DNA of 64,000 nt from the NCBI RefSeq assembly GCF_020966775.1, contig NZ_JAJKFV010000002.1:620001-684000 (forward strand). The letters run 5' to 3'. Every line of letters starts with the position of its first letter. Positions within the stretch are counted from its first letter, which is position 1. The position numbers and the translations under genes were made by a program. The DNA comes from Rhodopirellula halodulae. Lineage in GTDB: Bacteria; Planctomycetota; Planctomycetia; Pirellulales; Pirellulaceae. The notes under the pieces are model-generated. The model was not told where the DNA came from. It made no database searches and was given only the letters and a program-made list of their open reading frames with translations. Of this stretch, positions 1 through 64,000 are shown piece after piece.

Positions 1-1
1 G

Positions 2-529
2 GCCAATGCGCCGGGAACCGGCGTGGCAGATGACAAAGTGGTCTACGCCTACGTGCCTGAGATGATTCGTTACTACTTGGGCGAAGAACCCATTTTGTCC
101 AACGTGCCGACTTACCTTTGTGACCGGGAAGACGATCGCGCTTATGTGTTGGATCATCTAGACGAGCTCGTGGTGAAAGCCGCGGGTGAGTCAGGCGGCT
201 ATGGCATCCTGATAGGACCGCAGGCCAGCCCCGAAGAGCGACAAGAATTCGCGGCCAAGATCAAAGAGAACCCGCGGAACTATATCGCTCAACCGACGCT
301 TCAACTATCTCGCGTGCCGACCATGGTCGAAGAACACCTGGAAGGTCGTCACGTGGATCTGCGGCCGTACATTCTGTGCGAAGGACCTGACGATGTTTGG
401 GTTTTGCCTGGCGGTCTGACTCGAGTCGCTCTGAAGAAGGGCTGCTTGGTCGTCAATTCATCTCAGGGCGGTGGCAGCAAAGACACATGGGTGGTCGCTC
501 AGGCTGGTGAAACTGTCGCTCGGTTGTAG
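2..529 (+). CDS. Circularly permuted ATP-grasp protein, C-terminal part (5' cut by window)
   Basis: The frame is already open at base 2, so this is the tail (about 175 residues) of a longer protein; the GTG at 23 is probably internal. The family (DUF404/DUF407, circularly permuted type 2 ATP-grasp) is predicted to form amide or peptide bonds using ATP. The visible part carries the pattern DHLDELVVK followed by a glycine-rich GGYG stretch, and a later LRPYIL...PGGLTRVA segment, both also present in recognisable form in the fusion protein at 5069. It is followed 115 bases downstream by an alpha-E protein and then a transglutaminase, the usual partners of this family. The substrate is unknown. 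The family call is firm; the chemistry is family prediction only. Confidence 0.85.
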
Positions 530-644
530 TTGCGTGGCATTGTTTTCGTGCGACCATCGTTCCACGGGATCTCTACCGCCACGTTGCTGATTGGCACTGG
601 ATCTCCACTCTTCTTGCTCTTCGTTTTTTGCAGACACCACTGAT

Positions 645-1595
645 ATGCTTTCCCGCGTTGCCGAATCCGTTTACTGGATGAGTCGCCAAGTGGAGCGTGC
701 CGAGAACATCGCACGTTTCTTGGAAGTCACATTGAATTTGATCCTTGATCAGCCGGAGAACTTGGTGGACCCATGGAGTCCGCTGGTCCAAGTCACCGCT
801 GATGAGGAATGGTTCGAAGCCAAATATGGCAAACCGGACAGCCGCAACGTGGTTCAGTTCTTGGCGTTTGACGACGAGTACCCGAACTCGATGGTTTCGT
901 GCTTACGAGCCGCCCGCGAAAATGCTCGCGGGGTTCGTGAGACGCTGTCGTCCGAAGCCTTCGAGCAGCTCAATGAGTTTTATCATTTCGTGGGCGAAGC
1001 CTCTGCTGCTGCCGCGATGGATCCGACCAGCCAGTTCTTTGACGATGTGCGTCGACAAACGTTGCTGTGGAGCGGTGTGTTTGCCAGCACGATGGCCCAA
1101 GATCAAGGTTGGCACTTCGCGAATGTGGGGCGGATGCTCGAGCGAGCCGACAAGACTTCCCGAATCTTGGATGTGAAGTATTTCAATCTGCTGCCAAACT
1201 TGGCGGACGTCGGAACGGCGGTGGATGATTTGCAGTGGTCGGCATTGCTGTTGGCGATCAGTGGGTTTGAAGCCTACCGGCGCGATCATCATCAAATCGA
1301 AATCGAAAAGGTGGTGGATTTCTTTTTGTTCAATCGAACCTTCCCCCGGTCGATTCATCACTGCATCGCGTCGGCGGGATGGTCGTTGCGAGAAATTGAA
1401 GAAGCGTCCGAGAGCAATCTTCAACGGACGGCACGTCCCATTTTGGATGAACTGCAGCATCGTTTGGCTCACACGCAAGTCAAAGAAGCCCTCGCGGGCG
1501 GAATGCACCAGTTTGTTGATTCGGTCCAGATCGAAATCAACCAGATTGGTGAAGCACTCGGACAAGACTATTTTCAAACATCGGTGAATTCATGA
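645..1595 (+). CDS. Alpha-E domain protein (DUF403)
   Basis: An all-helical protein of 316 residues beginning MLSRVAESVYWMSRQVERAEN, the characteristic start of the alpha-E family; the open frame extends 18 codons upstream (to 591) but that extension lacks family similarity, so ATG 645 is chosen. A second family motif (GRMLERADKTSRILDVK) lies near residue 165-182. Alpha-E proteins have no established activity but are found almost invariably with circularly permuted ATP-grasp and transglutaminase-like proteins, where they are thought to form a helical partner or docking domain. It sits between those two genes here, and its stop overlaps the next start in an ATGA, suggesting translational coupling. 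Confidence 0.9.
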   Translation: MLSRVAESVYWMSRQVERAENIARFLEVTLNLILDQPENLVDPWSPLVQVTADEEWFEAKYGKPDSRNVVQFLAFDDEYPNSMVSCLRAARENARGVRETLSSEAFEQLNEFYHFVGEASAAAAMDPTSQFFDDVRRQTLLWSGVFASTMAQDQGWHFANVGRMLERADKTSRILDVKYFNLLPNLADVGTAVDDLQWSALLLAISGFEAYRRDHHQIEIEKVVDFFLFNRTFPRSIHHCIASAGWSLREIEEASESNLQRTARPILDELQHRLAHTQVKEALAGGMHQFVDSVQIEINQIGEALGQDYFQTSVNS

Positions 1596-4500
1596 CGATC
1601 CGCGTCGCTCTGCATCACAAGACGTCTTACCACTACGAACGACCCATCGGCGTTGGACCTCAACAAGTTCGGCTGCGTCCGGCCTATCACGGTCGCACGC
1701 CCATCGTCTCGTACAGTTTGACGGTGTCGCCGAAAGATCATTTTTGCAACTGGCAGCAGGACCCGTTTGCCAATCCGGTTGCGCGATTGGTGTTCGAGAA
1801 GCCAACGAACCACTTGACGGTCGCCGTTGATTTGGTCGCCGACATGACGGTGATCAACCCGTTTGAATTCTTCGTGGATGATTCCGCGCAAGAATGGCCG
1901 TTTGAATACGGCGCCGAAACCAAACGGCAATTGGCGAGTTACCTGACACCGGGTGAGTCGTCGCCCAAGTTCATGCAGTGGATTGAAACGCTGCCGAAGA
2001 AGTCCGAACGTATCATCGACTTTTTGGTCGACGTCAATCGAGCGACCCAGGCACGCGTGGATTACAAAATTCGTCTGGAACCCGGCGTGCAAACCCCGGA
2101 AGAAACGCTGACTCTGGGCAGTGGTTCCTGTCGCGATTCCGCGTGGTTGCTGGTCAACGCTTTTCGGCAAATGGGGATGGCGGCGCGATTTGTGTCCGGC
2201 TACCTGATTCAGTTGACAGCGGATCAGGAGTCTTTGGATGGACCCAACGGCCCGGCGGAAGACTTCTGTGATTTGCATGCTTGGACCGAGGTTTACTTGC
2301 CCGGTGCCGGGTGGGTGGGACTCGATCCAACGAGCGGTTTGCTGGCTGGCGAAGGCCACATTCCATTGGCGTGCACGCCCACCTTCACAGATGCGGCACC
2401 CATCATCGGCGGTCATGAACCGTGCGAGGTCGAATTCGCACACGAGATGTCCGTCACGCGGGTGCGTGAAGATCCTCGCGTGACCAAACCCTACGCCGAC
2501 AAGACCTGGAAAGAGATCCTTGACGCCGGTCGAGCCATCGACGAACAGTTGGACCAATCCGATGTGCGTCTGACGATGGGCGGCGAGCCCACGTTCGTTT
2601 CGATCGACAACATGGATGATCCGCAATGGAACACCGATGCGGTGGGCGAAGAGAAACGGGTGCTTAGCAACGTGTTGCTGAATCGCTTGCGAAAGCGTTG
2701 GGCACCGGGCAGTTTGCTGCACTATGGTCAAGGCAAATGGTACCCGGGCGAGTCATTGCCGCGATGGGCGCTGACTTGCATTTGGCGACGTGACGGACAG
2801 CCCATCTGGCATGACGATCAATGGATCGCGGATGAAGGAAAGGACTACGGTCACACACACAAAGACGCGGAACGGTTTGTCAAGTCACTGGCACGAGAAC
2901 TGAATGTCAGCGCGAAGATGACCTTTCCGGTCCACGAGGATGTGTTTCACTATCTTTGGCGAGAAAACCGACTGCCGATTGATGTGGATCCATCGGACCC
3001 GAAACTCGAAGATCCCAACGAACGCGCGATGATGATGCGGACGTTCAATGTTGGTTTGGGTGCACCGGTTGGCTTTGTGTTGCCCATACGACGTGCTTGG
3101 TGGCAAGCTCGACCGGGGTGGATTAGCGGACGTTGGCCTGTCCGAGCTGATCGCGTTTATTTGATCCCGGGTGATTCGCCGATCGGATTGCGTTTGCCTC
3201 TGGATCGTTTGCCAATCTCATCCGCGGTTTCGGCTCCGTTTTACACGGCGCCTTTGGATCCAACCGCACCCCGAGGGCCATTGCCCACGTCGGAGATGCC
3301 GCGTGGGAATGAACAAGACCCGCGTGCGCATCACCGCGAGGATCGCCACGACGAGTCTCGCGAAAAGATCCATCCTCAGGTCTTGGACGAAGAAGACGAC
3401 GATAACTTGCCGACTAGTGAGGACGTGGTGCAAACCGCGCTTTGTGTCGAATGTCGTTATGGCCGATTGCATGTGTTCATGCCGCCGACGCAGCGGATCG
3501 AAGACTACTTGGACTTGATCACGGCGGTGGAACAAACCTGCGTTTCAACCGGTTTGCCCGTCATCATCGAAGGCTATTTGCCACCGCATGATGATCGCGT
3601 GGAACTGTTCAAGGTCACGCCGGATCCAGGTGTGATCGAGGTCAACACGCAACCCACCGCATCGTGGGAGCAGTTGGTGAGTTTGACCGAGTCGCTGTAC
3701 GAGGAGGCTCGCAAGTCCCGATTGGGAACCGACAAGTTTGACTTGGATGGCTATCACACCGGCACCGGTGGCGGAAACCACATCGTGCTCGGGGGACGGG
3801 CTGCCAGCGAAAGCCCGTTTCTGCGACGACCGGATCTGCTCGCCAGCTTCATCCGATTTTGGAACAACCATCCGTCGTTGTCGTATATGTTCAGCAGTCG
3901 GTTCATCGGACCGACCAGCCAGGCACCGCGGATGGATGAAGCTCGCCAAGACGCGTCCTACGAGATGGACATCGCGCTGAGTCAATTGCCTCCCGTTGGC
4001 AATCAAGTTCCGCCGTGGATGGTGGATCGTTTGTTCCGCGACCTAATGGTCGATTTAACGGGGAACACGCACCGCGCCGAAATCTGTGTGGACAAGTTGT
4101 ACTCGCCCGATAGCTCGACGGGACGATTGGGGCTGGTGGAGCTTCGCGGTTTTGAAATGCCACCTCACGAACAAATGAGTTTGGCGCAGTTGCTTCTGAT
4201 TCGTTCCTGTGTCGCGGCGTTTTGGCAACAGCCATACGACCGTCCGCTGCAACATTGGGGCACGCGACTTCACGATCGTTTCTTGCTGCCGCATTTTGCC
4301 TGGCAAGATTTCCGAGAGTTGATTGGCGAATTGAACGCCAAGGGCGCGCCGCTGTCGGCGGATTGGTTCGCTGTGCATCACGAGTTTCGATTCCCGTTGA
4401 TTGGCGAAATGAAACTGGATGGCATGCGATTGGAACTCCGCAGTGCAATCGAACCGTGGTACGTGATGGGTGAAGAACCCGGATCCTCCGGGACCACGCG

Positions 4501-4939
4501 TTTCGTTGATTCTTCACTGGAACGGTTGCAAGTGAAGCTGGATGGTTTCGATCCCGAACAACATGCATTGATGGTGGGCGGTCGTGAAGTGCCACTGCAT
4601 GCGACCGGAGTGGCCGGACAATATGTGGCCGGAATTCGATACCGAGCCTGGCAGCCGCCTCGATGTTTGCACCCAACCATTGGGGTTCACACGCCGTTGC
4701 AATTCGATGTGGTGAATCGGGCGGCTCGTCGATCCGTTGGTGGTTGCACTTACCATACGGTGCACCCGGGCGGATTGGCTCACGAGCGGTTCCCGGTCAA
4801 TCCGAAAGAAGCGGAATCGCGGCGAGCTTCTCGTTTTCGTCCCTTGACGGTCACGGGTGGCGAAGTGGTGTTGCCAGGTTTGTCGCCTCGGGTGGGTTAC
4901 GAACCGTTCCCAATCACGATGGATCTGCGTCGCAATTGA
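1592..4939 (+). CDS. Large transglutaminase-like protein with DUF2126 C-terminal region
   Basis: A protein of 1115 residues. The N-terminal part is a bacterial transglutaminase-like N-domain (MTIRVALHHKTSYHYERP), followed by a papain-fold core with a complete putative triad: Cys180 in GSGSCRDSAW, His229 in LHAWTEVY and Asp245 in GLDPTSG. The rest, roughly residues 300-1110, matches the DUF2126 architecture, with conserved patterns such as LTMGGEPTFVS and GKWYPGE. Family knowledge suggests a peptidase or amide-handling activity rather than true cross-linking. The start overlaps the alpha-E stop by four bases. There is no signal peptide, so it is presumably cytoplasmic. Length and domain order are normal for this family. 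Confidence 0.9.
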   Translation: MTIRVALHHKTSYHYERPIGVGPQQVRLRPAYHGRTPIVSYSLTVSPKDHFCNWQQDPFANPVARLVFEKPTNHLTVAVDLVADMTVINPFEFFVDDSAQEWPFEYGAETKRQLASYLTPGESSPKFMQWIETLPKKSERIIDFLVDVNRATQARVDYKIRLEPGVQTPEETLTLGSGSCRDSAWLLVNAFRQMGMAARFVSGYLIQLTADQESLDGPNGPAEDFCDLHAWTEVYLPGAGWVGLDPTSGLLAGEGHIPLACTPTFTDAAPIIGGHEPCEVEFAHEMSVTRVREDPRVTKPYADKTWKEILDAGRAIDEQLDQSDVRLTMGGEPTFVSIDNMDDPQWNTDAVGEEKRVLSNVLLNRLRKRWAPGSLLHYGQGKWYPGESLPRWALTCIWRRDGQPIWHDDQWIADEGKDYGHTHKDAERFVKSLARELNVSAKMTFPVHEDVFHYLWRENRLPIDVDPSDPKLEDPNERAMMMRTFNVGLGAPVGFVLPIRRAWWQARPGWISGRWPVRADRVYLIPGDSPIGLRLPLDRLPISSAVSAPFYTAPLDPTAPRGPLPTSEMPRGNEQDPRAHHREDRHDESREKIHPQVLDEEDDDNLPTSEDVVQTALCVECRYGRLHVFMPPTQRIEDYLDLITAVEQTCVSTGLPVIIEGYLPPHDDRVELFKVTPDPGVIEVNTQPTASWEQLVSLTESLYEEARKSRLGTDKFDLDGYHTGTGGGNHIVLGGRAASESPFLRRPDLLASFIRFWNNHPSLSYMFSSRFIGPTSQAPRMDEARQDASYEMDIALSQLPPVGNQVPPWMVDRLFRDLMVDLTGNTHRAEICVDKLYSPDSSTGRLGLVELRGFEMPPHEQMSLAQLLLIRSCVAAFWQQPYDRPLQHWGTRLHDRFLLPHFAWQDFRELIGELNAKGAPLSADWFAVHHEFRFPLIGEMKLDGMRLELRSAIEPWYVMGEEPGSSGTTRFVDSSLERLQVKLDGFDPEQHALMVGGREVPLHATGVAGQYVAGIRYRAWQPPRCLHPTIGVHTPLQFDVVNRAARRSVGGCTYHTVHPGGLAHERFPVNPKEAESRRASRFRPLTVTGGEVVLPGLSPRVGYEPFPITMDLRRN

Positions 4940-5068
4940 CGTTTTGCGATGAGAAGAATTCGAAACGCAATCGGGCAACGCATTGTCGGAAAAAGCGGTT
5001 GAATCCTTCCATCGAATTGGGATTCGCCGCAATTGTGCAGGAACGGGTGACTCGTCCGATTCGAGAGG

Positions 5069-7795
5069 ATGGTTACAATTGCGCTTCAAGACTCCACTGC
5101 CACAATGATTGTTGACCGTTTGAGAGATCATCGGGCGACGGTGTTGTCATCCCCGCTCCCATCTCAGAAGAACGTGCCGATAACCACCGCAACCGCCGCA
5201 TCGGATCCTTCGCCGACGCCCCCCACGCCACCGCTATCACTGGCGGATTATGCCGCGAAAGCAAATCGATTCGATGAGTGTCGATCGGCCCAGGGAAGCC
5301 TGCGCACGTGCTGGAAAAGCATCGCGGACGAAGTCGCTAGTCTCGGCCAATCGGGACTGAACGACCGCGAATCGCAAATCGAACAATTGATTCGCGAAAA
5401 TGGTTCCACATTCCAAGTCGACACCGGCGAAGGCACCCAAACTCGGCCATGGCAATTGGCCACCGTGCCCATCGCGATTGCGGAACAAGACTGGGGACGA
5501 TTGGCGTCGGGACTCACACAACGTACCCGCGTGCTCGAAGCGGTGCTGGCGGATTTGTTGGGGCCTCAGCGGTTGCTCCGCGAACGAGTGTTGCCGCCTG
5601 AGCTAGTGTGGGACAACCCCCGGTTCCTGCGGGTCTATCACAACTTGCCCGTGTCGGCGGGACATCGTTTGCACCTGACGGGCTTTGACGTGGCTCGAGC
5701 CAACGATGGTGGGTGGTGGGTCACCGGCGATCGCACACGAGCACCCAGTGGTCTGGGTTATCTGCTGGAAAATCGCATTGTGCACGGCCGGGTGTTTCCG
5801 CATCTGAGCCGGACCGCGAATGTTCGCCGATTGGCGTGTTTCTTTGGAAAGATGCGAAGCCATTTTCGATCGCTTGCTCCGCAGCAGAACAACAACCCTC
5901 GCGTCGCATTGCTGACGCCAGGGCAGGGTAGCTATCGAGACTTCGAAGATGCGTACCTCGCACGTTATCTCGGTTACACGTTGGTGCAGGGTCGCGACTT
6001 GGCCGTTCGCGGCGAACGATTGCACCTGAAGACGTTGGGCGGGTTGCTGCCGATTGAAGTGCTTTGGCGTCACGTGTCGGATCGCAAATGTGACCCGCTC
6101 GAATTGGAACCTCATTCATCCGAAGGCGTCACCGGTTTGCTGCGTTGCAAACGGGGCGGCCAGTTGGCGGTGGTCAATTCCATCGGCAGCGTGATCACGG
6201 AAATGCCGGCCCTGATTCCCTTCTTGCCCGCCGCCGCGAAGTTGTTGTTGGGCGAAAACCTGCAGTTGCCCAGCGTCGCAACTTATTGGTGTGGTGCGGC
6301 AAAAGAACGCCAGTACGTACTGGATCACTTGGATGAATTGGTCGTGCGAGACGCCTTTGCGGTCAATGACACGCGGCCAGTGATTCCCGAGAACTGCACG
6401 GCCGACGAGAAGCACGCGCTGATTCAGCAGATCAAAGCGGAACCCAATCGGTTTGTAGGACAACAACGGCTGTCGCACAGTGTCACACCGGTTTGGCATC
6501 AGGAGCGTTTCGAGCCGTGGCATGTTTCACTGCGGACGTTTGTGTTGCAGACGAACAACAGCGTGGAAGTGCTGCCCGGCGCGTTGGCCCGAGTCAGCCC
6601 CAATGAAGACCTGCTCAGCAATTCGCCGGTGCAAGGCCAGCTTTCGCAAGATTGCTGGATCGTCAGCGAAAAGCCGGTCGACCACGAAACAACGCTTCTG
6701 AAGACAGATCACAGCACGATCGTATTGCGACGAAGCGGTGCTGAATTGCCAAGTCGCGTTGCTGAGCATTTGTTTTGGTTGGGCCGATATGTGGAACGAT
6801 GCGAGTCCATCACGCGTTTGTTGCGAACCACATTGGCAAGATTGGCCGGGGAAGATGACCTCAGTGAATTGCCGGAAATGAGCCGTCTGGTGGCGGCATT
6901 GGCAGCGGTCGGTCAGTTGGAACCGGACTACGTGATCGAGGGTCTCGACGGAGCGATGCCGCAATTGGATTCGGTGCTACCGTCCAGTGTGTTGGATACC
7001 AGCCATCCTCGTGCGTTGCAGTCCGCCATTCTCAGCTCGCTCAGCAACGCCACGGCGGTGCGAGATCGGATTTCGCTGGATGCTTATCGAATTTTCCAAA
7101 GCGTGCATGCCGATCTTGCGGGAACGAAACGCAACGTCACTCCCAATGTTTCGCGAGCACTGGAACGACTCAACCGCTTGATCACTCATCTCTTGGCGTT
7201 CAGCGGTTTGACGGCTGAAAGTTTGACTCGCACCCATGGTTGGCGATTCTTGTTGCTGGGTCGTCGCTTGGAACGCGCCGATCAGACGGCGGAATTGCTG
7301 CTGGCAACCATGACGCGTCCCATCGCGGATGAAGTGGGCATGTGCGAGGCGATCTTGGATGCCACCGATAGTTTGATGACCTACCGTTCGCGGTATCTGT
7401 CGCTGCTGCGTCCGGCTCCGACGATCGACTTGCTGGTGACGGACGAGACCAATCCGCGATCGTTGCGATTTCAACTGAATGACATTCAACAGTTGTTGTA
7501 TGATCTGCCGACAGATCCCGGTCGGGTCGCGTTGGGTGCCGATGAACGTTTGGCTCGTGAGCTTCAGCATCCGTTGCTGATCGCGGATGTCGCCACGCTG
7601 ACCGAAGTCAACAGTTCCGGAAAACGAGCTCAGTTGCAACAGTTGTTGGAATTGGTGCAGGAAAAGATCCCATTGCTCGCCAATGCGATTGCGGGCAGGT
7701 ATTTGATTCACACCGCACCGGAACAAACGTTGACGGGCGATCGAGAACAAACGCTCGATGAACCTCTTTTGCCACCGGATGAATCACAAGGTTGA
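5069..7795 (+). CDS. Circularly permuted ATP-grasp / alpha-E fusion protein
   Basis: A protein of 908 residues: an ATP-grasp region at about 75-545 and an alpha-E region at about 558-870 beginning RVAEHLFWLGRYVERCES. The fusion places in one chain what is encoded separately at 2-1595. In the ATP-grasp half the DHLDELVV motif is kept, but it is followed by RDAFAVND rather than K...GGYG, so the glycine-rich loop of the first copy is absent; other fused members of the family also have a different loop, so this may be a subtype rather than decay. The start is uncertain: ATG 5069 has GAGAGG directly against it, and ATG 5105 is an alternative. A transglutaminase gene follows five bases after the stop. 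Confidence 0.88.
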   Translation: MVTIALQDSTATMIVDRLRDHRATVLSSPLPSQKNVPITTATAASDPSPTPPTPPLSLADYAAKANRFDECRSAQGSLRTCWKSIADEVASLGQSGLNDRESQIEQLIRENGSTFQVDTGEGTQTRPWQLATVPIAIAEQDWGRLASGLTQRTRVLEAVLADLLGPQRLLRERVLPPELVWDNPRFLRVYHNLPVSAGHRLHLTGFDVARANDGGWWVTGDRTRAPSGLGYLLENRIVHGRVFPHLSRTANVRRLACFFGKMRSHFRSLAPQQNNNPRVALLTPGQGSYRDFEDAYLARYLGYTLVQGRDLAVRGERLHLKTLGGLLPIEVLWRHVSDRKCDPLELEPHSSEGVTGLLRCKRGGQLAVVNSIGSVITEMPALIPFLPAAAKLLLGENLQLPSVATYWCGAAKERQYVLDHLDELVVRDAFAVNDTRPVIPENCTADEKHALIQQIKAEPNRFVGQQRLSHSVTPVWHQERFEPWHVSLRTFVLQTNNSVEVLPGALARVSPNEDLLSNSPVQGQLSQDCWIVSEKPVDHETTLLKTDHSTIVLRRSGAELPSRVAEHLFWLGRYVERCESITRLLRTTLARLAGEDDLSELPEMSRLVAALAAVGQLEPDYVIEGLDGAMPQLDSVLPSSVLDTSHPRALQSAILSSLSNATAVRDRISLDAYRIFQSVHADLAGTKRNVTPNVSRALERLNRLITHLLAFSGLTAESLTRTHGWRFLLLGRRLERADQTAELLLATMTRPIADEVGMCEAILDATDSLMTYRSRYLSLLRPAPTIDLLVTDETNPRSLRFQLNDIQQLLYDLPTDPGRVALGADERLARELQHPLLIADVATLTEVNSSGKRAQLQQLLELVQEKIPLLANAIAGRYLIHTAPEQTLTGDREQTLDEPLLPPDESQG

Positions 7796-7800
7796 TTCTC

Positions 7801-8724
7801 ATGACGCGATCGGTCCTTTACGACATTGTGCATGAAACCAGGTATGACTACACCGAGCCGGTGGCGGTGTGTTTGAACCAACTTCGCATGAGGCCTCAAA
7901 CGAGATTGCCTTGGGTCGAATGCGAACGTTGTTCGGTGGTCATCGATCCGGTTCCCGCCAAGATCGACATGCATCCGGACTACTTTGGCAACATGGTGGA
8001 TTCGTTTGCGATCGAATCCCCACATGAGTCGTTGACGGTCAAGGTTTCAAGCCGCGTCAAAGTCACGGAAACGCATCCCTTCGAGGCTCAATCAATTCCT
8101 TCGTTGCAGCAGGTCATTGAATCGGTTCGCTTGGGTTCGAGCGATGCGGATTTGTCCGCGAAAGAGTATGTGTTTGCTTCCCCGCGAATTTCTTTGGACT
8201 CGCAATTTGCAGACTACGCTCGCGACGCGATGCAAGGATGCACGTCGGTGTTGGACGCGGTCGATCAACTGACAAAGCGTATCCACGATGACTTTCAATA
8301 CGATTCCACCGCGACAGATGTGACGACCACGACGGAAGATGCCTTCGAAATGAAAGCGGGTGTGTGTCAGGACTTCTCTCACGTGCAGTTGGCGTGTTTG
8401 CGAAGTTTGGGAGTGCCGGCACGCTACGTCAGTGGCTATTTGCGAACGTTACCGCCTCCCGGAAAACCGCGACTGATTGGCAACGATGAATCGCACGCAT
8501 GGATCAGCGTTTACGCTGGTGCACAGTTGGGGTGGGTGGACTTTGATCCGACGAACGCCTGCCAAACAGGACTCGACCACATTCCGGTTTGCATCGGGCG
8601 TGATTACGACGACATCAGTCCGATGCGTGGGATCGTTTTGGGTGGCGGCACGACCACCTTGTCCGTTCGCGTGGACGTTGCCCCGGTCGAGTCCGAGGCT
8701 GCCGCCGAAGCGATCACCGAGTGA
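7801..8724 (+). CDS. Transglutaminase-like cysteine protease family protein
   Basis: A protein of 307 residues with a transglutaminase N-domain (VLYDIVHETRYDYTEPV) and a core holding Cys189 in AGVCQDFSHV, His232 in ESHAWISV and Asp249 in DFDPTN, a complete putative triad. ATG 7801 is preferred to the TTG at 7792, because it begins at the conserved N-domain and lies just after the upstream stop. It closes the second ATP-grasp/alpha-E/transglutaminase set. Compared with the 1592 protein it lacks the DUF2126 extension, so the two enzymes probably act on different products or steps. Confidence 0.9.
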   Translation: MTRSVLYDIVHETRYDYTEPVAVCLNQLRMRPQTRLPWVECERCSVVIDPVPAKIDMHPDYFGNMVDSFAIESPHESLTVKVSSRVKVTETHPFEAQSIPSLQQVIESVRLGSSDADLSAKEYVFASPRISLDSQFADYARDAMQGCTSVLDAVDQLTKRIHDDFQYDSTATDVTTTTEDAFEMKAGVCQDFSHVQLACLRSLGVPARYVSGYLRTLPPPGKPRLIGNDESHAWISVYAGAQLGWVDFDPTNACQTGLDHIPVCIGRDYDDISPMRGIVLGGGTTTLSVRVDVAPVESEAAAEAITE

Positions 8725-8844
8725 CACCGCGGCGAGACCGGTTTCATCTTGGTACGAAACGCTTTCATCGTGGCTAGCAGTCCCCTGCTACACTGTTGGG
8801 TCGTTCGCAGTTTGCCTTGCGTCACTCAATGACCGGATCCCACC

Positions 8845-10185
8845 ATGAGTTCTTTTTCTCGACGAAACGCCCTGCGGGCCGCGGGAATTTCGATTGGCCT
8901 TCCAACCTTTGCCTCGCTGCCTAAACGTTCGGTGGGTGCATCCGAAACTGGCGCCTCGATCAGTGACGGTCCGAAGACTCAAAAGCGACGGATGGTCTGC
9001 ATCGGCAACATGTTGGGTTTCTACCCAGGTGCCTTTTGGCCGTCGACTTCAACGGAAGACGCGGGGCCTGATGCAAACCGCCTGAGCAAAGGCTTGGTAG
9101 AGCGAGCAACGATTCCGTTTGGCCAATCGAGTCGATCGTTGTCGCAGATCTCAAACCAAATGACACTCGTGTCGGGTTTGGATCACGGGCTGAAAGGTGG
9201 ACACTTCGCGATCCACGCATTTCTGTCAGGTGTTCGCCAAGTCGATGCACACACGATGCCGATGGCCAACATCACCGTCGATCAATTCGCGGCGCAATCG
9301 ATTCCGGGTGTCACACGATTTCCAGCCTTGACCATTGGTAGCGAATCGGGCATCCACGGCGGTTGCCAACTCTCATGGACTCGCAGCGGAACGCGCGTTC
9401 CACCGATCCCGGGACCACAACAACTGTTCGAGACACTGTTTGTGGGTACCGATCCAAAGAAGAAACAAGCGGCGGCGGAACAAATCGGTCTGCAGAATTC
9501 CATTCTCGATGTCGTTCTGGGAAATGCGAAGGATCTGAAACGCCAACTCAACTCACAGGACCAACAAAAACTTGAGGAGTATCTGACGTCGGTCCGTGAC
9601 GTCGAGCAACGATTGAAGCTGCGTCGAAATTGGATTGACGTTCCCAAACCGAAGGCACCTTTTGCTGCCCCGCGGAATCGAAACATGGTGGAGGATCTGC
9701 CGCTGCTCTACGATCTAATCGTGCTGGCTTTGCAGACTGATTCGACGCGGATTGCCACGCTCGAAATCGGTGGCGACTTCAATCCAAACGACCTCGGTAT
9801 CCAAGGTGGATATCACGCTTTGTCACACCATGGACAGCGGCAGGAAAACATCGACAAACTGATCGCCATCGAAAGCTACCAAGTCGAGCAATATGTCCGC
9901 TTCATTCAGAAGCTCGACGAAACCTTCGATGAGAATGGATCGTTGTTGGATCAAACGGCGGTGCTGTTCGGCAGTGGGATGGGCAATGCCAACTCGCACA
10001 CCAATTCCAATTTGCCAATCGTGGTGGCCGGTGGTGGAGGGCGACATGGTCGATGGTTGGACTTTGATGAGCGTGCGTCGGATCGACCTCCGCTCACCAA
10101 CTTGTTTGTGTCGATGCTGCAAGAGTTCGGCGTTGAAACGGATCAATTTGCCAACAGCACCGGAACGTTGCGAGGTTGGGCATGA
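8845..10185 (+). CDS. DUF1552 family protein with Tat-type signal
   Basis: A protein of 446 residues starting MSSFSRRNALRAAGISIG, a twin-arginine signal-like N-terminus, then a DUF1552 body (for example FGSGMGNANSHTNSNLP near residue 375). It overlaps the next gene by four bases (ATGA at 10182). DUF1552 and DUF1592 proteins occur as pairs in large numbers in planctomycetes; DUF1552 resembles secreted hydrolase/sulfatase-like alkaline phosphatase folds, but no reaction has been established. Export in a folded state is inferred from the Tat motif. Confidence 0.9.
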   Translation: MSSFSRRNALRAAGISIGLPTFASLPKRSVGASETGASISDGPKTQKRRMVCIGNMLGFYPGAFWPSTSTEDAGPDANRLSKGLVERATIPFGQSSRSLSQISNQMTLVSGLDHGLKGGHFAIHAFLSGVRQVDAHTMPMANITVDQFAAQSIPGVTRFPALTIGSESGIHGGCQLSWTRSGTRVPPIPGPQQLFETLFVGTDPKKKQAAAEQIGLQNSILDVVLGNAKDLKRQLNSQDQQKLEEYLTSVRDVEQRLKLRRNWIDVPKPKAPFAAPRNRNMVEDLPLLYDLIVLALQTDSTRIATLEIGGDFNPNDLGIQGGYHALSHHGQRQENIDKLIAIESYQVEQYVRFIQKLDETFDENGSLLDQTAVLFGSGMGNANSHTNSNLPIVVAGGGGRHGRWLDFDERASDRPPLTNLFVSMLQEFGVETDQFANSTGTLRGWA

Positions 10186-12710
10186 CGAAGTGGCGATGTT
10201 TCTTCATGCACGGCATCGCCATTGGGGCGTTGCTCGTGAACGATGGATATGCCGAGGAGAAACCGATCGATGTGACGCGGTTCATGCAGACGTATTGCGT
10301 CGATTGCCATTCCGCGGACGACCCAGCGGGACAACGAGATTTGGAATCGTTGGATTGGTCGGCATCAGATTTTGACACGCAACTGTCGTTGCAAGATGCG
10401 ATCGACCAACTGACCCTACGCAGCATGCCGCCGGAAGACAGTGACCAGCCAACAACCAAGGAACGCTTGACTGCGATCGACGGTCTCACGGAGCGTTTGT
10501 CGAAGATGCGCGAAGTCACCACCAGCACCAGTGGACAAACCGTTCTCCGACGACTTTCGCGGCGAGAATACAAACGAACGGTGGCCGATTTGCTGCAGAT
10601 CGACATGACGATGTTCGATCCGACGTTGGAGTTTCCCGGTGACAACTTGTCGGAGCATTTTGACAACGTCGGTGATGTTTTGGTGATGTCCGGTCACCTA
10701 CTGGAACGCTATTTGGCCGCGGCGGATCAATGTGTTGAAAAGGCGCGCAACACCGCCGCCGATCGAATGTGGAGCGAATCGTCCGAACCCAAACAGTGGG
10801 TTTTTCGCGATTCGTTTGTGCAGCAAGCGGAACTAAGAACCGCTCACCGACGCGCATTCCGCGATCGCTACCTATGCCTGTACGACCATCCCTTCAATGA
10901 CAAGACCGAAGGTGGTTACGGGCACATCCAGGATTTCACTGATGGAGTTCCCGTCGACGGAATCTACGAAATTCGAGTGCACGCGAAAGCGATGCATCGT
11001 GACACGCCGTACACAGATCGCGCGGTTCGAATTGATTTGGAGGAACCGTTTCGGTTGGGCGTCCGACCGGGCGACACTCGGATCGGTGACATGCCCCATC
11101 GGCAACCGATTCAACCGTTGTTGGCCCAGGCAAATGTGAGTGATCAGTCTTTTGAATGGATCACATTTCAGGTGCCACTCGACCGAGGCTTTGTCCCTCG
11201 TTTCACTTTCGAGAACGGTATTCACGATGTGCGTGGATCGTTTGGTCGGTTGTACCGTTTGCATCGCGAAGATTTGCCGCGATCGATTCGGAACAAGAAA
11301 GGAATCTTTGAGCAACGAATCGCGATCATTTCCGAAGGACAGTTGCCACACATACGAATCGACGAAGTCCAAATTCGTGGTCCGATCGAATTCTCGTTGC
11401 CCACGCAAAGTCAGTTGGCTCTGTTTCATGGTCCACCGCCTACGGACGCTGAATGGTCGACGCAGCAGGCCAAACAACGAATCGACAGTTTCGCTTCCCG
11501 CGCGTTCCGGCGTCCACCAACGAAGACAGAACTGGCTTCGCTCACCAGTTTCTACGAGTCGCGTAGAACGATTGGCGAAAATTGTGAGCAAGCCTATGTG
11601 AATACCGTCAAAGCAATCTTGTGCAGCCCTGCGTTTTTGTATTTTCAGAATCCGGCGGATTCATCGGCAACACTGACGGATCATGGATTGGCCGAACGGT
11701 TATCGTATTTTCTGACATCGAGCATGCCGGATGCACGGCTACGTCAGCTTGCCGACCAAGGCGTGTTGCACGAAGAAGTCACGCTTCGAGCAGAGGTGAA
11801 GCGTTTGTTGGCGTCTTCCGAGTCCAATGCGTTCGTCGCTGATTTCTTGGACAACTGGCTGAATCTGAGATCGCTCGGGTCGATGCCGCCGGACCCGCGA
11901 GGTTTTTGGTTCTTCTACGCGGGTGATTTGTCGGTCGACATGAAGACGGAGACACAAAGGTTGTTTCGCGACTTCATCGATCGGGATATTCCGCTGGTGG
12001 ATTTGCTCACGACTTCGCATTCATTCTTGAACCGTGACATGGCCAAACTGTACGGAGTGGAACATGCATTTCCCGCAGAGGACGCGATCAGTTGGCGACG
12101 GTTTGACTTTTCAAGTGATACGGCTGCAGCAGGTGAAGGTCGTGGTGGATTGCTCGGACAAGCCAGTATTCTGACCGTGTCGGCCAATGGCATTGAAACC
12201 TCGCCTGTGACGCGGGGTGTTTGGTTGCTGGACAACATTTTGGGAACGCCCACGCCGCCTCCGCCGGATGATGTTCCCGCGATTGAACCGGACACACGGG
12301 GTGCGAAGACAATTCGTGATCAACTGACCCGTCACAGCGACGATGCGACTTGCAATCAGTGTCATCGCAAAATTGACCCACTTGGTTTCGCATTGGAAGG
12401 CTTTGATGCGATCGGTCAATTTCGGCGGACTTACAACACCAAACCTCGGCGTCCGATCGACACCTCGGGCGAACTTCCCGGCGGAGCGACGTTTGATGGG
12501 GCCGCGGAGCTGAAGCAGCAGTTGGCAGCTCAGCAGGAGTTCCTGGTGCGGACGGTCACGGAGCGATTGCTGATTCAGGCACTCGGGCGTCGCATGGAAC
12601 CGATCGACCGAGCGGCGATCGATGCGATTTGGAGACCGCTGAAAAGCGAAGGCTATCCCACGGCTCAACTGATCGAAGCGATCGTCCTCAGCGACCTATT
12701 CCGACGCTGA
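10182..12710 (+). CDS. Planctomycete multi-domain c-type cytochrome-like protein (PSCyt1, DUF1587/1595/1592/1588/1585)
   Basis: A protein of 842 residues, probably exported (hydrophobic N-terminus GIAIGALLVNDGYAEE). It carries two heme c attachment motifs: C39-V-D-C42-H near the N-terminus (PSCyt1 region) and C724-N-Q-C727-H near the C-terminus (DUF1588 region). Between and after them the standard planctomycete order DUF1587, DUF1595, DUF1592, DUF1588, DUF1585 can be followed. ATG 10182 overlaps the DUF1552 stop; the TTG at 10176 is less likely. The pairing suggests a secreted redox/hydrolytic complex, perhaps for polysaccharides, but this is inference from family distribution; no substrate is visible. 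Confidence 0.9.
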   Translation: MTKWRCFFMHGIAIGALLVNDGYAEEKPIDVTRFMQTYCVDCHSADDPAGQRDLESLDWSASDFDTQLSLQDAIDQLTLRSMPPEDSDQPTTKERLTAIDGLTERLSKMREVTTSTSGQTVLRRLSRREYKRTVADLLQIDMTMFDPTLEFPGDNLSEHFDNVGDVLVMSGHLLERYLAAADQCVEKARNTAADRMWSESSEPKQWVFRDSFVQQAELRTAHRRAFRDRYLCLYDHPFNDKTEGGYGHIQDFTDGVPVDGIYEIRVHAKAMHRDTPYTDRAVRIDLEEPFRLGVRPGDTRIGDMPHRQPIQPLLAQANVSDQSFEWITFQVPLDRGFVPRFTFENGIHDVRGSFGRLYRLHREDLPRSIRNKKGIFEQRIAIISEGQLPHIRIDEVQIRGPIEFSLPTQSQLALFHGPPPTDAEWSTQQAKQRIDSFASRAFRRPPTKTELASLTSFYESRRTIGENCEQAYVNTVKAILCSPAFLYFQNPADSSATLTDHGLAERLSYFLTSSMPDARLRQLADQGVLHEEVTLRAEVKRLLASSESNAFVADFLDNWLNLRSLGSMPPDPRGFWFFYAGDLSVDMKTETQRLFRDFIDRDIPLVDLLTTSHSFLNRDMAKLYGVEHAFPAEDAISWRRFDFSSDTAAAGEGRGGLLGQASILTVSANGIETSPVTRGVWLLDNILGTPTPPPPDDVPAIEPDTRGAKTIRDQLTRHSDDATCNQCHRKIDPLGFALEGFDAIGQFRRTYNTKPRRPIDTSGELPGGATFDGAAELKQQLAAQQEFLVRTVTERLLIQALGRRMEPIDRAAIDAIWRPLKSEGYPTAQLIEAIVLSDLFRR

Positions 12711-12747
12711 AAGCTGGCATACTGTCGATCCAGGCGAGATCGGCTGA

Positions 12748-13134
12748 TCAGCCCTGGTTATCGCGCCAGCTAGGACGGCGGCGACGGGCCTTGGGGTGGT
12801 GATAGGTCAACTCAAACGTGGCGTCTCTCGCGGTCAATCGTTTTCCATCGGGTCGATCGGTTGGGCGAAAGACCTTCGCTCGTAGACGTTTGGTGTCCTC
12901 GTATTGGTCGTCGTCCAGCTCAAATTCCACGTACGAATCCACGTCAAAGGTTTCGCCGTTGAAGGCTTCCCAGGCACGGAAGTGAAAGAAGACGTCTTCA
13001 CGAAAGTCTTCCGCGTCGATGAAGCCGTATTCGCCTTCCGGCTTGATGGCTTTGATGCGACCCAGGCGTCGTTTCTGAATTCGAAACGGCTTGGGCGAGT
13101 CGTCGTTGGAACGGTTGCTACGAGATTGGTTCAT
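12748..13134 (-). CDS. Cold-shock-domain-like protein
   Basis: A small basic/acidic protein of 128 residues whose central part (about residues 20-70) fits a cold-shock OB fold: GRIKAIKPEGEYGFID resembles RNP1 and EDVFFHFRAW resembles RNP2. Flanking tails rich in Arg, Asp and Lys are unlike the 65-70 residue classical CspA. It would bind single-stranded RNA or DNA. It starts four bases after the stop of the YqgE gene on the same strand, so the two are probably cotranscribed. Confidence 0.8.
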   Translation of the reverse strand: MNQSRSNRSNDDSPKPFRIQKRRLGRIKAIKPEGEYGFIDAEDFREDVFFHFRAWEAFNGETFDVDSYVEFELDDDQYEDTKRLRAKVFRPTDRPDGKRLTARDATFELTYHHPKARRRRPSWRDNQG

Positions 13135-13138
13135 AACG

Positions 13139-13867
13139 CTAGTTTAGCTCGGCTGCACCGGGAACGTCAGTCGTATCCAACCAACGAGCGACTGAATTTG
13201 CCGTGGCTCGATGGATCATTCGGGGCCACATGCTGGCATCGTCCGAGTCCAACAGATCCGAGGTCGCGGGGATGCGGTGCCAAACGCCTTCGCTGATTTC
13301 GTTTTCGAGCTGTTCTGCGGTCCAACCGAGGTGGCCCACCACCAATCGGAAGGGATGTTCATCGGACTTCAACAGCGATTCGATGTTGTCACGCTGGGCG
13401 GCCAAGCAGATCCCGCTCTCCATTTCGGCTTCCGCAAATTCGGGCGATGCGTGCACGGCGACAATGGGACCCGACAGCGGGCCGCCAAAGTGCAACGGCG
13501 TGCCATTGGAGAGTTTGCCCGCGATCAACTGCTGAGCCAACTTGTCCTTTTGATCGCCGCTGACCACCACCATCGGAACACCTGCGACGGGAGTTTGTGG
13601 GGAATCCGGTTGCGGCTCACCCGGATCGGAAGACTCGTCCGTTTCAGCGGACGGATCGCGACCCCAACGCGGCAATTTGGGTGTTTCCGCGGATGAGTTG
13701 GGCTGGACCGAGAGGTTGCCCGCGACGGCTTGCATGGGCCGGTTCAGCATCAAACCAATGACATGATCGACGTCTTCGTGGACCAGCAGGCAGACCGCTT
13801 GGTTCAGTACGGTGCCATCGACCAAGGTCGAACTGACCAGCAAATCACCCGCTTGCACGTTTTGCAT
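13139..13867 (-). CDS. YqgE/AlgH family protein
   Basis: A protein of 242 residues, starting MQNVQAGDLLVSSTLVDG, with the family patterns HVIGLMLNRP, LHFGGPLSGP and VVGHLGWTAEQLENEI. YqgE/AlgH (UPF0301) proteins are widespread but their function is not settled. An insertion of about 45 residues, rich in Pro, Ser, Asp and Glu (residues 60-105, SAETPKLPRWG...), separates the first and second conserved blocks and makes it longer than the usual 185 or so residues. It lies directly upstream of the cold-shock-like gene. Confidence 0.9.
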   Translation of the reverse strand: MQNVQAGDLLVSSTLVDGTVLNQAVCLLVHEDVDHVIGLMLNRPMQAVAGNLSVQPNSSAETPKLPRWGRDPSAETDESSDPGEPQPDSPQTPVAGVPMVVVSGDQKDKLAQQLIAGKLSNGTPLHFGGPLSGPIVAVHASPEFAEAEMESGICLAAQRDNIESLLKSDEHPFRLVVGHLGWTAEQLENEISEGVWHRIPATSDLLDSDDASMWPRMIHRATANSVARWLDTTDVPGAAELN

Positions 13868-14032
13868 GTGAATTCCCGTTGGACTGAGGGACCATGAATC
13901 AGAAAAGGGGTGGTTGTCAAAAAGACAGTCACCCGTGAAGACTGCTTGTTAATAAGGCAAGCCGCGCGCCAAACACGAATTGGCGGTGGCGAATGACCTA
14001 AAAACCACCTGTTTTCCCGCCTGAAAATTGAA

Positions 14033-14710
14033 ATGAGCGATTCAAACCCACCCTCCTTGGATCAGATGCGAAAGAACTACGCTCTGGGGGGACTGCACGA
14101 AAATGACGTGAATCCGGATCCCGTGGTTCAGTTCCAAGCGTGGTTTCAGCAGGCCACGGTGGACGTCCCCGAATGGTTCGAGCCCAACGCCATGACGCTT
14201 TCGACGTCCGGTGCCGATGGTGCGGTGACCAGCCGGATCATTCTTTTGAAGGGTGTGGAGGAAGGAAAGTTCCTTTTCTACACCAACTATGAATCCGACA
14301 AAGGCGAGCAGATGCGACAGAACCCGCGGGTATCGCTGTGTCTTTTCTGGCCGCATTTGCAGCGCCAGGTTCGGATTGAGGGAACCGTCGAGAAGACCTC
14401 GCGAGAAGTTTCCAAGACGTACTTCCATTCGCGACCACACAACAGCCAGTTGGGAGCACACGTTAGCCAGCAATCCGCCGTCATCGAATCGCGTGAGATG
14501 CTGGAAACCAAGATGCAGGAGTTGTTGGAGCAGTATCCCGAGGGAAGCATTGTGCCGTTGCCGGAAAATTGGGGCGGCTACGCCGTGACGCCGACCAAGT
14601 TTGAATTCTGGCAGGGGCGACCCAGCCGGCTTCACGATCGGGTCATCTATCGACGAGCGGATTCGGCGACTGGATCCGGCCTTTGGGTCCTGGAACGTTT
14701 GTCACCCTGA
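14033..14710 (+). CDS. pdxH: Pyridoxamine 5'-phosphate oxidase
   Basis: The protein has 225 residues, a normal length. It should oxidise pyridoxamine or pyridoxine 5'-phosphate to pyridoxal 5'-phosphate with FMN. Family signatures are present in order: MRKNYALGGLHENDVNPDP at the N-terminus, SRIILLKGV and FYTNYESDKG (FMN/phosphate binding), SLCFW-type SLCLFWPHLQRQVRIEG, and the C-terminal FEFWQGRPSRLHDR...WVLERLSP. It stands alone on the plus strand between the yqgE pair and the P-II-like gene, with a 165-base upstream gap. Confidence 0.96.
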   Translation: MSDSNPPSLDQMRKNYALGGLHENDVNPDPVVQFQAWFQQATVDVPEWFEPNAMTLSTSGADGAVTSRIILLKGVEEGKFLFYTNYESDKGEQMRQNPRVSLCLFWPHLQRQVRIEGTVEKTSREVSKTYFHSRPHNSQLGAHVSQQSAVIESREMLETKMQELLEQYPEGSIVPLPENWGGYAVTPTKFEFWQGRPSRLHDRVIYRRADSATGSGLWVLERLSP

Positions 14711-14750
14711 GTCCATCCGTTGGTCTTGATGGATGCAGAAAGGACGTCGC

Positions 14751-15053
14751 TCAGATGAACGAGGTGACGGGCATCACCAAAATTTTGCCGTCACCGATGC
14801 GTCCCGTTCGTGTGACCGCCACGATCTTGTCCAAGACTTCTTCCAGACGCAGGTCGTCGACCCAAAGCGTGATCTCGACTTTGGGTACGAAAGCCTCGGA
14901 ATACTCCGTGTCTTGGTACTGGTCCAAATAGCTTTTTTGGCGGCCGTAACCTTTGACCTCTAAAACACTCAATCCTTCCAAGGGTGCCCGGCGAAGAGCA
15001 GCCAAGACTTTCTCGGCCAGATGCGGTGAAACGACGGTGACGACTTGTTTCAT
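14751..15053 (-). CDS. Short P-II-like signalling protein
   Basis: A protein of 100 residues. It keeps P-II features: VLEVKGYGRQK before the T-loop, a tyrosine in TEYSEAFVPKVEITLWV at the site uridylylated in GlnB, and RTGRIGDGKILV (B-loop). It ends shortly after the B-loop, without the C-terminal RIRTGE arginines that contact ATP in canonical P-II, and its N-terminus (SPHLAEKVLAAL) differs from the usual KPFKLDDV. ATG 15053 is chosen over 15068 because a GGA lies seven bases upstream and the family begins with MK. No glutamine synthetase or AmtB gene is nearby. It may be a P-II-like rather than a nitrogen-regulating GlnB/GlnK protein. Confidence 0.8.
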   Translation of the reverse strand: MKQVVTVVSPHLAEKVLAALRRAPLEGLSVLEVKGYGRQKSYLDQYQDTEYSEAFVPKVEITLWVDDLRLEEVLDKIVAVTRTGRIGDGKILVMPVTSFI

Positions 15054-15116
15054 GATCGCGTCCAGCATTCAGAGAGCCAGCATTCAGAGAACTTGAGTGT
15101 TTGGGTCAACCATGGC

Positions 15117-16133
15117 TCAGCCAGCGGGTTGATGTTTCTTGGCCAACAGTTCGGCGATTTGGACCGCGTTGGTGGCTGCACCTTTGCGAAGGTTATCGCT
15201 AACGCACCAAAAAGCGATTCCGTTTTCGGCGCTGATGTCTTTGCGAATTCGACCGACGAACACGTCGTCTTTGCCGTCGCAATCACGTGGCATCGGATAG
15301 CTCTTGGAGTTCAGATCATCGACCACGGTGACGCCATCGGCTTCTTCCCACAGCTTGCGGGCTTGGGCGGCCGAGAGTGGTTCGCGAGTTTCGACCAAGA
15401 TCGATTCGCTGTGTCCGATCGCCACGGGGACTCGCACGGCGGTGGGGCAAACTTGGATCGATTCGTCGCCCATGATCTTTTGAGTCTCGTACACCATCTT
15501 CATTTCTTCGCTGGTGTAGCCTTCGTGCTTTTCGGATCCAATTTGCGGGATCAGGTTGAAGCCGATGGGGTGCTGGAACGTTTCCGCCGCATGAGTTTGC
15601 CCGTCCAGGCTGGCTCGCGTGCTGGATTCCAGTTCCACGTTGCCTGCCAGCCCCGCGCCGCTGGTGGCTTGATAGGTGCTGACGATGACGCGGCGAATTC
15701 CGACGGCTTTGTGAATCGGAGCCAACGCGACCACCATTTGTGTGGTGCTGCAGTTGGGGCTGGCGACGACGCCTTGGTGCGAATCGATCGCGTCGGGATT
15801 CACTTCGGGAACGATCAAAGGAACGCTCGGATCCATCCGCCAATAAGCACTCTCGTCGACGACGATTGCACCGGCTTTGGTGGCCCAGGGAGTGAACTCA
15901 GCGGATACCTCGTCGGGCGTGCTGGCGATGACCAGGTCCACCCCTTCAAAGGCCGAAGGTTCTAGCAACTCAACGGTCAGTGTTTCGTCACCGAATTGGA
16001 CTTGGGTGCCCGCACTGCGAGCCGAAGCGAGCAAACGCAGTTTCCGCATGGGAAATTGGCGTGCGTGAAGTTGATCCAAAACGATTCGTCCGACGGCACC
16101 GGTGGCACCGACGAGAGCAACACAATCAAACAT
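15117..16133 (-). CDS. asd: Aspartate-semialdehyde dehydrogenase
   Basis: A protein of 338 residues that reduces aspartyl-4-phosphate to aspartate semialdehyde with NADPH, feeding lysine/diaminopimelate, threonine and methionine synthesis. The Rossmann motif VALVGATGAVGR begins at residue 4; the catalytic cysteine is Cys128 in ASPNCSTTQM; the dimer/substrate motif GAGLAGNVELE and the late RVPVAIGHSES are present. ATG 16133 is used because the 30 codons further upstream are not family-like. It lies between the HTH gene upstream and the P-II-like gene downstream on the same strand, with gaps of 223 and 63 bases. Confidence 0.95.
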   Translation of the reverse strand: MFDCVALVGATGAVGRIVLDQLHARQFPMRKLRLLASARSAGTQVQFGDETLTVELLEPSAFEGVDLVIASTPDEVSAEFTPWATKAGAIVVDESAYWRMDPSVPLIVPEVNPDAIDSHQGVVASPNCSTTQMVVALAPIHKAVGIRRVIVSTYQATSGAGLAGNVELESSTRASLDGQTHAAETFQHPIGFNLIPQIGSEKHEGYTSEEMKMVYETQKIMGDESIQVCPTAVRVPVAIGHSESILVETREPLSAAQARKLWEEADGVTVVDDLNSKSYPMPRDCDGKDDVFVGRIRKDISAENGIAFWCVSDNLRKGAATNAVQIAELLAKKHQPAG

Positions 16134-16356
16134 GAGTTGGCGGGAGACAGAGAAAAAGTGAGTGGGGAGGTGGCTGGTGAACCAACCAGTGCCTGGCAAT
16201 TTGCCAAGACAAATGTCAACCACGTTGGGTTCAATGCGACGGCGTCAGTTTCTCACGAACCTCGTCCGTTGCAATGCAAACGGGTGCAATTCAAAGGAAA
16301 ATCGCGTCCCCAGTATGGGAACGCGATGATGAATTGACGATGGGAGCCGACAAATC

Positions 16357-17499
16357 TCAGCGGCGAGCCATGCGTCGCGCGATGGCTTCGCGAGACAGGG
16401 GCATGATCTTGGCCGCACCGCCGGTGTTGTACAGCAGGTCATCGCGGCTGGGTTTGGATTCCGCATCGTCGTACTGAACCAAGAACGCACCGACTTGAAC
16501 GCCGGATTCGTGGTAGACGGGAGGCCAGAACTCTTCGCCGCGAATGGCCAACGTTTTCGCCAGCAATCGGGTGGCTCGACCGGAGAAGCCGCTGAGCACC
16601 ATGTCGAGACGTCCGAGGGCTTCGTAGAACAGGTAGAACACCAACGCGGTGTCTTTGCCTTGGCCGCCGGCGTATTCCCAGGTGCCATCGTCTTTTTCGT
16701 AGTAGAAGCCTGGTTCCGGCGCGTCCAGGTTCTTGCTCAATCGCATCCCAGCCGACGCTGCGCCCGGTTTCGGGTCGTTGTCGCGGTAACGCAAAAAGAA
16801 CGGGCAACTGCGAGCCGAAACGTCGTCCACGTCGTCTTCGGTCACGAATGGCGTGCAACCGAACGCGTCGGAGAACAACAGTTCCACGGCTGGGTTGCTT
16901 TTCACACTGCCGATGCAAACGATGCCACGGTCGCCTTGGGCGTCAGTGAAGCCTTCGAAGACTTCCGTCGCACGGGCACGAGCGTCTTCCAACGTGACTT
17001 GACCAGGGCTCCACACCAACGATTGCTGGATGCGATCGGGCATGGGAACCGACGCGGCGGAGCTGGACTCGTTGCCTTCGCCGATGTGTTTGGCAACACC
17101 GCCCAAAGTTGAGATGCCGTTGAGCAATTCACCAACCAGGACGGAGTCACTGGCGACGACCATCGCGTTCTCGGGCGAATCGCTGCCTTCGGCTTGGCGA
17201 ACACCCACGACAATTTCGATGTCGCTGCGGCGAGCCAGTTGTTCCCAGAAGTTCTCCGCGTTGACGGCAAACAGGGCACCGGGCAATTGGTCGGCGGTCG
17301 CGTGTCCCTGATCGATCAAATAGTCACACAGGCGTGACAGGGCATCCAACGGGATGTATTTGGCTTCGTTTTTGAGCAACGAAGCAACTTGGTGCCGGTC
17401 CAAGCCAGTGTGTTCGACGATCGCTTTGATCGTACCTGGGCGTTTGCGCCGGTCGGGGGTGTGCCCAAGCAGTTCTGCGAGCCGAAAAGCGTATCTCAT
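16357..17499 (-). CDS. HTH (Cro/C1-like) domain protein with unknown sensor-like C-terminal region
   Basis: A protein of 380 residues. Residues about 22-66 (TIKAIVEHTGLDRHQVASLL...) look like a Cro/C1-type helix-turn-helix. The remaining 300 residues are not a family recognised here; they include VVGVRQAEGSDSPENAMVV, GIVCIGSVKSNPAVELLFSDAFGC and FPxFLRYRD-like segments suggesting an alpha/beta fold that might bind a ligand. Cysteines are few. It may be a regulator sensing a metabolite. It precedes asd on the same strand but 223 bases away, so shared transcription is unproven. A 551-base gap separates it from the divergent gene at 18051. Confidence 0.7.
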   Translation of the reverse strand: MRYAFRLAELLGHTPDRRKRPGTIKAIVEHTGLDRHQVASLLKNEAKYIPLDALSRLCDYLIDQGHATADQLPGALFAVNAENFWEQLARRSDIEIVVGVRQAEGSDSPENAMVVASDSVLVGELLNGISTLGGVAKHIGEGNESSSAASVPMPDRIQQSLVWSPGQVTLEDARARATEVFEGFTDAQGDRGIVCIGSVKSNPAVELLFSDAFGCTPFVTEDDVDDVSARSCPFFLRYRDNDPKPGAASAGMRLSKNLDAPEPGFYYEKDDGTWEYAGGQGKDTALVFYLFYEALGRLDMVLSGFSGRATRLLAKTLAIRGEEFWPPVYHESGVQVGAFLVQYDDAESKPSRDDLLYNTGGAAKIMPLSREAIARRMARR

Positions 17500-18050
17500 G
17501 GCCGATTTGGAATAGTTGAAAAGGTTGAGTTAGAAATCCGTGCCGCGCTAGATCAAAACCGAGTCAATCTCACGAATTTGCCGTCCGTATCTTGGCCTAA
17601 GGCAGCAGGATCGAAAAGTCGACTGAAACGATTCACATCGACCACACGTCATTGAATCGAAGGCCAGTGTGCTGTCCTTTCGATTCGGTTCCGAAGGTGT
17701 TCCCCCCTATGGTTTTCGACGATTTTTGGCACGTTCTGGCCAACACCTCTATAACAAATGGCTCTTCAATCGTTTTAAACCTACCAAGCCGCTGCGAATG
17801 TCGTGGCATCGCGAGCGATTCAAGCTGGCTCGCGTTGTTCCGCCAGTCGAAACTCCTTCACAGCAAATAACATACACCGTTGACAGAACAAATGTTTCCG
17901 TTAACGAGCCCAATTTTTTGGCCGATTTTACGGACTTCGGCAGACTCAGGCGAGCATTGGGCTTTCCTCGTGTCTCCATCGCCCGTCCAGCGAAACCCGT
18001 TCGATCAACCTTGTTTTCGTTCGGACTTGGACAACAGATAAAATGAAAGG
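17500..18050. other. Divergent intergenic region without a supported gene
   Basis: This stretch lies between the HTH gene (minus) and the DUF4175-like gene (plus). Open frames exist in it (for example 17669-18046) but they have no recognisable domain, no good ribosome site and amino-acid composition like shadow frames. It should hold the promoters of both flanking genes; no clear promoter or hairpin was identified by eye. Confidence 0.5.
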
Positions 18051-21000
18051 GTGATCGCCCACACCGAGGGTGACGCCGAATTGATTCGTTCGGGATTGCA
18101 TCGCTTGTCCATCGCTTCTTCCCCCCCAACTTCCGTTTCCCAACCACCACGATCCAGCAGCAAGGATTCGCGGCGCGGAGCGGCGACCGGGAAATCGAAT
18201 TTCGACGCGTTGATTCAAGAGCGAATCGACGAGGCTCGCGGTGCGCTTTGGCGGGCCGAGTTGACTCGACAAGTCTTGCTGGGCGTCATGGTCGGCATGG
18301 CCGCTCTGCTGGCGTGGGTGATCATGGACCACTGGATTTGGTCGCCTGGCAATTGGGGGCGTGCCATCGCCGCGCTGCTGGGTTTGGTCGCGTTGGGATT
18401 GCACATTCAACGTTCGGTTTGGCCGGTGCTTCGATCGTCGGTGCGAGCGGACTACGCCGCGCGAGCCTTGGAACGCGACCATCCGGAACTGGGCCACGCT
18501 CTTTCCAGTTACATCGCACTGAAACAACAGAACACCGATCGATCCGCCTCCAAAGGACAACTTTCCACGCGAGTGGTCCAGTCGATTGGGGCTTCCACCG
18601 CAGCCAAGCTTCGTTCGATTGATGCCTTGCCCGAAGAGGCCACCGGGTTGCTGCGTTGGTGGATTGCCACCATCGCGTTGTTGGCGGTGCTAGCCATTTA
18701 CGCTTTGGCATCGCCGAAAAACTCGCTGCAATCCGCCGTTCGTTTGATGGCTCCCGCGGCCGACATTCGACCACCGAACCGAGTTCAAATCTTTGACGTG
18801 CAGCCCGGTGATGCGGAAGTCTTGGCCGGCCGTTCGGTCGATGTCTCCGTGAAGGTCAAAGGCTTGAAAGACGACGAGCCGGTGCAATTCCGATGGCTCG
18901 ATCAAATCGCCGGTGCGATGGAGGGACTTGGCAGTGATTCGTTGTCCAGCGATCAAGTGGTGGAACTGCAACGCGATGAAGCAGCCTCCGGTGCATCGGC
19001 GACCACGTTTGTCGTTTCCGTTCCGGTATCGCATCAATCCACCGGCGTTCAGCGATACGAAATCGTGGCCGGTGATTCGGTGGCCGGACCGTTTGAATGG
19101 AAGATTCGCGACACGCCTGTGGTGAGTGTGACGGAGGTTCAGTATCAACCACCGGCGTACACCGGAGAAACCAAACGGGTTCGTCGCAGCGGTTCCATTC
19201 GTGGTGTGGATGGAACCCGCGTCACGTTGCGTGCCAAGGTCAATCGATCGGTGGCTCGCGCCGTTGTCGAGTTCAACCCCAAGCCGATGGGCCAAGAGAT
19301 TCGTGCCACCGCCGGCGTTCGCGAGATGGATCGATCCAGCGACGGTCGCTCGTTGGATTTGACGTTTGATCTTCGCAGTGGCAAAGCAGCCACACGCGCG
19401 GTTGAACTGGAAAGCTATCGTATTCGTGTCTGGGACGATGCCGAGCAAACCAACTCGGAACCGATCGTCTACCCGATCGAGGTGATTCGGGATCTGCCGC
19501 CGGAGATCACCATTGTTGTGCCTCGCAAGTCGCCCAAGCCGGTGCCGATGGATGCTCAACAGTTGTTTGAGATTCACGCCACCGATGTCGATTACGGTTT
19601 GTCAGAAATCGAAGTGGAGATTCGACGCGGCATCGACCTGATCGCCCGGGCAACGTTGTGGAAGAACGCCGAGGGTGCCAAGGGTAACCAGATCGCCGAG
19701 TATCGTTTCCGTCCTTCGCGAATGATCATCGCCGGTGCGGGGCGAAGGAGCGGGCGATCGTCGCGGTTGATGGTGGGCGATGAAGTGGAGGTCGTTGCCA
19801 TCGCGACCGACAACCGACGTGATCCAGACAATCCTGGAATCGAACCCGGAGTGACACGGACCGAACCGGTTCGTCTGCAAATCGTCGCGGGTCGTGAACC
19901 CAATGAACAAACTCCTGAAGAACAGGACGACAATGATGGTCAAACGCCCGACGATGGGTCCACCGGCGAAGGCAGCGAATCCGGAGCCGACGGTCAATCC
20001 GGTGGCTCGGGCGGCAGCGGTGAAAGCAGCGAATCACAAGATGCCGGCCAGAACGGTGAAGGCCAAAGCGGCAGCGGCCAGTCGGATTCGGAGTCGACCG
20101 GAGAAAATCAAAGCGGTGACGGGTCAGGCGATTCACAGGGCAACCAGGATCCGGACGATTCGTCCAACGAAGGTGCCTCCGACGGCGAAGGAACCAGCGG
20201 TGACTCATCGGGGATGAACTCGCAGGCAGAGGACTCGCAAGGCGACGGTTCGGACAACTCCACCGAACCCGGTGAAGCTGGTGACAACGCGGGCGGGAAA
20301 GCGTCTGGCTCCGAGGCCGCCTCCAACAGCGAAGGCGGTTCAAATCCTGAAGGATCCGATCCGAGCGGCAACCAACAGCCCGCGAACGATTCCGGATCGT
20401 CCGAGTCTGAAGGTGGCAACGCGCAGTCCAGCAACAACGGGGAAGGCACGGAATCGGGTTCCAACAACTCCGATCGCGGAAACTCTCGCGATGGCGACGC
20501 TGGCCAAGGTGATTCGGCTAGTAGTAAGTCCAGCCAAGGAGACTCGGGCGGCAGCAAGTCCGCGCCGCAGGACGATGCCGAGGCGTTCGAACGCATTCGC
20601 GAATACTTGGAAGAGCAAGATAAACGGTCCGGGGCGAGCGAGGGTGGCGAGGGACAAGACAGCGATTCCTCACAACAAGGAGCTTCCGAGCAAGGTTCTT
20701 CTGGCCAGAATTCGCCGGAACAAAATTCTTCGGATCAAAATTCGAGCGGGCAGAACTCATCGCAGGAAGGATCTGATTCGCAAGGCGGTGCCGGTGGGGA
20801 GGAGTCCAACGCCGGATCATCTGACCAGCAAGACGGAACCAACTCGGGCGATGAATCCGGACAGTCTGGATCGTCGGACTCGGAAGGGGGCAATTCCGAA
20901 GCAGGTTCGTCTTCGGAGGGTTCAGATTCGGGCAAGCCTTCTGGCGACGGAGACTCCGATGGCAAACAAACATCGGGCGAGGAGGGATCTTCTGGCGATC

Positions 21001-21719
21001 AAACGTCGAGTGATCCATCCCGCGGGTCTGAGCCAGGCGAATCGAACTCGGGACAATCCAGTCAAGACTCGTCCGATGGTGCGGGTTCCTCGCAAACTCA
21101 ATCCGATGGCTCGTCTGGCAATTCAAACGAAACGTCTGCTTCTGAAAACGAAGCCGGCCAGGAATCCGCCAGTCAAAATTCACCCGCGGGCGGATCCGAG
21201 CAACCAGGCGATCGCTCCGAAGGAATGAACGCATCCGAGTCAAACTCTCAATCAGGAGAGTCGTCGAGCTTCAATGGTGATAGCAACGCCGCCGGCGATC
21301 AAAATGGTGGCAATGAATCCGGTGGCGAGGTGCCCAAGGCGGATCCCGCGGATTTGGAATACACCAAACAAGCCACCGACATGGTGCTCGATTACCTGGA
21401 TGAAACGCGGCAGGATCCAGACCCCGATTTGCTGGAACGTTTGAAGTGGAGTCAGGATGATCTCAAGCGGTTCCGTGATCGTTGGCAAAACGTCAAACCG
21501 ATTGATTCGTCCGATCCCAAAGCGGCGGTGGATCCGTCCGAACTGGAGGAGGCTCTGCGGAGCTTGGGCATGCGTGCACCCAACACCATGCGTTCGCAAT
21601 CCGCCCCGCGTCCTCAAGATGGCATGCGAGGATTGCGCGACAGTGGCAATCGACGTCAAGCTCCCGCCGCCGTTCGCGATGCCTTTGAAGCGTTCCGACG
21701 CAACTTGGGTTCGCAGTGA
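18051..21719 (+). CDS. Giant DUF4175-like membrane protein with long acidic Ser/Gly-rich region
   Basis: A protein of up to 1222 residues. Hydrophobic segments lie near residues 73-95 (VMVGMAALLAWVIMDHW), 100-118 and 203-222 (WWIATIALLAVLAIYALA), resembling the N-terminal membrane pair of DUF4175. Residues about 240-610 look like beta-rich extracytoplasmic repeats (VVSVTEVQYQPPAYTGE). Residues about 615-1096 are low complexity, dominated by Ser, Gly, Asp, Glu, Asn and Gln, with one ordered island (AFERIREYLEEQDK, about 843). A helical C-terminus (DLEYTKQATDMVLDYLDE) follows. The GTG start at 18051 has a poor ribosome site; TTG 18081 is an alternative. Function is unknown; in planctomycetes such proteins occur near MoxR/DUF58 genes, not seen here. 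Confidence 0.75.
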   Translation: MIAHTEGDAELIRSGLHRLSIASSPPTSVSQPPRSSSKDSRRGAATGKSNFDALIQERIDEARGALWRAELTRQVLLGVMVGMAALLAWVIMDHWIWSPGNWGRAIAALLGLVALGLHIQRSVWPVLRSSVRADYAARALERDHPELGHALSSYIALKQQNTDRSASKGQLSTRVVQSIGASTAAKLRSIDALPEEATGLLRWWIATIALLAVLAIYALASPKNSLQSAVRLMAPAADIRPPNRVQIFDVQPGDAEVLAGRSVDVSVKVKGLKDDEPVQFRWLDQIAGAMEGLGSDSLSSDQVVELQRDEAASGASATTFVVSVPVSHQSTGVQRYEIVAGDSVAGPFEWKIRDTPVVSVTEVQYQPPAYTGETKRVRRSGSIRGVDGTRVTLRAKVNRSVARAVVEFNPKPMGQEIRATAGVREMDRSSDGRSLDLTFDLRSGKAATRAVELESYRIRVWDDAEQTNSEPIVYPIEVIRDLPPEITIVVPRKSPKPVPMDAQQLFEIHATDVDYGLSEIEVEIRRGIDLIARATLWKNAEGAKGNQIAEYRFRPSRMIIAGAGRRSGRSSRLMVGDEVEVVAIATDNRRDPDNPGIEPGVTRTEPVRLQIVAGREPNEQTPEEQDDNDGQTPDDGSTGEGSESGADGQSGGSGGSGESSESQDAGQNGEGQSGSGQSDSESTGENQSGDGSGDSQGNQDPDDSSNEGASDGEGTSGDSSGMNSQAEDSQGDGSDNSTEPGEAGDNAGGKASGSEAASNSEGGSNPEGSDPSGNQQPANDSGSSESEGGNAQSSNNGEGTESGSNNSDRGNSRDGDAGQGDSASSKSSQGDSGGSKSAPQDDAEAFERIREYLEEQDKRSGASEGGEGQDSDSSQQGASEQGSSGQNSPEQNSSDQNSSGQNSSQEGSDSQGGAGGEESNAGSSDQQDGTNSGDESGQSGSSDSEGGNSEAGSSSEGSDSGKPSGDGDSDGKQTSGEEGSSGDQTSSDPSRGSEPGESNSGQSSQDSSDGAGSSQTQSDGSSGNSNETSASENEAGQESASQNSPAGGSEQPGDRSEGMNASESNSQSGESSSFNGDSNAAGDQNGGNESGGEVPKADPADLEYTKQATDMVLDYLDETRQDPDPDLLERLKWSQDDLKRFRDRWQNVKPIDSSDPKAAVDPSELEEALRSLGMRAPNTMRSQSAPRPQDGMRGLRDSGNRRQAPAAVRDAFEAFRRNLGSQ

Positions 21720-21968
21720 GCGTCTCGCGGACCGAGCCAACCAAGGGTGATAATCGGCTTTGCTGCGGCGGTTCGACTGGCGTTGCGATTGTCGCCTCCC
21801 TGGTTGCACACGCCTGACCCCACCGTCAGGATGACTTGGTTGCCACACGTTCACCTGCGTCACTGATCGGCAATCGGTCGCCGCACCCAACCCGGTGCTG
21901 CCCGCGTCGGTCATGGCACGTTTGCGAACCTGCTTTCTTTTAAGGCCTGCTCACTAAGGATCGCCCGC

Positions 21969-23510
21969 ATGCTTGCACGGCTGAAGACGTTCACTTTGCT
22001 CGGGATCGAAGCGATGCCCGTCGACGTCGAGGTGGACATCTCTCCGGCGGCCATGCCCAAAACCATCCTGGTTGGATTGCCCGAAGCCGCCGTTCGTGAA
22101 AGCACGCATCGCGTCGAACGAGCCATCGTCAACAGCGGCTTCACACGCCCGCAGGATCGCGTCGTCATCAACTTGGCCCCGGGGGATCTTCCCAAGCAGG
22201 CTCCGTCGTTCGATTTGCCCGTGGCACTGGGAGTGTTGGCGGGCAGTGGTCAATTGGCCTTGGATCGGCTGGAAGATTACGCGGTCGTCGGCGAGTTGGC
22301 TTTGGAAGGCATCACGCGGCCGGTCAAAGGAGCCTTGTCGATCGCCATCGAAGCGGCCAAGGACAAATCGTTGAAAGGATTGGTTGTGCCCAGTGAGTCC
22401 GCCGCGGAAGCCGCCGTGGTGGAAGACTTGGAAGTCATCGCCGTTGATAGCCTGTCGCAATGCGTCGCGTTCTTCGCGGGCGAGATCGATGTGCCACCGG
22501 TCCCCAGCGGCGTTGCTGAGATCTTCGAAGCGTTCAGCGAATACGAAGTCGACTTCGCCGATGTCCGAGGCCAAGAATCAGCCAAACGCGCCATGACCAT
22601 CGCCGCCGCGGGTCGCCACAATTTGCTGATGATCGGTCCGCCGGGAAGCGGGAAAACCATGTTGGCCAAACGCGTGCCGACGATCTTGCCTCCTTTGGTG
22701 CCCGGTGAGTCGATTGAAACGACTCGCATCTACAGCGCGGTGGGGCAGCTACCAGCCAAGCAACCGTTGCTCGCCCGACGGCCGTTTCGGAGTCCTCACC
22801 ACACGATCAGTGACGCGGGTTTGGTTGGTGGCGGCAGTCCACCCGCACCCGGCGAGATCAGCAAGGCTCACAACGGAATCTTGTTTTTGGATGAGTTGCC
22901 AGAGTTCAATCGCAAGACGCTGGAGGTCATGCGACAACCGCTCGAAGACGGCGTTGTCACGATCTCGCGTGCTCTCCGAAGCACGACCTTTCCCGCGGAC
23001 TTCATGCTGATCGCGGCGGCGAACCCGTGCCCTTGCGGTTACAGGTCGGACCCACGGCGAAGTTGCAATTGCACGCCGCCACAAATCGAACGTTACATGG
23101 GGAAGATCTCGGGACCGTTGCTCGATCGAGTGGACATCCACATCGAGGTTCCCGCGGTTCCATTCGAAGAGTTGTCGTCACGCAGCGCGTCGAGTGAGAC
23201 CAGCGAAACGATGCGCGAAACGGTCATGCAGGCTCGCGATGTCCAAGCCGAACGATTTGCGGGCAGCCCGATACGTTACAACGCCCAGATGAGCAGTCGG
23301 CAAACGCGTCAGTACTGCGAGCTGAGTGATTCCAGCAAGGCTTTGTTGAAAGCGGGGGTGGAATCGTTGGGATTGTCCGCTCGGGCCCACGACAAGATTC
23401 TGCGGGTCGCTCGAACGATCGCGGATTTGGCCGGCGAACCATCCATTCTCGAAGAACACCTGGCCGAAGCCATCGGCTACCGAAACCTCGATGCCGATTT
23501 GTGGGTCTGA
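21969..23510 (+). CDS. comM: YifB/ComM family Mg-chelatase-like AAA+ ATPase
   Basis: A protein of 513 residues, standard for the family. The N-terminal domain (TFTLLGIEAMPVDVEVDIS) precedes an AAA+ core with Walker A GPPGSGKTMLAKRVP (near residue 222), Walker B ILFLDELPEF and the zinc-like CPCGYRSDPRRSCNC segment, then the C-terminal Mg-chelatase domain. ComM acts as a hexameric helicase promoting branch migration during natural transformation in Vibrio; that role is taken from the family. An AAGGA lies eight bases before ATG 21969. It is monocistronic, followed by hairpin repeats. Confidence 0.95.
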   Translation: MLARLKTFTLLGIEAMPVDVEVDISPAAMPKTILVGLPEAAVRESTHRVERAIVNSGFTRPQDRVVINLAPGDLPKQAPSFDLPVALGVLAGSGQLALDRLEDYAVVGELALEGITRPVKGALSIAIEAAKDKSLKGLVVPSESAAEAAVVEDLEVIAVDSLSQCVAFFAGEIDVPPVPSGVAEIFEAFSEYEVDFADVRGQESAKRAMTIAAAGRHNLLMIGPPGSGKTMLAKRVPTILPPLVPGESIETTRIYSAVGQLPAKQPLLARRPFRSPHHTISDAGLVGGGSPPAPGEISKAHNGILFLDELPEFNRKTLEVMRQPLEDGVVTISRALRSTTFPADFMLIAAANPCPCGYRSDPRRSCNCTPPQIERYMGKISGPLLDRVDIHIEVPAVPFEELSSRSASSETSETMRETVMQARDVQAERFAGSPIRYNAQMSSRQTRQYCELSDSSKALLKAGVESLGLSARAHDKILRVARTIADLAGEPSILEEHLAEAIGYRNLDADLWV

Positions 23511-23532
23511 ATCAGCTTCGCATCATTTACGA

Positions 23533-23617
23533 CGGCCCCTCCGGGGCGACATGGTGATGTCCATCCACGGTCTCGGGGCTTCCGCCCCGAGCTAGCGATG
23601 TCGGCCCCTCCGGGGCG
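23533..23617. repeat. Cluster of three GC-rich hairpins after comM
   Basis: Two near-identical copies of GGCCCCTCCGGGGCGA (stem GCCCC/GGGGC, loop TCC) at 23535-23547 and 23604-23616 flank a perfect 8-bp hairpin with stem CTCGGGGC/GCCCCGAG and loop TTCC at 23572-23591. The arrangement lies in a 340-base stretch between convergent genes. It resembles REP-type intergenic repeats more than a single terminator, as no T run follows. Confidence 0.75.
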
Positions 23618-23723
23618 AATTTTCCTACGTGGTCGGTGGATGGCATGATCCGGCCCTTTCTATCTGAAAGAGCGAATAGCCACTTTGATTCGAAGAAGCG
23701 GTGAAGACATCAAGTGAAAGGTC

Positions 23724-23770
23724 GGACCACGGAGTGATCCGCCACATTGTCGCGGATCGCTCCGCGGTCC
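23724..23770. terminator. Long imperfect hairpin between convergent genes
   Basis: Arms of 19 bases at 23724-23742 and 23752-23770 are complementary at 17 positions, with a nine-base loop. The site lies between the ends of comM (plus) and the BON-like gene (minus), so it could stop transcripts from both sides. There is no T-rich tail, so this is a structural inference; it may equally be a dispersed repeat. The rest of 23618-23850 shows nothing else recognisable. Confidence 0.45.
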
Positions 23771-23850
23771 CGCGTTCAGCACTGACTCAGCGTCACCTGA
23801 TCATCCAACTCAAATGTGTTCGCGCGTTCGGACCGACCAAGCTGGTCAAC

Positions 23851-24123
23851 TCAGCGAGGCGAGCTGATTCGGTTGGAGCCGATGGTGACTTGGTTGTCGA
23901 TGCGCCAAAGAACTCCTGCTTGTCGGATCGAGGGAACCAGTTCGCTTCGCAAGTCCGCCGTCGGCAAGGAGCCCTCGAGCAACACGCTGGAGTCGGCGAT
24001 CGAGACATGCAGCTGATCGGCATAGTCGCTCAATGTGGCGTGCTCTCGAAACATGTTCTCAATGCGTTGCAACGTCATTTGAACATGACACTCGGGCTGG
24101 GTCGCTTCCATCAATCGGATCAT
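23851..24123 (-). CDS. Small BON-domain-like protein
   Basis: A 90-residue protein if started at ATG 24123; an open frame extends upstream to 24327, but that part is not domain-like. Residues 15-75 fit the BON pattern: helix (QRIENMFREHATLS), strand LHVSIADSSVLLEGSLP, helix ADLRSELVPSIRQ, strand WRIDNQVTI. BON domains bind membranes or act as envelope-associated modules; this one lacks a signal peptide. It lies downstream of the LptC/LptA-like gene on the same strand, with a 223-base gap containing no other supported gene. No strong ribosome site is seen, so the exact start is uncertain. Confidence 0.55.
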   Translation of the reverse strand: MIRLMEATQPECHVQMTLQRIENMFREHATLSDYADQLHVSIADSSVLLEGSLPTADLRSELVPSIRQAGVLWRIDNQVTIGSNRISSPR

Positions 24124-24346
24124 AGCTGCGGTTCCCCGTAAGGAATGGCGGAACGAAGGCGGGAGTTTTTGGGCGGGTTCAAAAACACCATGACAAGTCT
24201 GCCGCTCGTTCAGCCGACAGGTCGGAAAGGTGTTCTCGATTTGTTTCGAAACCACGGAATGTCTTTGGGAGACGCAATCTTCATGCCAGTTGTGACGCTT
24301 ATCAGGCGTTCCATCGCGTGAAGGCAAGTCAATCGCAATGCGTCGT

Positions 24347-27300
24347 TTATCGCTGGGCGGGGCGATCGCTGAACGCGGAAAGGTCGCCAGGTAGCACTTT
24401 GAACGTGGGCATGGAGAGGATTTCCATGGTCTTCAGTCGCATCGTCGCATGTCCGACTTCCAGGTTGATGCCGGGTTTGCCGAGGGCGGTGGTTTGCATC
24501 AAACGGGCGGGGCGGGTTGGTGCCCCGAACACCGTGAACAGGTCTTTCGCGGCGGCGTAGCCACAACGATCCGCGGTGACCGTGTAAGCCGATTTGTCGG
24601 TGCGAGTACGGAACAGAACCCCGCCCGCCGCTTCGATCTCCCACGCCGTGGTCGTCACACCCATCGTGCGTTGTTGAAACGGGACACTGGGGTCGACCGC
24701 GATTCGAAGCGTGTCGCAATCGATGGTGGATTCGCCCTGCGACAGCAAATCCATTTGAGTGGCATCCATTCGGGTTTCGAAGTCGGGCAGTGTTTGCTGG
24801 GCGACTCGGACACCCCGCCGAAAGGTCAGGGTCTTGGCCAGCAAGTCGCCTTGCATGGATTCCTGGAAGATCAAATGCACGCCCATGATGGTCGGTTCGG
24901 TCGACTCGTTTTGCCCGCCCGCATTCGTGTCTTCGATCATGTCGGGGTTCCAAGCCGCGGCTTTCGTGTTCGTGCCAGAACTGGCGGCGACGGTGCTCGA
25001 AACCGGTTTGGATGGGGCAAGTAAGCCGCCTCCCTTTGTGTTGCGAATCCAAGCTCGGTAGGAGCCCGGTCCGGGCGCGATGATCGCCCCCGATGCACCC
25101 TCGGACGTGGAAACGGGCGTGGCACCATTCGCATCCGCCACGGGCGAATTGGGAACCCAAGCCAAACGTGAGGTTTGCAAGTGATGACGTGATTCACGGA
25201 TTCCATCGCGAGCGAACTGGTCGACGGTCAATTCGACGGGTTGCGATCCGGTTTGGACCAACGCGATCTCGGCGATGCCGGCTTTCTTAAAACTGTCGGG
25301 CGTTCGCAAATGGATGGCATCGGTGAGGGTCCATTTCAATTGGTCCCCACGCATCTGAATTTCGTTGGTGGTTTCGCCTTGGGTGATGACTGTGTCCAAG
25401 ACCACACCGCCGGCCAAGGTCGCGACTTTGCCGTCAAAGGTCATCGAACCACCGAAACGACATCGTGGTTGTCGAGACCAACGAGCGGAGGATTGGGTGG
25501 GATTGCCAGAGGCCACCGAAAGAGCCGGCAGCATGTGCGACGGCAGAACAAACTGTCCCGCGTCGTTGACCCACACAAAGTTGTCTTCCGGGCGGACCTG
25601 AATCTGCGGGCCAATGAAGAAACCGTCACCCATTTGCAAACGAGCCGGAACACCAGCGGTGCCGGTCAATTCCATCACATCGCCAACGCCGCCGTCTCGG
25701 AATCGCAGCTTTTCTCCCGTCAAAGTCGCCAGCATCGTTGTGGGTGATGACGAACTCGGAGGTTTTGCCGGGTTGGCTGGACGCATCTTCATCGGATGAG
25801 TCACTTCCACACCGCCGGTGACGCTAAGGTCCGTGGCGGTCAATTCGCCGCCGCCCATCGTCAGCGTGGCCGCGACCATGTCACCGCGAATCGTTGCGGG
25901 ATGCTCGGGAACCGAGGGGTCGCGATTGTTGATGGAAGACTGCGAAGATTGGGGCTGACGGACCCATTTTCGAATTGGATCGTTGGTTTGCGCCGAAACC
26001 TTGTTGGGCGAATGGGACGCTTGTTCAAAGAACAAATGCATCCGGTTGGTGCTCGCTCGCAACGACGGCGAGTTGATTTGCACGTTGCCCAAGGCCGCCA
26101 GCGTCTTTGGCATCCATTCGCGGTTCAACGAATCATCGTCGGAGTCAGTCGGTCTCGTTGCCGCGTCGGTTTTGGTCGCGGGTTGCAGAAGGCCTTCAAC
26201 GCGATCGGCGAGGAACGATCCACCATCGGCCAACACGGCTCGCAGTTGGCCTTCGCACCACACGCTGAAGTCGACTTGCAGTTCGTCCGGTGTGGCGACG
26301 CCTTGTGGTTCGATCTGCAAATCGTTTTGCCAGCTAAACGATCGCATGGCGGAGTCGGCTGCGTGGTGGAACACTCGCCCGGGGCCTTCCACACTGATCG
26401 TTCCGAGCTGTTTGGGAGCCGACGGATTGAAGCGGTAGCGAATCTGCGACAAGAACGCTTCCAATTCGCCTCGTTGAAGCCGAACAAAGTCGTTCTGTGG
26501 CTGGTGGGTGGGTGCTTGTCCGGGGGCGTCCAGCACGGACAGTGGGTCCGCGATCAACCAGCCTTCGACTGGATCAAACACGATCCGGCCGGCGGTCATC
26601 CCGAACATTTGCGAGCGGATTTCCATCTGCACGGGTGACCCGGTGGCTTCCACGCGATCGATCCAGTCCATCGCCGTGTCGCGACGGAGTTTGGAATTCA
26701 GCGGGTCCCGAAGCGTCATGACCAACGAGTCGCAACGAAAACGGTCGATCCAATTGTCGCTCGGAGGCGTGATTTGATTGGTGGTCGCCGAGGCGGCGGG
26801 CGGCAAGCGAAGCAGTTCGACGTCTTGGTTGAGGCTGAGTTGATCCAACGCAAAGTCGTACTGGATCATGTTCCCACAACGAACTTCCACCACGCCTTTG
26901 GGTTCGTCTTGAGATGGATCGTTGGGATCGTCCAGCGGCAGCGAAAGTTTTTGCAGATAGACCAATTCCATTCGGTCCAACGTTCCGGTCACATCATTGG
27001 ATCGACCGGCGGAAGACGCTGACGCGGCCAGGTGCAATGTCAGCACACGGCCGATCATCGTCGCGCGACCGACTTGCATATGAATCGGATCATTCGTCCA
27101 GATCGTACGGCGATCGATGCCGACGTTGGACGTGCGAATGTGCAGCACGGAATCCGTCGCGGTCATCGGATCGGGTGGCTCGGACGAGATGCCCTGGACT
27201 TGGTAGGCCGACGCGAGCTTTGCGGCTTCACCGGTCGGTTGCGTTGAACGTTGAATGATCACATCCCCACGAAGCTGGCCTCGTTCAATCGACGGGGCCA

Positions 27301-27697
27301 CGCCGCTCATGACGTCCAACGGAGCGTCGAATTTGATCAACGCACCCTCGGATGCGCTGATCAGGATCGGTTCTTTCGACCCGGCTTCGTTCAAGCCGCG
27401 ACCGATGACGATCGTGATGGGTTTCAGTTCCCAGGTTTGGCCATCCTTTTGCTTGCAGTCTTTGCAAAGCAACATCCCATCGTCCGTTTTCAAACGAATG
27501 GTTCGGCCGCGTTGCCAATCCGTGTCGGCAAACAGGTCGTCCAAGTTGCCATCGCCGCCACTCATCTTGGGCGGTGATACCGGCGCAGCGACGATTTCGG
27601 GCGGGGTCAACCACGCCGCCACGGTCACTTGATAAAGACCGGCCATTGCTACTAACGCGCACAAACCGATCAGGTAGTCGCGCAGTTGCGTCAGCAT
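24347..27697 (-). CDS. Giant LptC/LptA-like (OstA-type) envelope protein
   Basis: A protein of 1116 residues with an N-terminal membrane anchor (DYLIGLCALVAMAGLYQVTVAAWL) and a long beta-rich body. Several segments fit LptC/LptA logic: an LptC-like block near residue 205 (SNVGIDRRTIWTNDPIHMQ), repeated phrases of the type LTATDLSVTGGVEV, VATLAGGVVLDT and, near the C-terminus, WEIEAAGGVLFRTRTD and YTVTADRCGYAAAKDLF. A CxxC pair (LLCKDCKQ) lies near residue 73. The start is set at ATG 27697, overlapping the kdsC stop by seven bases; a GTG nine codons earlier is possible. Gene order kpsF-kdsC-this gene matches kdsD-kdsC-lptC. Role in lipopolysaccharide or glycolipid transport is inferred; lptB is not in the window. 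Confidence 0.65.
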   Translation of the reverse strand: MLTQLRDYLIGLCALVAMAGLYQVTVAAWLTPPEIVAAPVSPPKMSGGDGNLDDLFADTDWQRGRTIRLKTDDGMLLCKDCKQKDGQTWELKPITIVIGRGLNEAGSKEPILISASEGALIKFDAPLDVMSGVAPSIERGQLRGDVIIQRSTQPTGEAAKLASAYQVQGISSEPPDPMTATDSVLHIRTSNVGIDRRTIWTNDPIHMQVGRATMIGRVLTLHLAASASSAGRSNDVTGTLDRMELVYLQKLSLPLDDPNDPSQDEPKGVVEVRCGNMIQYDFALDQLSLNQDVELLRLPPAASATTNQITPPSDNWIDRFRCDSLVMTLRDPLNSKLRRDTAMDWIDRVEATGSPVQMEIRSQMFGMTAGRIVFDPVEGWLIADPLSVLDAPGQAPTHQPQNDFVRLQRGELEAFLSQIRYRFNPSAPKQLGTISVEGPGRVFHHAADSAMRSFSWQNDLQIEPQGVATPDELQVDFSVWCEGQLRAVLADGGSFLADRVEGLLQPATKTDAATRPTDSDDDSLNREWMPKTLAALGNVQINSPSLRASTNRMHLFFEQASHSPNKVSAQTNDPIRKWVRQPQSSQSSINNRDPSVPEHPATIRGDMVAATLTMGGGELTATDLSVTGGVEVTHPMKMRPANPAKPPSSSSPTTMLATLTGEKLRFRDGGVGDVMELTGTAGVPARLQMGDGFFIGPQIQVRPEDNFVWVNDAGQFVLPSHMLPALSVASGNPTQSSARWSRQPRCRFGGSMTFDGKVATLAGGVVLDTVITQGETTNEIQMRGDQLKWTLTDAIHLRTPDSFKKAGIAEIALVQTGSQPVELTVDQFARDGIRESRHHLQTSRLAWVPNSPVADANGATPVSTSEGASGAIIAPGPGSYRAWIRNTKGGGLLAPSKPVSSTVAASSGTNTKAAAWNPDMIEDTNAGGQNESTEPTIMGVHLIFQESMQGDLLAKTLTFRRGVRVAQQTLPDFETRMDATQMDLLSQGESTIDCDTLRIAVDPSVPFQQRTMGVTTTAWEIEAAGGVLFRTRTDKSAYTVTADRCGYAAAKDLFTVFGAPTRPARLMQTTALGKPGINLEVGHATMRLKTMEILSMPTFKVLPGDLSAFSDRPAQR

Positions 27698-28233
27698 GGA
27701 GGCTCTTTCGAGACGGACGGCCACCGATCGGCGGCTCGCATCAATCGTTCAATCAATTCGCGAACCGCACCGGTTCCGCCGGGCAATCGTGTGATCCAGT
27801 GAGCGGCTTCTCGGGCGTCGATGGACGCATCATCCGGGGCCGCGGCCAATGCCACTCGATGCATGACCGCGATGTCGGGAACATCGTCGCCGATGTAGCA
27901 AACTTGTTCGGGGGTGACACCCATCGCGGACATCATCTCCGTCGCGGTTGCCCACTTGTCGCTGGAATTTTGCACCACGTGATGGATGCCCAATTCTTTG
28001 GCTCGTCGTGACAGGGCATCGCTGTGACGCGCGGTGATGATGCCGAAGTGCAGCCCCGCGTTCATCCAAGCTTTGATGCCATAGCCATCGCGAACGTGAA
28101 AGGTTTTGGTTTCGGCTCCGGTGGAGTCGTAGTACAGCTTGCCATCACTCAACACGCCATCCACGTCCGACAAAATGCATTGGATTTTGCCGGCGACTTC
28201 ACGATCCGAGAACAAGGCATGACGGGCGGACAA
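27691..28233 (-). CDS. kdsC: 3-deoxy-D-manno-octulosonate 8-phosphate phosphatase (KdsC family HAD)
   Basis: A protein of 180 residues with the HAD nucleophile motif LSDVDGVLSDG, HVRDGYGIK, ITARHSDAL, the KdsC-specific NSSDKW, GDDVPD for Mg2+ and the terminal LPGGTGAVREL. It would remove phosphate from Kdo-8-phosphate. The start is taken as TTG 28233, which has a strong AGGAG six bases upstream and begins one base after the kpsF stop; this gives the usual family length, whereas longer starts run back into kpsF without similarity. It overlaps the next gene by seven bases. Confidence 0.9.
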   Translation of the reverse strand: MSARHALFSDREVAGKIQCILSDVDGVLSDGKLYYDSTGAETKTFHVRDGYGIKAWMNAGLHFGIITARHSDALSRRAKELGIHHVVQNSSDKWATATEMMSAMGVTPEQVCYIGDDVPDIAVMHRVALAAAPDDASIDAREAAHWITRLPGGTGAVRELIERLMRAADRWPSVSKEPPC

Positions 28234-28234
28234 A

Positions 28235-29359
28235 TCAGTCTCCTGAGGTGATGGGGATGCAGCGTGGGCCGTCATCGTTTGGGTTGCTTGTGGTGCTTGG
28301 CGTTTCGGTGCGATCTGTATTGGTCGCTTGGCGAACATCGCCGGTGGCTACCAAGTCCGTGATGTCGATCATTCCAATCGGGCGTTGATCTTCGTCCACG
28401 ACAGGCAACTCGCTGATCTTTCGTTGCGACAACAGTTCGACCGCACGTGGCAACCGTTCGGTCTCCGCGACACAAACCGGGCTCTCGGTCATGAAGTTTT
28501 CGATGGGCTCGTCCAAGCTGGTCTCTTGGCGTCGTTGCAACAGTCGAGCGAGATCGCTGTCGGTGAAGATGCCGGACAATCGTTGTTGATCGTCCAGCAA
28601 CAAGATGGCCCCGCTACGTCGGCCGGAACCCCCAATCATCATCGCTTCACGAATCGTGATGGTCTGCGGTGCGACTCGGCATTCCGAGATCGGCCGCATG
28701 GCTTGTCGCACGTCGGTCAATTTGCGACCCAGTGCACCGCCGGGATGGAAACGAGCGAAGTCGTCTGGCGTGAATCCACACAAACGCGAAGCCAAGATGG
28801 CGATCGCGTCGCCCACCGCCAACATCACGGAGGTGGAACAGGTGGGAGCCAAACCATCGGGACAGGCTTCACGATGTCGGCCAATCGGAACGACATGGTC
28901 CGCAAGATCCGCCAACGGATTTTCGCGATCCGCCGTGACGGCGATGATGCCGCAGGCTTGTGACTTCAGGTACTCGACCACGCGAAGGACTTCTTCGCTG
29001 CGGCCGGAATTCGAAAAGGCGATGACCAGGTCTTTGGCTTGCACTCGACCGAGGTCACCGTGCACCGCTTCGATCGGATGCAGGAAGTGAGCCGGCGAAC
29101 CGGTGCTAGCCAACGTCGCGACCAACTTCTGTGCGATCAGTCCGGCTTTGCCCACGCCGGTCAGCACGATCGAACCTTCGCAGCGACTGATCCACGCCGC
29201 GGCTTCGGCGGCATCGGACGAGGCGATGGTGGCGGCTTTCTGAATCGCGTCGGCTTCCCGCACCATGGTCTCGCGGACCAGACGGATTTGTTCCAAAGGC
29301 GAGAGGGGCGTTAACGTCGGGATGGACCCGCCGTGTGTGGGTTGAGGTCGTGGAGCCAC
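28235..29359 (-). CDS. kdsD: D-arabinose 5-phosphate isomerase (KpsF/GutQ/KdsD family)
   Basis: A protein of 374 residues: SIS domain (IVLTGVGKAGLIAQKL, then HGDLG and FSNSGRSEEV) followed by two CBS domains (about 230-350). It should interconvert ribulose 5-phosphate and arabinose 5-phosphate, the first step towards Kdo. GTG 29359 is chosen because AAGGA stands seven bases upstream; the frame is open further back but that stretch is not conserved. It is the first gene of the kdsD-kdsC-LptC/A-like run. A perfect hairpin lies 19 bases upstream of the start. Confidence 0.93.
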   Translation of the reverse strand: MAPRPQPTHGGSIPTLTPLSPLEQIRLVRETMVREADAIQKAATIASSDAAEAAAWISRCEGSIVLTGVGKAGLIAQKLVATLASTGSPAHFLHPIEAVHGDLGRVQAKDLVIAFSNSGRSEEVLRVVEYLKSQACGIIAVTADRENPLADLADHVVPIGRHREACPDGLAPTCSTSVMLAVGDAIAILASRLCGFTPDDFARFHPGGALGRKLTDVRQAMRPISECRVAPQTITIREAMMIGGSGRRSGAILLLDDQQRLSGIFTDSDLARLLQRRQETSLDEPIENFMTESPVCVAETERLPRAVELLSQRKISELPVVDEDQRPIGMIDITDLVATGDVRQATNTDRTETPSTTSNPNDDGPRCIPITSGD

Positions 29360-29377
29360 AATCGCGTCCTTGCTCTT

Positions 29378-29400
29378 GTCGCGGATCTGGAGTCCGCGAC
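29378..29400. repeat. Perfect 8-bp hairpin in the kdsD leader
   Basis: GTCGCGGA and TCCGCGAC form perfect arms around a seven-base loop. On the minus strand it ends 19 bases before the GTG start of kdsD, leaving the ribosome site free. It may be a dispersed intergenic repeat or a leader structure. The rest of 29401-29598 shows no gene or other clear site. Confidence 0.6.
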
Positions 29401-29598
29401 GATGGGATCGCGGGACAGTCTGAATTTGCGACCCTAGCGAAAATTCGCGTTTCACCGCAAGACGAACCCGACCGCGATTACACTGCAAATCCGAGGCGAA
29501 AACGTCGTGATTTGTTGTCGAAAGGCAGCTGAGAGGCGTTCTTTCGACGCCAAGGGAATCGATCCAATCCCAAGTCCTCGGGCGACGATTGGACCGAA

Positions 29599-30516
29599 TC
29601 AGGTGGCGGCGGGTGCCATGTCTCTCAGCAACGGACTGTAGCCCGCCAGCGGACCCAAATCGGGCGACTCCGCGTGTCGCTCGGCGAGGAACGTCTTGTA
29701 ATACAACGCGACCATCAGCAGATCCGAATCGATGTCCGGGCGAAACTCAAAGCGGTCGATCAATGGAATCGTCAGGTGCCGAGCGATCTCGCGTCGGCGA
29801 GCCGCGGTCAAATACTGACGTCGTTCGGCGTAGATCGCCAACGTCCTCGCCATGCTTCGCGAGACCAAGTAGTCGCCGGGGATGTAGGACGCCAGAGGTG
29901 CCACTCGCGGATCGTCGATTTTCGCGAGCGGTAATTGCCAAGTTTTCTCATCGATGATGACCATGGTTCCGCTGGCGATGTCACCCAACCGTTGCATGCG
30001 GCGGGTGCTGAGCACACAAATCAGTCCGACCATTCCCGTCGGAATGATGAACACGGGCGGGATGTCGTCGCCCAAACTGCTCAGCGCGGCGACGGGTGCA
30101 AGATCAGCGATCCGGAGCAAGTTCCGCAGCACGGCACGCTTGCCGTTGATCGGGCAACCATCGACATCGATCACGCGAATGCCGCACGCCCATTTGCCGA
30201 TCGTGCGTCCGTTGAAGAATGTCTCCAACGCCGCCCCGTAGAACCAGCTGATCAAAAAGTAGCTGATGATCCCAACGGCGGTCGCAAAGGATCCCAAGCT
30301 CTGCAGACCAGACAGTCCCACGAACAGGATCAACGCCAAGATCACGGCCAAGATCACAACAAAACGGACAAAGACATCAATGAAGTAAGCCGGCAGCCTT
30401 CGGAACGGACCAGCCAGTTGATATTCAAACGCAATGTTCTCCGGCGTCACCACGCCGATGGTGGTGTCGAGCGGGCGTTGGGAGTCGGTGTCGAGTCGGT
30501 GATCATCGCTTGCCAT
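29599..30516 (-). CDS. RDD family membrane protein
   Basis: A protein of 305 residues. The RDD domain occupies about 30-185: AGPFRRLPAYFIDVFVRF begins it, two membrane segments follow (FVVILAVILALILFVGL and AVGIISYFLISWFYG), and NGRTIGKWACGIRVIDVDG and LRRMQRLGD-like RRMQRLGDIASGTMVII complete it. A soluble C-terminal region of about 110 residues (ARTLAIYAERRQYLTAARRREIA) follows. Some RDD proteins exchange ions, but for most no substrate is known. Its start is divergent from, and close to, the Nramp-like gene; the intergenic space is under 70 bases. Confidence 0.88.
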   Translation of the reverse strand: MASDDHRLDTDSQRPLDTTIGVVTPENIAFEYQLAGPFRRLPAYFIDVFVRFVVILAVILALILFVGLSGLQSLGSFATAVGIISYFLISWFYGAALETFFNGRTIGKWACGIRVIDVDGCPINGKRAVLRNLLRIADLAPVAALSSLGDDIPPVFIIPTGMVGLICVLSTRRMQRLGDIASGTMVIIDEKTWQLPLAKIDDPRVAPLASYIPGDYLVSRSMARTLAIYAERRQYLTAARRREIARHLTIPLIDRFEFRPDIDSDLLMVALYYKTFLAERHAESPDLGPLAGYSPLLRDMAPAAT

Positions 30517-30583
30517 GGTGGTGCTACTATATCAGTCTTTCCGCCCCGCATCCCACCTCATCTCTCCCCACCGAGGACTTGTT

Positions 30584-32185
30584 TTGGAATCAACTGAAGC
30601 CGAAGTCCCCACCGCCGCAGATTCTTCGGACCGTCGCGACCCGCCCACGCATTGGTGGCGAATCCTCACCAACATCGGGCCTGGATTGATCATCGCCGGA
30701 TCCATCGTCGGCAGTGGCGAACTGATCGCAACGACCAAAACAGGTGCCGAAGCGGGATTCACGTTGTTGTGGCTGATCCTGATCGGCTGCGTCGTGAAGG
30801 TGTTCACCCAAGTCGAAATGGGCCGGTACACATTGATCAGCGGGCAGACTTCGCTGCAGGCGTTCAACGAGCTTCCAGGGCCAAGGCTGGGGCGTCACGG
30901 AAACTGGTTGGTTTGGGCGTGGGCGGTGATGTGGTTGGCCAGCATCGGTCAGCAAGGCGGCATCGTCGGTAGCGTTGGACAAGCCGTCGCGATCACGATG
31001 CCGGCCACGTCGCATGGCGTGTCAGAGAATCAGGTTGCCGATGCTGAGCAAATGCTAACGTTTCAACGATATGCCGCCGAAGCCGAACGACAACGGTCAG
31101 GGGAAGCCGTTGATCTCTCCGGCGACGTGGAGACCTTGAGCAACCAGCAACTGCAAGCACGCGAATCTGAAGTGGTGGCGTTGAGGTTGGCTCACGAATT
31201 GGAACATGGAAAACAGGAACCACCGGACGTCGCTTTGTGGGCCACGATCATCACGATCGCAACCAGTGTTTTGTTGTACGTCGGACGTTATGGGGTGATC
31301 CAAACCTTCAGCACCGTGTTGGTGGGATCGTTCACGTTGCTGACCGTTGTCAACTTGGTGTTGTTGCAAGGTGAAGTCGACTACCGCGTGACCGCGGAGG
31401 AATTTTGGTCTGGTTTGAAAGGCAGTCTTCCGCCCAGCGAAGGTGGAAGCGGGGCGTTGGTCACCGCTTTGGCAACGTTTGGCATCATCGGTGTCGGTGC
31501 GGGCGAGTTGATTGCGTATCCCTATTGGTGTCTGGAAAAAGGCTACGCCAAATTCACTGGGAAGAATGACGGCACGGAACAATGGCGTCGTCGGGCGAGT
31601 GGTTGGATGCGGGTGATGCAGGTGGATGCCTGGGGATCGATGCTGGTCTACACCTTTGCCACCGTGGCGTTTTACTTGTTGGGTGCTGCGGTGTTGCACC
31701 GAGTGGGACTGAACCCCGAGAAGTCGGAACTGGTCCGCACGTTGGCGGTGATGTATGTGCCTGTGTTCTCGAACTGGGCGGCCGGGTTGTTTTTGTTTGG
31801 TGCGATTGCAGTTTTGTATTCCACGTTCTTTGTGGCCTGTGCCGGTCACGCTCGCGTGTTTTCCGATGCGTTGCGAGTGGTGGGGTGGATCGACGGCAGC
31901 GAAGCGACTCGCGACCGATGGGTTCGTGGTTTGGGAGCGTTCTTTCCGATCATGAGTTTGGTGTTTTACTTGGCGTTTCCATCACCGGCCCAGTTGGTTT
32001 TGATCAGTGGCATCACGCAAGGGATCGTGTTGCCAATGATCGCCGGTGCCGCGATTTGGTTCCGCTATTGCCGATCCGTGGATGGTTTGCGTCCCGGCAA
32101 GTTTTGGGACGCGATGCTTTGGCTTTCCGGCGTTGCCATGTTGATCACCGGCGTTTGGACCATCGTCGCCACGGTCACCAAGTAG
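30584..32185 (+). CDS. Nramp-related transporter lacking the canonical metal motifs
   Basis: A polytopic protein of 533 residues with at least ten hydrophobic segments. The TM1 region reads IGPGLIIAGSIVGSGELIA, where metal-transporting Nramp proteins have DPGN; the TM6 region reads GVGAGELIAYPYW where they have an MPH motif. Thus GSGELIA (residue 43) and GAGELIA (residue 305) occupy equivalent sites in the two inverted halves. A soluble insertion of about 80 residues (about 145-220, QMLTFQRYAAEAERQ...) is unusual. TTG 30584 is chosen, with GAGGA seven to eight bases upstream; an ATG at 30515 would overlap the divergent RDD start. Substrate is not predictable; a divalent metal is only one possibility. 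Confidence 0.8.
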   Translation: MESTEAEVPTAADSSDRRDPPTHWWRILTNIGPGLIIAGSIVGSGELIATTKTGAEAGFTLLWLILIGCVVKVFTQVEMGRYTLISGQTSLQAFNELPGPRLGRHGNWLVWAWAVMWLASIGQQGGIVGSVGQAVAITMPATSHGVSENQVADAEQMLTFQRYAAEAERQRSGEAVDLSGDVETLSNQQLQARESEVVALRLAHELEHGKQEPPDVALWATIITIATSVLLYVGRYGVIQTFSTVLVGSFTLLTVVNLVLLQGEVDYRVTAEEFWSGLKGSLPPSEGGSGALVTALATFGIIGVGAGELIAYPYWCLEKGYAKFTGKNDGTEQWRRRASGWMRVMQVDAWGSMLVYTFATVAFYLLGAAVLHRVGLNPEKSELVRTLAVMYVPVFSNWAAGLFLFGAIAVLYSTFFVACAGHARVFSDALRVVGWIDGSEATRDRWVRGLGAFFPIMSLVFYLAFPSPAQLVLISGITQGIVLPMIAGAAIWFRYCRSVDGLRPGKFWDAMLWLSGVAMLITGVWTIVATVTK

Positions 32186-32222
32186 GTCGGGCCATGCCCA
32201 ACAAGGTTTGCCGATACGCGTA

Positions 32223-32550
32223 GGTCAGGCCATGCCTGACGATGGTTGCTGGCCGGTTGATGTGCCTTTGCCGGGGAACATTATTCAAGAACACTCCTCG
32301 CTTCTGCGAAGCATCGGTCGGTGCGGCGGGTGAGGCCCGCCCTACGCTGGCGCATTCGTGCCCACTGAGAACCGTGGGTCAGGCCATGCCTGACGAGGGT
32401 TGTTGGCCGGTTGATGTGCCTTCGCCGGTGAACGTTTTTCGAGAACACTCCTCGCTTCTGCGAAGCATCGGTCGGTGCGGCGGGTGAGACCCGCCCTACG
32501 CTGGCGCATTCGTGCCCACTGAGAACCGTGGGTCAGGCCATGCCTGACGA
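32223..32550. repeat. Tandem repeat of a 154-bp unit
   Basis: Units at 32223-32376 and 32377-32530 are both exactly 154 bases with roughly ten differences, followed by 20 bases of a third unit (32531-32550). Each unit starts with the palindrome GTCAGGCCATGCCTGAC (arms of seven, loop CAT), and contains a second hairpin GGCGGGT/RCCCGCC. A degenerate copy of the first palindrome occurs at about 32187-32203. The whole gap 32186-32553 is repeat DNA between convergent genes; no gene is supported in it. Confidence 0.9.
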
Positions 32551-32553
32551 CAA

Positions 32554-32763
32554 TCACTGACCGACGGTTGGAGAGGTGTTCTTGCGAACGACGTCCTTGC
32601 TGTCGGGACGCAATTCGATCGACAGATTGATCGAACGATAGGTGCGATTGAATTCTTCGACGAACGATTCGCGATGGGTGGGTGGCATGAGAAGCGGTCC
32701 TTCCGCGTGATCACCCTGGTACAGGATCGCATCGCCGGGAAGCGTTTCTCGCCAACTGCTCAT
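32554..32763 (-). CDS. Small protein (69 residues) coupled to a dehydrogenase gene
   Basis: The ATG at 32763 overlaps the stop of the D-2-hydroxyacid dehydrogenase gene in an ATGA, the best evidence that it is real. The protein begins [18 protein letters not shown] and contains THRESFVEEFNRTYRSIN; it is soluble and mixed in charge, with no recognised family. Being the last frame of a three-gene overlapping run, it may work with the two dehydrogenases. Function unknown. Confidence 0.6.
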   Translation of the reverse strand: MSSWRETLPGDAILYQGDHAEGPLLMPPTHRESFVEEFNRTYRSINLSIELRPDSKDVVRKNTSPTVGQ

Positions 32764-33839
32764 GCTTGCGTTCTCACCCAGGCCGCGTGCGAATCGTTCG
32801 GATGAGGGAACCCGAGCTGCTTGTCGACGCGGTTGATGATCGTCTCGCCGTGGAAGTAACGTCGCAAATTGACGCAAGCCAACCGGTTGGAATCATCCAC
32901 CCGTCGAGCCGATTGGGCACCAACGTGCGGCGTGATCAACACGTTCGGATCGTCCCAAAGCGGACTGCTTTCCGGCAACGGCTCCGTGTAAGTCACATCA
33001 ACACCGGCACCCGCCAAATGGCCACTTTGCAATGCGTCGACCAAGGCGTCTTCGTCGAGAACCTGACCACGAGCCACGTTGATCAAATAGCCGCCCGGTT
33101 TCATCTGGGCGATCTGCTCCGCTCCGATGAACTTCCTGGTCGAGGCATTCAGTGGCAACGTCAAGATCACGATGTCACTTTGAGCGAACAGTTCGTTGAC
33201 TTGATTCGCCGGCCACAAGGATTCAACTTCGGCGGGGCAGTCCTCGGGGTAGTAGTCGGTCGCGATCAAGCGAACGTCCCACGGAGCCAATTTCGCAGCG
33301 ATGGCTCGCCCATTACCGCCTAGACCCACGATGCCGATGGTTTTGCCTCGCAAGTCATCCGTTGGCAATCGAATGAACTCTCGTTTCGGACGAGCTCGTT
33401 CGAACAGACCGATGCGACGCAGCACGCCGAACAACAACGCAAAGGTTTGCTCGGCGACCTGCGGTGCAAACAATCCGGACGCGCTGCTGACGATGATGTC
33501 AGGGTTCGCGATCACACCGGGAACGAGGCAGTGATCCAGACCCGCGGCACTGGATTGAATCCAACCCAAGCGACCGGCGGCCAAGACTCGATCCCAATCC
33601 ACCGGGACTTTCGCGTGGCCGATGAAGATGTCCGCGGTGGGAAGCAACTCATCGATGCGTTCCTGACCCGCGTCCACCACTTCGACGTGGTGGTTCAGCG
33701 GGCAGTTTGGATCGGCCTTCAGATCCGCGAGCGTTGTTTCCAGTTGCTCGATGTGTCGCGGTTCGGCGGGATAGCACAAGACGACTCGGCGGACCGATTC
33801 GACTTCACTCAAAGGCAAACGCTCACGCGGAGGCGACAT
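32760..33839 (-). CDS. D-2-hydroxyacid dehydrogenase family protein
   Basis: A protein of 359 residues. The NAD-binding motif is [13 protein letters not shown] (about residue 168), and the catalytic trio can be placed: Arg in [13 protein letters not shown], Glu in [12 protein letters not shown] and His in [12 protein letters not shown]. It would reduce a 2-keto acid or oxidise a D-2-hydroxyacid with NAD(P); the exact substrate cannot be told. It overlaps the upstream zinc dehydrogenase by 17 bases and the downstream small gene by four, so the three form one transcription unit. Confidence 0.9.
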
Positions 33840-34926
33840 TGACGAACACCTTCAATGCATCTTTGTCTTCGACGAGCAAACGCATCATCTCTTGATAGTT
33901 GTCCAAGCCTTCGACGGGATTGGTCAGGATCTTTTCCAAGACGCCGGGGAACATCATGTCGCCGAGTGCCAGATCGCGAATACCCATTTCGAAGTGACCA
34001 CGGTTGGCGTTCACGCTACCCAACAGCAGCTTGTTGCCGAGCACCCACTCCAAGTTGATTTTGTCCGAGGGCACTTCTGATTTGCGTTCACCGCCGGTAA
34101 TGCCTGTCCAGACCACCACGCCGTTGTGACCGATGTGTTCCATCGCTTCAAACGCCAAGGGACTGAATCCCGTCGCGTCGACGATCAAATCGGGGCGACC
34201 CGTTTGCTTGACCAATTCGGTCATCGAGGTTTGCGACGTGCTGACGTAAGTCGATTCCAAACCTTCGACGATCTCGGCTTTCAAGTTGGGGGCTTCGCCG
34301 CGAGCCAACGTGAAGACTTCCAAGCCACGAAGCTTCAACACCAACGTTGTCAGCAAACCAATTTGGCCGGCACCCAAAACGTAGGCAACTTTCGGATTCC
34401 AAACCTTCATGCGGCGCTGCGCCTCGTAGGCTTGGTGAACCGCTTTGGCGGCGCAGCTCATCGGTTCTTGCAAAACATGCAAGTGTTGCAGGCCTTGTGG
34501 CACGCGAACGATGTACTCCTCTTCGTCGACGAAGTACTCGGTCAAGAAACCATGACGCAGGTTGATGCCGCGTTCGTAGTAGGTTTCTTCGCTGGTCATG
34601 TCGTTGGTGCCGATCAAGTCATAGATCGAACTACCCGGGCGACGGACTGTCGCGGTCACGAAGTCGCCCGGTTTGACTCGTTTGACGTTTTCCCCCACGG
34701 CTTCGACGACGCCGAAACACTCGTGGCCGATCACCAAGTAATCGTCGCCGTCGGGGGCGTTGCCATAGAGAGCGTCATTGATCTCGCGATCGGTCGCATC
34801 CACACCGACTTTCAATACTTTGACCAGCACACCCATTCCGCCTTCGATCTGGTCGACCGACGGGCGAGCGATCTCTTGCATGTGAACGCTGTTGGGGGTT
34901 CCTGGCCTGACCGCGACGGCTTTCAT
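33823..34926 (-). CDS. Zinc-type glucose 1-dehydrogenase-like MDR oxidoreductase
   Basis: A protein of 367 residues starting [16 protein letters not shown] (ATG 34926; the open frame extends upstream without similarity). It fits the archaeal glucose dehydrogenase branch of medium-chain dehydrogenases: [13 protein letters not shown] supplies His and Glu for zinc, and [17 protein letters not shown] is the nucleotide-binding motif. The position of the usual first zinc cysteine is Asp (VGVDATDRE), as known in Haloferax glucose dehydrogenase, and the four structural-zinc cysteines are absent from the [12 protein letters not shown] region. Glucose as substrate is a family guess. It is divergent from the sufR-like gene. 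Confidence 0.8.
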
Positions 34927-35090
34927 CAAAAAATTCCACTCATCTGGGGGTGTCGAAAAAACGGAGATGAGGCCGGACGCGACCCCTTCATTAGGCATTG
35001 AGGGACGAGATCGTCCTGCAACGGCCCAGATCCTAACGAGACAGCGAATTTCCCGTGAGGGGGTTCTCTATGTATTTTTCGCAAGAACGC

Positions 35091-35118
35091 TTGTCAAAAA
35101 TCATCGGATTGGAATACT
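35091..35118 (+). promoter_or_regulatory. Possible promoter of the sufR-like gene
   Basis: TTGTCA (35091-35096) and AATACT (35113-35118) are separated by 16 bases. If used, transcription would begin about 35124-35126, at the ATG itself. There is no Shine-Dalgarno sequence in the bases before the ATG, which fits a leaderless mRNA. Matches are partial, so this is tentative. Confidence 0.35.
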
Positions 35119-35125
35119 TACCTGT

Positions 35126-36046
35126 ATGCCAACTTCTTCCTCCACAACCGAATCCAACACCAAAGCGTCCGTCGAGGCGACGGTGGTGATGAATTCACGA
35201 CCTCAAACAGCCGCGAATTCCGCGGTGGTGAGGAGCGTGGACCGGGAGTTGTTGCAGTGTCTTCGCAGTGGGGAATCCAAGGCGATTGGCGATTTGACGC
35301 AGCAATTGGGCGTGACCGCGACGGCGGTTCGACAACGTGTCGAACGGTTGCTCGAGGTTGGGTTGATCGCCCGAGAGAAGGTCGTCGCTGGTCGTGGACG
35401 CCCCACTTACCGATACGTGTTGACGCCCGCCGGTTATCGCCGGGCGGGTGCTGACGCGACGGAATTGGCCGAGGCCATGTGGGCGGAAATCGTCGCCATG
35501 GCGGACGGCGAGACTCGCGAAAACTTGATCTCAGCCATCGCTTCGCGGCTGGGGCGTCAATTTGCCGCGGCTTTGCGGGAAGGCTCGAATCGAGAACCCT
35601 CTACGGCGAGCGGTGAGTCGACGACGAGCGATCCCGCGACGGAAGAAGTGCGGGCCGACGAGACGGAAGCGGTCGCTCATTCCGCGACCTGTTCCTGTCA
35701 CCAATCTACCGATTCCGAATCCTTTCATCTCCGCATGCAGCGATTGACTTCGATGCTGCAGAACAAAGAGATCTCGGCATCTTTGATCGAGCCGGACTCC
35801 GACGAAGACGGTGTCTTGCCCGTTTTGGACATCGAGGCGTGTCCGTTCCCCAGTCTGACCGCCGCGGCCGGGGATCGATCCATGTGCCGACTCGAAGAGC
35901 AAATGCTTTCCGAAGCGTTGGGCGAGGACGTTCACCTCAGCAGTTGTCGTCTGGACGGCGATTCCTGTTGCCAATTCACCACAAAATCGGATCTTGAATC
36001 CGAGGCTTCCACCAAACCTGATTCATCCAAAACCGATTCGGCTTGA
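35126..36046 (+). CDS. sufR: SufR-like Fe-S cluster transcriptional regulator
   Basis: A protein of 306 residues. After a non-conserved N-terminal tail, a winged helix lies at about 40-110 (DRELLQCLRSGESKAIGDL, VTATAVRQRVERLLEVGLI, GRPTYRYVLTPAGYR). The C-terminal region has the cysteines expected of an Fe-S binding repressor: Cys239 in EACPFPSL, Cys254 in SMCRLEEQ, Cys274 in SSCRLDG and Cys281/Cys282. A further CSC is found near residue 190. It is immediately upstream of sufC, so autoregulation with control of the suf genes by cluster status is likely by analogy with cyanobacterial SufR. ATG 35126 is preferred over a start 78 codons earlier, which would overlap the divergent gene. Confidence 0.88.
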   Translation: MPTSSSTTESNTKASVEATVVMNSRPQTAANSAVVRSVDRELLQCLRSGESKAIGDLTQQLGVTATAVRQRVERLLEVGLIAREKVVAGRGRPTYRYVLTPAGYRRAGADATELAEAMWAEIVAMADGETRENLISAIASRLGRQFAAALREGSNREPSTASGESTTSDPATEEVRADETEAVAHSATCSCHQSTDSESFHLRMQRLTSMLQNKEISASLIEPDSDEDGVLPVLDIEACPFPSLTAAAGDRSMCRLEEQMLSEALGEDVHLSSCRLDGDSCCQFTTKSDLESEASTKPDSSKTDSA

Positions 36047-36131
36047 TTCGCGAGAGTACCCAGTTCCGCGACACAACGAACGCCGAATTCATATACGACC
36101 CACTGTCTATCTCTTGAAGGCTTGTCTTCCC

Positions 36132-36947
36132 ATGAACCACATCCTGAAAATCGAAAACCTGCACGTTTCCGTCGGCGACAAACCGATTCTGCGTGGGGTC
36201 AACCTGACCATCAATCACGGTGAAACGCACGCTTTGATGGGACCCAACGGCAGCGGCAAAAGCACGCTGGGTTTGGCGATCATGGGACACCCCGGTTACG
36301 AAGTGACCGAAGGCAGCATCACATTGGACGGCGAAGACGTCTTGGCAATGGAACCGGATGAGCGTGCTCGCGTGGGCATCTTCATGGCGTTCCAGCGCCC
36401 GATGGCAATCCCCGGTGTGAAGATGGCGGACTTCCTGCGTCACGCCACCACCAACGTTCGCAACCCGGAACGCAAGGAAGGCGAAGAGCTGATTCCGATG
36501 CGTGAGTTCCGCAAAGAGCTGAAAGAGAAAATGGCTCACCTGCGGATGGATGTCGAGTTCGCTCGTCGCTACGTCAACGATGGGTTCTCCGGCGGTGAAA
36601 TGAAACGTGCCGAGATCTTGCAACTCGCTATGTTGCAACCCAAGTTCGCTGTGCTGGACGAAACCGATTCGGGCTTGGACGCCGACGCGGTGCGTTTGGC
36701 CAGCGAATCGATCGCGGACATCGGACGTGAAAAGATGGGTCTGTTGATCATCACGCACCACGACAAGTTGTTGGTGCACAACCCGCCAGAATTCACACAC
36801 GTGATGCTCGGCGGACGCTTGGTCGAAACCGGTGGAAAAGAACTGGCCGTGGAATTGCACGAGCACGGTTACGACCGAATTCGCAAGGCTTACCCAGAAG
36901 CCGAAGCGGTCAACCAAGAAATGTTGGCCGAAGAAACCGCGGTCTGA
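36132..36947 (+). CDS. sufC: Fe-S assembly ATPase SufC
   Basis: A protein of 271 residues from ATG 36132, with GAAGG eleven bases upstream. ABC ATPase motifs: Walker A GPNGSGKSTLG, signature FSGGEMKRAEILQ, Walker B FAVLDETDSGLD and the switch His in ITHHDKLL. SufC drives the SufBCD scaffold that builds Fe-S clusters. The gap to sufR is 85 bases and to sufB 58 bases, consistent with one operon. Confidence 0.97.
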   Translation: MNHILKIENLHVSVGDKPILRGVNLTINHGETHALMGPNGSGKSTLGLAIMGHPGYEVTEGSITLDGEDVLAMEPDERARVGIFMAFQRPMAIPGVKMADFLRHATTNVRNPERKEGEELIPMREFRKELKEKMAHLRMDVEFARRYVNDGFSGGEMKRAEILQLAMLQPKFAVLDETDSGLDADAVRLASESIADIGREKMGLLIITHHDKLLVHNPPEFTHVMLGGRLVETGGKELAVELHEHGYDRIRKAYPEAEAVNQEMLAEETAV

Positions 36948-37005
36948 TTGCCCGCGACGATTCCGAACGAAACCGACTCAACACCAAGTTCACTGAGCTT
37001 TACCT

Positions 37006-38412
37006 ATGGCGACCGACGTCACTGAAAACGACCAAATCGGCGAAATCAATAAATACAACTTCCGCACCGAAACCACCGGTGTCTTCAAAGCCCAAAAGGG
37101 TTTGAGCGCGGATGTTGTGAACCAGATTTCTGACATCAAAAACGAACCCGATTGGATGCGAGAGTTTCGATTGAAATCTCTCGAGGAATTCGAATCACGC
37201 CCCATGCCCAAATGGGGTGGGGCATTGGATTTGGATTTCCAAGACATCTACTACTATTTGAAACCAACGGGGCAGTCCGAGAAGTCTTGGGACGATGTTC
37301 CCCAGGAAATCAAAGACACGTTCGACAAGTTGGGCATCCCCGAAGCCGAGAAGAAGTTCTTGGCGGGCGTGAAGGCTCAATTCGAAAGCGAAGTGGTCTA
37401 CGGTTCGTTGCAAGAAGACCTCGCGAAACAGGGCGTGTTGTTCACGGACACCGACACCGCGGTTCGCGAGCATCCCGAATTGCTGCGTGAGTACTTCGGC
37501 ACGATCATTCCACCCAACGACAACAAGTTCGCTGCACTGAACAGTGCGGTGTGGTCGGGCGGATCGTTCATATATGTGCCACCCGGTGTGCACATTGACT
37601 TCCCGTTGCAAGCTTATTTCCGCATCAACGCGGAAAGCATGGGCCAGTTCGAACGAACGTTGATCATCGTGGATGAAGGTGCCAGCATTCACTACGTCGA
37701 GGGCTGCACGGCTCCGATGTATTCGACGGAATCACTTCACAGTGCCGTTGTGGAAGTGGTTGTTAAGAAGAACGCTCGTTGCCGTTACACGACGATCCAA
37801 AACTGGGCCAACAACATTTACAACCTCGTGACCAAACGCGCTTACGCGTACCAGGACGCGACGATGGAATGGGTCGATGGCAACCTCGGCAGCAAACTGA
37901 CCATGAAGTACCCCGCCGTCCACATGATGGAACCCGGTGCTCGTGGTGAAATCTTGTCGATCGCGTTTTCATCCGCCGGTCAGCACCAAGACGCGGGAGC
38001 CAAACTGGTGCACGCCGCGCCGAACACGACCGGACAGATCATCAGCAAGTCGATCAGCAAGAACGGCGGTCGCAGCAGTTACCGCGGTTTGGTTCGTGTT
38101 GAACCGGGGGCTCACAACAGCAAGAACAACGTTGTTTGTGACGCGTTGATCTTGGATCCCGAAAGCCGCAGCGACACGTATCCCTACATCGAAATCGCGG
38201 AGCAAGATGTCCAAATTGGACACGAAGCCAGTGTTTCGCGAATTGGGGAAGAGCAAATGTTCTACTTGCTCAGCCGCGGCCTGACTGAATCCGAGGCCAG
38301 CACGATGATCGTCAACGGTTTCATCGAGCCGCTCGTCAAAGAACTGCCCATGGAATACGCGGTCGAAATGAACCGCTTGATCCAATTGCAAATGGAAGGC
38401 AGCGTCGGTTAG
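37006..38412 (+). CDS. sufB: Fe-S cluster assembly scaffold SufB
   Basis: A protein of 468 residues, normal length. SufB landmarks: FVYVP-type [28 protein letters not shown] with a cysteine, [20 protein letters not shown] and, near the C-terminus, [18 protein letters not shown]. With SufC and SufD it forms the scaffold on which Fe-S clusters are put together. No sufS or sufU/sufE desulfurase gene is adjacent; these must lie elsewhere. Confidence 0.97.
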
Positions 38413-38482
38413 TCCACAGCCGATCCTGCAATCGCCCGTTGCTCGCGACGCCACTTAGTCGCTCTTGAAATCGGTGCATTGA

Positions 38483-38542
38483 TAGCGGAAGGGCGCGAGC
38501 CCTCCGGCGACGCACCGGGCGGCTCACGCCGCTTCGCTAAGA
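38483..38542. repeat. Inverted pair of GNRA-hairpin repeats between sufB and sufD
   Basis: Copy 1 (38483-38507, plus) carries stem AGGGC/GCCCT with loop GCGA; copy 2 (38513-38542, minus) carries, when read on its own strand, stem GCGGC/GCCGC with loop GTGA. Their outer parts (TAGCGGAAG and CTTCGCTA) can also pair with each other, giving a larger cruciform in the sufB-sufD mRNA. Further members of the family lie at 39947-39976 and 43306-43335. Confidence 0.75.
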
Positions 38543-38619
38543 CGACCTATCGAGAGCGTTTTCGCCGAGCAACGTTCCATTTCCCATCCACCGCTGAACA
38601 ACCTTTTCACGTTTTCTCC

Positions 38620-39930
38620 ATGACCACCACTTCAACCCTCACTTTCGATGCCGCCGGTTTCGAAGCCTTTCTCGCTTCGCGGAAAGACGAACCGCAATGG
38701 TTGACCGACCTGCGACGCGAATCGTTCTCGCACGCCGATGCGATGGATTGGCCCGCACGTCGTAGCGAAGAATGGATTCGCACCGACATTCGCGCCTTCC
38801 AAATCAGTAAGTTCGCACCACCTGTCGAAGCTCCCGCTGGGGAAATCCCTTCCGTGCACCAGCTGCGTGACGGTGTGGAGCCCGGCGGCGTTTTAGAAAC
38901 TTTTGACAGCCAAGTCGTCGCAGAATCGCTCGACGAGGACTTGGCCGCGAAAGGTGTCATCTTCGGCAGCCTCGAACGACTTTGTCGCGAGCAACCCGAA
39001 AAGGTTCGCCCGTATCTCTACACCGTGGTGGACCCTGACCACGACAAGTTTGCAGCCCTGCACGCAGCGTTCTGGTCCGGTGGTCAGTTCCTGTATGTGC
39101 CACGTGGCGTGGTGATCGAAAAACCGATTTACCTTGGTTCCACGCTCAGCAATGGTGGCACCGACACGACGCACACGTTGATCGTTTTGGAAGATGGTGC
39201 CGAAGCAACTGTTTTGCACGAATCCAACAGCGTTGATTCGGAAGCATCCGGTTTGCACATGGGTGCCGTGGAGTTGATTCAAAAACCAGGATCTCACCTG
39301 CGATACGTCAACGTCCAGGAATGGGGCCACAAGACCTATCACTTCGCCCACCAGCAAGCCAACATCGATCGCGACTCACAATTGCAGTGGACGATCGCCG
39401 CGATGGGTTCGGGTTTGTCGAAGGTCAACCAATCCGTTGACATGGTCGGCGAAGGTGCTGATTGCCAGGTTAACGGGGTGATGTTCACCGAGGGTCGCCA
39501 GCACTTGGCTTACCACACCCAGCAATACCACCGGGCACCCAACTGCCACAGCGACTTCTTGTACAAGTCAGCTCAGCAGGACAAGAGTCGCACGGTGTGG
39601 CGTGGGATGATCAAGGTCGACAAGATCGCTCAAAAGACCGACGGTTATCAACGCAACGATAACTTGGTCCTGTCCAATCACTCACGAGCGGACTCGATTC
39701 CCGGATTGGAAATTGAGGCCGATGACGTGCGTTGCACCCACGGCAGCACGACGGCGAAGGTCGACGAAGAACAAATCTTCTACGCTCGTTGCCGCGGCTT
39801 CACTCAAAAGGAAGCCACTCGAATGATTGTCAGCGGGTTCTTCCAGCAGATCTTCGATCGAATCACGATCGAAAGCGTTCGCGACGCATTGGCCGCTGCC
39901 ATCGCACGCCAAGTTCGCGAATACGAGTGA
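38620..39930 (+). CDS. sufD: Fe-S cluster assembly protein SufD
   Basis: A protein of 436 residues from ATG 38620; the frame is open upstream but that part runs through the repeat pair. It shares the SufBD core: QFLYVPRGVVIEKPIYL, LHMGAVELIQKPGS, FTEGRQHLAYHTQQYH, SRTVWRGMIKV, and GFTQKEATRMIVSGFF near the end. The 207-base gap to sufB holds the hairpin repeats, which might tune relative SufB/SufD synthesis. It ends the visible suf run. Confidence 0.95.
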   Translation: MTTTSTLTFDAAGFEAFLASRKDEPQWLTDLRRESFSHADAMDWPARRSEEWIRTDIRAFQISKFAPPVEAPAGEIPSVHQLRDGVEPGGVLETFDSQVVAESLDEDLAAKGVIFGSLERLCREQPEKVRPYLYTVVDPDHDKFAALHAAFWSGGQFLYVPRGVVIEKPIYLGSTLSNGGTDTTHTLIVLEDGAEATVLHESNSVDSEASGLHMGAVELIQKPGSHLRYVNVQEWGHKTYHFAHQQANIDRDSQLQWTIAAMGSGLSKVNQSVDMVGEGADCQVNGVMFTEGRQHLAYHTQQYHRAPNCHSDFLYKSAQQDKSRTVWRGMIKVDKIAQKTDGYQRNDNLVLSNHSRADSIPGLEIEADDVRCTHGSTTAKVDEEQIFYARCRGFTQKEATRMIVSGFFQQIFDRITIESVRDALAAAIARQVREYE

Positions 39931-39946
39931 TCTCGAATTCCATTTG

Positions 39947-39976
39947 TCTTAGCGGAGTGGCGTGAGCCGCCCGATG
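39947..39976 (+). repeat. GNRA-hairpin repeat after sufD
   Basis: TCTTAGCGGAGTGGCGTGAG starts the element; stem GTGGC/GCCGC (one G-T pair) closes a GTGA loop. Same orientation and flanking sequence as the copies at 38483 and 43306. It begins 17 bases after the sufD stop. Confidence 0.75.
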
Positions 39977-40014
39977 AACCCAGAAGTCTCTCAGCCGCAT
40001 TCCTGTATCCTGTA

Positions 40015-40036
40015 GCACGGTGGTCCCCCACCGTGC
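40015..40036 (+). terminator. Perfect 9-bp hairpin downstream of sufD
   Basis: GCACGGTGG and CCACCGTGC pair perfectly around a four-base loop, 85 bases after the sufD stop and before the next gene. No T run follows, so termination is a positional inference. Confidence 0.45.
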
Positions 40037-40131
40037 CTTCTCCCAGAGCGTGAGTCCAACCCGGAACGGTCAAGCGGCAGGTGAATGAATCCTGACTTAC
40101 AATGGTCGGAATCATCTGCCTCGAGGACCAC

Positions 40132-41034
40132 ATGACCCCATCCCAACGTATCGCTCGATTGCAGTGGTTGTGCTGGGGCGTGATCGCGATCGGAACGGTC
40201 GTCCAATCATACAATCACGGCACCGGGCCTGAGTTGGTCGCGTTGCTGTTGATGTCGGCGGGCTTGGCTTGGTTTGTGACTTGGTCGGCGATCCAGTGCG
40301 TCCTTTGTCCCGGGCAAGTCTGGCGGAATGTCGTGCGGACCTTGGGCATGGCGTTTGGGTGCGTCATGGTTTTGGTTCTCGCGCACAAGCTGTTCGAGTG
40401 GCTTGGAGATGGAACCTATCCGTTGGACGCGTGGGAAAACGATTATGCGGTCGTCTCAGGCACTCTGTTTGCGGTTTCCATTTCCCTCATCGCCACCATG
40501 TGCTGGGTCGGCATCGCGAAATTCTTCCGCTTGCGGCTGCGTGTTTGTGTGTCTCACGAACCAATCACCCCAGCAAAAGTTTCCGTCGCGGATCTCATGC
40601 TGTTGACCGCGGCCGTGGCAATTCACATTGCGGTCGCGCGGTGGCAGCAACAGGTGATATTCGTAAGAACCGTCGGACTCTTTGGGCCGGGGTTTGCCTT
40701 TCTAATCATTTTGATGGGTGGGCTCGGCTCCGCGTTTCTTGGTTGGTTCATGGTGCTGATTCCAACGTGGATGTCGCTGGCTCGCCACTGGAGCCTGCGA
40801 CGTCGAAATGTGATGTGGGGGAGCTTCTGGATCTGTTGGATGTTGCTTGCAACGGTAGCAATCGTCGGCAATTGGTCCGAACCGAATTTCTTCTTCAGTT
40901 TCTCACTTTTGATGGGATGGATCGTCGTCAATATCCAGATAGTACGACGGTTAATCCACCATCATCCAAATTTCATCGGGATTGCGTGGTATCGCTTGCC
41001 GAAGGCAGGGGGCCAAAAAACATCGTCTCGATGA
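40132..41034 (+). CDS. Polytopic membrane protein of unknown function
   Basis: A protein of 300 residues with about seven hydrophobic segments, among them LCWGVIAIGTVVQSY, ALLLMSAGLAWFVTW, GMAFGCVMVLVLAH and FLIILMGGLGSAFLGWF. No family was recognised. ATG 40132 is preferred to 40102 because GAGGA stands a few bases before it. It is 87 bases upstream of the small-protein/nucleotidyltransferase cassette; shared transcription is possible. Confidence 0.7.
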   Translation: MTPSQRIARLQWLCWGVIAIGTVVQSYNHGTGPELVALLLMSAGLAWFVTWSAIQCVLCPGQVWRNVVRTLGMAFGCVMVLVLAHKLFEWLGDGTYPLDAWENDYAVVSGTLFAVSISLIATMCWVGIAKFFRLRLRVCVSHEPITPAKVSVADLMLLTAAVAIHIAVARWQQQVIFVRTVGLFGPGFAFLIILMGGLGSAFLGWFMVLIPTWMSLARHWSLRRRNVMWGSFWICWMLLATVAIVGNWSEPNFFFSFSLLMGWIVVNIQIVRRLIHHHPNFIGIAWYRLPKAGGQKTSSR

Positions 41035-41120
41035 CTGTGCCTCTATCACGCAATTCGTTCTGCCTCTCGCCCAAACCCTGGCTCGTTGCAGAGCTGGTTT
41101 GGAATTGGGACAATGGAAGC

Positions 41121-41396
41121 ATGGATCAACAATCACTTCAGCGAGCCATTCGCCAGGACAAAGTCGAGCGAGCGAGGCAGATGTCTTTGGACGATCGTCT
41201 CGCTGCCGGTGCACGGTTATACGCCGAGCAACTTGCTCGGACCCGTGACTTACTACATGGCATGCATCCTGAATGGAGTATGGAAGACGTCGACGCGGAA
41301 ATGAAGCGACGTCGTCGCGTCTTGAGTGACCGGGATTCGAAACGCTTCTTTCGCCAAGATCCTTCCCGAGACTCCGCTGTGGCGGATGCGACATGA
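41121..41396 (+). CDS. Small helical protein preceding a nucleotidyltransferase-like gene
   Basis: A protein of 91 residues from ATG 41121 with GGAAG just upstream. It is highly charged and probably helical (QRAIRQDKVERARQMSLDDR, then AEQLARTRDLL and DVDAEMKRRRRVLSDRDS). No family is recognised. Its stop overlaps the start of the next gene in an ATGA, so the two form a two-gene cassette. The arrangement resembles toxin-antitoxin or MNT-type modules, but no functional evidence exists in the sequence. Confidence 0.65.
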   Translation: MDQQSLQRAIRQDKVERARQMSLDDRLAAGARLYAEQLARTRDLLHGMHPEWSMEDVDAEMKRRRRVLSDRDSKRFFRQDPSRDSAVADAT

Positions 41397-41947
41397 TAGG
41401 GTCAGACGGTAACGAAGCTGTCGCGAAGGTCGTCGCTGCGTTGAGTCAGTCCAATATCTCGTACATGCTTGTGGGATCATATTCGAGCAACGTGTACGGC
41501 GTCCCGCGTGCAACTGGCGATGCTGATTTTGTGGTCGAAATGCTTCAAGATTCAATCGCTGCGGTCGTAGAAAAACTTGGCGACGATTTTAAAGTTCAGT
41601 CGCAGGTCGAATTCGAATTGCTGACGGGGACGACTCGACGAGTCCTACAGTTTTTACCTTTTGATTTCGCGATTGAGTTGTTCGAACTGAGCGATGATCC
41701 GTTCGATCAGTCCCGATTCGAACGAAGAGTATCAGTTCAATCCAATTTGCTCGGTGGAACGGTTTGGCTTCCCAGGCCCGAGGATGTTGTGATCCAAAAA
41801 CTTCGCTGGGGGCGTGCCCAAGACTTGTCTGATGTCTCCGACGTCATTGCGGTTCAGGGTGATTCGCTCGATTGGAGCTACATTCAAAACTGGACGGATC
41901 AACATGGTTCGTCGGAAGTGTTGCAACGCATACGGGATGAGTTGTAG
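41393..41947 (+). CDS. Nucleotidyltransferase-fold protein (AbiEii/DUF6036-like)
   Basis: A protein of 184 residues. The N-terminal region has the polymerase-beta-fold signature: LVGSYSSNVYGVPRATGDAD with Gly-Ser followed by an Asp-x-Asp type pattern (DADFVV). Later, PRPEDVVIQKLRWGRAQDLSDV is a pattern seen in minimal nucleotidyltransferases of this group, which include the toxins of AbiE-like systems and enzymes of unknown target. It is translationally coupled to the 91-residue protein. Function beyond the fold is inferred. Confidence 0.75.
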   Translation: MIGSDGNEAVAKVVAALSQSNISYMLVGSYSSNVYGVPRATGDADFVVEMLQDSIAAVVEKLGDDFKVQSQVEFELLTGTTRRVLQFLPFDFAIELFELSDDPFDQSRFERRVSVQSNLLGGTVWLPRPEDVVIQKLRWGRAQDLSDVSDVIAVQGDSLDWSYIQNWTDQHGSSEVLQRIRDEL

Positions 41948-42193
41948 CTTGAGTCGGGCACGTTGTTTGACAGCAATCGGAGTTCGCATATGGCGAGGGA
42001 GAACCGAGCAGTCAACTGCGGTGTCAGCGAAAGTGCTTGCAACGAAATCGTCAATCGACCGGTTCGCCAGTGGTGTCCGCTCTGGTCAAATCGCCCGCGA
42101 ATAGACTCTGTGAGTACTTGATCAAGGCAAGCCAAAACGGATACCTGAAAGGTTCTCTCGATTTGAATTCAAAACACACCCTCCTGGAAATAG

Positions 42194-43192
42194 ATGGACG
42201 CTTTCATGACTTCGACACCACTGCGTTTTCGGCCGCTGCTCAAACAGACGATTTGGGGCGGACGCCGGTTGGGCGAAATGCTGAAGAAGCCGATTGGCGA
42301 AGCGAATGACTATGCCGAGAGTTGGGAGATCGTTGACCATGGCGAAGACCAAAGCGTCGTCACCGATGGCGAACTGGCGGGAAAGTCGCTTGGTGATTTG
42401 TTTGCTCATCAACGTTCATGGTTGATGGGAAACGCATGGGTCGAAGCCAGTCCGGATGCGAAAACCTTTCCGCTGCTGCTGAAGTTCTTGGACTGCAATC
42501 GAGTGTTGTCGGTCCAAGTGCATCCCGATGATGCTTACGGGGCAACGATGCAGCCGCCTGACTTGGGGAAGACCGAGGCGTGGGTGATTCTGCATAGCGA
42601 GCCCAACAGCGTGATCTATTCGGGATTGAAGGCAGGCGTCGATCGCGAATCGTTGCGAGAGATGATGGTGGCGGGCGAAACCGACCGCGCGCTGCATTCC
42701 TATCATCCTGAAGTTGGCGATTGTGTCTTCATTCCAGCGGGCACGGTGCACGCCTTGGGTGGCGGGCTGGTGGTCGCGGAAATTCAACAATCCAGCAACA
42801 CAACATTTCGGTTGTTCGATTGGAACCGCTTGGACGCGTCCGGAAATTCGCGGCCGTTGCACGTCGAGCAATCTTTGGATGTCTCGGACTACGACCGTGG
42901 TCCGGTCGATCCCATTCGCAAACCGTTGGCGAGTGGCACGGATGAATTGGTGAGTTGCGACAAATTCGTTCTTCGCCGAGTGCACCAAAGCTCGCCAACC
43001 ATTGCCGGTGATGATCAATGTCATCTGGTCACGGTGATCGACGGTTCGGCAACGCTTGTCTCGCGTGATGAAGTCACGCAGCTCTCAACTGGCGAAAGCG
43101 TTTTGATTCCCGCCGCGTCAGGCGAGATGCAGCTGAAATCGAAGGAAGCAACTTGTTTGTGGATGACTCCGCCATCCGGTTCGACAACCTAG
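42194..43192 (+). CDS. manA: Mannose-6-phosphate isomerase, type I
   Basis: A protein of 332 residues. Cupin metal ligands can be seen: Gln and His in VLSVQVHPDDAYG, Glu in GKTEAWVIL and His in AGTVHALGGG; the start TPLRFRPLLKQTIWGGRRL is typical. It interconverts fructose 6-phosphate and mannose 6-phosphate, leading to GDP-mannose. Starts at 42194 or 42206 are both possible. The 245 bases upstream hold no recognisable feature. Confidence 0.93.
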   Translation: MDAFMTSTPLRFRPLLKQTIWGGRRLGEMLKKPIGEANDYAESWEIVDHGEDQSVVTDGELAGKSLGDLFAHQRSWLMGNAWVEASPDAKTFPLLLKFLDCNRVLSVQVHPDDAYGATMQPPDLGKTEAWVILHSEPNSVIYSGLKAGVDRESLREMMVAGETDRALHSYHPEVGDCVFIPAGTVHALGGGLVVAEIQQSSNTTFRLFDWNRLDASGNSRPLHVEQSLDVSDYDRGPVDPIRKPLASGTDELVSCDKFVLRRVHQSSPTIAGDDQCHLVTVIDGSATLVSRDEVTQLSTGESVLIPAASGEMQLKSKEATCLWMTPPSGSTT

Positions 43193-43305
43193 CGAAACGC
43201 CTTGCAACGCCCACTGGTGCTATCTGGAACGAGTGCAGTTGGTATGTGTTTTCAGGGACCCTGAAGCTCGCGTTCTAACGCTACGCTGATGGGTATCGCT
43301 TAAAA

Positions 43306-43335
43306 ACTTAGCGGAACGGCGCAAGCCGTCTGGTG
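43306..43335 (+). repeat. GNRA-hairpin repeat after manA
   Basis: ACTTAGCGGAACGGCGCAAG begins the element; stem ACGGC/GCCGT closes a GCAA loop. Fourth member of the family found at 38483, 38513 and 39947. It lies between the convergent manA and oxidoreductase genes. Confidence 0.75.
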
Positions 43336-43354
43336 CCACGATCGAAACGTCTTG

Positions 43355-44542
43355 CTAATTGCTTTGATATCGATCAAGCGGATTGTCGCGATGTTTCAAT
43401 GGGAACGAAACCACCGTTGCGTTTTGGCGATGTGATTCCAATGCCGCACAAATCATCTCCACCGTCATTGCACCTTCAGCGGCACTGCACAATGGATCTC
43501 GGTCCTCAGCAATCGCATCGAGTAGGTCCCGTGCGGGATAACCATGATGCTCGACCATCTGAGTGAGATTGGCGATCGGTTCCGGCTTGCCCGGGCCTGC
43601 TGACGATATCGGGATCCATCCTCGTGGCTCGGTCGGTGTTTCAAACGGATTTCCCGGAAGCAAATACGCCAACGTGTTTTTGTCCACATGAATCGCGATG
43701 GTGCCGCGACTGCCGATCAAACGCAGTCCAAATCCCGCGTTCTGCGTTCCATCGTTGGCGATGGAATCGAAGGTCGCCGTGACGCCGCCACGCATTTGAT
43801 ATCGAGCATGCAATGCGTTTCCGGCCATCTTGCCCAATCCTTCGGCTCCTTCACGAACATCAGAGGCGGTGGCAAGTCGGTCGTTTTGCATCAGAGACGC
43901 GGAACATGATTCAGGTGGTCCTGCCAAGTAGTGCATCAAATTCAGAACGTGAGAGCCCAGCACCCAGAGGTCTTCCACTCCACCGCGATGGTCGCTCTTT
44001 CCACGCCCGCGAATTTCGAGGAGCCGACCGATGGATCCGTCGGCGATCATTTGACGGATCACTGGCAACGTGGGGTGATATCGATTGCGATGGGCGATCG
44101 CGATTTTGGCACCATGTTCCTTGGCCTCAGTGAGCAAAGAATCGGCTTCCGCAGGCGTGCGAACAAACGGTTTCTCGACATAGATGCCTCGTGCACCTGA
44201 CTGGATCGACGCCAAAACCATGTCGTGGTGCTGGTCCGCATGTCGCGGGCAAACCGCGACGATATCAGGACGAATTTCGTCCAGCATTTGCCGGTAGTCC
44301 GTGAAGCTTCGTTGAACCTTCAGCCGCTGCTGAGCCTTTTGAAGTCCTTCTTCATTGCCATCGGCAACCGCGACTAAATCAGTCTCGGGCAGGCGTTGCC
44401 AAACACTGTCGAGCCCGTGCCCAAAATTCCCGCGACCGGTGTGACCGATTGCGACGGCTTTCAGTTTGGGCTTTGATGATTGAGCGAGTGTCGGTGTGGA
44501 CACACATGCCGCTGCAGCGGCAAGGAAGTGACGACGTTGCAT
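43355..44542 (-). CDS. Gfo/Idh/MocA family oxidoreductase with Tat-like signal
   Basis: A protein of 395 residues from ATG 44542, beginning MQRRHFLAAAAACVSTPTLA, an export signal with paired arginines. The Rossmann part (KAVAIGHTGRGNFG) and the family motif IYVEKPFVRTPAEAD with Lys are present, followed by HRNRYHPTL and HVLNLMHYLAG. Such enzymes act on sugars or their derivatives with NAD(P); exported ones are numerous in planctomycetes. Substrate unknown. Confidence 0.88.
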   Translation of the reverse strand: MQRRHFLAAAAACVSTPTLAQSSKPKLKAVAIGHTGRGNFGHGLDSVWQRLPETDLVAVADGNEEGLQKAQQRLKVQRSFTDYRQMLDEIRPDIVAVCPRHADQHHDMVLASIQSGARGIYVEKPFVRTPAEADSLLTEAKEHGAKIAIAHRNRYHPTLPVIRQMIADGSIGRLLEIRGRGKSDHRGGVEDLWVLGSHVLNLMHYLAGPPESCSASLMQNDRLATASDVREGAEGLGKMAGNALHARYQMRGGVTATFDSIANDGTQNAGFGLRLIGSRGTIAIHVDKNTLAYLLPGNPFETPTEPRGWIPISSAGPGKPEPIANLTQMVEHHGYPARDLLDAIAEDRDPLCSAAEGAMTVEMICAALESHRQNATVVSFPLKHRDNPLDRYQSN

Positions 44543-44721
44543 GGAGCACGCAAATGGTGGGCGGGGATGGTCGGTGGGGACACCGATCATAACTCAAACG
44601 CCGCATCGGGACTTTGTTCGTTCCGCTTCGAAGCTGACCACGCCTAAGACGGGCACCCCTGCTCGTCTCTTCCGGTGACGTTCGCAACAAAAGCGGCTCA
44701 CCAAATCGTTGCACCTGCTGC

Positions 44722-46629
44722 CTACTGTTCGCCGAGCCCAACAATCTCCAACAGACGCAGGGCGTTGGTGGTGGGGGAGACGCCTTCGCGCATTCTGTAG
44801 TCAAACGTCATCCGTTCATCGCCGCTGGCGTCGGGCGTGACCGTTTCGCGAAAGTGAACGGTGTGAGCCATCCGTATCAACTCTTCGTCGTCTGCCAGCT
44901 CCAAATCGTGCGTGGTGATCGCTCCAACGGCTCCGGCTTCCACCAGGAAACGCAGGACCCGGGCGACCGCGATTTGTCGTTCTCGGCTGTTGGTGCCTTG
45001 GAGGATTTCATCCAGCAGGAAAAACTGGATGCGTTTCGTCTCGCCTCCATCGCGACGTTTTGACAATTCACGCGCGTGTGCTACCACGGCTGACAGGCGA
45101 TTCAGTTCCGCCATGTAGTACGAGACGCCTTGGCTGAGGTCATCGCTAACTCGGATGCTGGTTCCCATCTCGATCGGTGGCAGGCTCATCCGCCGGCAAC
45201 ACACCGGGCCGCCAGCCATCGCCAACGCGACATTCAATCCGGCACTGCGAAGCATGGTGCTCTTGCCCGACATGTTGCTGCCGGTGACCAGCAGCAAGGT
45301 TCCCTCCGGTCCGATTGTGACATCATTGGTCACGCGAACATGGTCTTTTAGCAGAGGGTGGCCGAGTCCTTCAAAGGTGAGCGTTGATTGGTCGTCCAGC
45401 CATTCGGGCGATGTCCAACCTTCCGCATCGTGCTGCAACGCGGCGATCGACATCAGAGCTTCCAGTTCGCCGAGGGCGTCAAACCAAGTCGGGATTTGAT
45501 CCGAGTAACGCGACTTCCATTCCTCCAGACGCCGCAGGACACGAACGTCCCACAACCAGAACGCTTGCAACGGCAGGTAAAGCAAAAACGTGGAAGCGGT
45601 TTGCTTCAGCCCACCCATGCGAGCAACTTTGGCGAGTTCACGCATACCCTGCGAAGCGGATCCGGAGGAACCTTCGTCGGCAAGCAGTGCACTGCGTATT
45701 CGGGACGTTGGTCCGTTGGCATTGTCCGTTGTTTCAGGCAACCACCTCGCGGCGTCGAATAGTTCGGCGTAGTCGTTGACGCTGCGTCGGGAAGCCATCG
45801 CGATTTGGAAAATCGCAGCGACGGGGCCAAGAAAAAACGACCCAATCGCGAGGTTGATCACCGCGATTCCGATCAGAGCGTACAGGCCCAATCGCAACCA
45901 GTCCGCGTGATCGGTCATCTGCCCAACGACCATTGCAATGATGATGGCGACGGCAAGCAGGGCCGTGAAATTTCCCCAAGGAATCAGCCATCGATGAGGC
46001 GGCAACCAGTTGGGCTCTTTGGACCACTTCACGAATGATTCCGGATCTCCGGAACTGCCACCGATGTCTCGTGCCAACACGTAAAATCGAAGTCGATTGT
46101 CGGGCTGGTTCGCCAGATGCTTCACCGCCGCATGGCGATCAATCGCGATTGGCGGGTCGACGGGACTGCACAGCCAATTGGCCAGGGTTCTCACACCGGG
46201 CGTGGTGGCCGCCATCGACGTCAGTTGAAACAGGGACGCTTCGCCGACCAAATCCAAGTCGCCAGCGAGAGCCTGTTGTTCGTCGGTTAGCTGAATCTCT
46301 TGGGACCGCACGCCTACCCCGTCGCGGGCAAGCGATTGCCAATCTCGATTCAAACGAGCCTGCAATCGATGCAGGGTACGCGATTGGTTGCGAAGCAATT
46401 CCATTCGATCGCGAACGGTTTCATTGCGTACGACGGTGACCAAAAATGCGAGCAGCGAACCACCGGCAATGCTGGCCCAGATCACATGTTGGGTCGTGAT
46501 CGCGAATCCGACCCCCAATACCAAGCCCACAAAAAAGACCATCCGCCAAATCGCGAATCGTCCATCGGTGGCTTCGAGTTCATGAAGATCACGATCGATG
46601 GTTTCGATCTGAGAGGCGTAGTCAGACAT
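44722..46629 (-). CDS. Membrane-anchored MutS-like ATPase
   Basis: A protein of 635 residues. Hydrophobic segments lie at about 30-65 (VFFVGLVLGVGFAIT, SIAGGSLLAFLVTVV) and about 218-275 (FTALLAVAIIIAMVV, LYALIGIAVINLAIGSFFL). The C-terminal 220 residues are a MutS ATPase: Walker A VTGSNMSGKSTMLRSAGLN (about 446), Walker B FFLLDEILQGTNSRER (about 538) and ITTHDLEL. The mismatch-recognition domains of MutS1 and the Smr domain of MutS2 are absent. It begins five bases after the upstream membrane-protein gene ends. DNA as target is not assured. Confidence 0.88.
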   Translation of the reverse strand: MSDYASQIETIDRDLHELEATDGRFAIWRMVFFVGLVLGVGFAITTQHVIWASIAGGSLLAFLVTVVRNETVRDRMELLRNQSRTLHRLQARLNRDWQSLARDGVGVRSQEIQLTDEQQALAGDLDLVGEASLFQLTSMAATTPGVRTLANWLCSPVDPPIAIDRHAAVKHLANQPDNRLRFYVLARDIGGSSGDPESFVKWSKEPNWLPPHRWLIPWGNFTALLAVAIIIAMVVGQMTDHADWLRLGLYALIGIAVINLAIGSFFLGPVAAIFQIAMASRRSVNDYAELFDAARWLPETTDNANGPTSRIRSALLADEGSSGSASQGMRELAKVARMGGLKQTASTFLLYLPLQAFWLWDVRVLRRLEEWKSRYSDQIPTWFDALGELEALMSIAALQHDAEGWTSPEWLDDQSTLTFEGLGHPLLKDHVRVTNDVTIGPEGTLLLVTGSNMSGKSTMLRSAGLNVALAMAGGPVCCRRMSLPPIEMGTSIRVSDDLSQGVSYYMAELNRLSAVVAHARELSKRRDGGETKRIQFFLLDEILQGTNSRERQIAVARVLRFLVEAGAVGAITTHDLELADDEELIRMAHTVHFRETVTPDASGDERMTFDYRMREGVSPTTNALRLLEIVGLGEQ

Positions 46630-46634
46630 CCGGT

Positions 46635-48230
46635 TCAGGCTGCATCCAGTGCGGTGGTAGACCGGCGGGCGGGACGACTGCGTCCATCAATGACTTTCGT
46701 GGCCACGCGGTCTTGAAGGTTGGGTCGAAAAATCGTCAGCAACAACAGTGGCAAGAACCAAGCCATGTACAAACCGCCGCCGTAGCCGTGCCAAAATTGG
46801 GTTGCGACCATCAATGCGGCGGAGCAACTGATCAAGATGCCGAGGTTCTTTTGACCGGGCCAAACCGCGAAGAAGAAACTGAGGATCACGTAGCCAACAA
46901 TCACCGGCAAACGCCAAATGGGGTTCCAACCGAGTTCCCAGATCCCGGTCAGTTCATTTGGGCCCTTGTTGGGGTTCAGCACGCCGAACATCCGCTGGAC
47001 ATGCGTGATGAATGGTTCGCCGCCAGCAAACGCGAGCAACGCCATCAGGATGGTCAGAGTCACGCCGACACCCACCGCGAATCGGCCGGCACCTCGTTGC
47101 CAATAGAAACTGAACCAAAGCGGCAACAGGAACAGCGGGTAGTAGAGCAGGCCGGCCGCGGCGCCAATGAACAAACCCGCGATCAGAGGTTTGCGATACA
47201 TCAACACGCCCCACAGGATCAGCGCAGCCGGGACCACGTGGTCGACTCGGCCGGTCATTTGAGCGGTGTAAGGCATCAACAAGTACAGCGTCGCGCAACC
47301 TGCACCAGAACGAAGGTTGCCAAAGTGCCGATTGCCGATCAGCAGGATTCCGATCAATACCGCGGACTGAGCCAGGATGGCGATGATCTTTGCAATCATC
47401 GTTCGTCGTTGTTCGGCGGCGGTCAGCTCCGCCATGGTCGGTGGCTCGGCACCCGCGATGGCTTCACTGATGGGCCGAGTCGGGATCGCCGGCAGCATGT
47501 TGATGAGGGCGTAACCCGGTCCCAATTTGGGGCCTTGTTCCTGTTGGATCTCGGGCGTGCTGGCAACCACGTTGGCCATCATGAAAATGAACAACGAGAT
47601 GCCCAGAAAGTTCAGACCACCCGTGGTCAAATTGGGATCCAGCAACGGCCGCCGAACCATCAGTGGATCGAGCAGCATTCGCAGCAGCACCAAGAACTGA
47701 ATGCCGAACAACGTCACAAATCCGGCTCGCTGCAGACCGGCCGCTCGCTGGTACGCATCGGATTGGCGAAGTTGCGTCAGTTCTTCCGCGGTCAATTCGC
47801 GGGGCTCCGGCGGAGCGTCCGCCGCGGCGGGTGCTACGGTGGCGGTTGTCTCGGTGACGTCCCGCGAGTTCTCGGGCGCGGTGGGTGGTTCGGCCTCGAT
47901 ATCTTCGGGCCCGCGTTCATCGGGGCCATTGTCTTCGGCCCCATCGTCTTCGGCCCGTGCTGCTTCCTCCTCGGCAGAGGTCGCCAGGGAGGGATTGGTG
48001 GTTGCCGAGTTGATTTCAGCGGAGGCCAAGCGTGCTAGACGGGTTTGTCGGCGATAGCCTTCATTGACCATCAGCAGCCCCGGCGCCAGTAGGATCAGCA
48101 ACACGATGTCGAGGTTGCGGATGCTCCAAAACCGACGGAAGACGAAAAACAGTCCAATCGTCAAGAACGACGACATGTAGACCCATGTCGTCGGGTCGGG
48201 GCGGCGGTAGTAGAGGAGAAATTCGCTCAT
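46635..48230 (-). CDS. Polytopic membrane protein with acidic linker
   Basis: A protein of 531 residues from ATG 48230. Two membrane segments at the N-terminus (SSFLTIGLFFVFRRFW, LDIVLLILLAPGLLMV) precede a linker of about 95 residues rich in Ala, Glu, Asp and Pro (EEEAARAEDDGAEDNG), then nine or more further segments (for example FLGISLFIFMMANVV, AALILWGVLMYRKP, AGLFIGAAAGLLYYPLFLL). The late part faintly resembles GT-C type glycosyltransferases but no catalytic motif can be pointed to. Directly upstream of and probably cotranscribed with the MutS-like gene; the divergent pectate lyase gene starts 171 bases away. Confidence 0.72.
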   Translation of the reverse strand: MSEFLLYYRRPDPTTWVYMSSFLTIGLFFVFRRFWSIRNLDIVLLILLAPGLLMVNEGYRRQTRLARLASAEINSATTNPSLATSAEEEAARAEDDGAEDNGPDERGPEDIEAEPPTAPENSRDVTETTATVAPAAADAPPEPRELTAEELTQLRQSDAYQRAAGLQRAGFVTLFGIQFLVLLRMLLDPLMVRRPLLDPNLTTGGLNFLGISLFIFMMANVVASTPEIQQEQGPKLGPGYALINMLPAIPTRPISEAIAGAEPPTMAELTAAEQRRTMIAKIIAILAQSAVLIGILLIGNRHFGNLRSGAGCATLYLLMPYTAQMTGRVDHVVPAALILWGVLMYRKPLIAGLFIGAAAGLLYYPLFLLPLWFSFYWQRGAGRFAVGVGVTLTILMALLAFAGGEPFITHVQRMFGVLNPNKGPNELTGIWELGWNPIWRLPVIVGYVILSFFFAVWPGQKNLGILISCSAALMVATQFWHGYGGGLYMAWFLPLLLLTIFRPNLQDRVATKVIDGRSRPARRSTTALDAA

Positions 48231-48401
48231 GGTCGTAGGATAAACGCCTGAACGAATGGGGGATATAGCCGGGAAAACACTTCGGCGGGGCGTCACGCTG
48301 CCTTTCGTATTCGCGAGCATTGATGGAATCAGCCAGCTAGAATCGACATCTGGCCATCCGGCCAACCCTTGCCTCATCACCCCATCCCGCGAGGCCCCGC
48401 C

Positions 48402-49961
48402 ATGCAACGAAGTTGTGTTTCAGAAAGTCTTGGTTCGAAACGCCTTGGCGTTTCAGATCGCATCCGAATTTTGCTGCTCGGATGTGTCGTCGTCCTTGGG
48501 CCATTCGCTATGCCAACGATGGCGGCGGACCCACCCACGAAAGAAACAGTGCGCGCCGCTTTGAAAAGGGCCACGACGTACATGTCGGAAACGATCGCCG
48601 ACCACGGCGGATACGCTTGGGTCAGCAGCGTCGACGGAAAGCTCAGCCACGGCGAAGGAGCCTGTGACGACGACCGTGTTTGGGTCCAGCCGCCGGGAAC
48701 GCCGGCAGTCGGTGAGGCCTACCTGCGAGCTTTCAAAGCGACAGGCGACGCGGCTCACATGCGGGCCGCGATCAACGTGGCCAAGTGTTTGTTCGAAGGT
48801 CAGCTTGCTTCGGGAGGTTGGGGGTACTCCATCGACTTTGCTCCAGAGGTGCGAGCCAACATTCCCTATCTTGAAGGGGTCGCGGCATCATCGGAAGGAA
48901 TGTTTCGAACGCCGGAACCAGGTGGTTGGGAGATTTGGCGACAGCGAAAGTTCAAGCACAACAAAACAGTGATTGACGACGACACGACGTCGGCTGCGTT
49001 GTCCTTTTCGTTAGATCTGTTGGAAACCATGAGTCGGTCCAACATGCTGGCATCGCCGGAATTGATTCGGTCGGTGAGCCTCGCTTTGCAGTCCACCCGA
49101 TTGGCTCAATACCCGATTGGCGCGTGGAGCCATCACTACGACCGCATGCCAACGAGCACGCCGAGCGTTGAGTTCTATCCAATCGTGGACGCGAGTTATC
49201 CCGACGATTGGTCGCGAACTTGGACCAAGGACTACAACGGTTGCTACATGCTCAACGACAACATCACGCAGAACATGATCCGCACGATGTTGTTGGCTTG
49301 GAGAATCACCAAAGACGAACGGTATCGAGACACCGCAATTCGTGGCGGTGAATTCTTGTTGCGGGCTCAAATGCCAGAACCCCAGCCAGCTTGGGCCCAG
49401 CAGTACGACCGGCACATGCATCCGGTGTGGGATCGCAAATTTGAACCGCCCGCGATTGCGGGGTACGAATCACAAACCGTCTTGGAAACCCTGCTGGATT
49501 TGTATGATGCAACGCAAGACGAGCGGTTCCTGGAACCGATCCAGCCAGCGATCGCGTATCTGCGAACATGCCTGCGACCCGATGGGCGTTTGCCGCGGTA
49601 CTCAGAGTTGAAAACCAACCAGCCGTTGTATTTCAACTTGAAGTATGAATTGACCAGTGATGATTCCGAGATGCCCGACCACTATGGTTTCGTCGGTGAT
49701 TCACGACTGGACAAGATCGAACGTCGTTATCGATCGACGGTGGAAGGTACCGAAAAGAAAGCCACCACCGTTTCCGCCGATCAAGTTGCAGAAATCTTGG
49801 CGGCTCAGCACGAGGACGGCGGATGGCGAGAACCGGGATTCGTTCGAGACCCCAAGGGCCGCAAGGTGGTGCCGGATGAAGGCGTCATCCACTCTGCGAC
49901 CTTCATCAAGAACGTTGGTCTGCTATGCGACCATTTGATGTCGATCGCAGACTCAAGGTGA
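48402..49961 (+). CDS. Secreted pectate lyase, family PL10-like
   Basis: A protein of 519 residues with a signal peptide (ILLLGCVVVLGPFAMPTMA, cleavage before ADPP). The body fits the alpha/alpha toroid of PL10 (Pec_lyase): early GGYAWVSS, GGWGYSIDF, IDDDTTSAAL, and late PQPAWAQQYDRHMHPVWDRK, FEPPAIAGYES and LLDLYDAT. It would cleave polygalacturonate in the periplasm or outside. ATG 48402 has GAGG eight bases upstream; an earlier ATG at 48369 is less likely. Not part of a visible polysaccharide locus. Confidence 0.85.
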   Translation: MQRSCVSESLGSKRLGVSDRIRILLLGCVVVLGPFAMPTMAADPPTKETVRAALKRATTYMSETIADHGGYAWVSSVDGKLSHGEGACDDDRVWVQPPGTPAVGEAYLRAFKATGDAAHMRAAINVAKCLFEGQLASGGWGYSIDFAPEVRANIPYLEGVAASSEGMFRTPEPGGWEIWRQRKFKHNKTVIDDDTTSAALSFSLDLLETMSRSNMLASPELIRSVSLALQSTRLAQYPIGAWSHHYDRMPTSTPSVEFYPIVDASYPDDWSRTWTKDYNGCYMLNDNITQNMIRTMLLAWRITKDERYRDTAIRGGEFLLRAQMPEPQPAWAQQYDRHMHPVWDRKFEPPAIAGYESQTVLETLLDLYDATQDERFLEPIQPAIAYLRTCLRPDGRLPRYSELKTNQPLYFNLKYELTSDDSEMPDHYGFVGDSRLDKIERRYRSTVEGTEKKATTVSADQVAEILAAQHEDGGWREPGFVRDPKGRKVVPDEGVIHSATFIKNVGLLCDHLMSIADSR

Positions 49962-50030
49962 TCGCGAAAGTTGGGAGCCGGCTTGGTGGCGGAAATCGTC
50001 AAGACTCGATTGTCTTGCCGACCACGACAT

Positions 50031-50052
50031 GAATGGGCAAGAGTGCCCATTC
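50031..50052. terminator. Perfect 9-bp hairpin between convergent genes
   Basis: GAATGGGCA and TGCCCATTC pair around an AGAG loop, 70 bases after the pectate lyase stop and 94 before the end of the oxidoreductase gene on the other strand. It could terminate both. No long T run follows. Confidence 0.5.
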
Positions 50053-50145
50053 GATGTCCGTGGCATTTGATGCTGTCAATGATCAACTAACCGCTGCCGA
50101 GTTCCGGCACGTGCGGGCGAAATTGTCGCGAGCCAAGCGATTCGC

Positions 50146-51516
50146 TCAGCCCATTTCGATCTCGTAGCCTTCGCGGTATGGGCGAGCCAGCATTGAATTG
50201 GCCTCTTCGTCGCCGACGATTTGCTCGCTGCTGTTGTCCCACTTCAGGCCACGACCCAAGCGTGCGGAGATCCCGGCCAAGTGACAGACGTTGAGCATTT
50301 CCATGTGCGAGTGCACATCGGAGATCGGCTCCAATCCTTCGCGGTGACAGTGCAAGAAGTTGAACCAATGGGCGCGTCGCTCGTTGTGCTCGGTCGGCAA
50401 ACCTTTGTAGACCTTCGAGATCGCATCCTCGGGAAGTGGATTGTCTTTCAAGTCTTCGACGGGTTTTCCCGTGAGATTTCCGCGACTGACGAACAACCGG
50501 CCTTTGTCACCTTCGATCAAAACCCCGTTGCGGGTGTCGTTGCGAATGATCATTTCGGTGCCGCCTGGGTAGGCGACGTTGAACAGGAACTTCGTCGCGG
50601 TGTTGTAGCGATCGTTTTGCACCGCTTTGCCGTCTTTGAACTCAACCGGATGTTCTGCGGTTCCACCGATCGAGGTGGGGCCTTCGGTTTGACCGTTTAG
50701 TTTCAATGCCCAGTTGGCGATGTCGACATGGTGGGCGCCCCAATCGGTGAGTTTGCCGCCAGAGTATTCGTACCACCAACGGAACTCGTAGTGTCCGTTG
50801 GATTGCTTGCCGTTTTCCGAGCGTCGGTAATCCACCTTGGGTGCTGGTCCGAGCCACAAATCCCAATCGAGTGATTCAGGAGCGTCGGCCACCGGAAGCG
50901 ATCCACTGGTGGGCGCTCCACCAATCGCGGCTTGCACACGTTGAATTTTCCCGAGGCGGCCTTCATTCACGATCGCCATGGCTTTGACAAACTTGTCGAA
51001 CGTGCTGCGCTGTTGCGTGCCGACCTGGACAATGCGTCCGGTTTCCTTTTGAACTTTGCGAATCAGCTTGCCTTCGTCGATGGTCAACGTCAGCGGTTTT
51101 TCGCAGTAGACATCTTTGCCGGCAAGCATGGCTTCGATCAGTGGTTTGGCATGCCAGTGATCAGGCGTCGCAATGTGGACGATTTTGATGTCATCGCGTT
51201 CGAGGACCTTGCGATAGTCCGAGTACATGTCCGCCTTGCCTTGGCTGAACTGGTCGTTGGCCTGTTGAGCTCGGCTGGAATCGGCGTCAGCAATCGCAAC
51301 CAAGTTCAACCACTGTTTGGCCGAATTCAGGTTGCCGCGTCCCATGCCACCGGCACCGATCAGACCGATGTTCATTTTGTCGTTGGCAATTTCGTCCGCC
51401 AAAGAGCGAGGTGACCAGGCGAAATAGGGCGTCATGGCCGCGGCACCGACGGCGGCTTTCAAAACGGTGCGGCGATTCGTGGAAGCGGTTTCAGGCTTGC
51501 TTCGGGAGGGACTCAT
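50146..51516 (-). CDS. Gfo/Idh/MocA family oxidoreductase with Tat signal
   Basis: A protein of 456 residues from ATG 51516; N-terminus STNRRTVLKAAVGAAAMTP is a twin-arginine signal. NAD-binding motif NIGLIGAGGMGRGN, Lys-bearing DVYCEKPLTLTIDEG, and the planctomycete-type GGKLTDWGAHHVDIANWAL and late SRLGR-like ARLGRGLKWD follow. Members act on carbohydrate derivatives; the substrate here is not predictable. It is the second exported oxidoreductase of this class in the window, only distantly like that at 43355. Confidence 0.9.
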   Translation of the reverse strand: MSPSRSKPETASTNRRTVLKAAVGAAAMTPYFAWSPRSLADEIANDKMNIGLIGAGGMGRGNLNSAKQWLNLVAIADADSSRAQQANDQFSQGKADMYSDYRKVLERDDIKIVHIATPDHWHAKPLIEAMLAGKDVYCEKPLTLTIDEGKLIRKVQKETGRIVQVGTQQRSTFDKFVKAMAIVNEGRLGKIQRVQAAIGGAPTSGSLPVADAPESLDWDLWLGPAPKVDYRRSENGKQSNGHYEFRWWYEYSGGKLTDWGAHHVDIANWALKLNGQTEGPTSIGGTAEHPVEFKDGKAVQNDRYNTATKFLFNVAYPGGTEMIIRNDTRNGVLIEGDKGRLFVSRGNLTGKPVEDLKDNPLPEDAISKVYKGLPTEHNERRAHWFNFLHCHREGLEPISDVHSHMEMLNVCHLAGISARLGRGLKWDNSSEQIVGDEEANSMLARPYREGYEIEMG

Positions 51517-51949
51517 GGTGGGCCTCAATGGAGGAAAGGTGGGTGTGCGAATGGCGGGGGAAGTCCCGCTGCCGCAAAGGAAGGCGAGAGTGGAAGCCAC
51601 TTCAGGGGTGGCTTTGCCGCGCGGTACGTTCGCCTCGCAGTATAATCGAATGCAAGCCACGATCATGAGACCGATCGGTGTTCACCCGCACCAAATCGCA
51701 AAAGTTAGGCGATCTGGGTGAATGGAGTGCCGCCATCGCTTTCTGCCCTGTCGCAATTGTTGAGCTGGACGGTTGGCGGGGCGGATTTCGGCGGATCGTG
51801 TCTTGGCGGGGGGCAGGAGCGAGACGACGGATCGACGTCACCTTTTCGCCATTCCGAATAGACTTCTGCGAAGCGGCTGGACTTCTGGTCGGGAATTTGT
51901 TCGCCTGGACAGTCAAGTTTGTTGCAAACCTTTCTTCATTGAGAATTTC
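51517..51949. other. Divergent intergenic region
   Basis: These 433 bases separate the oxidoreductase (minus) and the radical SAM gene (plus). The radical SAM frame is open back to 51773, but the extension is not family-like. No further gene, repeat or clear promoter was identified by eye. Confidence 0.5.
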
Positions 51950-53236
51950 ATGTACCTCCGAATGGCCAAGCGTTTCGCTCTCGAGACTGACAAGCGGCTG
52001 CTGGGCAAAGCCGTTTGGGCTCTGGGTGTGAAAGGACTGCGTAGCGTTCATCGACACAAACGCCGATTGAAGAAAGGCGAATTCTTTCCACCGTTTTTAT
52101 ATTTGTCGGTGATCAATAGCTGCAACCTTCGCTGCCAGGGATGCTGGGTCGACGTGGGAGCGAAACAGCACAAGATCGAATTGGACGCGGCGAATCGAAC
52201 GATCCAGCAAGCCAAGGAGATGGGCAACAGTTTCTTTGGCATCCTGGGTGGCGAGCCCTTCATGCACAAAGATCTGCTGAACCTGTTTGAAGCTCACCCG
52301 GACGTTTACTTTCAAGTCTTCACCAATGGCCACTTCATCACGGACGAGGTCGCAGCACGGCTTCGTAAGTGTGGCAACGTGACGCCGTTGATCAGCGTCG
52401 AAGGCACCGAAATCATTAGCGACACCCGTCGCGGTCGAGACGGCGTCTACAACCAAACGATGGCGGGGATCGAAGCCGCGCTTCGAAACAAGTTGTTGGT
52501 GGGCGTATGCACCAGCGTTTGCAAATCAAACATCGACGACTTGGTGCGTGACGAATGGGTCGATCGGTTGATCGAGATGGGCGTCATGTACACGTGGTTC
52601 CACATCTATCGCCCGGTGGGACCTGAGCCCAATCCTCAGTTGGCTCTGTCCAGTGAAGAGCAACGCCGTGTTCGCCAATTCGTGGTCGACACGCGAGCGA
52701 CCAAACCAATCATCGTGATCGATGCCTACCACGATGACGCGGGCAATGCATTGTGTCCCGCGGTGACCGGGTTCACGCACCACGTCGGGCCGTGGGGTGA
52801 CATCGAACCGTGTCCGGTGATCCAACTCGCGACCGAATCAATTCATGACAGCAAACCGTTGAAGGAAACGTTCAATGAGTCCGGTTTCCTGCGTGACTTC
52901 CGCGAATTGACGGCCCAAAACACGCGTGGATGCGTGATCATGGAACGACCGGATCTGTTGATTGATCTGGCCGAAAAACACGGGGCTCGCGACACAACGG
53001 CGCGTGGCAATGTTCTAGCGGAACTTCGCAATGTGGAACCACGCCGCAGTCAATATCAGCCGGGCGACGAAATCCCGGAACGAAACTTGATCTATCGATG
53101 GGCAAAGAAGTACGCCTTCAATGACTTTGGAACCTACGGTCGGCACTTCGAAGAAAGTGACTATCAAGATCCCGACCAGCGGCCGCCCATGTCATCCAAC
53201 GATCCAACTGATTCTCAATTGCCGGTGTTGAACTAA
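51950..53236 (+). CDS. Radical SAM protein with SPASM-like C-terminal region
   Basis: A protein of 428 residues. The 4Fe-4S motif is C58-x3-C62-x2-C65 in NSCNLRCQGCW; GGEPFMHKDLLNL follows, as usual in the family. Additional cysteines in NALCPAVTG and GDIEPCPVI (about residues 270-290) may bind an auxiliary cluster. The tail (EIPERNLIYRWAKKYAFND) is unusual. Peptide-modifying and lipid-modifying families share this architecture; no precursor peptide gene is apparent nearby. ATG 51950 has GAGA seven bases upstream. Confidence 0.88.
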   Translation: MYLRMAKRFALETDKRLLGKAVWALGVKGLRSVHRHKRRLKKGEFFPPFLYLSVINSCNLRCQGCWVDVGAKQHKIELDAANRTIQQAKEMGNSFFGILGGEPFMHKDLLNLFEAHPDVYFQVFTNGHFITDEVAARLRKCGNVTPLISVEGTEIISDTRRGRDGVYNQTMAGIEAALRNKLLVGVCTSVCKSNIDDLVRDEWVDRLIEMGVMYTWFHIYRPVGPEPNPQLALSSEEQRRVRQFVVDTRATKPIIVIDAYHDDAGNALCPAVTGFTHHVGPWGDIEPCPVIQLATESIHDSKPLKETFNESGFLRDFRELTAQNTRGCVIMERPDLLIDLAEKHGARDTTARGNVLAELRNVEPRRSQYQPGDEIPERNLIYRWAKKYAFNDFGTYGRHFEESDYQDPDQRPPMSSNDPTDSQLPVLN

Positions 53237-53304
53237 CGATTTCTGGACACCATGGATGTCTCTGGTTTGACCACGTTTTCATCTGCAACCATTAGAATTC
53301 AGCG

Positions 53305-54282
53305 ATGATTGTTCCCGAGTATTGGGCGGAAGCCAGCGAGCGAATGGTGGGTCAGAAAACCAGCCGCACCATCAAGCGGTTTGGTTGGTCCGACGTCAGC
53401 CAGGAAGCAGCTCAGCAGCACGCAGAACAGCGAGTTGCGGATGCGATTGCTGAGATCAAACGAGGCGAAATGCCGCCGTTCACCGAGCCTCGTGTTCCGT
53501 ACAACGGAGCCGACGGTTTACCGATCCGCGAAGAAATCATCGATCGGCGCGGCAACGAAGTGCTGACTCGCAATGCATATGGTGCACTTTGTTTGAACAC
53601 ACCCGACGTCCTTTTCGCGGATGTTGATTTTACTCAGTCCAGCGGCTGCGGCGTGTACTTGGCCACATTCGCGATCAGCTTCGTTGCGTGGTTCGCGGTT
53701 TCAGTGCAGATGGACATGGCGAACGCGTTTTTCGTTGTTGGTTTGCTGGCCATGCTGACCGCTGGTTTGTTGGGCGGGCTGATCGAGACGATCCGCAAAC
53801 GGATTCAGGGCACACCTCAAACCCGTGCGCGGAAACGGATTGAGTCCTTCGCCAATTCGCATCCCGAATGGAAAATGCGTTTGTACGAGACACCCATGGG
53901 TTTTCGCGTCCTGGTGACTCACAAGACCTTTGACCCACGCGGTACCGAGGCATTGGACTTTTTCGAACGCATTCACGCGGATCCGGTCTACGTTCGAATG
54001 TGTTTCAATCAGAACTGTTTCCGCGCCCGTGTGTCGCCCAAACCTTGGCGAGTGGGACTGAGCGAGCATCTGAAACCACGTCCGGGCGTGTGGCCAATCG
54101 CGGAAGAGAGGCTGCCGGCTCGAAGGGCGTGGGTGAAACGCTACGACGAAGCCCGCCAGCAACGTTCGTCTTGTCGCTACGTGACCAGTCTCGGAAACGG
54201 ACGTGCCTGTCGCGAGGCAACTGAGGTGCAGCGTTGGCACGATGAGCTGTCCGCTGCCAACCAAGATTGGCCGATCGCTTGA
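53305..54282 (+). CDS. Unknown protein with two central membrane segments
   Basis: A protein of 325 residues. A soluble N-terminal half is followed by two membrane segments (GVYLATFAISFVAWFAV and AFFVVGLLAMLTAGLLGGL, about 115-160), then a basic soluble part with GFRVLVTHKTFDPRG and VRMCFNQNCFRARVSPKPW. No family was recognised. It follows the radical SAM gene by 68 bases and precedes another unknown gene by 74, so they may share a transcript. Confidence 0.7.
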   Translation: MIVPEYWAEASERMVGQKTSRTIKRFGWSDVSQEAAQQHAEQRVADAIAEIKRGEMPPFTEPRVPYNGADGLPIREEIIDRRGNEVLTRNAYGALCLNTPDVLFADVDFTQSSGCGVYLATFAISFVAWFAVSVQMDMANAFFVVGLLAMLTAGLLGGLIETIRKRIQGTPQTRARKRIESFANSHPEWKMRLYETPMGFRVLVTHKTFDPRGTEALDFFERIHADPVYVRMCFNQNCFRARVSPKPWRVGLSEHLKPRPGVWPIAEERLPARRAWVKRYDEARQQRSSCRYVTSLGNGRACREATEVQRWHDELSAANQDWPIA

Positions 54283-54356
54283 CGAAAACCGCCGCGGCAT
54301 GAAAACTTGCCGGATTTCGAGCGCCCCGTTCTGGGGGTGTTCCGGCCAGGGTCTTC

Positions 54357-55673
54357 ATGAACGCGAAAAATATCTCTTTCGGTTGCATTGCGTTGGCCCT
54401 GCTGGGGTTGCTTTGGGTTGCATTGCCAGTGGGCTATCAGCATTGGCAGGTGAATCACCAATTGAAGATCTTGCATGATGCCGGGGAGCCGACGTTGATC
54501 AACCATCTGGGTGATCCCGCACCCGTTTCGGTCTGGCCTTTGGACAAAAAGGTGGATGCTCGGACCAGCATTCTCGAGATTCTGCCCGAAGCGAATGCGT
54601 TGGTCGTCGAGCTCAAGCCTGTTTTAAATTCCGACGATTTCCTGGACTGCAAACAACCGGTGTCGGCTCAGCATCTGTCGGTATTGAAGGCATCGTTTGA
54701 AAAGCATCCGAGCGTCGTTCCTGCGCTTCGTGCCGCATCGGATTGCCAGCGTTACGCGTGGCCATCTCCGCATACGCCGCAGGGGGTTTTGACAACCGAT
54801 CAATACATGAAGCTGTTATTGAAGGAGATCAGCAATTTGCGGATGGTCGGTCGGTTGATGTTCTGCGGTGCTCGATTCCTGGCTTCGAAAGGCCAGGTCG
54901 ATGAGTCAGCAATGCTGTGTGTGGATCTGATGCGTTTGACGGGATTGCAAGAAACCGGACCCACGGTCGTGGTGTATCAAACGAACGTGGCCATTCGGCA
55001 ATCGGCGGTCGACCAGTTGAATGTGATTCTTCAAGAATCCGTTTTGGAGCCGAAGACCCACGCTGCGATTGAACGGGTTTTGGCGGAACATGAATCCAGT
55101 GACGCGTTCGTTCAGGCGTTGAAGACCGAGCGTGCGTTCGGCATCAGTTCATTTCAAAACATGCCATCGTCCGTTCGATGGTTTTCCGGATCGTTGCCCG
55201 ACTATCTGGGTGCCATGCAGGCTCAGATCGAACTTGGCAAAACGCCGCCGCACAAAATTTTGGCTTCCGCGGCGACGTCTCAATTTCCACTCACGCAACT
55301 GTCGATGCAGGCCGTTGAGAGTTGCCGCAATGCGTTTGAAACCGACCGCATCCGGTTGCGTTGTTTGCGGATTCTGAATGCCCTTCGATCAAAGCAGATA
55401 GTTTCCTGCGAGTTGCCGAGCGAATGTTTGGGGCTCGCTGCCGAAGCCATCGAGGATCCGTATTCGGGCCGGTCGCTGAACATGGATGCGGTGGAAACGG
55501 CGAACGGAATCCGATGGTGCATTCATTCCGCTGGGCCCAATCCCTTTGCCGTCGGCGAGATGGCACGAGGACTGCCAAACGACAAAGGGAACGGGCGGAA
55601 TCCCAACGCACAGAACCCTTACGCACAGGGCGAAAACCAGCGTCATCAGATGGATTTGAGCCTCTCTCCGTGA
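54357..55673 (+). CDS. Unknown protein with N-terminal membrane anchor
   Basis: A protein of 438 residues with one N-terminal hydrophobic segment (ISFGCIALALLGLLWVALPV), likely an anchor or uncleaved signal. The rest is mainly helical (LKEISNLRMVGRLMFCGARF) and ends in an Asn/Gln/Gly-rich stretch (NAQNPYAQGENQ). No family was recognised; proteins of this size and shape are common in planctomycetes. Neighbour of the 53305 gene and 82 bases upstream of pepF. Confidence 0.7.
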   Translation: MNAKNISFGCIALALLGLLWVALPVGYQHWQVNHQLKILHDAGEPTLINHLGDPAPVSVWPLDKKVDARTSILEILPEANALVVELKPVLNSDDFLDCKQPVSAQHLSVLKASFEKHPSVVPALRAASDCQRYAWPSPHTPQGVLTTDQYMKLLLKEISNLRMVGRLMFCGARFLASKGQVDESAMLCVDLMRLTGLQETGPTVVVYQTNVAIRQSAVDQLNVILQESVLEPKTHAAIERVLAEHESSDAFVQALKTERAFGISSFQNMPSSVRWFSGSLPDYLGAMQAQIELGKTPPHKILASAATSQFPLTQLSMQAVESCRNAFETDRIRLRCLRILNALRSKQIVSCELPSECLGLAAEAIEDPYSGRSLNMDAVETANGIRWCIHSAGPNPFAVGEMARGLPNDKGNGRNPNAQNPYAQGENQRHQMDLSLSP

Positions 55674-55755
55674 GGCGGTGATGGCGGGAGAGGTCCGGTG
55701 TTAAACTATCCGGATTGTTCTCCTCTTCGCTTCTCTGACCCACGTTGCTCCACGG

Positions 55756-57564
55756 ATGAATGCACCCGCCACCACGAAATTGCCCTCACGCGATGAAGTC
55801 CTCGCCAGCGATTGCTGGGACCTTTCCAGTCTGTATGAATCGGAGGCGGATTGGCAGAAAGACTTTGACACACTGACGACCAAGATCGCAACGTTCGAAA
55901 CGTTCCGGGGGCGATTGGGCGAATCGGCTCAGGTCATTCGTGAGTTCCTCGACTTCGACGGCGAGTTTGACCGCATGGCCGAGCGGTGTGGAACGTACGC
56001 GTTTCTGCGAACGACCGAGAACCAATCGGACAGCGATCATCAAGCTCGCAAATCTCGGTTTCAAAACTTGGCCGTGAAAGCGTCCCAGGCCGGCAGTTTC
56101 GTCCGTCCTGAATTGCTGAGCATCGAACCGGAAAAAATGGAATCGTTTTTGAACGATCCGGTCCTGGAACCCTACAAGTTGTTGCTCGAGCGAATCGTAC
56201 GTTATCGCCCACACACGTTGACCGATCGCGAAGAACGTTTGCTGGCGATGCAAGGCGAGATGGCGGGCGCGGCGGGCAACGCCTTTCGGCAACTCAACGA
56301 CGCGGATCTGCGTTTCGGTGAGCTCGAAATCGAAGACGGACAACGGATGGAGTTGTCGCACGCGACGTTCATCCAGTTTTTGCACAGCACCGATCGCGAC
56401 GTTCGCAAGAAGGCGTTTGATCAGTACTACCAAGTCTTTTCGGAACACGAGAACACGCTGGCGGCGACCTTGGCCGGCAGCGTCCATCGAGATGTGTATT
56501 ACGCTCGAGCCCGTAACTACGAGAGCAGCTTGGAATCGTCGTTGTTCCCCGACAACATGCCTGTGTCGGTCTATGACAACTTGATCCAAGCCGTGCGAGA
56601 TTCGTTGCCAGCGGTTCATGAATACTTGGACGTGCGTCGTCGCAAGATGAACTTGCCCGATATGCATCATTACGACACTTACGTGCCGATCCTGTCCGGG
56701 ATCAAAAAGCATCACACGTGGGACCAGGCCGTCAACGTGGTGCTGGAATCATTGCAACCGCTTGGTGACGAGTACGTGTCGACGCTGGAAGAAGGACTGC
56801 GTGGCCGTTGGGCTGATCGCTATCCCAACCGAGGCAAACAGAGCGGCGCGTTCAGTTGCGGATCGTTCGATGGTGACCCGTTCATCTTGATGAACTTTAA
56901 AGAAGAAGTGCTCAACGATGTGTTCACGTTGACGCACGAAGCCGGCCACTCGATGCACAGTTGGTACTCGTCGAAGAATCAGCCTTATCAGTACTACGAC
57001 TACACGATCTTCGTTGCGGAAGTGGCTAGCACGTTCAACGAACAATTGCTGACGCATCACTTGCTTGAGAACGCTCAAAACGATGCCGAGCGAGCCTATT
57101 TGATCAACAACGAACTGGACAGCATCCGCGCCACCGTGGTTCGGCAAACGATGTTCGCGGAGTTCGAAAAGAAAACGCACGAAATGGCAGAAGCTGGTGA
57201 ACCGTTGACCGTTGCATCGTTCCGTGCCGCGTATCGCGAATTGCTCGATGCTTACTTCGGTCCCGATTTCATCGTCGATGATGCGTTGGAACTGGAATGT
57301 TTCCGTATTCCTCACTTCTACCGTGCGTTCTACGTTTACAAGTACGCCACCGGACTCAGTGCCGCCGTGGCGCTCAGTCGTCGCGTGCTCGGCGGTGGCG
57401 AATCCGAACTGAACGACTACCTGAACTTCTTGCGTGGTGGTTGCAGCCAAGACCCATTGGATCTGCTTCGTGGAGCCGGTGTCGACATGACCCAGCCCGA
57501 AGCCGTGAAGACGACGTTGGATCACTTCGCCAGTCTCTCCAAGCAACTCGACGAACTGCTGTGA
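55756..57564 (+). CDS. pepF: Oligoendopeptidase F (M3 family)
   Basis: A protein of 602 residues, normal for PepF. The zinc site is H394-E-A-G-H398 in LTHEAGHSMHSWY, and the third ligand is likely in EVASTFNEQLL about 25 residues on. It degrades short peptides in the cytoplasm; there is no signal peptide. The last four bases (GTGA) overlap the start of the ABC ATPase gene, an unexpected pairing. Confidence 0.96.
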   Translation: MNAPATTKLPSRDEVLASDCWDLSSLYESEADWQKDFDTLTTKIATFETFRGRLGESAQVIREFLDFDGEFDRMAERCGTYAFLRTTENQSDSDHQARKSRFQNLAVKASQAGSFVRPELLSIEPEKMESFLNDPVLEPYKLLLERIVRYRPHTLTDREERLLAMQGEMAGAAGNAFRQLNDADLRFGELEIEDGQRMELSHATFIQFLHSTDRDVRKKAFDQYYQVFSEHENTLAATLAGSVHRDVYYARARNYESSLESSLFPDNMPVSVYDNLIQAVRDSLPAVHEYLDVRRRKMNLPDMHHYDTYVPILSGIKKHHTWDQAVNVVLESLQPLGDEYVSTLEEGLRGRWADRYPNRGKQSGAFSCGSFDGDPFILMNFKEEVLNDVFTLTHEAGHSMHSWYSSKNQPYQYYDYTIFVAEVASTFNEQLLTHHLLENAQNDAERAYLINNELDSIRATVVRQTMFAEFEKKTHEMAEAGEPLTVASFRAAYRELLDAYFGPDFIVDDALELECFRIPHFYRAFYVYKYATGLSAAVALSRRVLGGGESELNDYLNFLRGGCSQDPLDLLRGAGVDMTQPEAVKTTLDHFASLSKQLDELL

Positions 57565-59105
57565 CCGACGCCACCCATCGTCTGGAACTGACCGGAATTC
57601 GCAAACACTTCGGATCGACCAAAGCGCTCGACGGCGTGGACTTGATCGTTGGTCCGGGGGAAGTGCATGCGATCATCGGCGAAAACGGGGCTGGCAAAAG
57701 CACCTTGATGAAGGTCTTGTCCGGTGCTCATCGCCCAGACGCCGGTCGAATTCAAATCGATGGGGAAGAGGTTGATCTGAGCAACCCGCGAGCTTCCCAG
57801 GCCGCGGGCATCGCGATGATTTATCAAGAGCTGAACTTGGCTCCTGATTTGTCGGTCGCGGACAACATCACCTTGGGCGACGAACCGTCTCGATGGGGTG
57901 GACGCGGCGGTGGTTGGCTGGATCGTGGCCGGCAACACGTGATCGCCAAGGAAGCTTTGAAACGGTTGCATTGCGAAGACATTGATCCTGCGCAACCCGT
58001 CCGCGAATTGTCGATCGCTCAGCAGCAAATGGTCGAAATCGCTCGCGCGGTCGTGGCCGATCGCAAGCTGAAACTGTTGATCTTGGACGAACCAACCAGC
58101 AGCTTGACCCAGGTCGACACCGAGAACCTTTTCGCGGTGATCGAGCGATTGAAATGTGAAGGTGTCAGCGTGCTGTACATCAGTCACTTTCTGGAAGAGT
58201 GCCAACGGATTGGCGATCGCTTCACGGTGCTTCGCGATGGCGTGACAGCAGGATCAGGCAGCTTGACTGAAAACGATCCGGATTGGATGCCGATGGATTC
58301 CATTGTGCAGATGATGGTCGGCCGTGAGATCTCACAGCTCTATCCCGACCTCGACCATGTTCGCGGCGAACCTGTGTTGCAACTCGAAAACGTTCGCGGG
58401 TCACGATTGCCAACCGATGTTTCGTTGACGCTGCATCGTGGTGAGATCTTGGGGCTCGCCGGGTTGATTGGTGCGGGACGGACCGAAACCATTCGTGCTC
58501 TGTTTGGGCTGGATCGATTGGCGTCTGGCAAAGTCGTTGTGATGGGCCGCGAAGATGTGCGGCGGGATCCACAGAAGAGTTGGATTCGAGACGCGATTGG
58601 GTTGGTGTCGGAGGATCGCAAGAACGAAGGGTTGTTCTTGGAACGGAGTCTGACCGAAAACCTAACGCTGACTCGAACCGAGCCTTACCGGCGAGGCCCG
58701 TTCCTTCGTCGATCGGAAATGAAGAAGGCGACCGAGCACTGGATGAAAGAATTGGCGGTTCGGGCGAGCGATCCGGACCAAGCGATTGGTGAGTTATCCG
58801 GCGGCAACCAGCAGAAGATCGCCTTGGCTCGTTTGCTGCATCACGATTGCGAGATCTTGTTGCTCGATGAGCCCACCCGCGGCATCGACATCGGCAGCAA
58901 ACGCACGATCTATCAAACGATTGGTGAGTTGGCGGCGCAAGGCAAAGCGATCTTGTTGATCAGCAGTTACCTGCCCGAGTTGCTCGGCGTCTGCGATTCG
59001 ATTGGCGTGATTCACCAAGGACGCCTGACTGGCATTCGCCCAGCAAGCGAATGGACCGAACACAGTTTGCTGACCGAAGCGCTCGACGCTGCGGCAACAT
59101 CCTGA
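57561..59105 (+). CDS. RbsA/MglA-type sugar ABC transporter ATP-binding protein
   Basis: A protein of 514 residues with two ABC domains. First half: Walker A GENGAGKSTLMKVLSG, Q-loop IYQELNLAPD, signature-like ELSIAQQQMVEIARA, Walker B LLILDEPTSSL. Second half: degenerate Walker A LAGLIGAGRTETIRALFG, signature LSGGNQQKIALARLL, Walker B ILLLDEPTRGIDIG, all as in RbsA. GTG 57561 overlaps the pepF stop. No permease or sugar-binding protein gene is adjacent, so it is an orphan here; the sugar cannot be predicted. Confidence 0.93.
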   Translation: MTDATHRLELTGIRKHFGSTKALDGVDLIVGPGEVHAIIGENGAGKSTLMKVLSGAHRPDAGRIQIDGEEVDLSNPRASQAAGIAMIYQELNLAPDLSVADNITLGDEPSRWGGRGGGWLDRGRQHVIAKEALKRLHCEDIDPAQPVRELSIAQQQMVEIARAVVADRKLKLLILDEPTSSLTQVDTENLFAVIERLKCEGVSVLYISHFLEECQRIGDRFTVLRDGVTAGSGSLTENDPDWMPMDSIVQMMVGREISQLYPDLDHVRGEPVLQLENVRGSRLPTDVSLTLHRGEILGLAGLIGAGRTETIRALFGLDRLASGKVVVMGREDVRRDPQKSWIRDAIGLVSEDRKNEGLFLERSLTENLTLTRTEPYRRGPFLRRSEMKKATEHWMKELAVRASDPDQAIGELSGGNQQKIALARLLHHDCEILLLDEPTRGIDIGSKRTIYQTIGELAAQGKAILLISSYLPELLGVCDSIGVIHQGRLTGIRPASEWTEHSLLTEALDAAATS

Positions 59106-59154
59106 CCAAGTCATGGTGCCTTCTCTGCCCCAAAGGATTGCTGCTGAGCAGGGG

Positions 59155-59964
59155 TCAAAATCGTTCGGGGACAAATTGACGGTTTGCTAGCGATGCTGTG
59201 TCGTCGAAGGCGCCATGCGGCGATCGTTCTGGCAGTTCGACCGGCTCGCGAGGAACCTCTTTGTACGGAATCAGGCTCAATAAGTGCGAGATGCAATTCA
59301 ATCTCGCACGCCGCTTGTTGTCGGATCGGAGGATGTGCCAGGGGGCGTTCTTCGTGTCCGTGGCATCGAGCATCTTGTCGCGGGCTCGTGAGTATTCGTA
59401 CCACTTACTCCGTGATGGGAGGTCCACCGGACTGAGTTTCCATTGCCGCAGCGGATCAACGATGCGAGCGGCAAAGCGGCGTTTCTGCTCTTCATCGCTG
59501 ACCTCCAACCAAATTTTGATGAGTTGGATGCCTCCTTCGGTGATGTACTTTTCAACTTCCGGGCAAAGATCGAGAAATCGCTGATGTTGCTCCGGTGTGC
59601 AGAACCCCATGACGTGTTCGACGCCCGCTCGGTTGTACCAGCTTCGATCGAAGATCACGACTTCGCCCGCCGCAGGAAAGTGATTCATATAACGTTGGAA
59701 ATACATCTGCGATTTTTCGCGGTCCGAGGGCGCTGGCAGTGCAACCGTCCGAAAGACGCGAGGACTGACGCGTTCCGTCAACGCTCGAATCGTGCCACCT
59801 TTTCCCGCCGCATCGCGACCTTCAAAGACGATGATCACGCGCAGCCCTTTGTACTTGACCCATTCTTGAAGCTTGCAGACTTCGGCTTGTAATATTCGAA
59901 GTTCTTTCAGGTACTCCTTGCGTTTCATCTTCTTTGAATGTGAGTCAGTCTTGGGCTTTGACAT
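59155..59964 (-). CDS. ppk2: Polyphosphate kinase 2 (PPK2)
   Basis: A protein of 269 residues, the size of a one-domain PPK2. Walker A FEGRDAAGKGGTIRALTERV, FDRSWYNRAGVEHVMGFC, and IKIWLEVSDEEQKRRF are hallmarks. PPK2 transfers phosphate between polyphosphate and nucleotides (mono- or diphosphates). AAGGAG stands six bases before ATG 59964, and the gene overlaps the end of glgP by 20 bases, so expression with glycogen phosphorylase is likely. Confidence 0.95.
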   Translation of the reverse strand: MSKPKTDSHSKKMKRKEYLKELRILQAEVCKLQEWVKYKGLRVIIVFEGRDAAGKGGTIRALTERVSPRVFRTVALPAPSDREKSQMYFQRYMNHFPAAGEVVIFDRSWYNRAGVEHVMGFCTPEQHQRFLDLCPEVEKYITEGGIQLIKIWLEVSDEEQKRRFAARIVDPLRQWKLSPVDLPSRSKWYEYSRARDKMLDATDTKNAPWHILRSDNKRRARLNCISHLLSLIPYKEVPREPVELPERSPHGAFDDTASLANRQFVPERF

Positions 59965-62467
59965 CGTTAGCTCCTTCTTTCAATTCGTGTGCGATCGGAC
60001 AGGGAACTGTGTTCCAAATTTCTGATGCGTATTCAGCAATGGTTCGGTCACTCGAAAACTTTCCCGAATGGGCGACATTGAGAATCGCAGCACGAGCCCA
60101 TGCGTCCTTATCGGTGTAGAGTTCGCCAAGTCGCTGATGAGTCGCGGCGTACGAAGAGAGGTCAGCTAGATGCATGTAAAAGTCGCCTTGTTCGAGCAAC
60201 GTTTCACGAATCGGCTCAAAAATTCCCGGCTCATCACGGTTGAAGTGGCCGCTGAAAATCAGGTCCAGTGCTGCTCGGGTTTCGGGCTCATTGTCGTAAT
60301 GCCATCGTGGGCTGTACCACGGCCGACTTTCCGCGACTTGTTCTGCGGTCAGACCAAAGAGAAAGAAGTTCTCTTCTCCTGCCTCTTGCGCCATTTCAAT
60401 TGTGGCGCCATCGCGCGTCCCGATGGTCAGCGCACCATTCATCATGAATTTCATGTTGCTGGTTCCGCTGGCTTCGTATCCGGCAGTGGAAATTTGTTCC
60501 GAGACATCACTTGCTGGAATCAATCGTTCGGCCAAGGAAACGTTGTAGTTCGGAAGGAAGACAACCTGGAGACGTCCCGCTGAGACGGGATCGTTGTTGA
60601 TGACCTGGCCAACATTGTTGATCAATTTGATGATCCTCTTTGCCAACCGATAAGCCGGTGCCGCTTTCCCAGCGAAGAAGAACGTTCGTGGTGGAAACGT
60701 CGCAGAAGGATTTTCGCGTAATCGTTGGTAGAGCACCACGACGTGAAGGATATTCAGCAATTGGCGTTTGTATTCGTGAATGCGTTTGACCTGACAATCA
60801 AAAATCGATGTTGGATTGACTTGTTGTCCAGTCGTCGTTTCCAGCCACGTGCAAAAACGGTGTTTCGCATTCTGTTTGGTTCGAAGAAAGTCCTGACGAA
60901 AAGCCGTGTCCTCGGCCAACGGTGCCAAACGTCTCAATTCACTGAGATCGACGATCCATGCATCCCCGATGGATTCCGTGATCAAGCTTGCCAAATCGGG
61001 GTTGGCCGACAAAAGCCAGCGACGTGGTGTCACGCCATTGGTTTTGTTGTTGAATCTGTGCGGGAACATTTCTGCAAAGTCAGAAACAACACGAGTCCGC
61101 AATAAATCGGAATGGATTTGCGCAACCCCATTGGTGCTATGCGTTCCCACAATCGCCAGGTTTGCCATTCGTATCTGTGGTTCACCGGCGTCTTCGATCA
61201 GGCTCATCCGTGACGATCGCATGGGATCGTTGGGGAACCTTGTTTCCACCTCGGCGAGAAAGCGGCGATTGATTTCGAGGGTGATCTCCAACAAACGCGG
61301 GCAGACCATTTTGAAGAATTGCACCGGCCATTTTTCAAGTGCCTCGGGCAGCAGCGTGTGATTGGTATAAGCCAGCGTGCCAACGGTGAGCTCCCAAGCC
61401 TTTTCCCACCCAAGGTTTGCCTCGTCCACAAGAACTCGCATCAGTTCCGCGACGGCCATCGCGGGATGCGTGTCATTGAGTTGAATGGCGACTTTCTCGG
61501 GAAGTTGTTCCCAATCCTCGTTGGAACGTCGAAAGCGATGGAGAATGTCTGCCAGCGAACAGGTGACCAAGAAATACTCCTGGACGAACCGCAGTGCTTG
61601 GCCGGCTCTCGTCGAATCGTCCGGATAAAGAACTCGGGTGACTGATTCAGCGACGACGCGATCAACGATCGCACCTACAAAGTCTCCGGAGCTGAATTCT
61701 CCAAAGTCGAAGTAGTCCGGTGTACCAACTCCCCACAATCGCAGTGTGTTGATCGTTTGCCCTCCATATCCGACAACGGGACGATCGTAGGGAACGCCCA
61801 GGAGATGCGTGCAGCCGCCGGGAACAGCCCGAAGTTTTCCATCGTGCCATTCGAATTGGCAGCCCACAGAGACCATTGCCGTTTCACGCGGACGAGCGAT
61901 TTCCCATGGGTCAGGGTTTCTCAGCCAGTGGTCGGGTTGTTCGATTTGAAAACCGTTTTCGATGGATTGACGAAAAATGCCATATTCGTATCGAAGTCCG
62001 TATCCCATGGACGGAATTTGCAATGTCGCTAGCGACTCAATGAAGCAAGCCGCCAGCCTGCCGAGGCCTCCATTTCCCAAACCAGCGTCAGGTTCAGCCT
62101 CCACAATGTCTTGCCAAGCCAGATGTTCGAGATGCAGGTGTCCGTCGTGAAGCGTGGAATCCAAACCCAGATTGATCATGTTGTTGGTCAAGGTGCGTCC
62201 AATCAGAAATTCCATTGACAGGTAGTAGACCCGTTTTGGATTTTCTCTGTCCTGCGTTCTTTGGGTGTGCATCCACCTTCGGGCAAGTCGATCACGTAGA
62301 GCCCGTGACACCGCTTCGAAACACTCACGTGGACTGCCTTCCTCGGGCAGTACCAAGTGATCGAACATCAGATGTCGATTGACTTCCATGCGTCCCGAAC
62401 CAGAGGTTCGCTCGAGTGAACCGTCGTCGACAGACTGAGTTGCTTGAGTTGCATCTGGCTTTGTCAT
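59945..62467 (-). CDS. glgP: Glycogen/starch phosphorylase
   Basis: A protein of 840 residues that releases glucose 1-phosphate from alpha-glucans using pyridoxal phosphate. Seen: YYLSMEFLIGRTLTNNM, EPDAGLGNGGLGRLAACF, QLNDTHPAMAVAEL, NKTNGVTPRRWL, VKRIHEYKRQLLN and the cofactor-lysine region YEASGTSNMKFMMNGAL. The length fits the long GlgP type. It stands between glgX (84 bases upstream) and ppk2 (overlap). Confidence 0.97.
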   Translation of the reverse strand: MTKPDATQATQSVDDGSLERTSGSGRMEVNRHLMFDHLVLPEEGSPRECFEAVSRALRDRLARRWMHTQRTQDRENPKRVYYLSMEFLIGRTLTNNMINLGLDSTLHDGHLHLEHLAWQDIVEAEPDAGLGNGGLGRLAACFIESLATLQIPSMGYGLRYEYGIFRQSIENGFQIEQPDHWLRNPDPWEIARPRETAMVSVGCQFEWHDGKLRAVPGGCTHLLGVPYDRPVVGYGGQTINTLRLWGVGTPDYFDFGEFSSGDFVGAIVDRVVAESVTRVLYPDDSTRAGQALRFVQEYFLVTCSLADILHRFRRSNEDWEQLPEKVAIQLNDTHPAMAVAELMRVLVDEANLGWEKAWELTVGTLAYTNHTLLPEALEKWPVQFFKMVCPRLLEITLEINRRFLAEVETRFPNDPMRSSRMSLIEDAGEPQIRMANLAIVGTHSTNGVAQIHSDLLRTRVVSDFAEMFPHRFNNKTNGVTPRRWLLSANPDLASLITESIGDAWIVDLSELRRLAPLAEDTAFRQDFLRTKQNAKHRFCTWLETTTGQQVNPTSIFDCQVKRIHEYKRQLLNILHVVVLYQRLRENPSATFPPRTFFFAGKAAPAYRLAKRIIKLINNVGQVINNDPVSAGRLQVVFLPNYNVSLAERLIPASDVSEQISTAGYEASGTSNMKFMMNGALTIGTRDGATIEMAQEAGEENFFLFGLTAEQVAESRPWYSPRWHYDNEPETRAALDLIFSGHFNRDEPGIFEPIRETLLEQGDFYMHLADLSSYAATHQRLGELYTDKDAWARAAILNVAHSGKFSSDRTIAEYASEIWNTVPCPIAHELKEGANDVKAQD

Positions 62468-62551
62468 GACATTGCTCTGAGTGAAAAGTGGTTTCGGTGG
62501 CCTGTCGACCCTTGTTGAAAAACACCAGTCGGAAAGGATTGGCTTTGCCGG

Positions 62552-64000
62552 TCAATTGTGGGTCGTTTCATGTTTGATTGCGTACAGCATCACGACAGAA
62601 CGATCTGCCACGTGATATGAATCCCCATCAACAATGGGAGCCTCGTCCCAAGGAGTGATGTCCTCCGGTGAATCCAGGGCGGTATCGATCCATCGCCGCC
62701 AGTGACTTCCAAACAATTGGGGCAACTCAAATTGCAGTGGTTCCCAATAGGCACTGAGAATGAAATGGAACTGCATGTTGGCTTTCGGCAATTCGCCACC
62801 GAACGCAATGCAATGGGATGAATCGCTCCAATCAGGTTGATCGAGTCGGATCCCGTGCCACGTTTTTTTCGCGTCTCGCAGCATCTGATTGACGCTGCAC
62901 CGTTGGCGTTCGTGATCCGGGTTGCGTTGACTGCGGCGTGCGCAAATCAGGGAGACAAAACGGTGCAATTCCGGGTGCCGCTGCAAATTGGTCCAGTCGA
63001 ACCAACTGAGTTCGTTGTCTTGGCAGTAAGCGTTGTTGTTGCCTCTTTGTGTGTGCCGAATTTCGTCGCCCATTCGAATCATGGGAACACCGAGCGATAG
63101 CAGTGTCGTGGCCAGAAAGTTCTTGACTTGGCGGTCGCGAATTTTGTTGATCAAGGGATCTTCGGTTGGGCCTTCTGCACCACAGTTCCAACTGCGGTTG
63201 TCATCGTCTCCGTCTCGGTTGTCTTCCCCGTTGTCTTGGTTCTGTTTCTCGTTGTAGGAAACGAGGTCGTTGAGGGTGAAGCCATCGTGACAGGTCACAA
63301 AGTTGAGGCTTTGTTCCACTTCCCGTTCTTTGTGCCCGTAAATTTGAGGACTGCCGACGATTCGATCTGCAATCCGAGGGACGGTCCCCGGTTGCCCTCG
63401 AAAGAAATCACGGACGTCATCGCGGAATCGTCCATTCCATTCTCGCCATGCGTCGCCAACAAAGCTGCCAACCTGATACAGCCCGGCGGCGTCCCAAGCC
63501 TCAGCGATCAATTTGGTTCCCGCTAGAACGGGATCGGATTCAATGTCCCACAGCACCGGTGGATTGGGCTGTGGTTTGCCCGAGCCATCTCGCGATAAGA
63601 TCGATGCCAAGTCAAACCGAAACCCGTCCACATGCATTTCTTCGACCCAGTAGCGAAGACTGTCGACGATCAACCGGCGAACGATCGGATGGTTCGTGTT
63701 GAGTGTATTGCCGCACCCAGAGTAATTTGCGTAGCGCTGCCCACGATCTTCGAGCATGTAGTAGGTCGGGTTATCAATGCCACGAAAACAGAGTGTTGGT
63801 CCGTCTTCGTTTCCTTCGGCGGTGTGGTTGAACACCACATCCAGAATGACTTCGATTCCGGCGCGGTGCAGCGCCTTGACCATGTCGCGAAATTCGTTGA
63901 CTGCGCCAAGTGGATTCTGGCATGAACTGTAGTTCGTGTGCGGCGCGAAGAATGAAATCGGTGCGTAACCCCAGTAGTTGATCTTCCCTTTTGGCGCGTC
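62552..64000 (-). CDS. glgX: Glycogen debranching enzyme GlgX (5' part beyond window)
   Basis: The frame is open to the window edge, so 482 residues of the C-terminal part are seen. GH13 features: NYWGYAPISFFAPH near the cut, ILDVVFNHTAEG, nucleophile region DGFRFDLASI, acid/base region LIAEAWDAAG and FVTCHDGFTL with the third carboxylate. The GlgX-typical NRDGDDDNRSWNCG follows. It hydrolyses alpha-1,6 branches of phosphorylase-limit glycogen, the partner activity of GlgP directly downstream. Confidence 0.95.
   Translation of the reverse strand, partial: DAPKGKINYWGYAPISFFAPHTNYSSCQNPLGAVNEFRDMVKALHRAGIEVILDVVFNHTAEGNEDGPTLCFRGIDNPTYYMLEDRGQRYANYSGCGNTLNTNHPIVRRLIVDSLRYWVEEMHVDGFRFDLASILSRDGSGKPQPNPPVLWDIESDPVLAGTKLIAEAWDAAGLYQVGSFVGDAWREWNGRFRDDVRDFFRGQPGTVPRIADRIVGSPQIYGHKEREVEQSLNFVTCHDGFTLNDLVSYNEKQNQDNGEDNRDGDDDNRSWNCGAEGPTEDPLINKIRDRQVKNFLATTLLSLGVPMIRMGDEIRHTQRGNNNAYCQDNELSWFDWTNLQRHPELHRFVSLICARRSQRNPDHERQRCSVNQMLRDAKKTWHGIRLDQPDWSDSSHCIAFGGELPKANMQFHFILSAYWEPLQFELPQLFGSHWRRWIDTALDSPEDITPWDEAPIVDGDSYHVADRSVVMLYAIKHETTHN

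Follow-up and report, generated by a model that had tools for sequence, protein, structure and literature searches.

The window analyzed here is a 64,000-nucleotide stretch of the Rhodopirellula halodulae genome, located on contig C2 of the assembly. Three open reading frames (ORFs) on its minus strand overlap one another and form one operon:

28235..29488, minus strand: kdsD, arabinose-5-phosphate isomerase (ORF limits; TIGR00393, 2e-75)
27691..28338, minus strand: kdsC, Kdo-8-phosphate phosphatase (ORF limits; TIGR01670, 5.9e-43)
24347..27697, minus strand: giant protein of the LptC-(LptA)n-like type, 1116 aa with the ATG at 27697 as start or 1125 aa with the GTG at 27724

The kdsD product scored 253.8 bits against NCBIfam TIGR00393 (cut-off 203.7) and contained a SIS domain and two CBS stretches in a Pfam scan, while the kdsC product scored 146.5 bits against TIGR01670 (cut-off 106.95). 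Position 29359, given as the end of kdsD in the initial annotation, is a GTG codon in the kdsD frame, and the ORF runs on to 29488. The third, giant ORF spans 24347–27724 on the minus strand and encodes 1125 aa when counted from the GTG. Judging from the sequence, the protein more probably begins with the ATG at 27697, where start codon and kdsC stop codon overlap as ATGCTGA; this reading contains no internal stop codons and yields exactly 1116 residues, the approximate size proposed in the initial annotation. The same annotation had equated the gene order with the proteobacterial kdsD-kdsC-lptC order, which does match that of E. coli and recurs in relatives from the same class, and had remarked that lptB is not adjacent, in agreement with our finding that lptB of this genome is on contig C29.

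Matches to the giant protein at E ≤ 0.001 were present in 125 of the 149 genomes of the same family, and a profile made from a closer, family-level alignment of 31 rows (A1) had matches in 106 of the 198 genomes of the class. Because of this distribution, the giant ORF is taken to be a real gene and not a chance frame. Profile A1 found no match in the other 92 class genomes, which divergence may account for. The sole named close relative found was Rhodopirellula europaea, with 79% identity in the best segment. A collection of 66 giant ORFs from 66 genomes, including that of R. halodulae, ranged from 865 to 1209 aa with a median of 1063 aa, the shortest being clipped by a contig or locus end. 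Five of the 66 had under 450 bases upstream, and gene order was counted in the other 61. The giant followed kdsC in 55 of these loci (kdsC on the same strand in 54 cases, and a partial kdsC at the locus edge in L025), and in the remaining six kdsD was directly upstream, with no significant kdsC match in the available stretch. The flanks of the giants were also searched for lptB, using ABC-transporter motif patterns.

Searched alone, the window protein had no matches in Pfam, NCBIfam or the PDB, and specifically none to the LptC families PF06835 and TIGR04409 or to PF03968; profile A1 likewise had no matches in the PDB. When the 31 A1 members were scanned against Pfam, six families appeared, in one member apiece, of which the best two, LptC (E = 0.014) and LptD_N/LptA (E = 0.018), fell short of significance. 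No match to the LptD barrel was found in the giant. The picture was clearer for 36 distant class members, scanned against Pfam with matches counted at E values up to 10: LptD_N/LptA was matched in 26 of the 36 (best E = 1.2e-13) and LptC in 10 (best E = 0.0038), while the other families listed occurred once each. Nine of these 36 were scanned singly; six exceeded the LptD_N cut-off, one was below it and two had no match.

Hydropathy and profile comparisons led to the following map of the giant, in which percentages are the probabilities obtained for slices of the protein family against an OstA profile:

27611..27685, minus strand: predicted N-terminal membrane anchor, approximately residues 14–38 of the 1125-aa reading (hydropathy)
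26900..27547, minus strand: LptC-like domain, approximately residues 60–275, containing SNVGIDRRTIWTNDPIHM (hhalign)
26387..26833, minus strand: LptA-like unit 1, residues 298–446 (slice 276–470, 98.6%)
25997..26227, minus strand: LptA-like unit 2, residues 500–576, borders uncertain (slice 440–620, 95.2%)
25529..25858, minus strand: LptA-like unit 3, residues 623–732 (slice 610–760, 96.4%)
25007..25378, minus strand: LptA-like unit 4, residues 783–906 (slice 750–930, 96.2% with A2)
24392..24811, minus strand: LptA-like unit 5, residues 972–1111, containing WEIEAAGGVLFRTRTD (slice 930–1125, 98.7%)

The N-terminal anchor, which had already been proposed from the sequence, corresponds to the single strongly hydrophobic window of the protein: the best 19-residue window starts at residue 18 and has a hydropathy of 1.98, compared with a best value of 1.11 beyond residue 60. 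Of 66 members with a length of 900 aa or more, 49 reached a hydropathy of 1.6 within the first 140 aa and the other 17 did not, with start codons chosen by a script.

The slices were taken from A2, a 67-row alignment of the class, and each figure represents a single pairwise profile comparison, not a database search. Slice borders were fixed after a first profile pass. The LptA alignment of the first comparison included five rows contributed by same-class giants; that comparison was treated as circular and redone without them, the OstA profile for the slice test having 45 rows with the same-class rows removed. All five matches persisted, with probabilities of 95.2–98.7%, compared with at most 2.2% for the reversed slices. 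With A1 alone, the same five slices gave 95.1, 79.0, 86.8, 1.6 and 97.0%. For the LptC part, the A2 slice comprising residues 40–275 gave, by hhalign, 78.9% (E = 1.6e-5; reversed, 0.1%) against the LptC domain found in the f58-type fusions described below, and 22.7% against OstA; the LptC-part slice from A1 alone gave 1.4% against LptC. Unit 4 and the LptC part were thus undetected with A1, and both therefore rest on the deeper alignment. As single sequences, E. coli LptA gave 30.6% and E. coli LptC 1.5% against A2. Since E. coli LptC gave only 1.0% even against the f58 LptC domain, this single-sequence test is insensitive. At the level of profiles, these comparisons indicate homology of the giant to OstA and, more weakly, to LptC, with about five LptA-like units detectable. 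The LptC/LptA-like character claimed in the initial annotation is supported at this level: the window protein itself had no match to the LptC and OstA profiles, but the slices of the class profile did match OstA, and the LptC stretch matched LptC more weakly.

Hydrophobic alternation over A2 gave a z value of +6.6 at the strand period and −5.4 at the helix period. The strand-period value was +5.6 for A1 and +3.0 for the window protein alone; by block, it was weak (1.1) for residues 60–275 and 2.1–3.9 for the later blocks. The measure was uninformative for 17 fused relatives (0.8) and for E. coli LptA (1.2) and LptC (0.8) alone, and Chou–Fasman fractions failed to discriminate between strand and helix. 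AlphaFold2 models, made with the window protein and one R. europaea homologue only, had a mean pLDDT of 26.0 for the full length and 26.6 for the C-terminal unit. With models at a pLDDT of ≈26, it is from homology that we infer a stacking of the units into what would be one continuous groove.

A PF03968 search across the phylum gave matches in 60 of 294 genomes. Among these were relatives in family f58, which we take to be probably the anammox group (and f1, by the same assumption, Pirellulaceae). Its 15 ORFs of 652–677 aa had three LptA-type units each according to a home-made profile, and the two that were scanned against Pfam, L125 and L126, had an LptC domain over the cut-off as well. L125 (667 aa) passed the equivalogs for both proteins in the same chain, with 82.2 bits against TIGR03002 LptA (cut-off 71.7) and 70.5 bits against TIGR04409 LptC (cut-off 38); it also had three LptD_N stretches and is located ≈0.5 kb after the kdsC of a kdsD-kdsC pair. 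L127 (796 aa) passed the LptC equivalog and had four LptD_N stretches, falling narrowly under the LptA equivalog cut-off (71.4 vs. 71.7 bits). Other long ORFs in the phylum, of 925–1215 aa, had one to four units at a domain E < 0.05, with none listed for L138 at that threshold. For the 19 long OstA-type ORFs (L125–L143), kdsC was found upstream on the same strand in 14 (L125–L129, L131, L134–L139, L141 and L142), and a kdsC match beside the ORF was absent in five (L130, L132, L133, L140 and L143). In L137, the giant overlaps at its end with an ORF that matched Pfam LptD (PF04453, 6e-14); the corresponding LptD match in L136 (0.0038) was below the cut-off. From these sequences, it appears that fusions of the same kind exist elsewhere in the phylum and differ in their LptA copy number.

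The genome of R. halodulae also encodes other parts of the Lpt pathway. LptB was identified at G000:C29:2461320-2462021 (321.9 bits; cut-off 240), together with two LptF/LptG-family permease genes over the Pfam cut-off, so that components of the LptB2FG inner-membrane transporter are present. The one LptF/LptG-family gene tested further scored best with TIGR04407 LptF, below the LptF and LptG equivalog cut-offs. No LptD match was found in this genome with PF04453 or PF19838, which detected two and three of 14 controls, respectively, and are therefore both insensitive. A tblastn search with L124, an ORF of another phylum member that matches PF04453 over the cut-off, revealed a divergent LptD-like ORF at G000:C29:1318668-1320737 (E = 5.4e-20), which has 1093 aa from the first start codon and no Pfam match of its own. 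Of the lptB, lptF/G and lptD genes for which the initial annotation had proposed a survey, lptB and the lptF/G family are represented in the genome, and this LptD-like ORF is a candidate for lptD. PMC3422733 refers to earlier work for a lipid A pathway in R. baltica SH1 and for lipid A/Kdo genes of other planctomycetes. The same paper reported LptD in Rhodopirellula baltica, and its main text mentions neither LptA nor LptC. In the R. halodulae genome, PF03968 detected no separate LptA, and the sole match of an OstA profile (A5) had an E value of 0.68 and contained a stop codon. Both profiles miss the giant as well, and a divergent free LptA could therefore escape detection.

The best explanation, to which we assign a probability of about 0.82, is that LptC and about five LptA-like units are naturally fused in the giant, making a single-chain LptC-(LptA)5 bridge from LptB2FG to LptD. 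That one chain might form the bridge in place of LptC and several LptA copies had been suggested in the initial annotation, and this is backed by homology, both in the slices and in L125, which passes the two equivalogs. In such a bridge, the N-terminal helix would anchor the giant in the inner membrane beside the LptB2FG extractor. From LptB2FG, LPS would be taken up by the first beta domain, as it is by LptC. The LPS would then slide along the LptA-like units, which would constitute one covalent periplasmic bridge in place of an LptA oligomer, and the end of the chain, which we infer to reach LptD, would hand the LPS to the outer-membrane barrel of LptD. Homology and gene order both suggest LPS as the cargo of the giant. 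Free LptA would not be needed, having presumably been replaced by the giant.

In a second reading, the giant is LptC in extended form and separate, very divergent LptA subunits are still required, the fused units merely lengthening the bridge. Since PF03968 and A5 are blind even to the giant, an equally divergent LptA would be missed, and LptA-sized OstA proteins do occur in some genomes of the phylum (L110, 175 aa; L117, 207 aa; L108, 225 aa). We nevertheless consider this reading unlikely. In the 15 f58 genomes, the matches listed comprise only the 652–677-aa fused chain or an ORF of 921–973 aa, with a Pfam LptD match in one of these longer ORFs (L124), and there is no LptA-sized ORF among the matches. 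Furthermore, PF06835 found no separate LptC in the 198 class genomes at E ≤ 0.001, in a search that missed the giants too.

Less probable still is a bridge for other lipids, merely descended from LptA and LptC and with a role like that of TamB or AsmA. TamB and AsmA are long single-chain beta-groove bridges and in concept resemble the giant, but they belong to a different family, and no AsmA/TamB family was among the Pfam matches listed for the 31 and 36 members. A general lipid bridge is made conceivable by the greatly enlarged periplasm that planctomycetes can have, according to passages in PMC5394234, and the link of the giant to LPS consists of homology and gene order only. However, the position in the Kdo operon recurs in both the class and the phylum, LptD comes after the giant in L137, and the R. 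halodulae genome has LptB, LptF/LptG-family and LptD-like genes. That the giant is an unrelated beta-rich envelope protein situated behind kdsC by chance, as the lack of database matches to the window protein itself might suggest, is largely refuted and extremely improbable, with distant members over the curated LptD_N/LptA cut-off and five slices matching OstA with clean reversed controls.

The proposed LptC-LptA fusion resembles LptC (YrbK; PF06835, TIGR04409) in the kdsD-kdsC-lptC order, the single N-terminal anchor and the probably LptC-like first domain, but the E. coli LptC has 191 aa, and the giant extends ≈850 residues further, with LptA-type units. An OstA-type unit detectable in each of the five slices relates it to LptA (YhbN; PF03968, TIGR03002). 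Whereas LptA of E. coli stands alone as a protein of 185 aa, the copies in the giant are covalently joined and apparently anchored in the membrane, and the searches detected no free LptA. The N-terminal domain of LptD (PF03968/PF04453) belongs to the same OstA-type domain family as these units; unlike LptD, the giant has no LptD barrel match, and a separate LptD-like ORF is present in the genome.

In the open-licence PMC literature, assessed through titles, abstracts and passages, none of the papers listed described a natural LptC-LptA fusion or tandem LptA protein. Passages in PMC10542722 list LptA and LptC as distinct genes of verrucomicrobial methanotrophs, and section 3.4 of PMC8871954 cites the Planctomycetes to illustrate extensive reduction of the Lpt and Tol-Pal systems. 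The giant family would provide LptC and LptA, concealed by size and divergence.

More tentatively, at somewhat under even odds, the fusion might act as a ruler: one covalent LPS bridge of fixed length, made, according to clade, of LptC and three, four or about five LptA units, free LptA being absent, in which the number of units would set the distance between the membranes. If so, the unit number would determine the membrane spacing permitted where LPS is delivered, and delivery would be limited to zones of close contact of the widely invaginated inner membrane. As the planctomycete periplasm can be greatly enlarged, according to passages in PMC5394234, a long bridge would be sensible, and so would one of fixed length placed at contact zones. 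E. coli LptA oligomerizes, and the copy number in the bridge is stated as unknown in passages of PMC10094684; with fused copies that differ in number by clade, this question becomes directly testable, and the giant would provide structural studies of the LPS bridge with a naturally occurring single chain.

Two further genomes from the phylum (loci L137 and L136) carry the gene for the giant LptC-(LptA)n-like protein in the order kdsD-kdsC-LptC/A-LptD; the open reading frame (ORF) next after the giant is LptD in L137 and, in L136, an LptD-like ORF whose Pfam match falls below the curated cut-off:

L137, 1400-4246, giant; 4084-6510, LptD
L136, 6506-10150, giant; 4120-6522, LptD-like ORF, below cut-off

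Within the class, the arabinose-5-phosphate isomerase gene, kdsD, immediately precedes the giant in six members (L073, L075, L076, L077, L079 and L084), and no significant match to kdsC, the Kdo-8-phosphate phosphatase gene, was detected near the giant in these six.

Smaller OstA/LptA-like ORFs, of 175-385 aa, occur in some of the phylum's genomes (L110, L117, L108 and L119), and in L119 this ORF is followed and overlapped by an LptB-like ORF. At L086 (ORFs 1297-2307 and 2304-3695), there is an overlap between the lptB ORF and the end of another gene, which by eye resembles one for a signal peptidase-type protein.

The following lie elsewhere in the window; a Pfam search with the first, a 1222-aa protein, yielded no match at E ≤ 0.001:

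18051-21719, + strand, 1222-aa protein with a very long low-complexity stretch rich in Ser/Gly/Asp/Glu/Asn/Gln
1592-7795, + strand, transglutaminase/DUF2126 putative amidoligase fusion, then a circularly permuted ATP-grasp/Alpha-E protein
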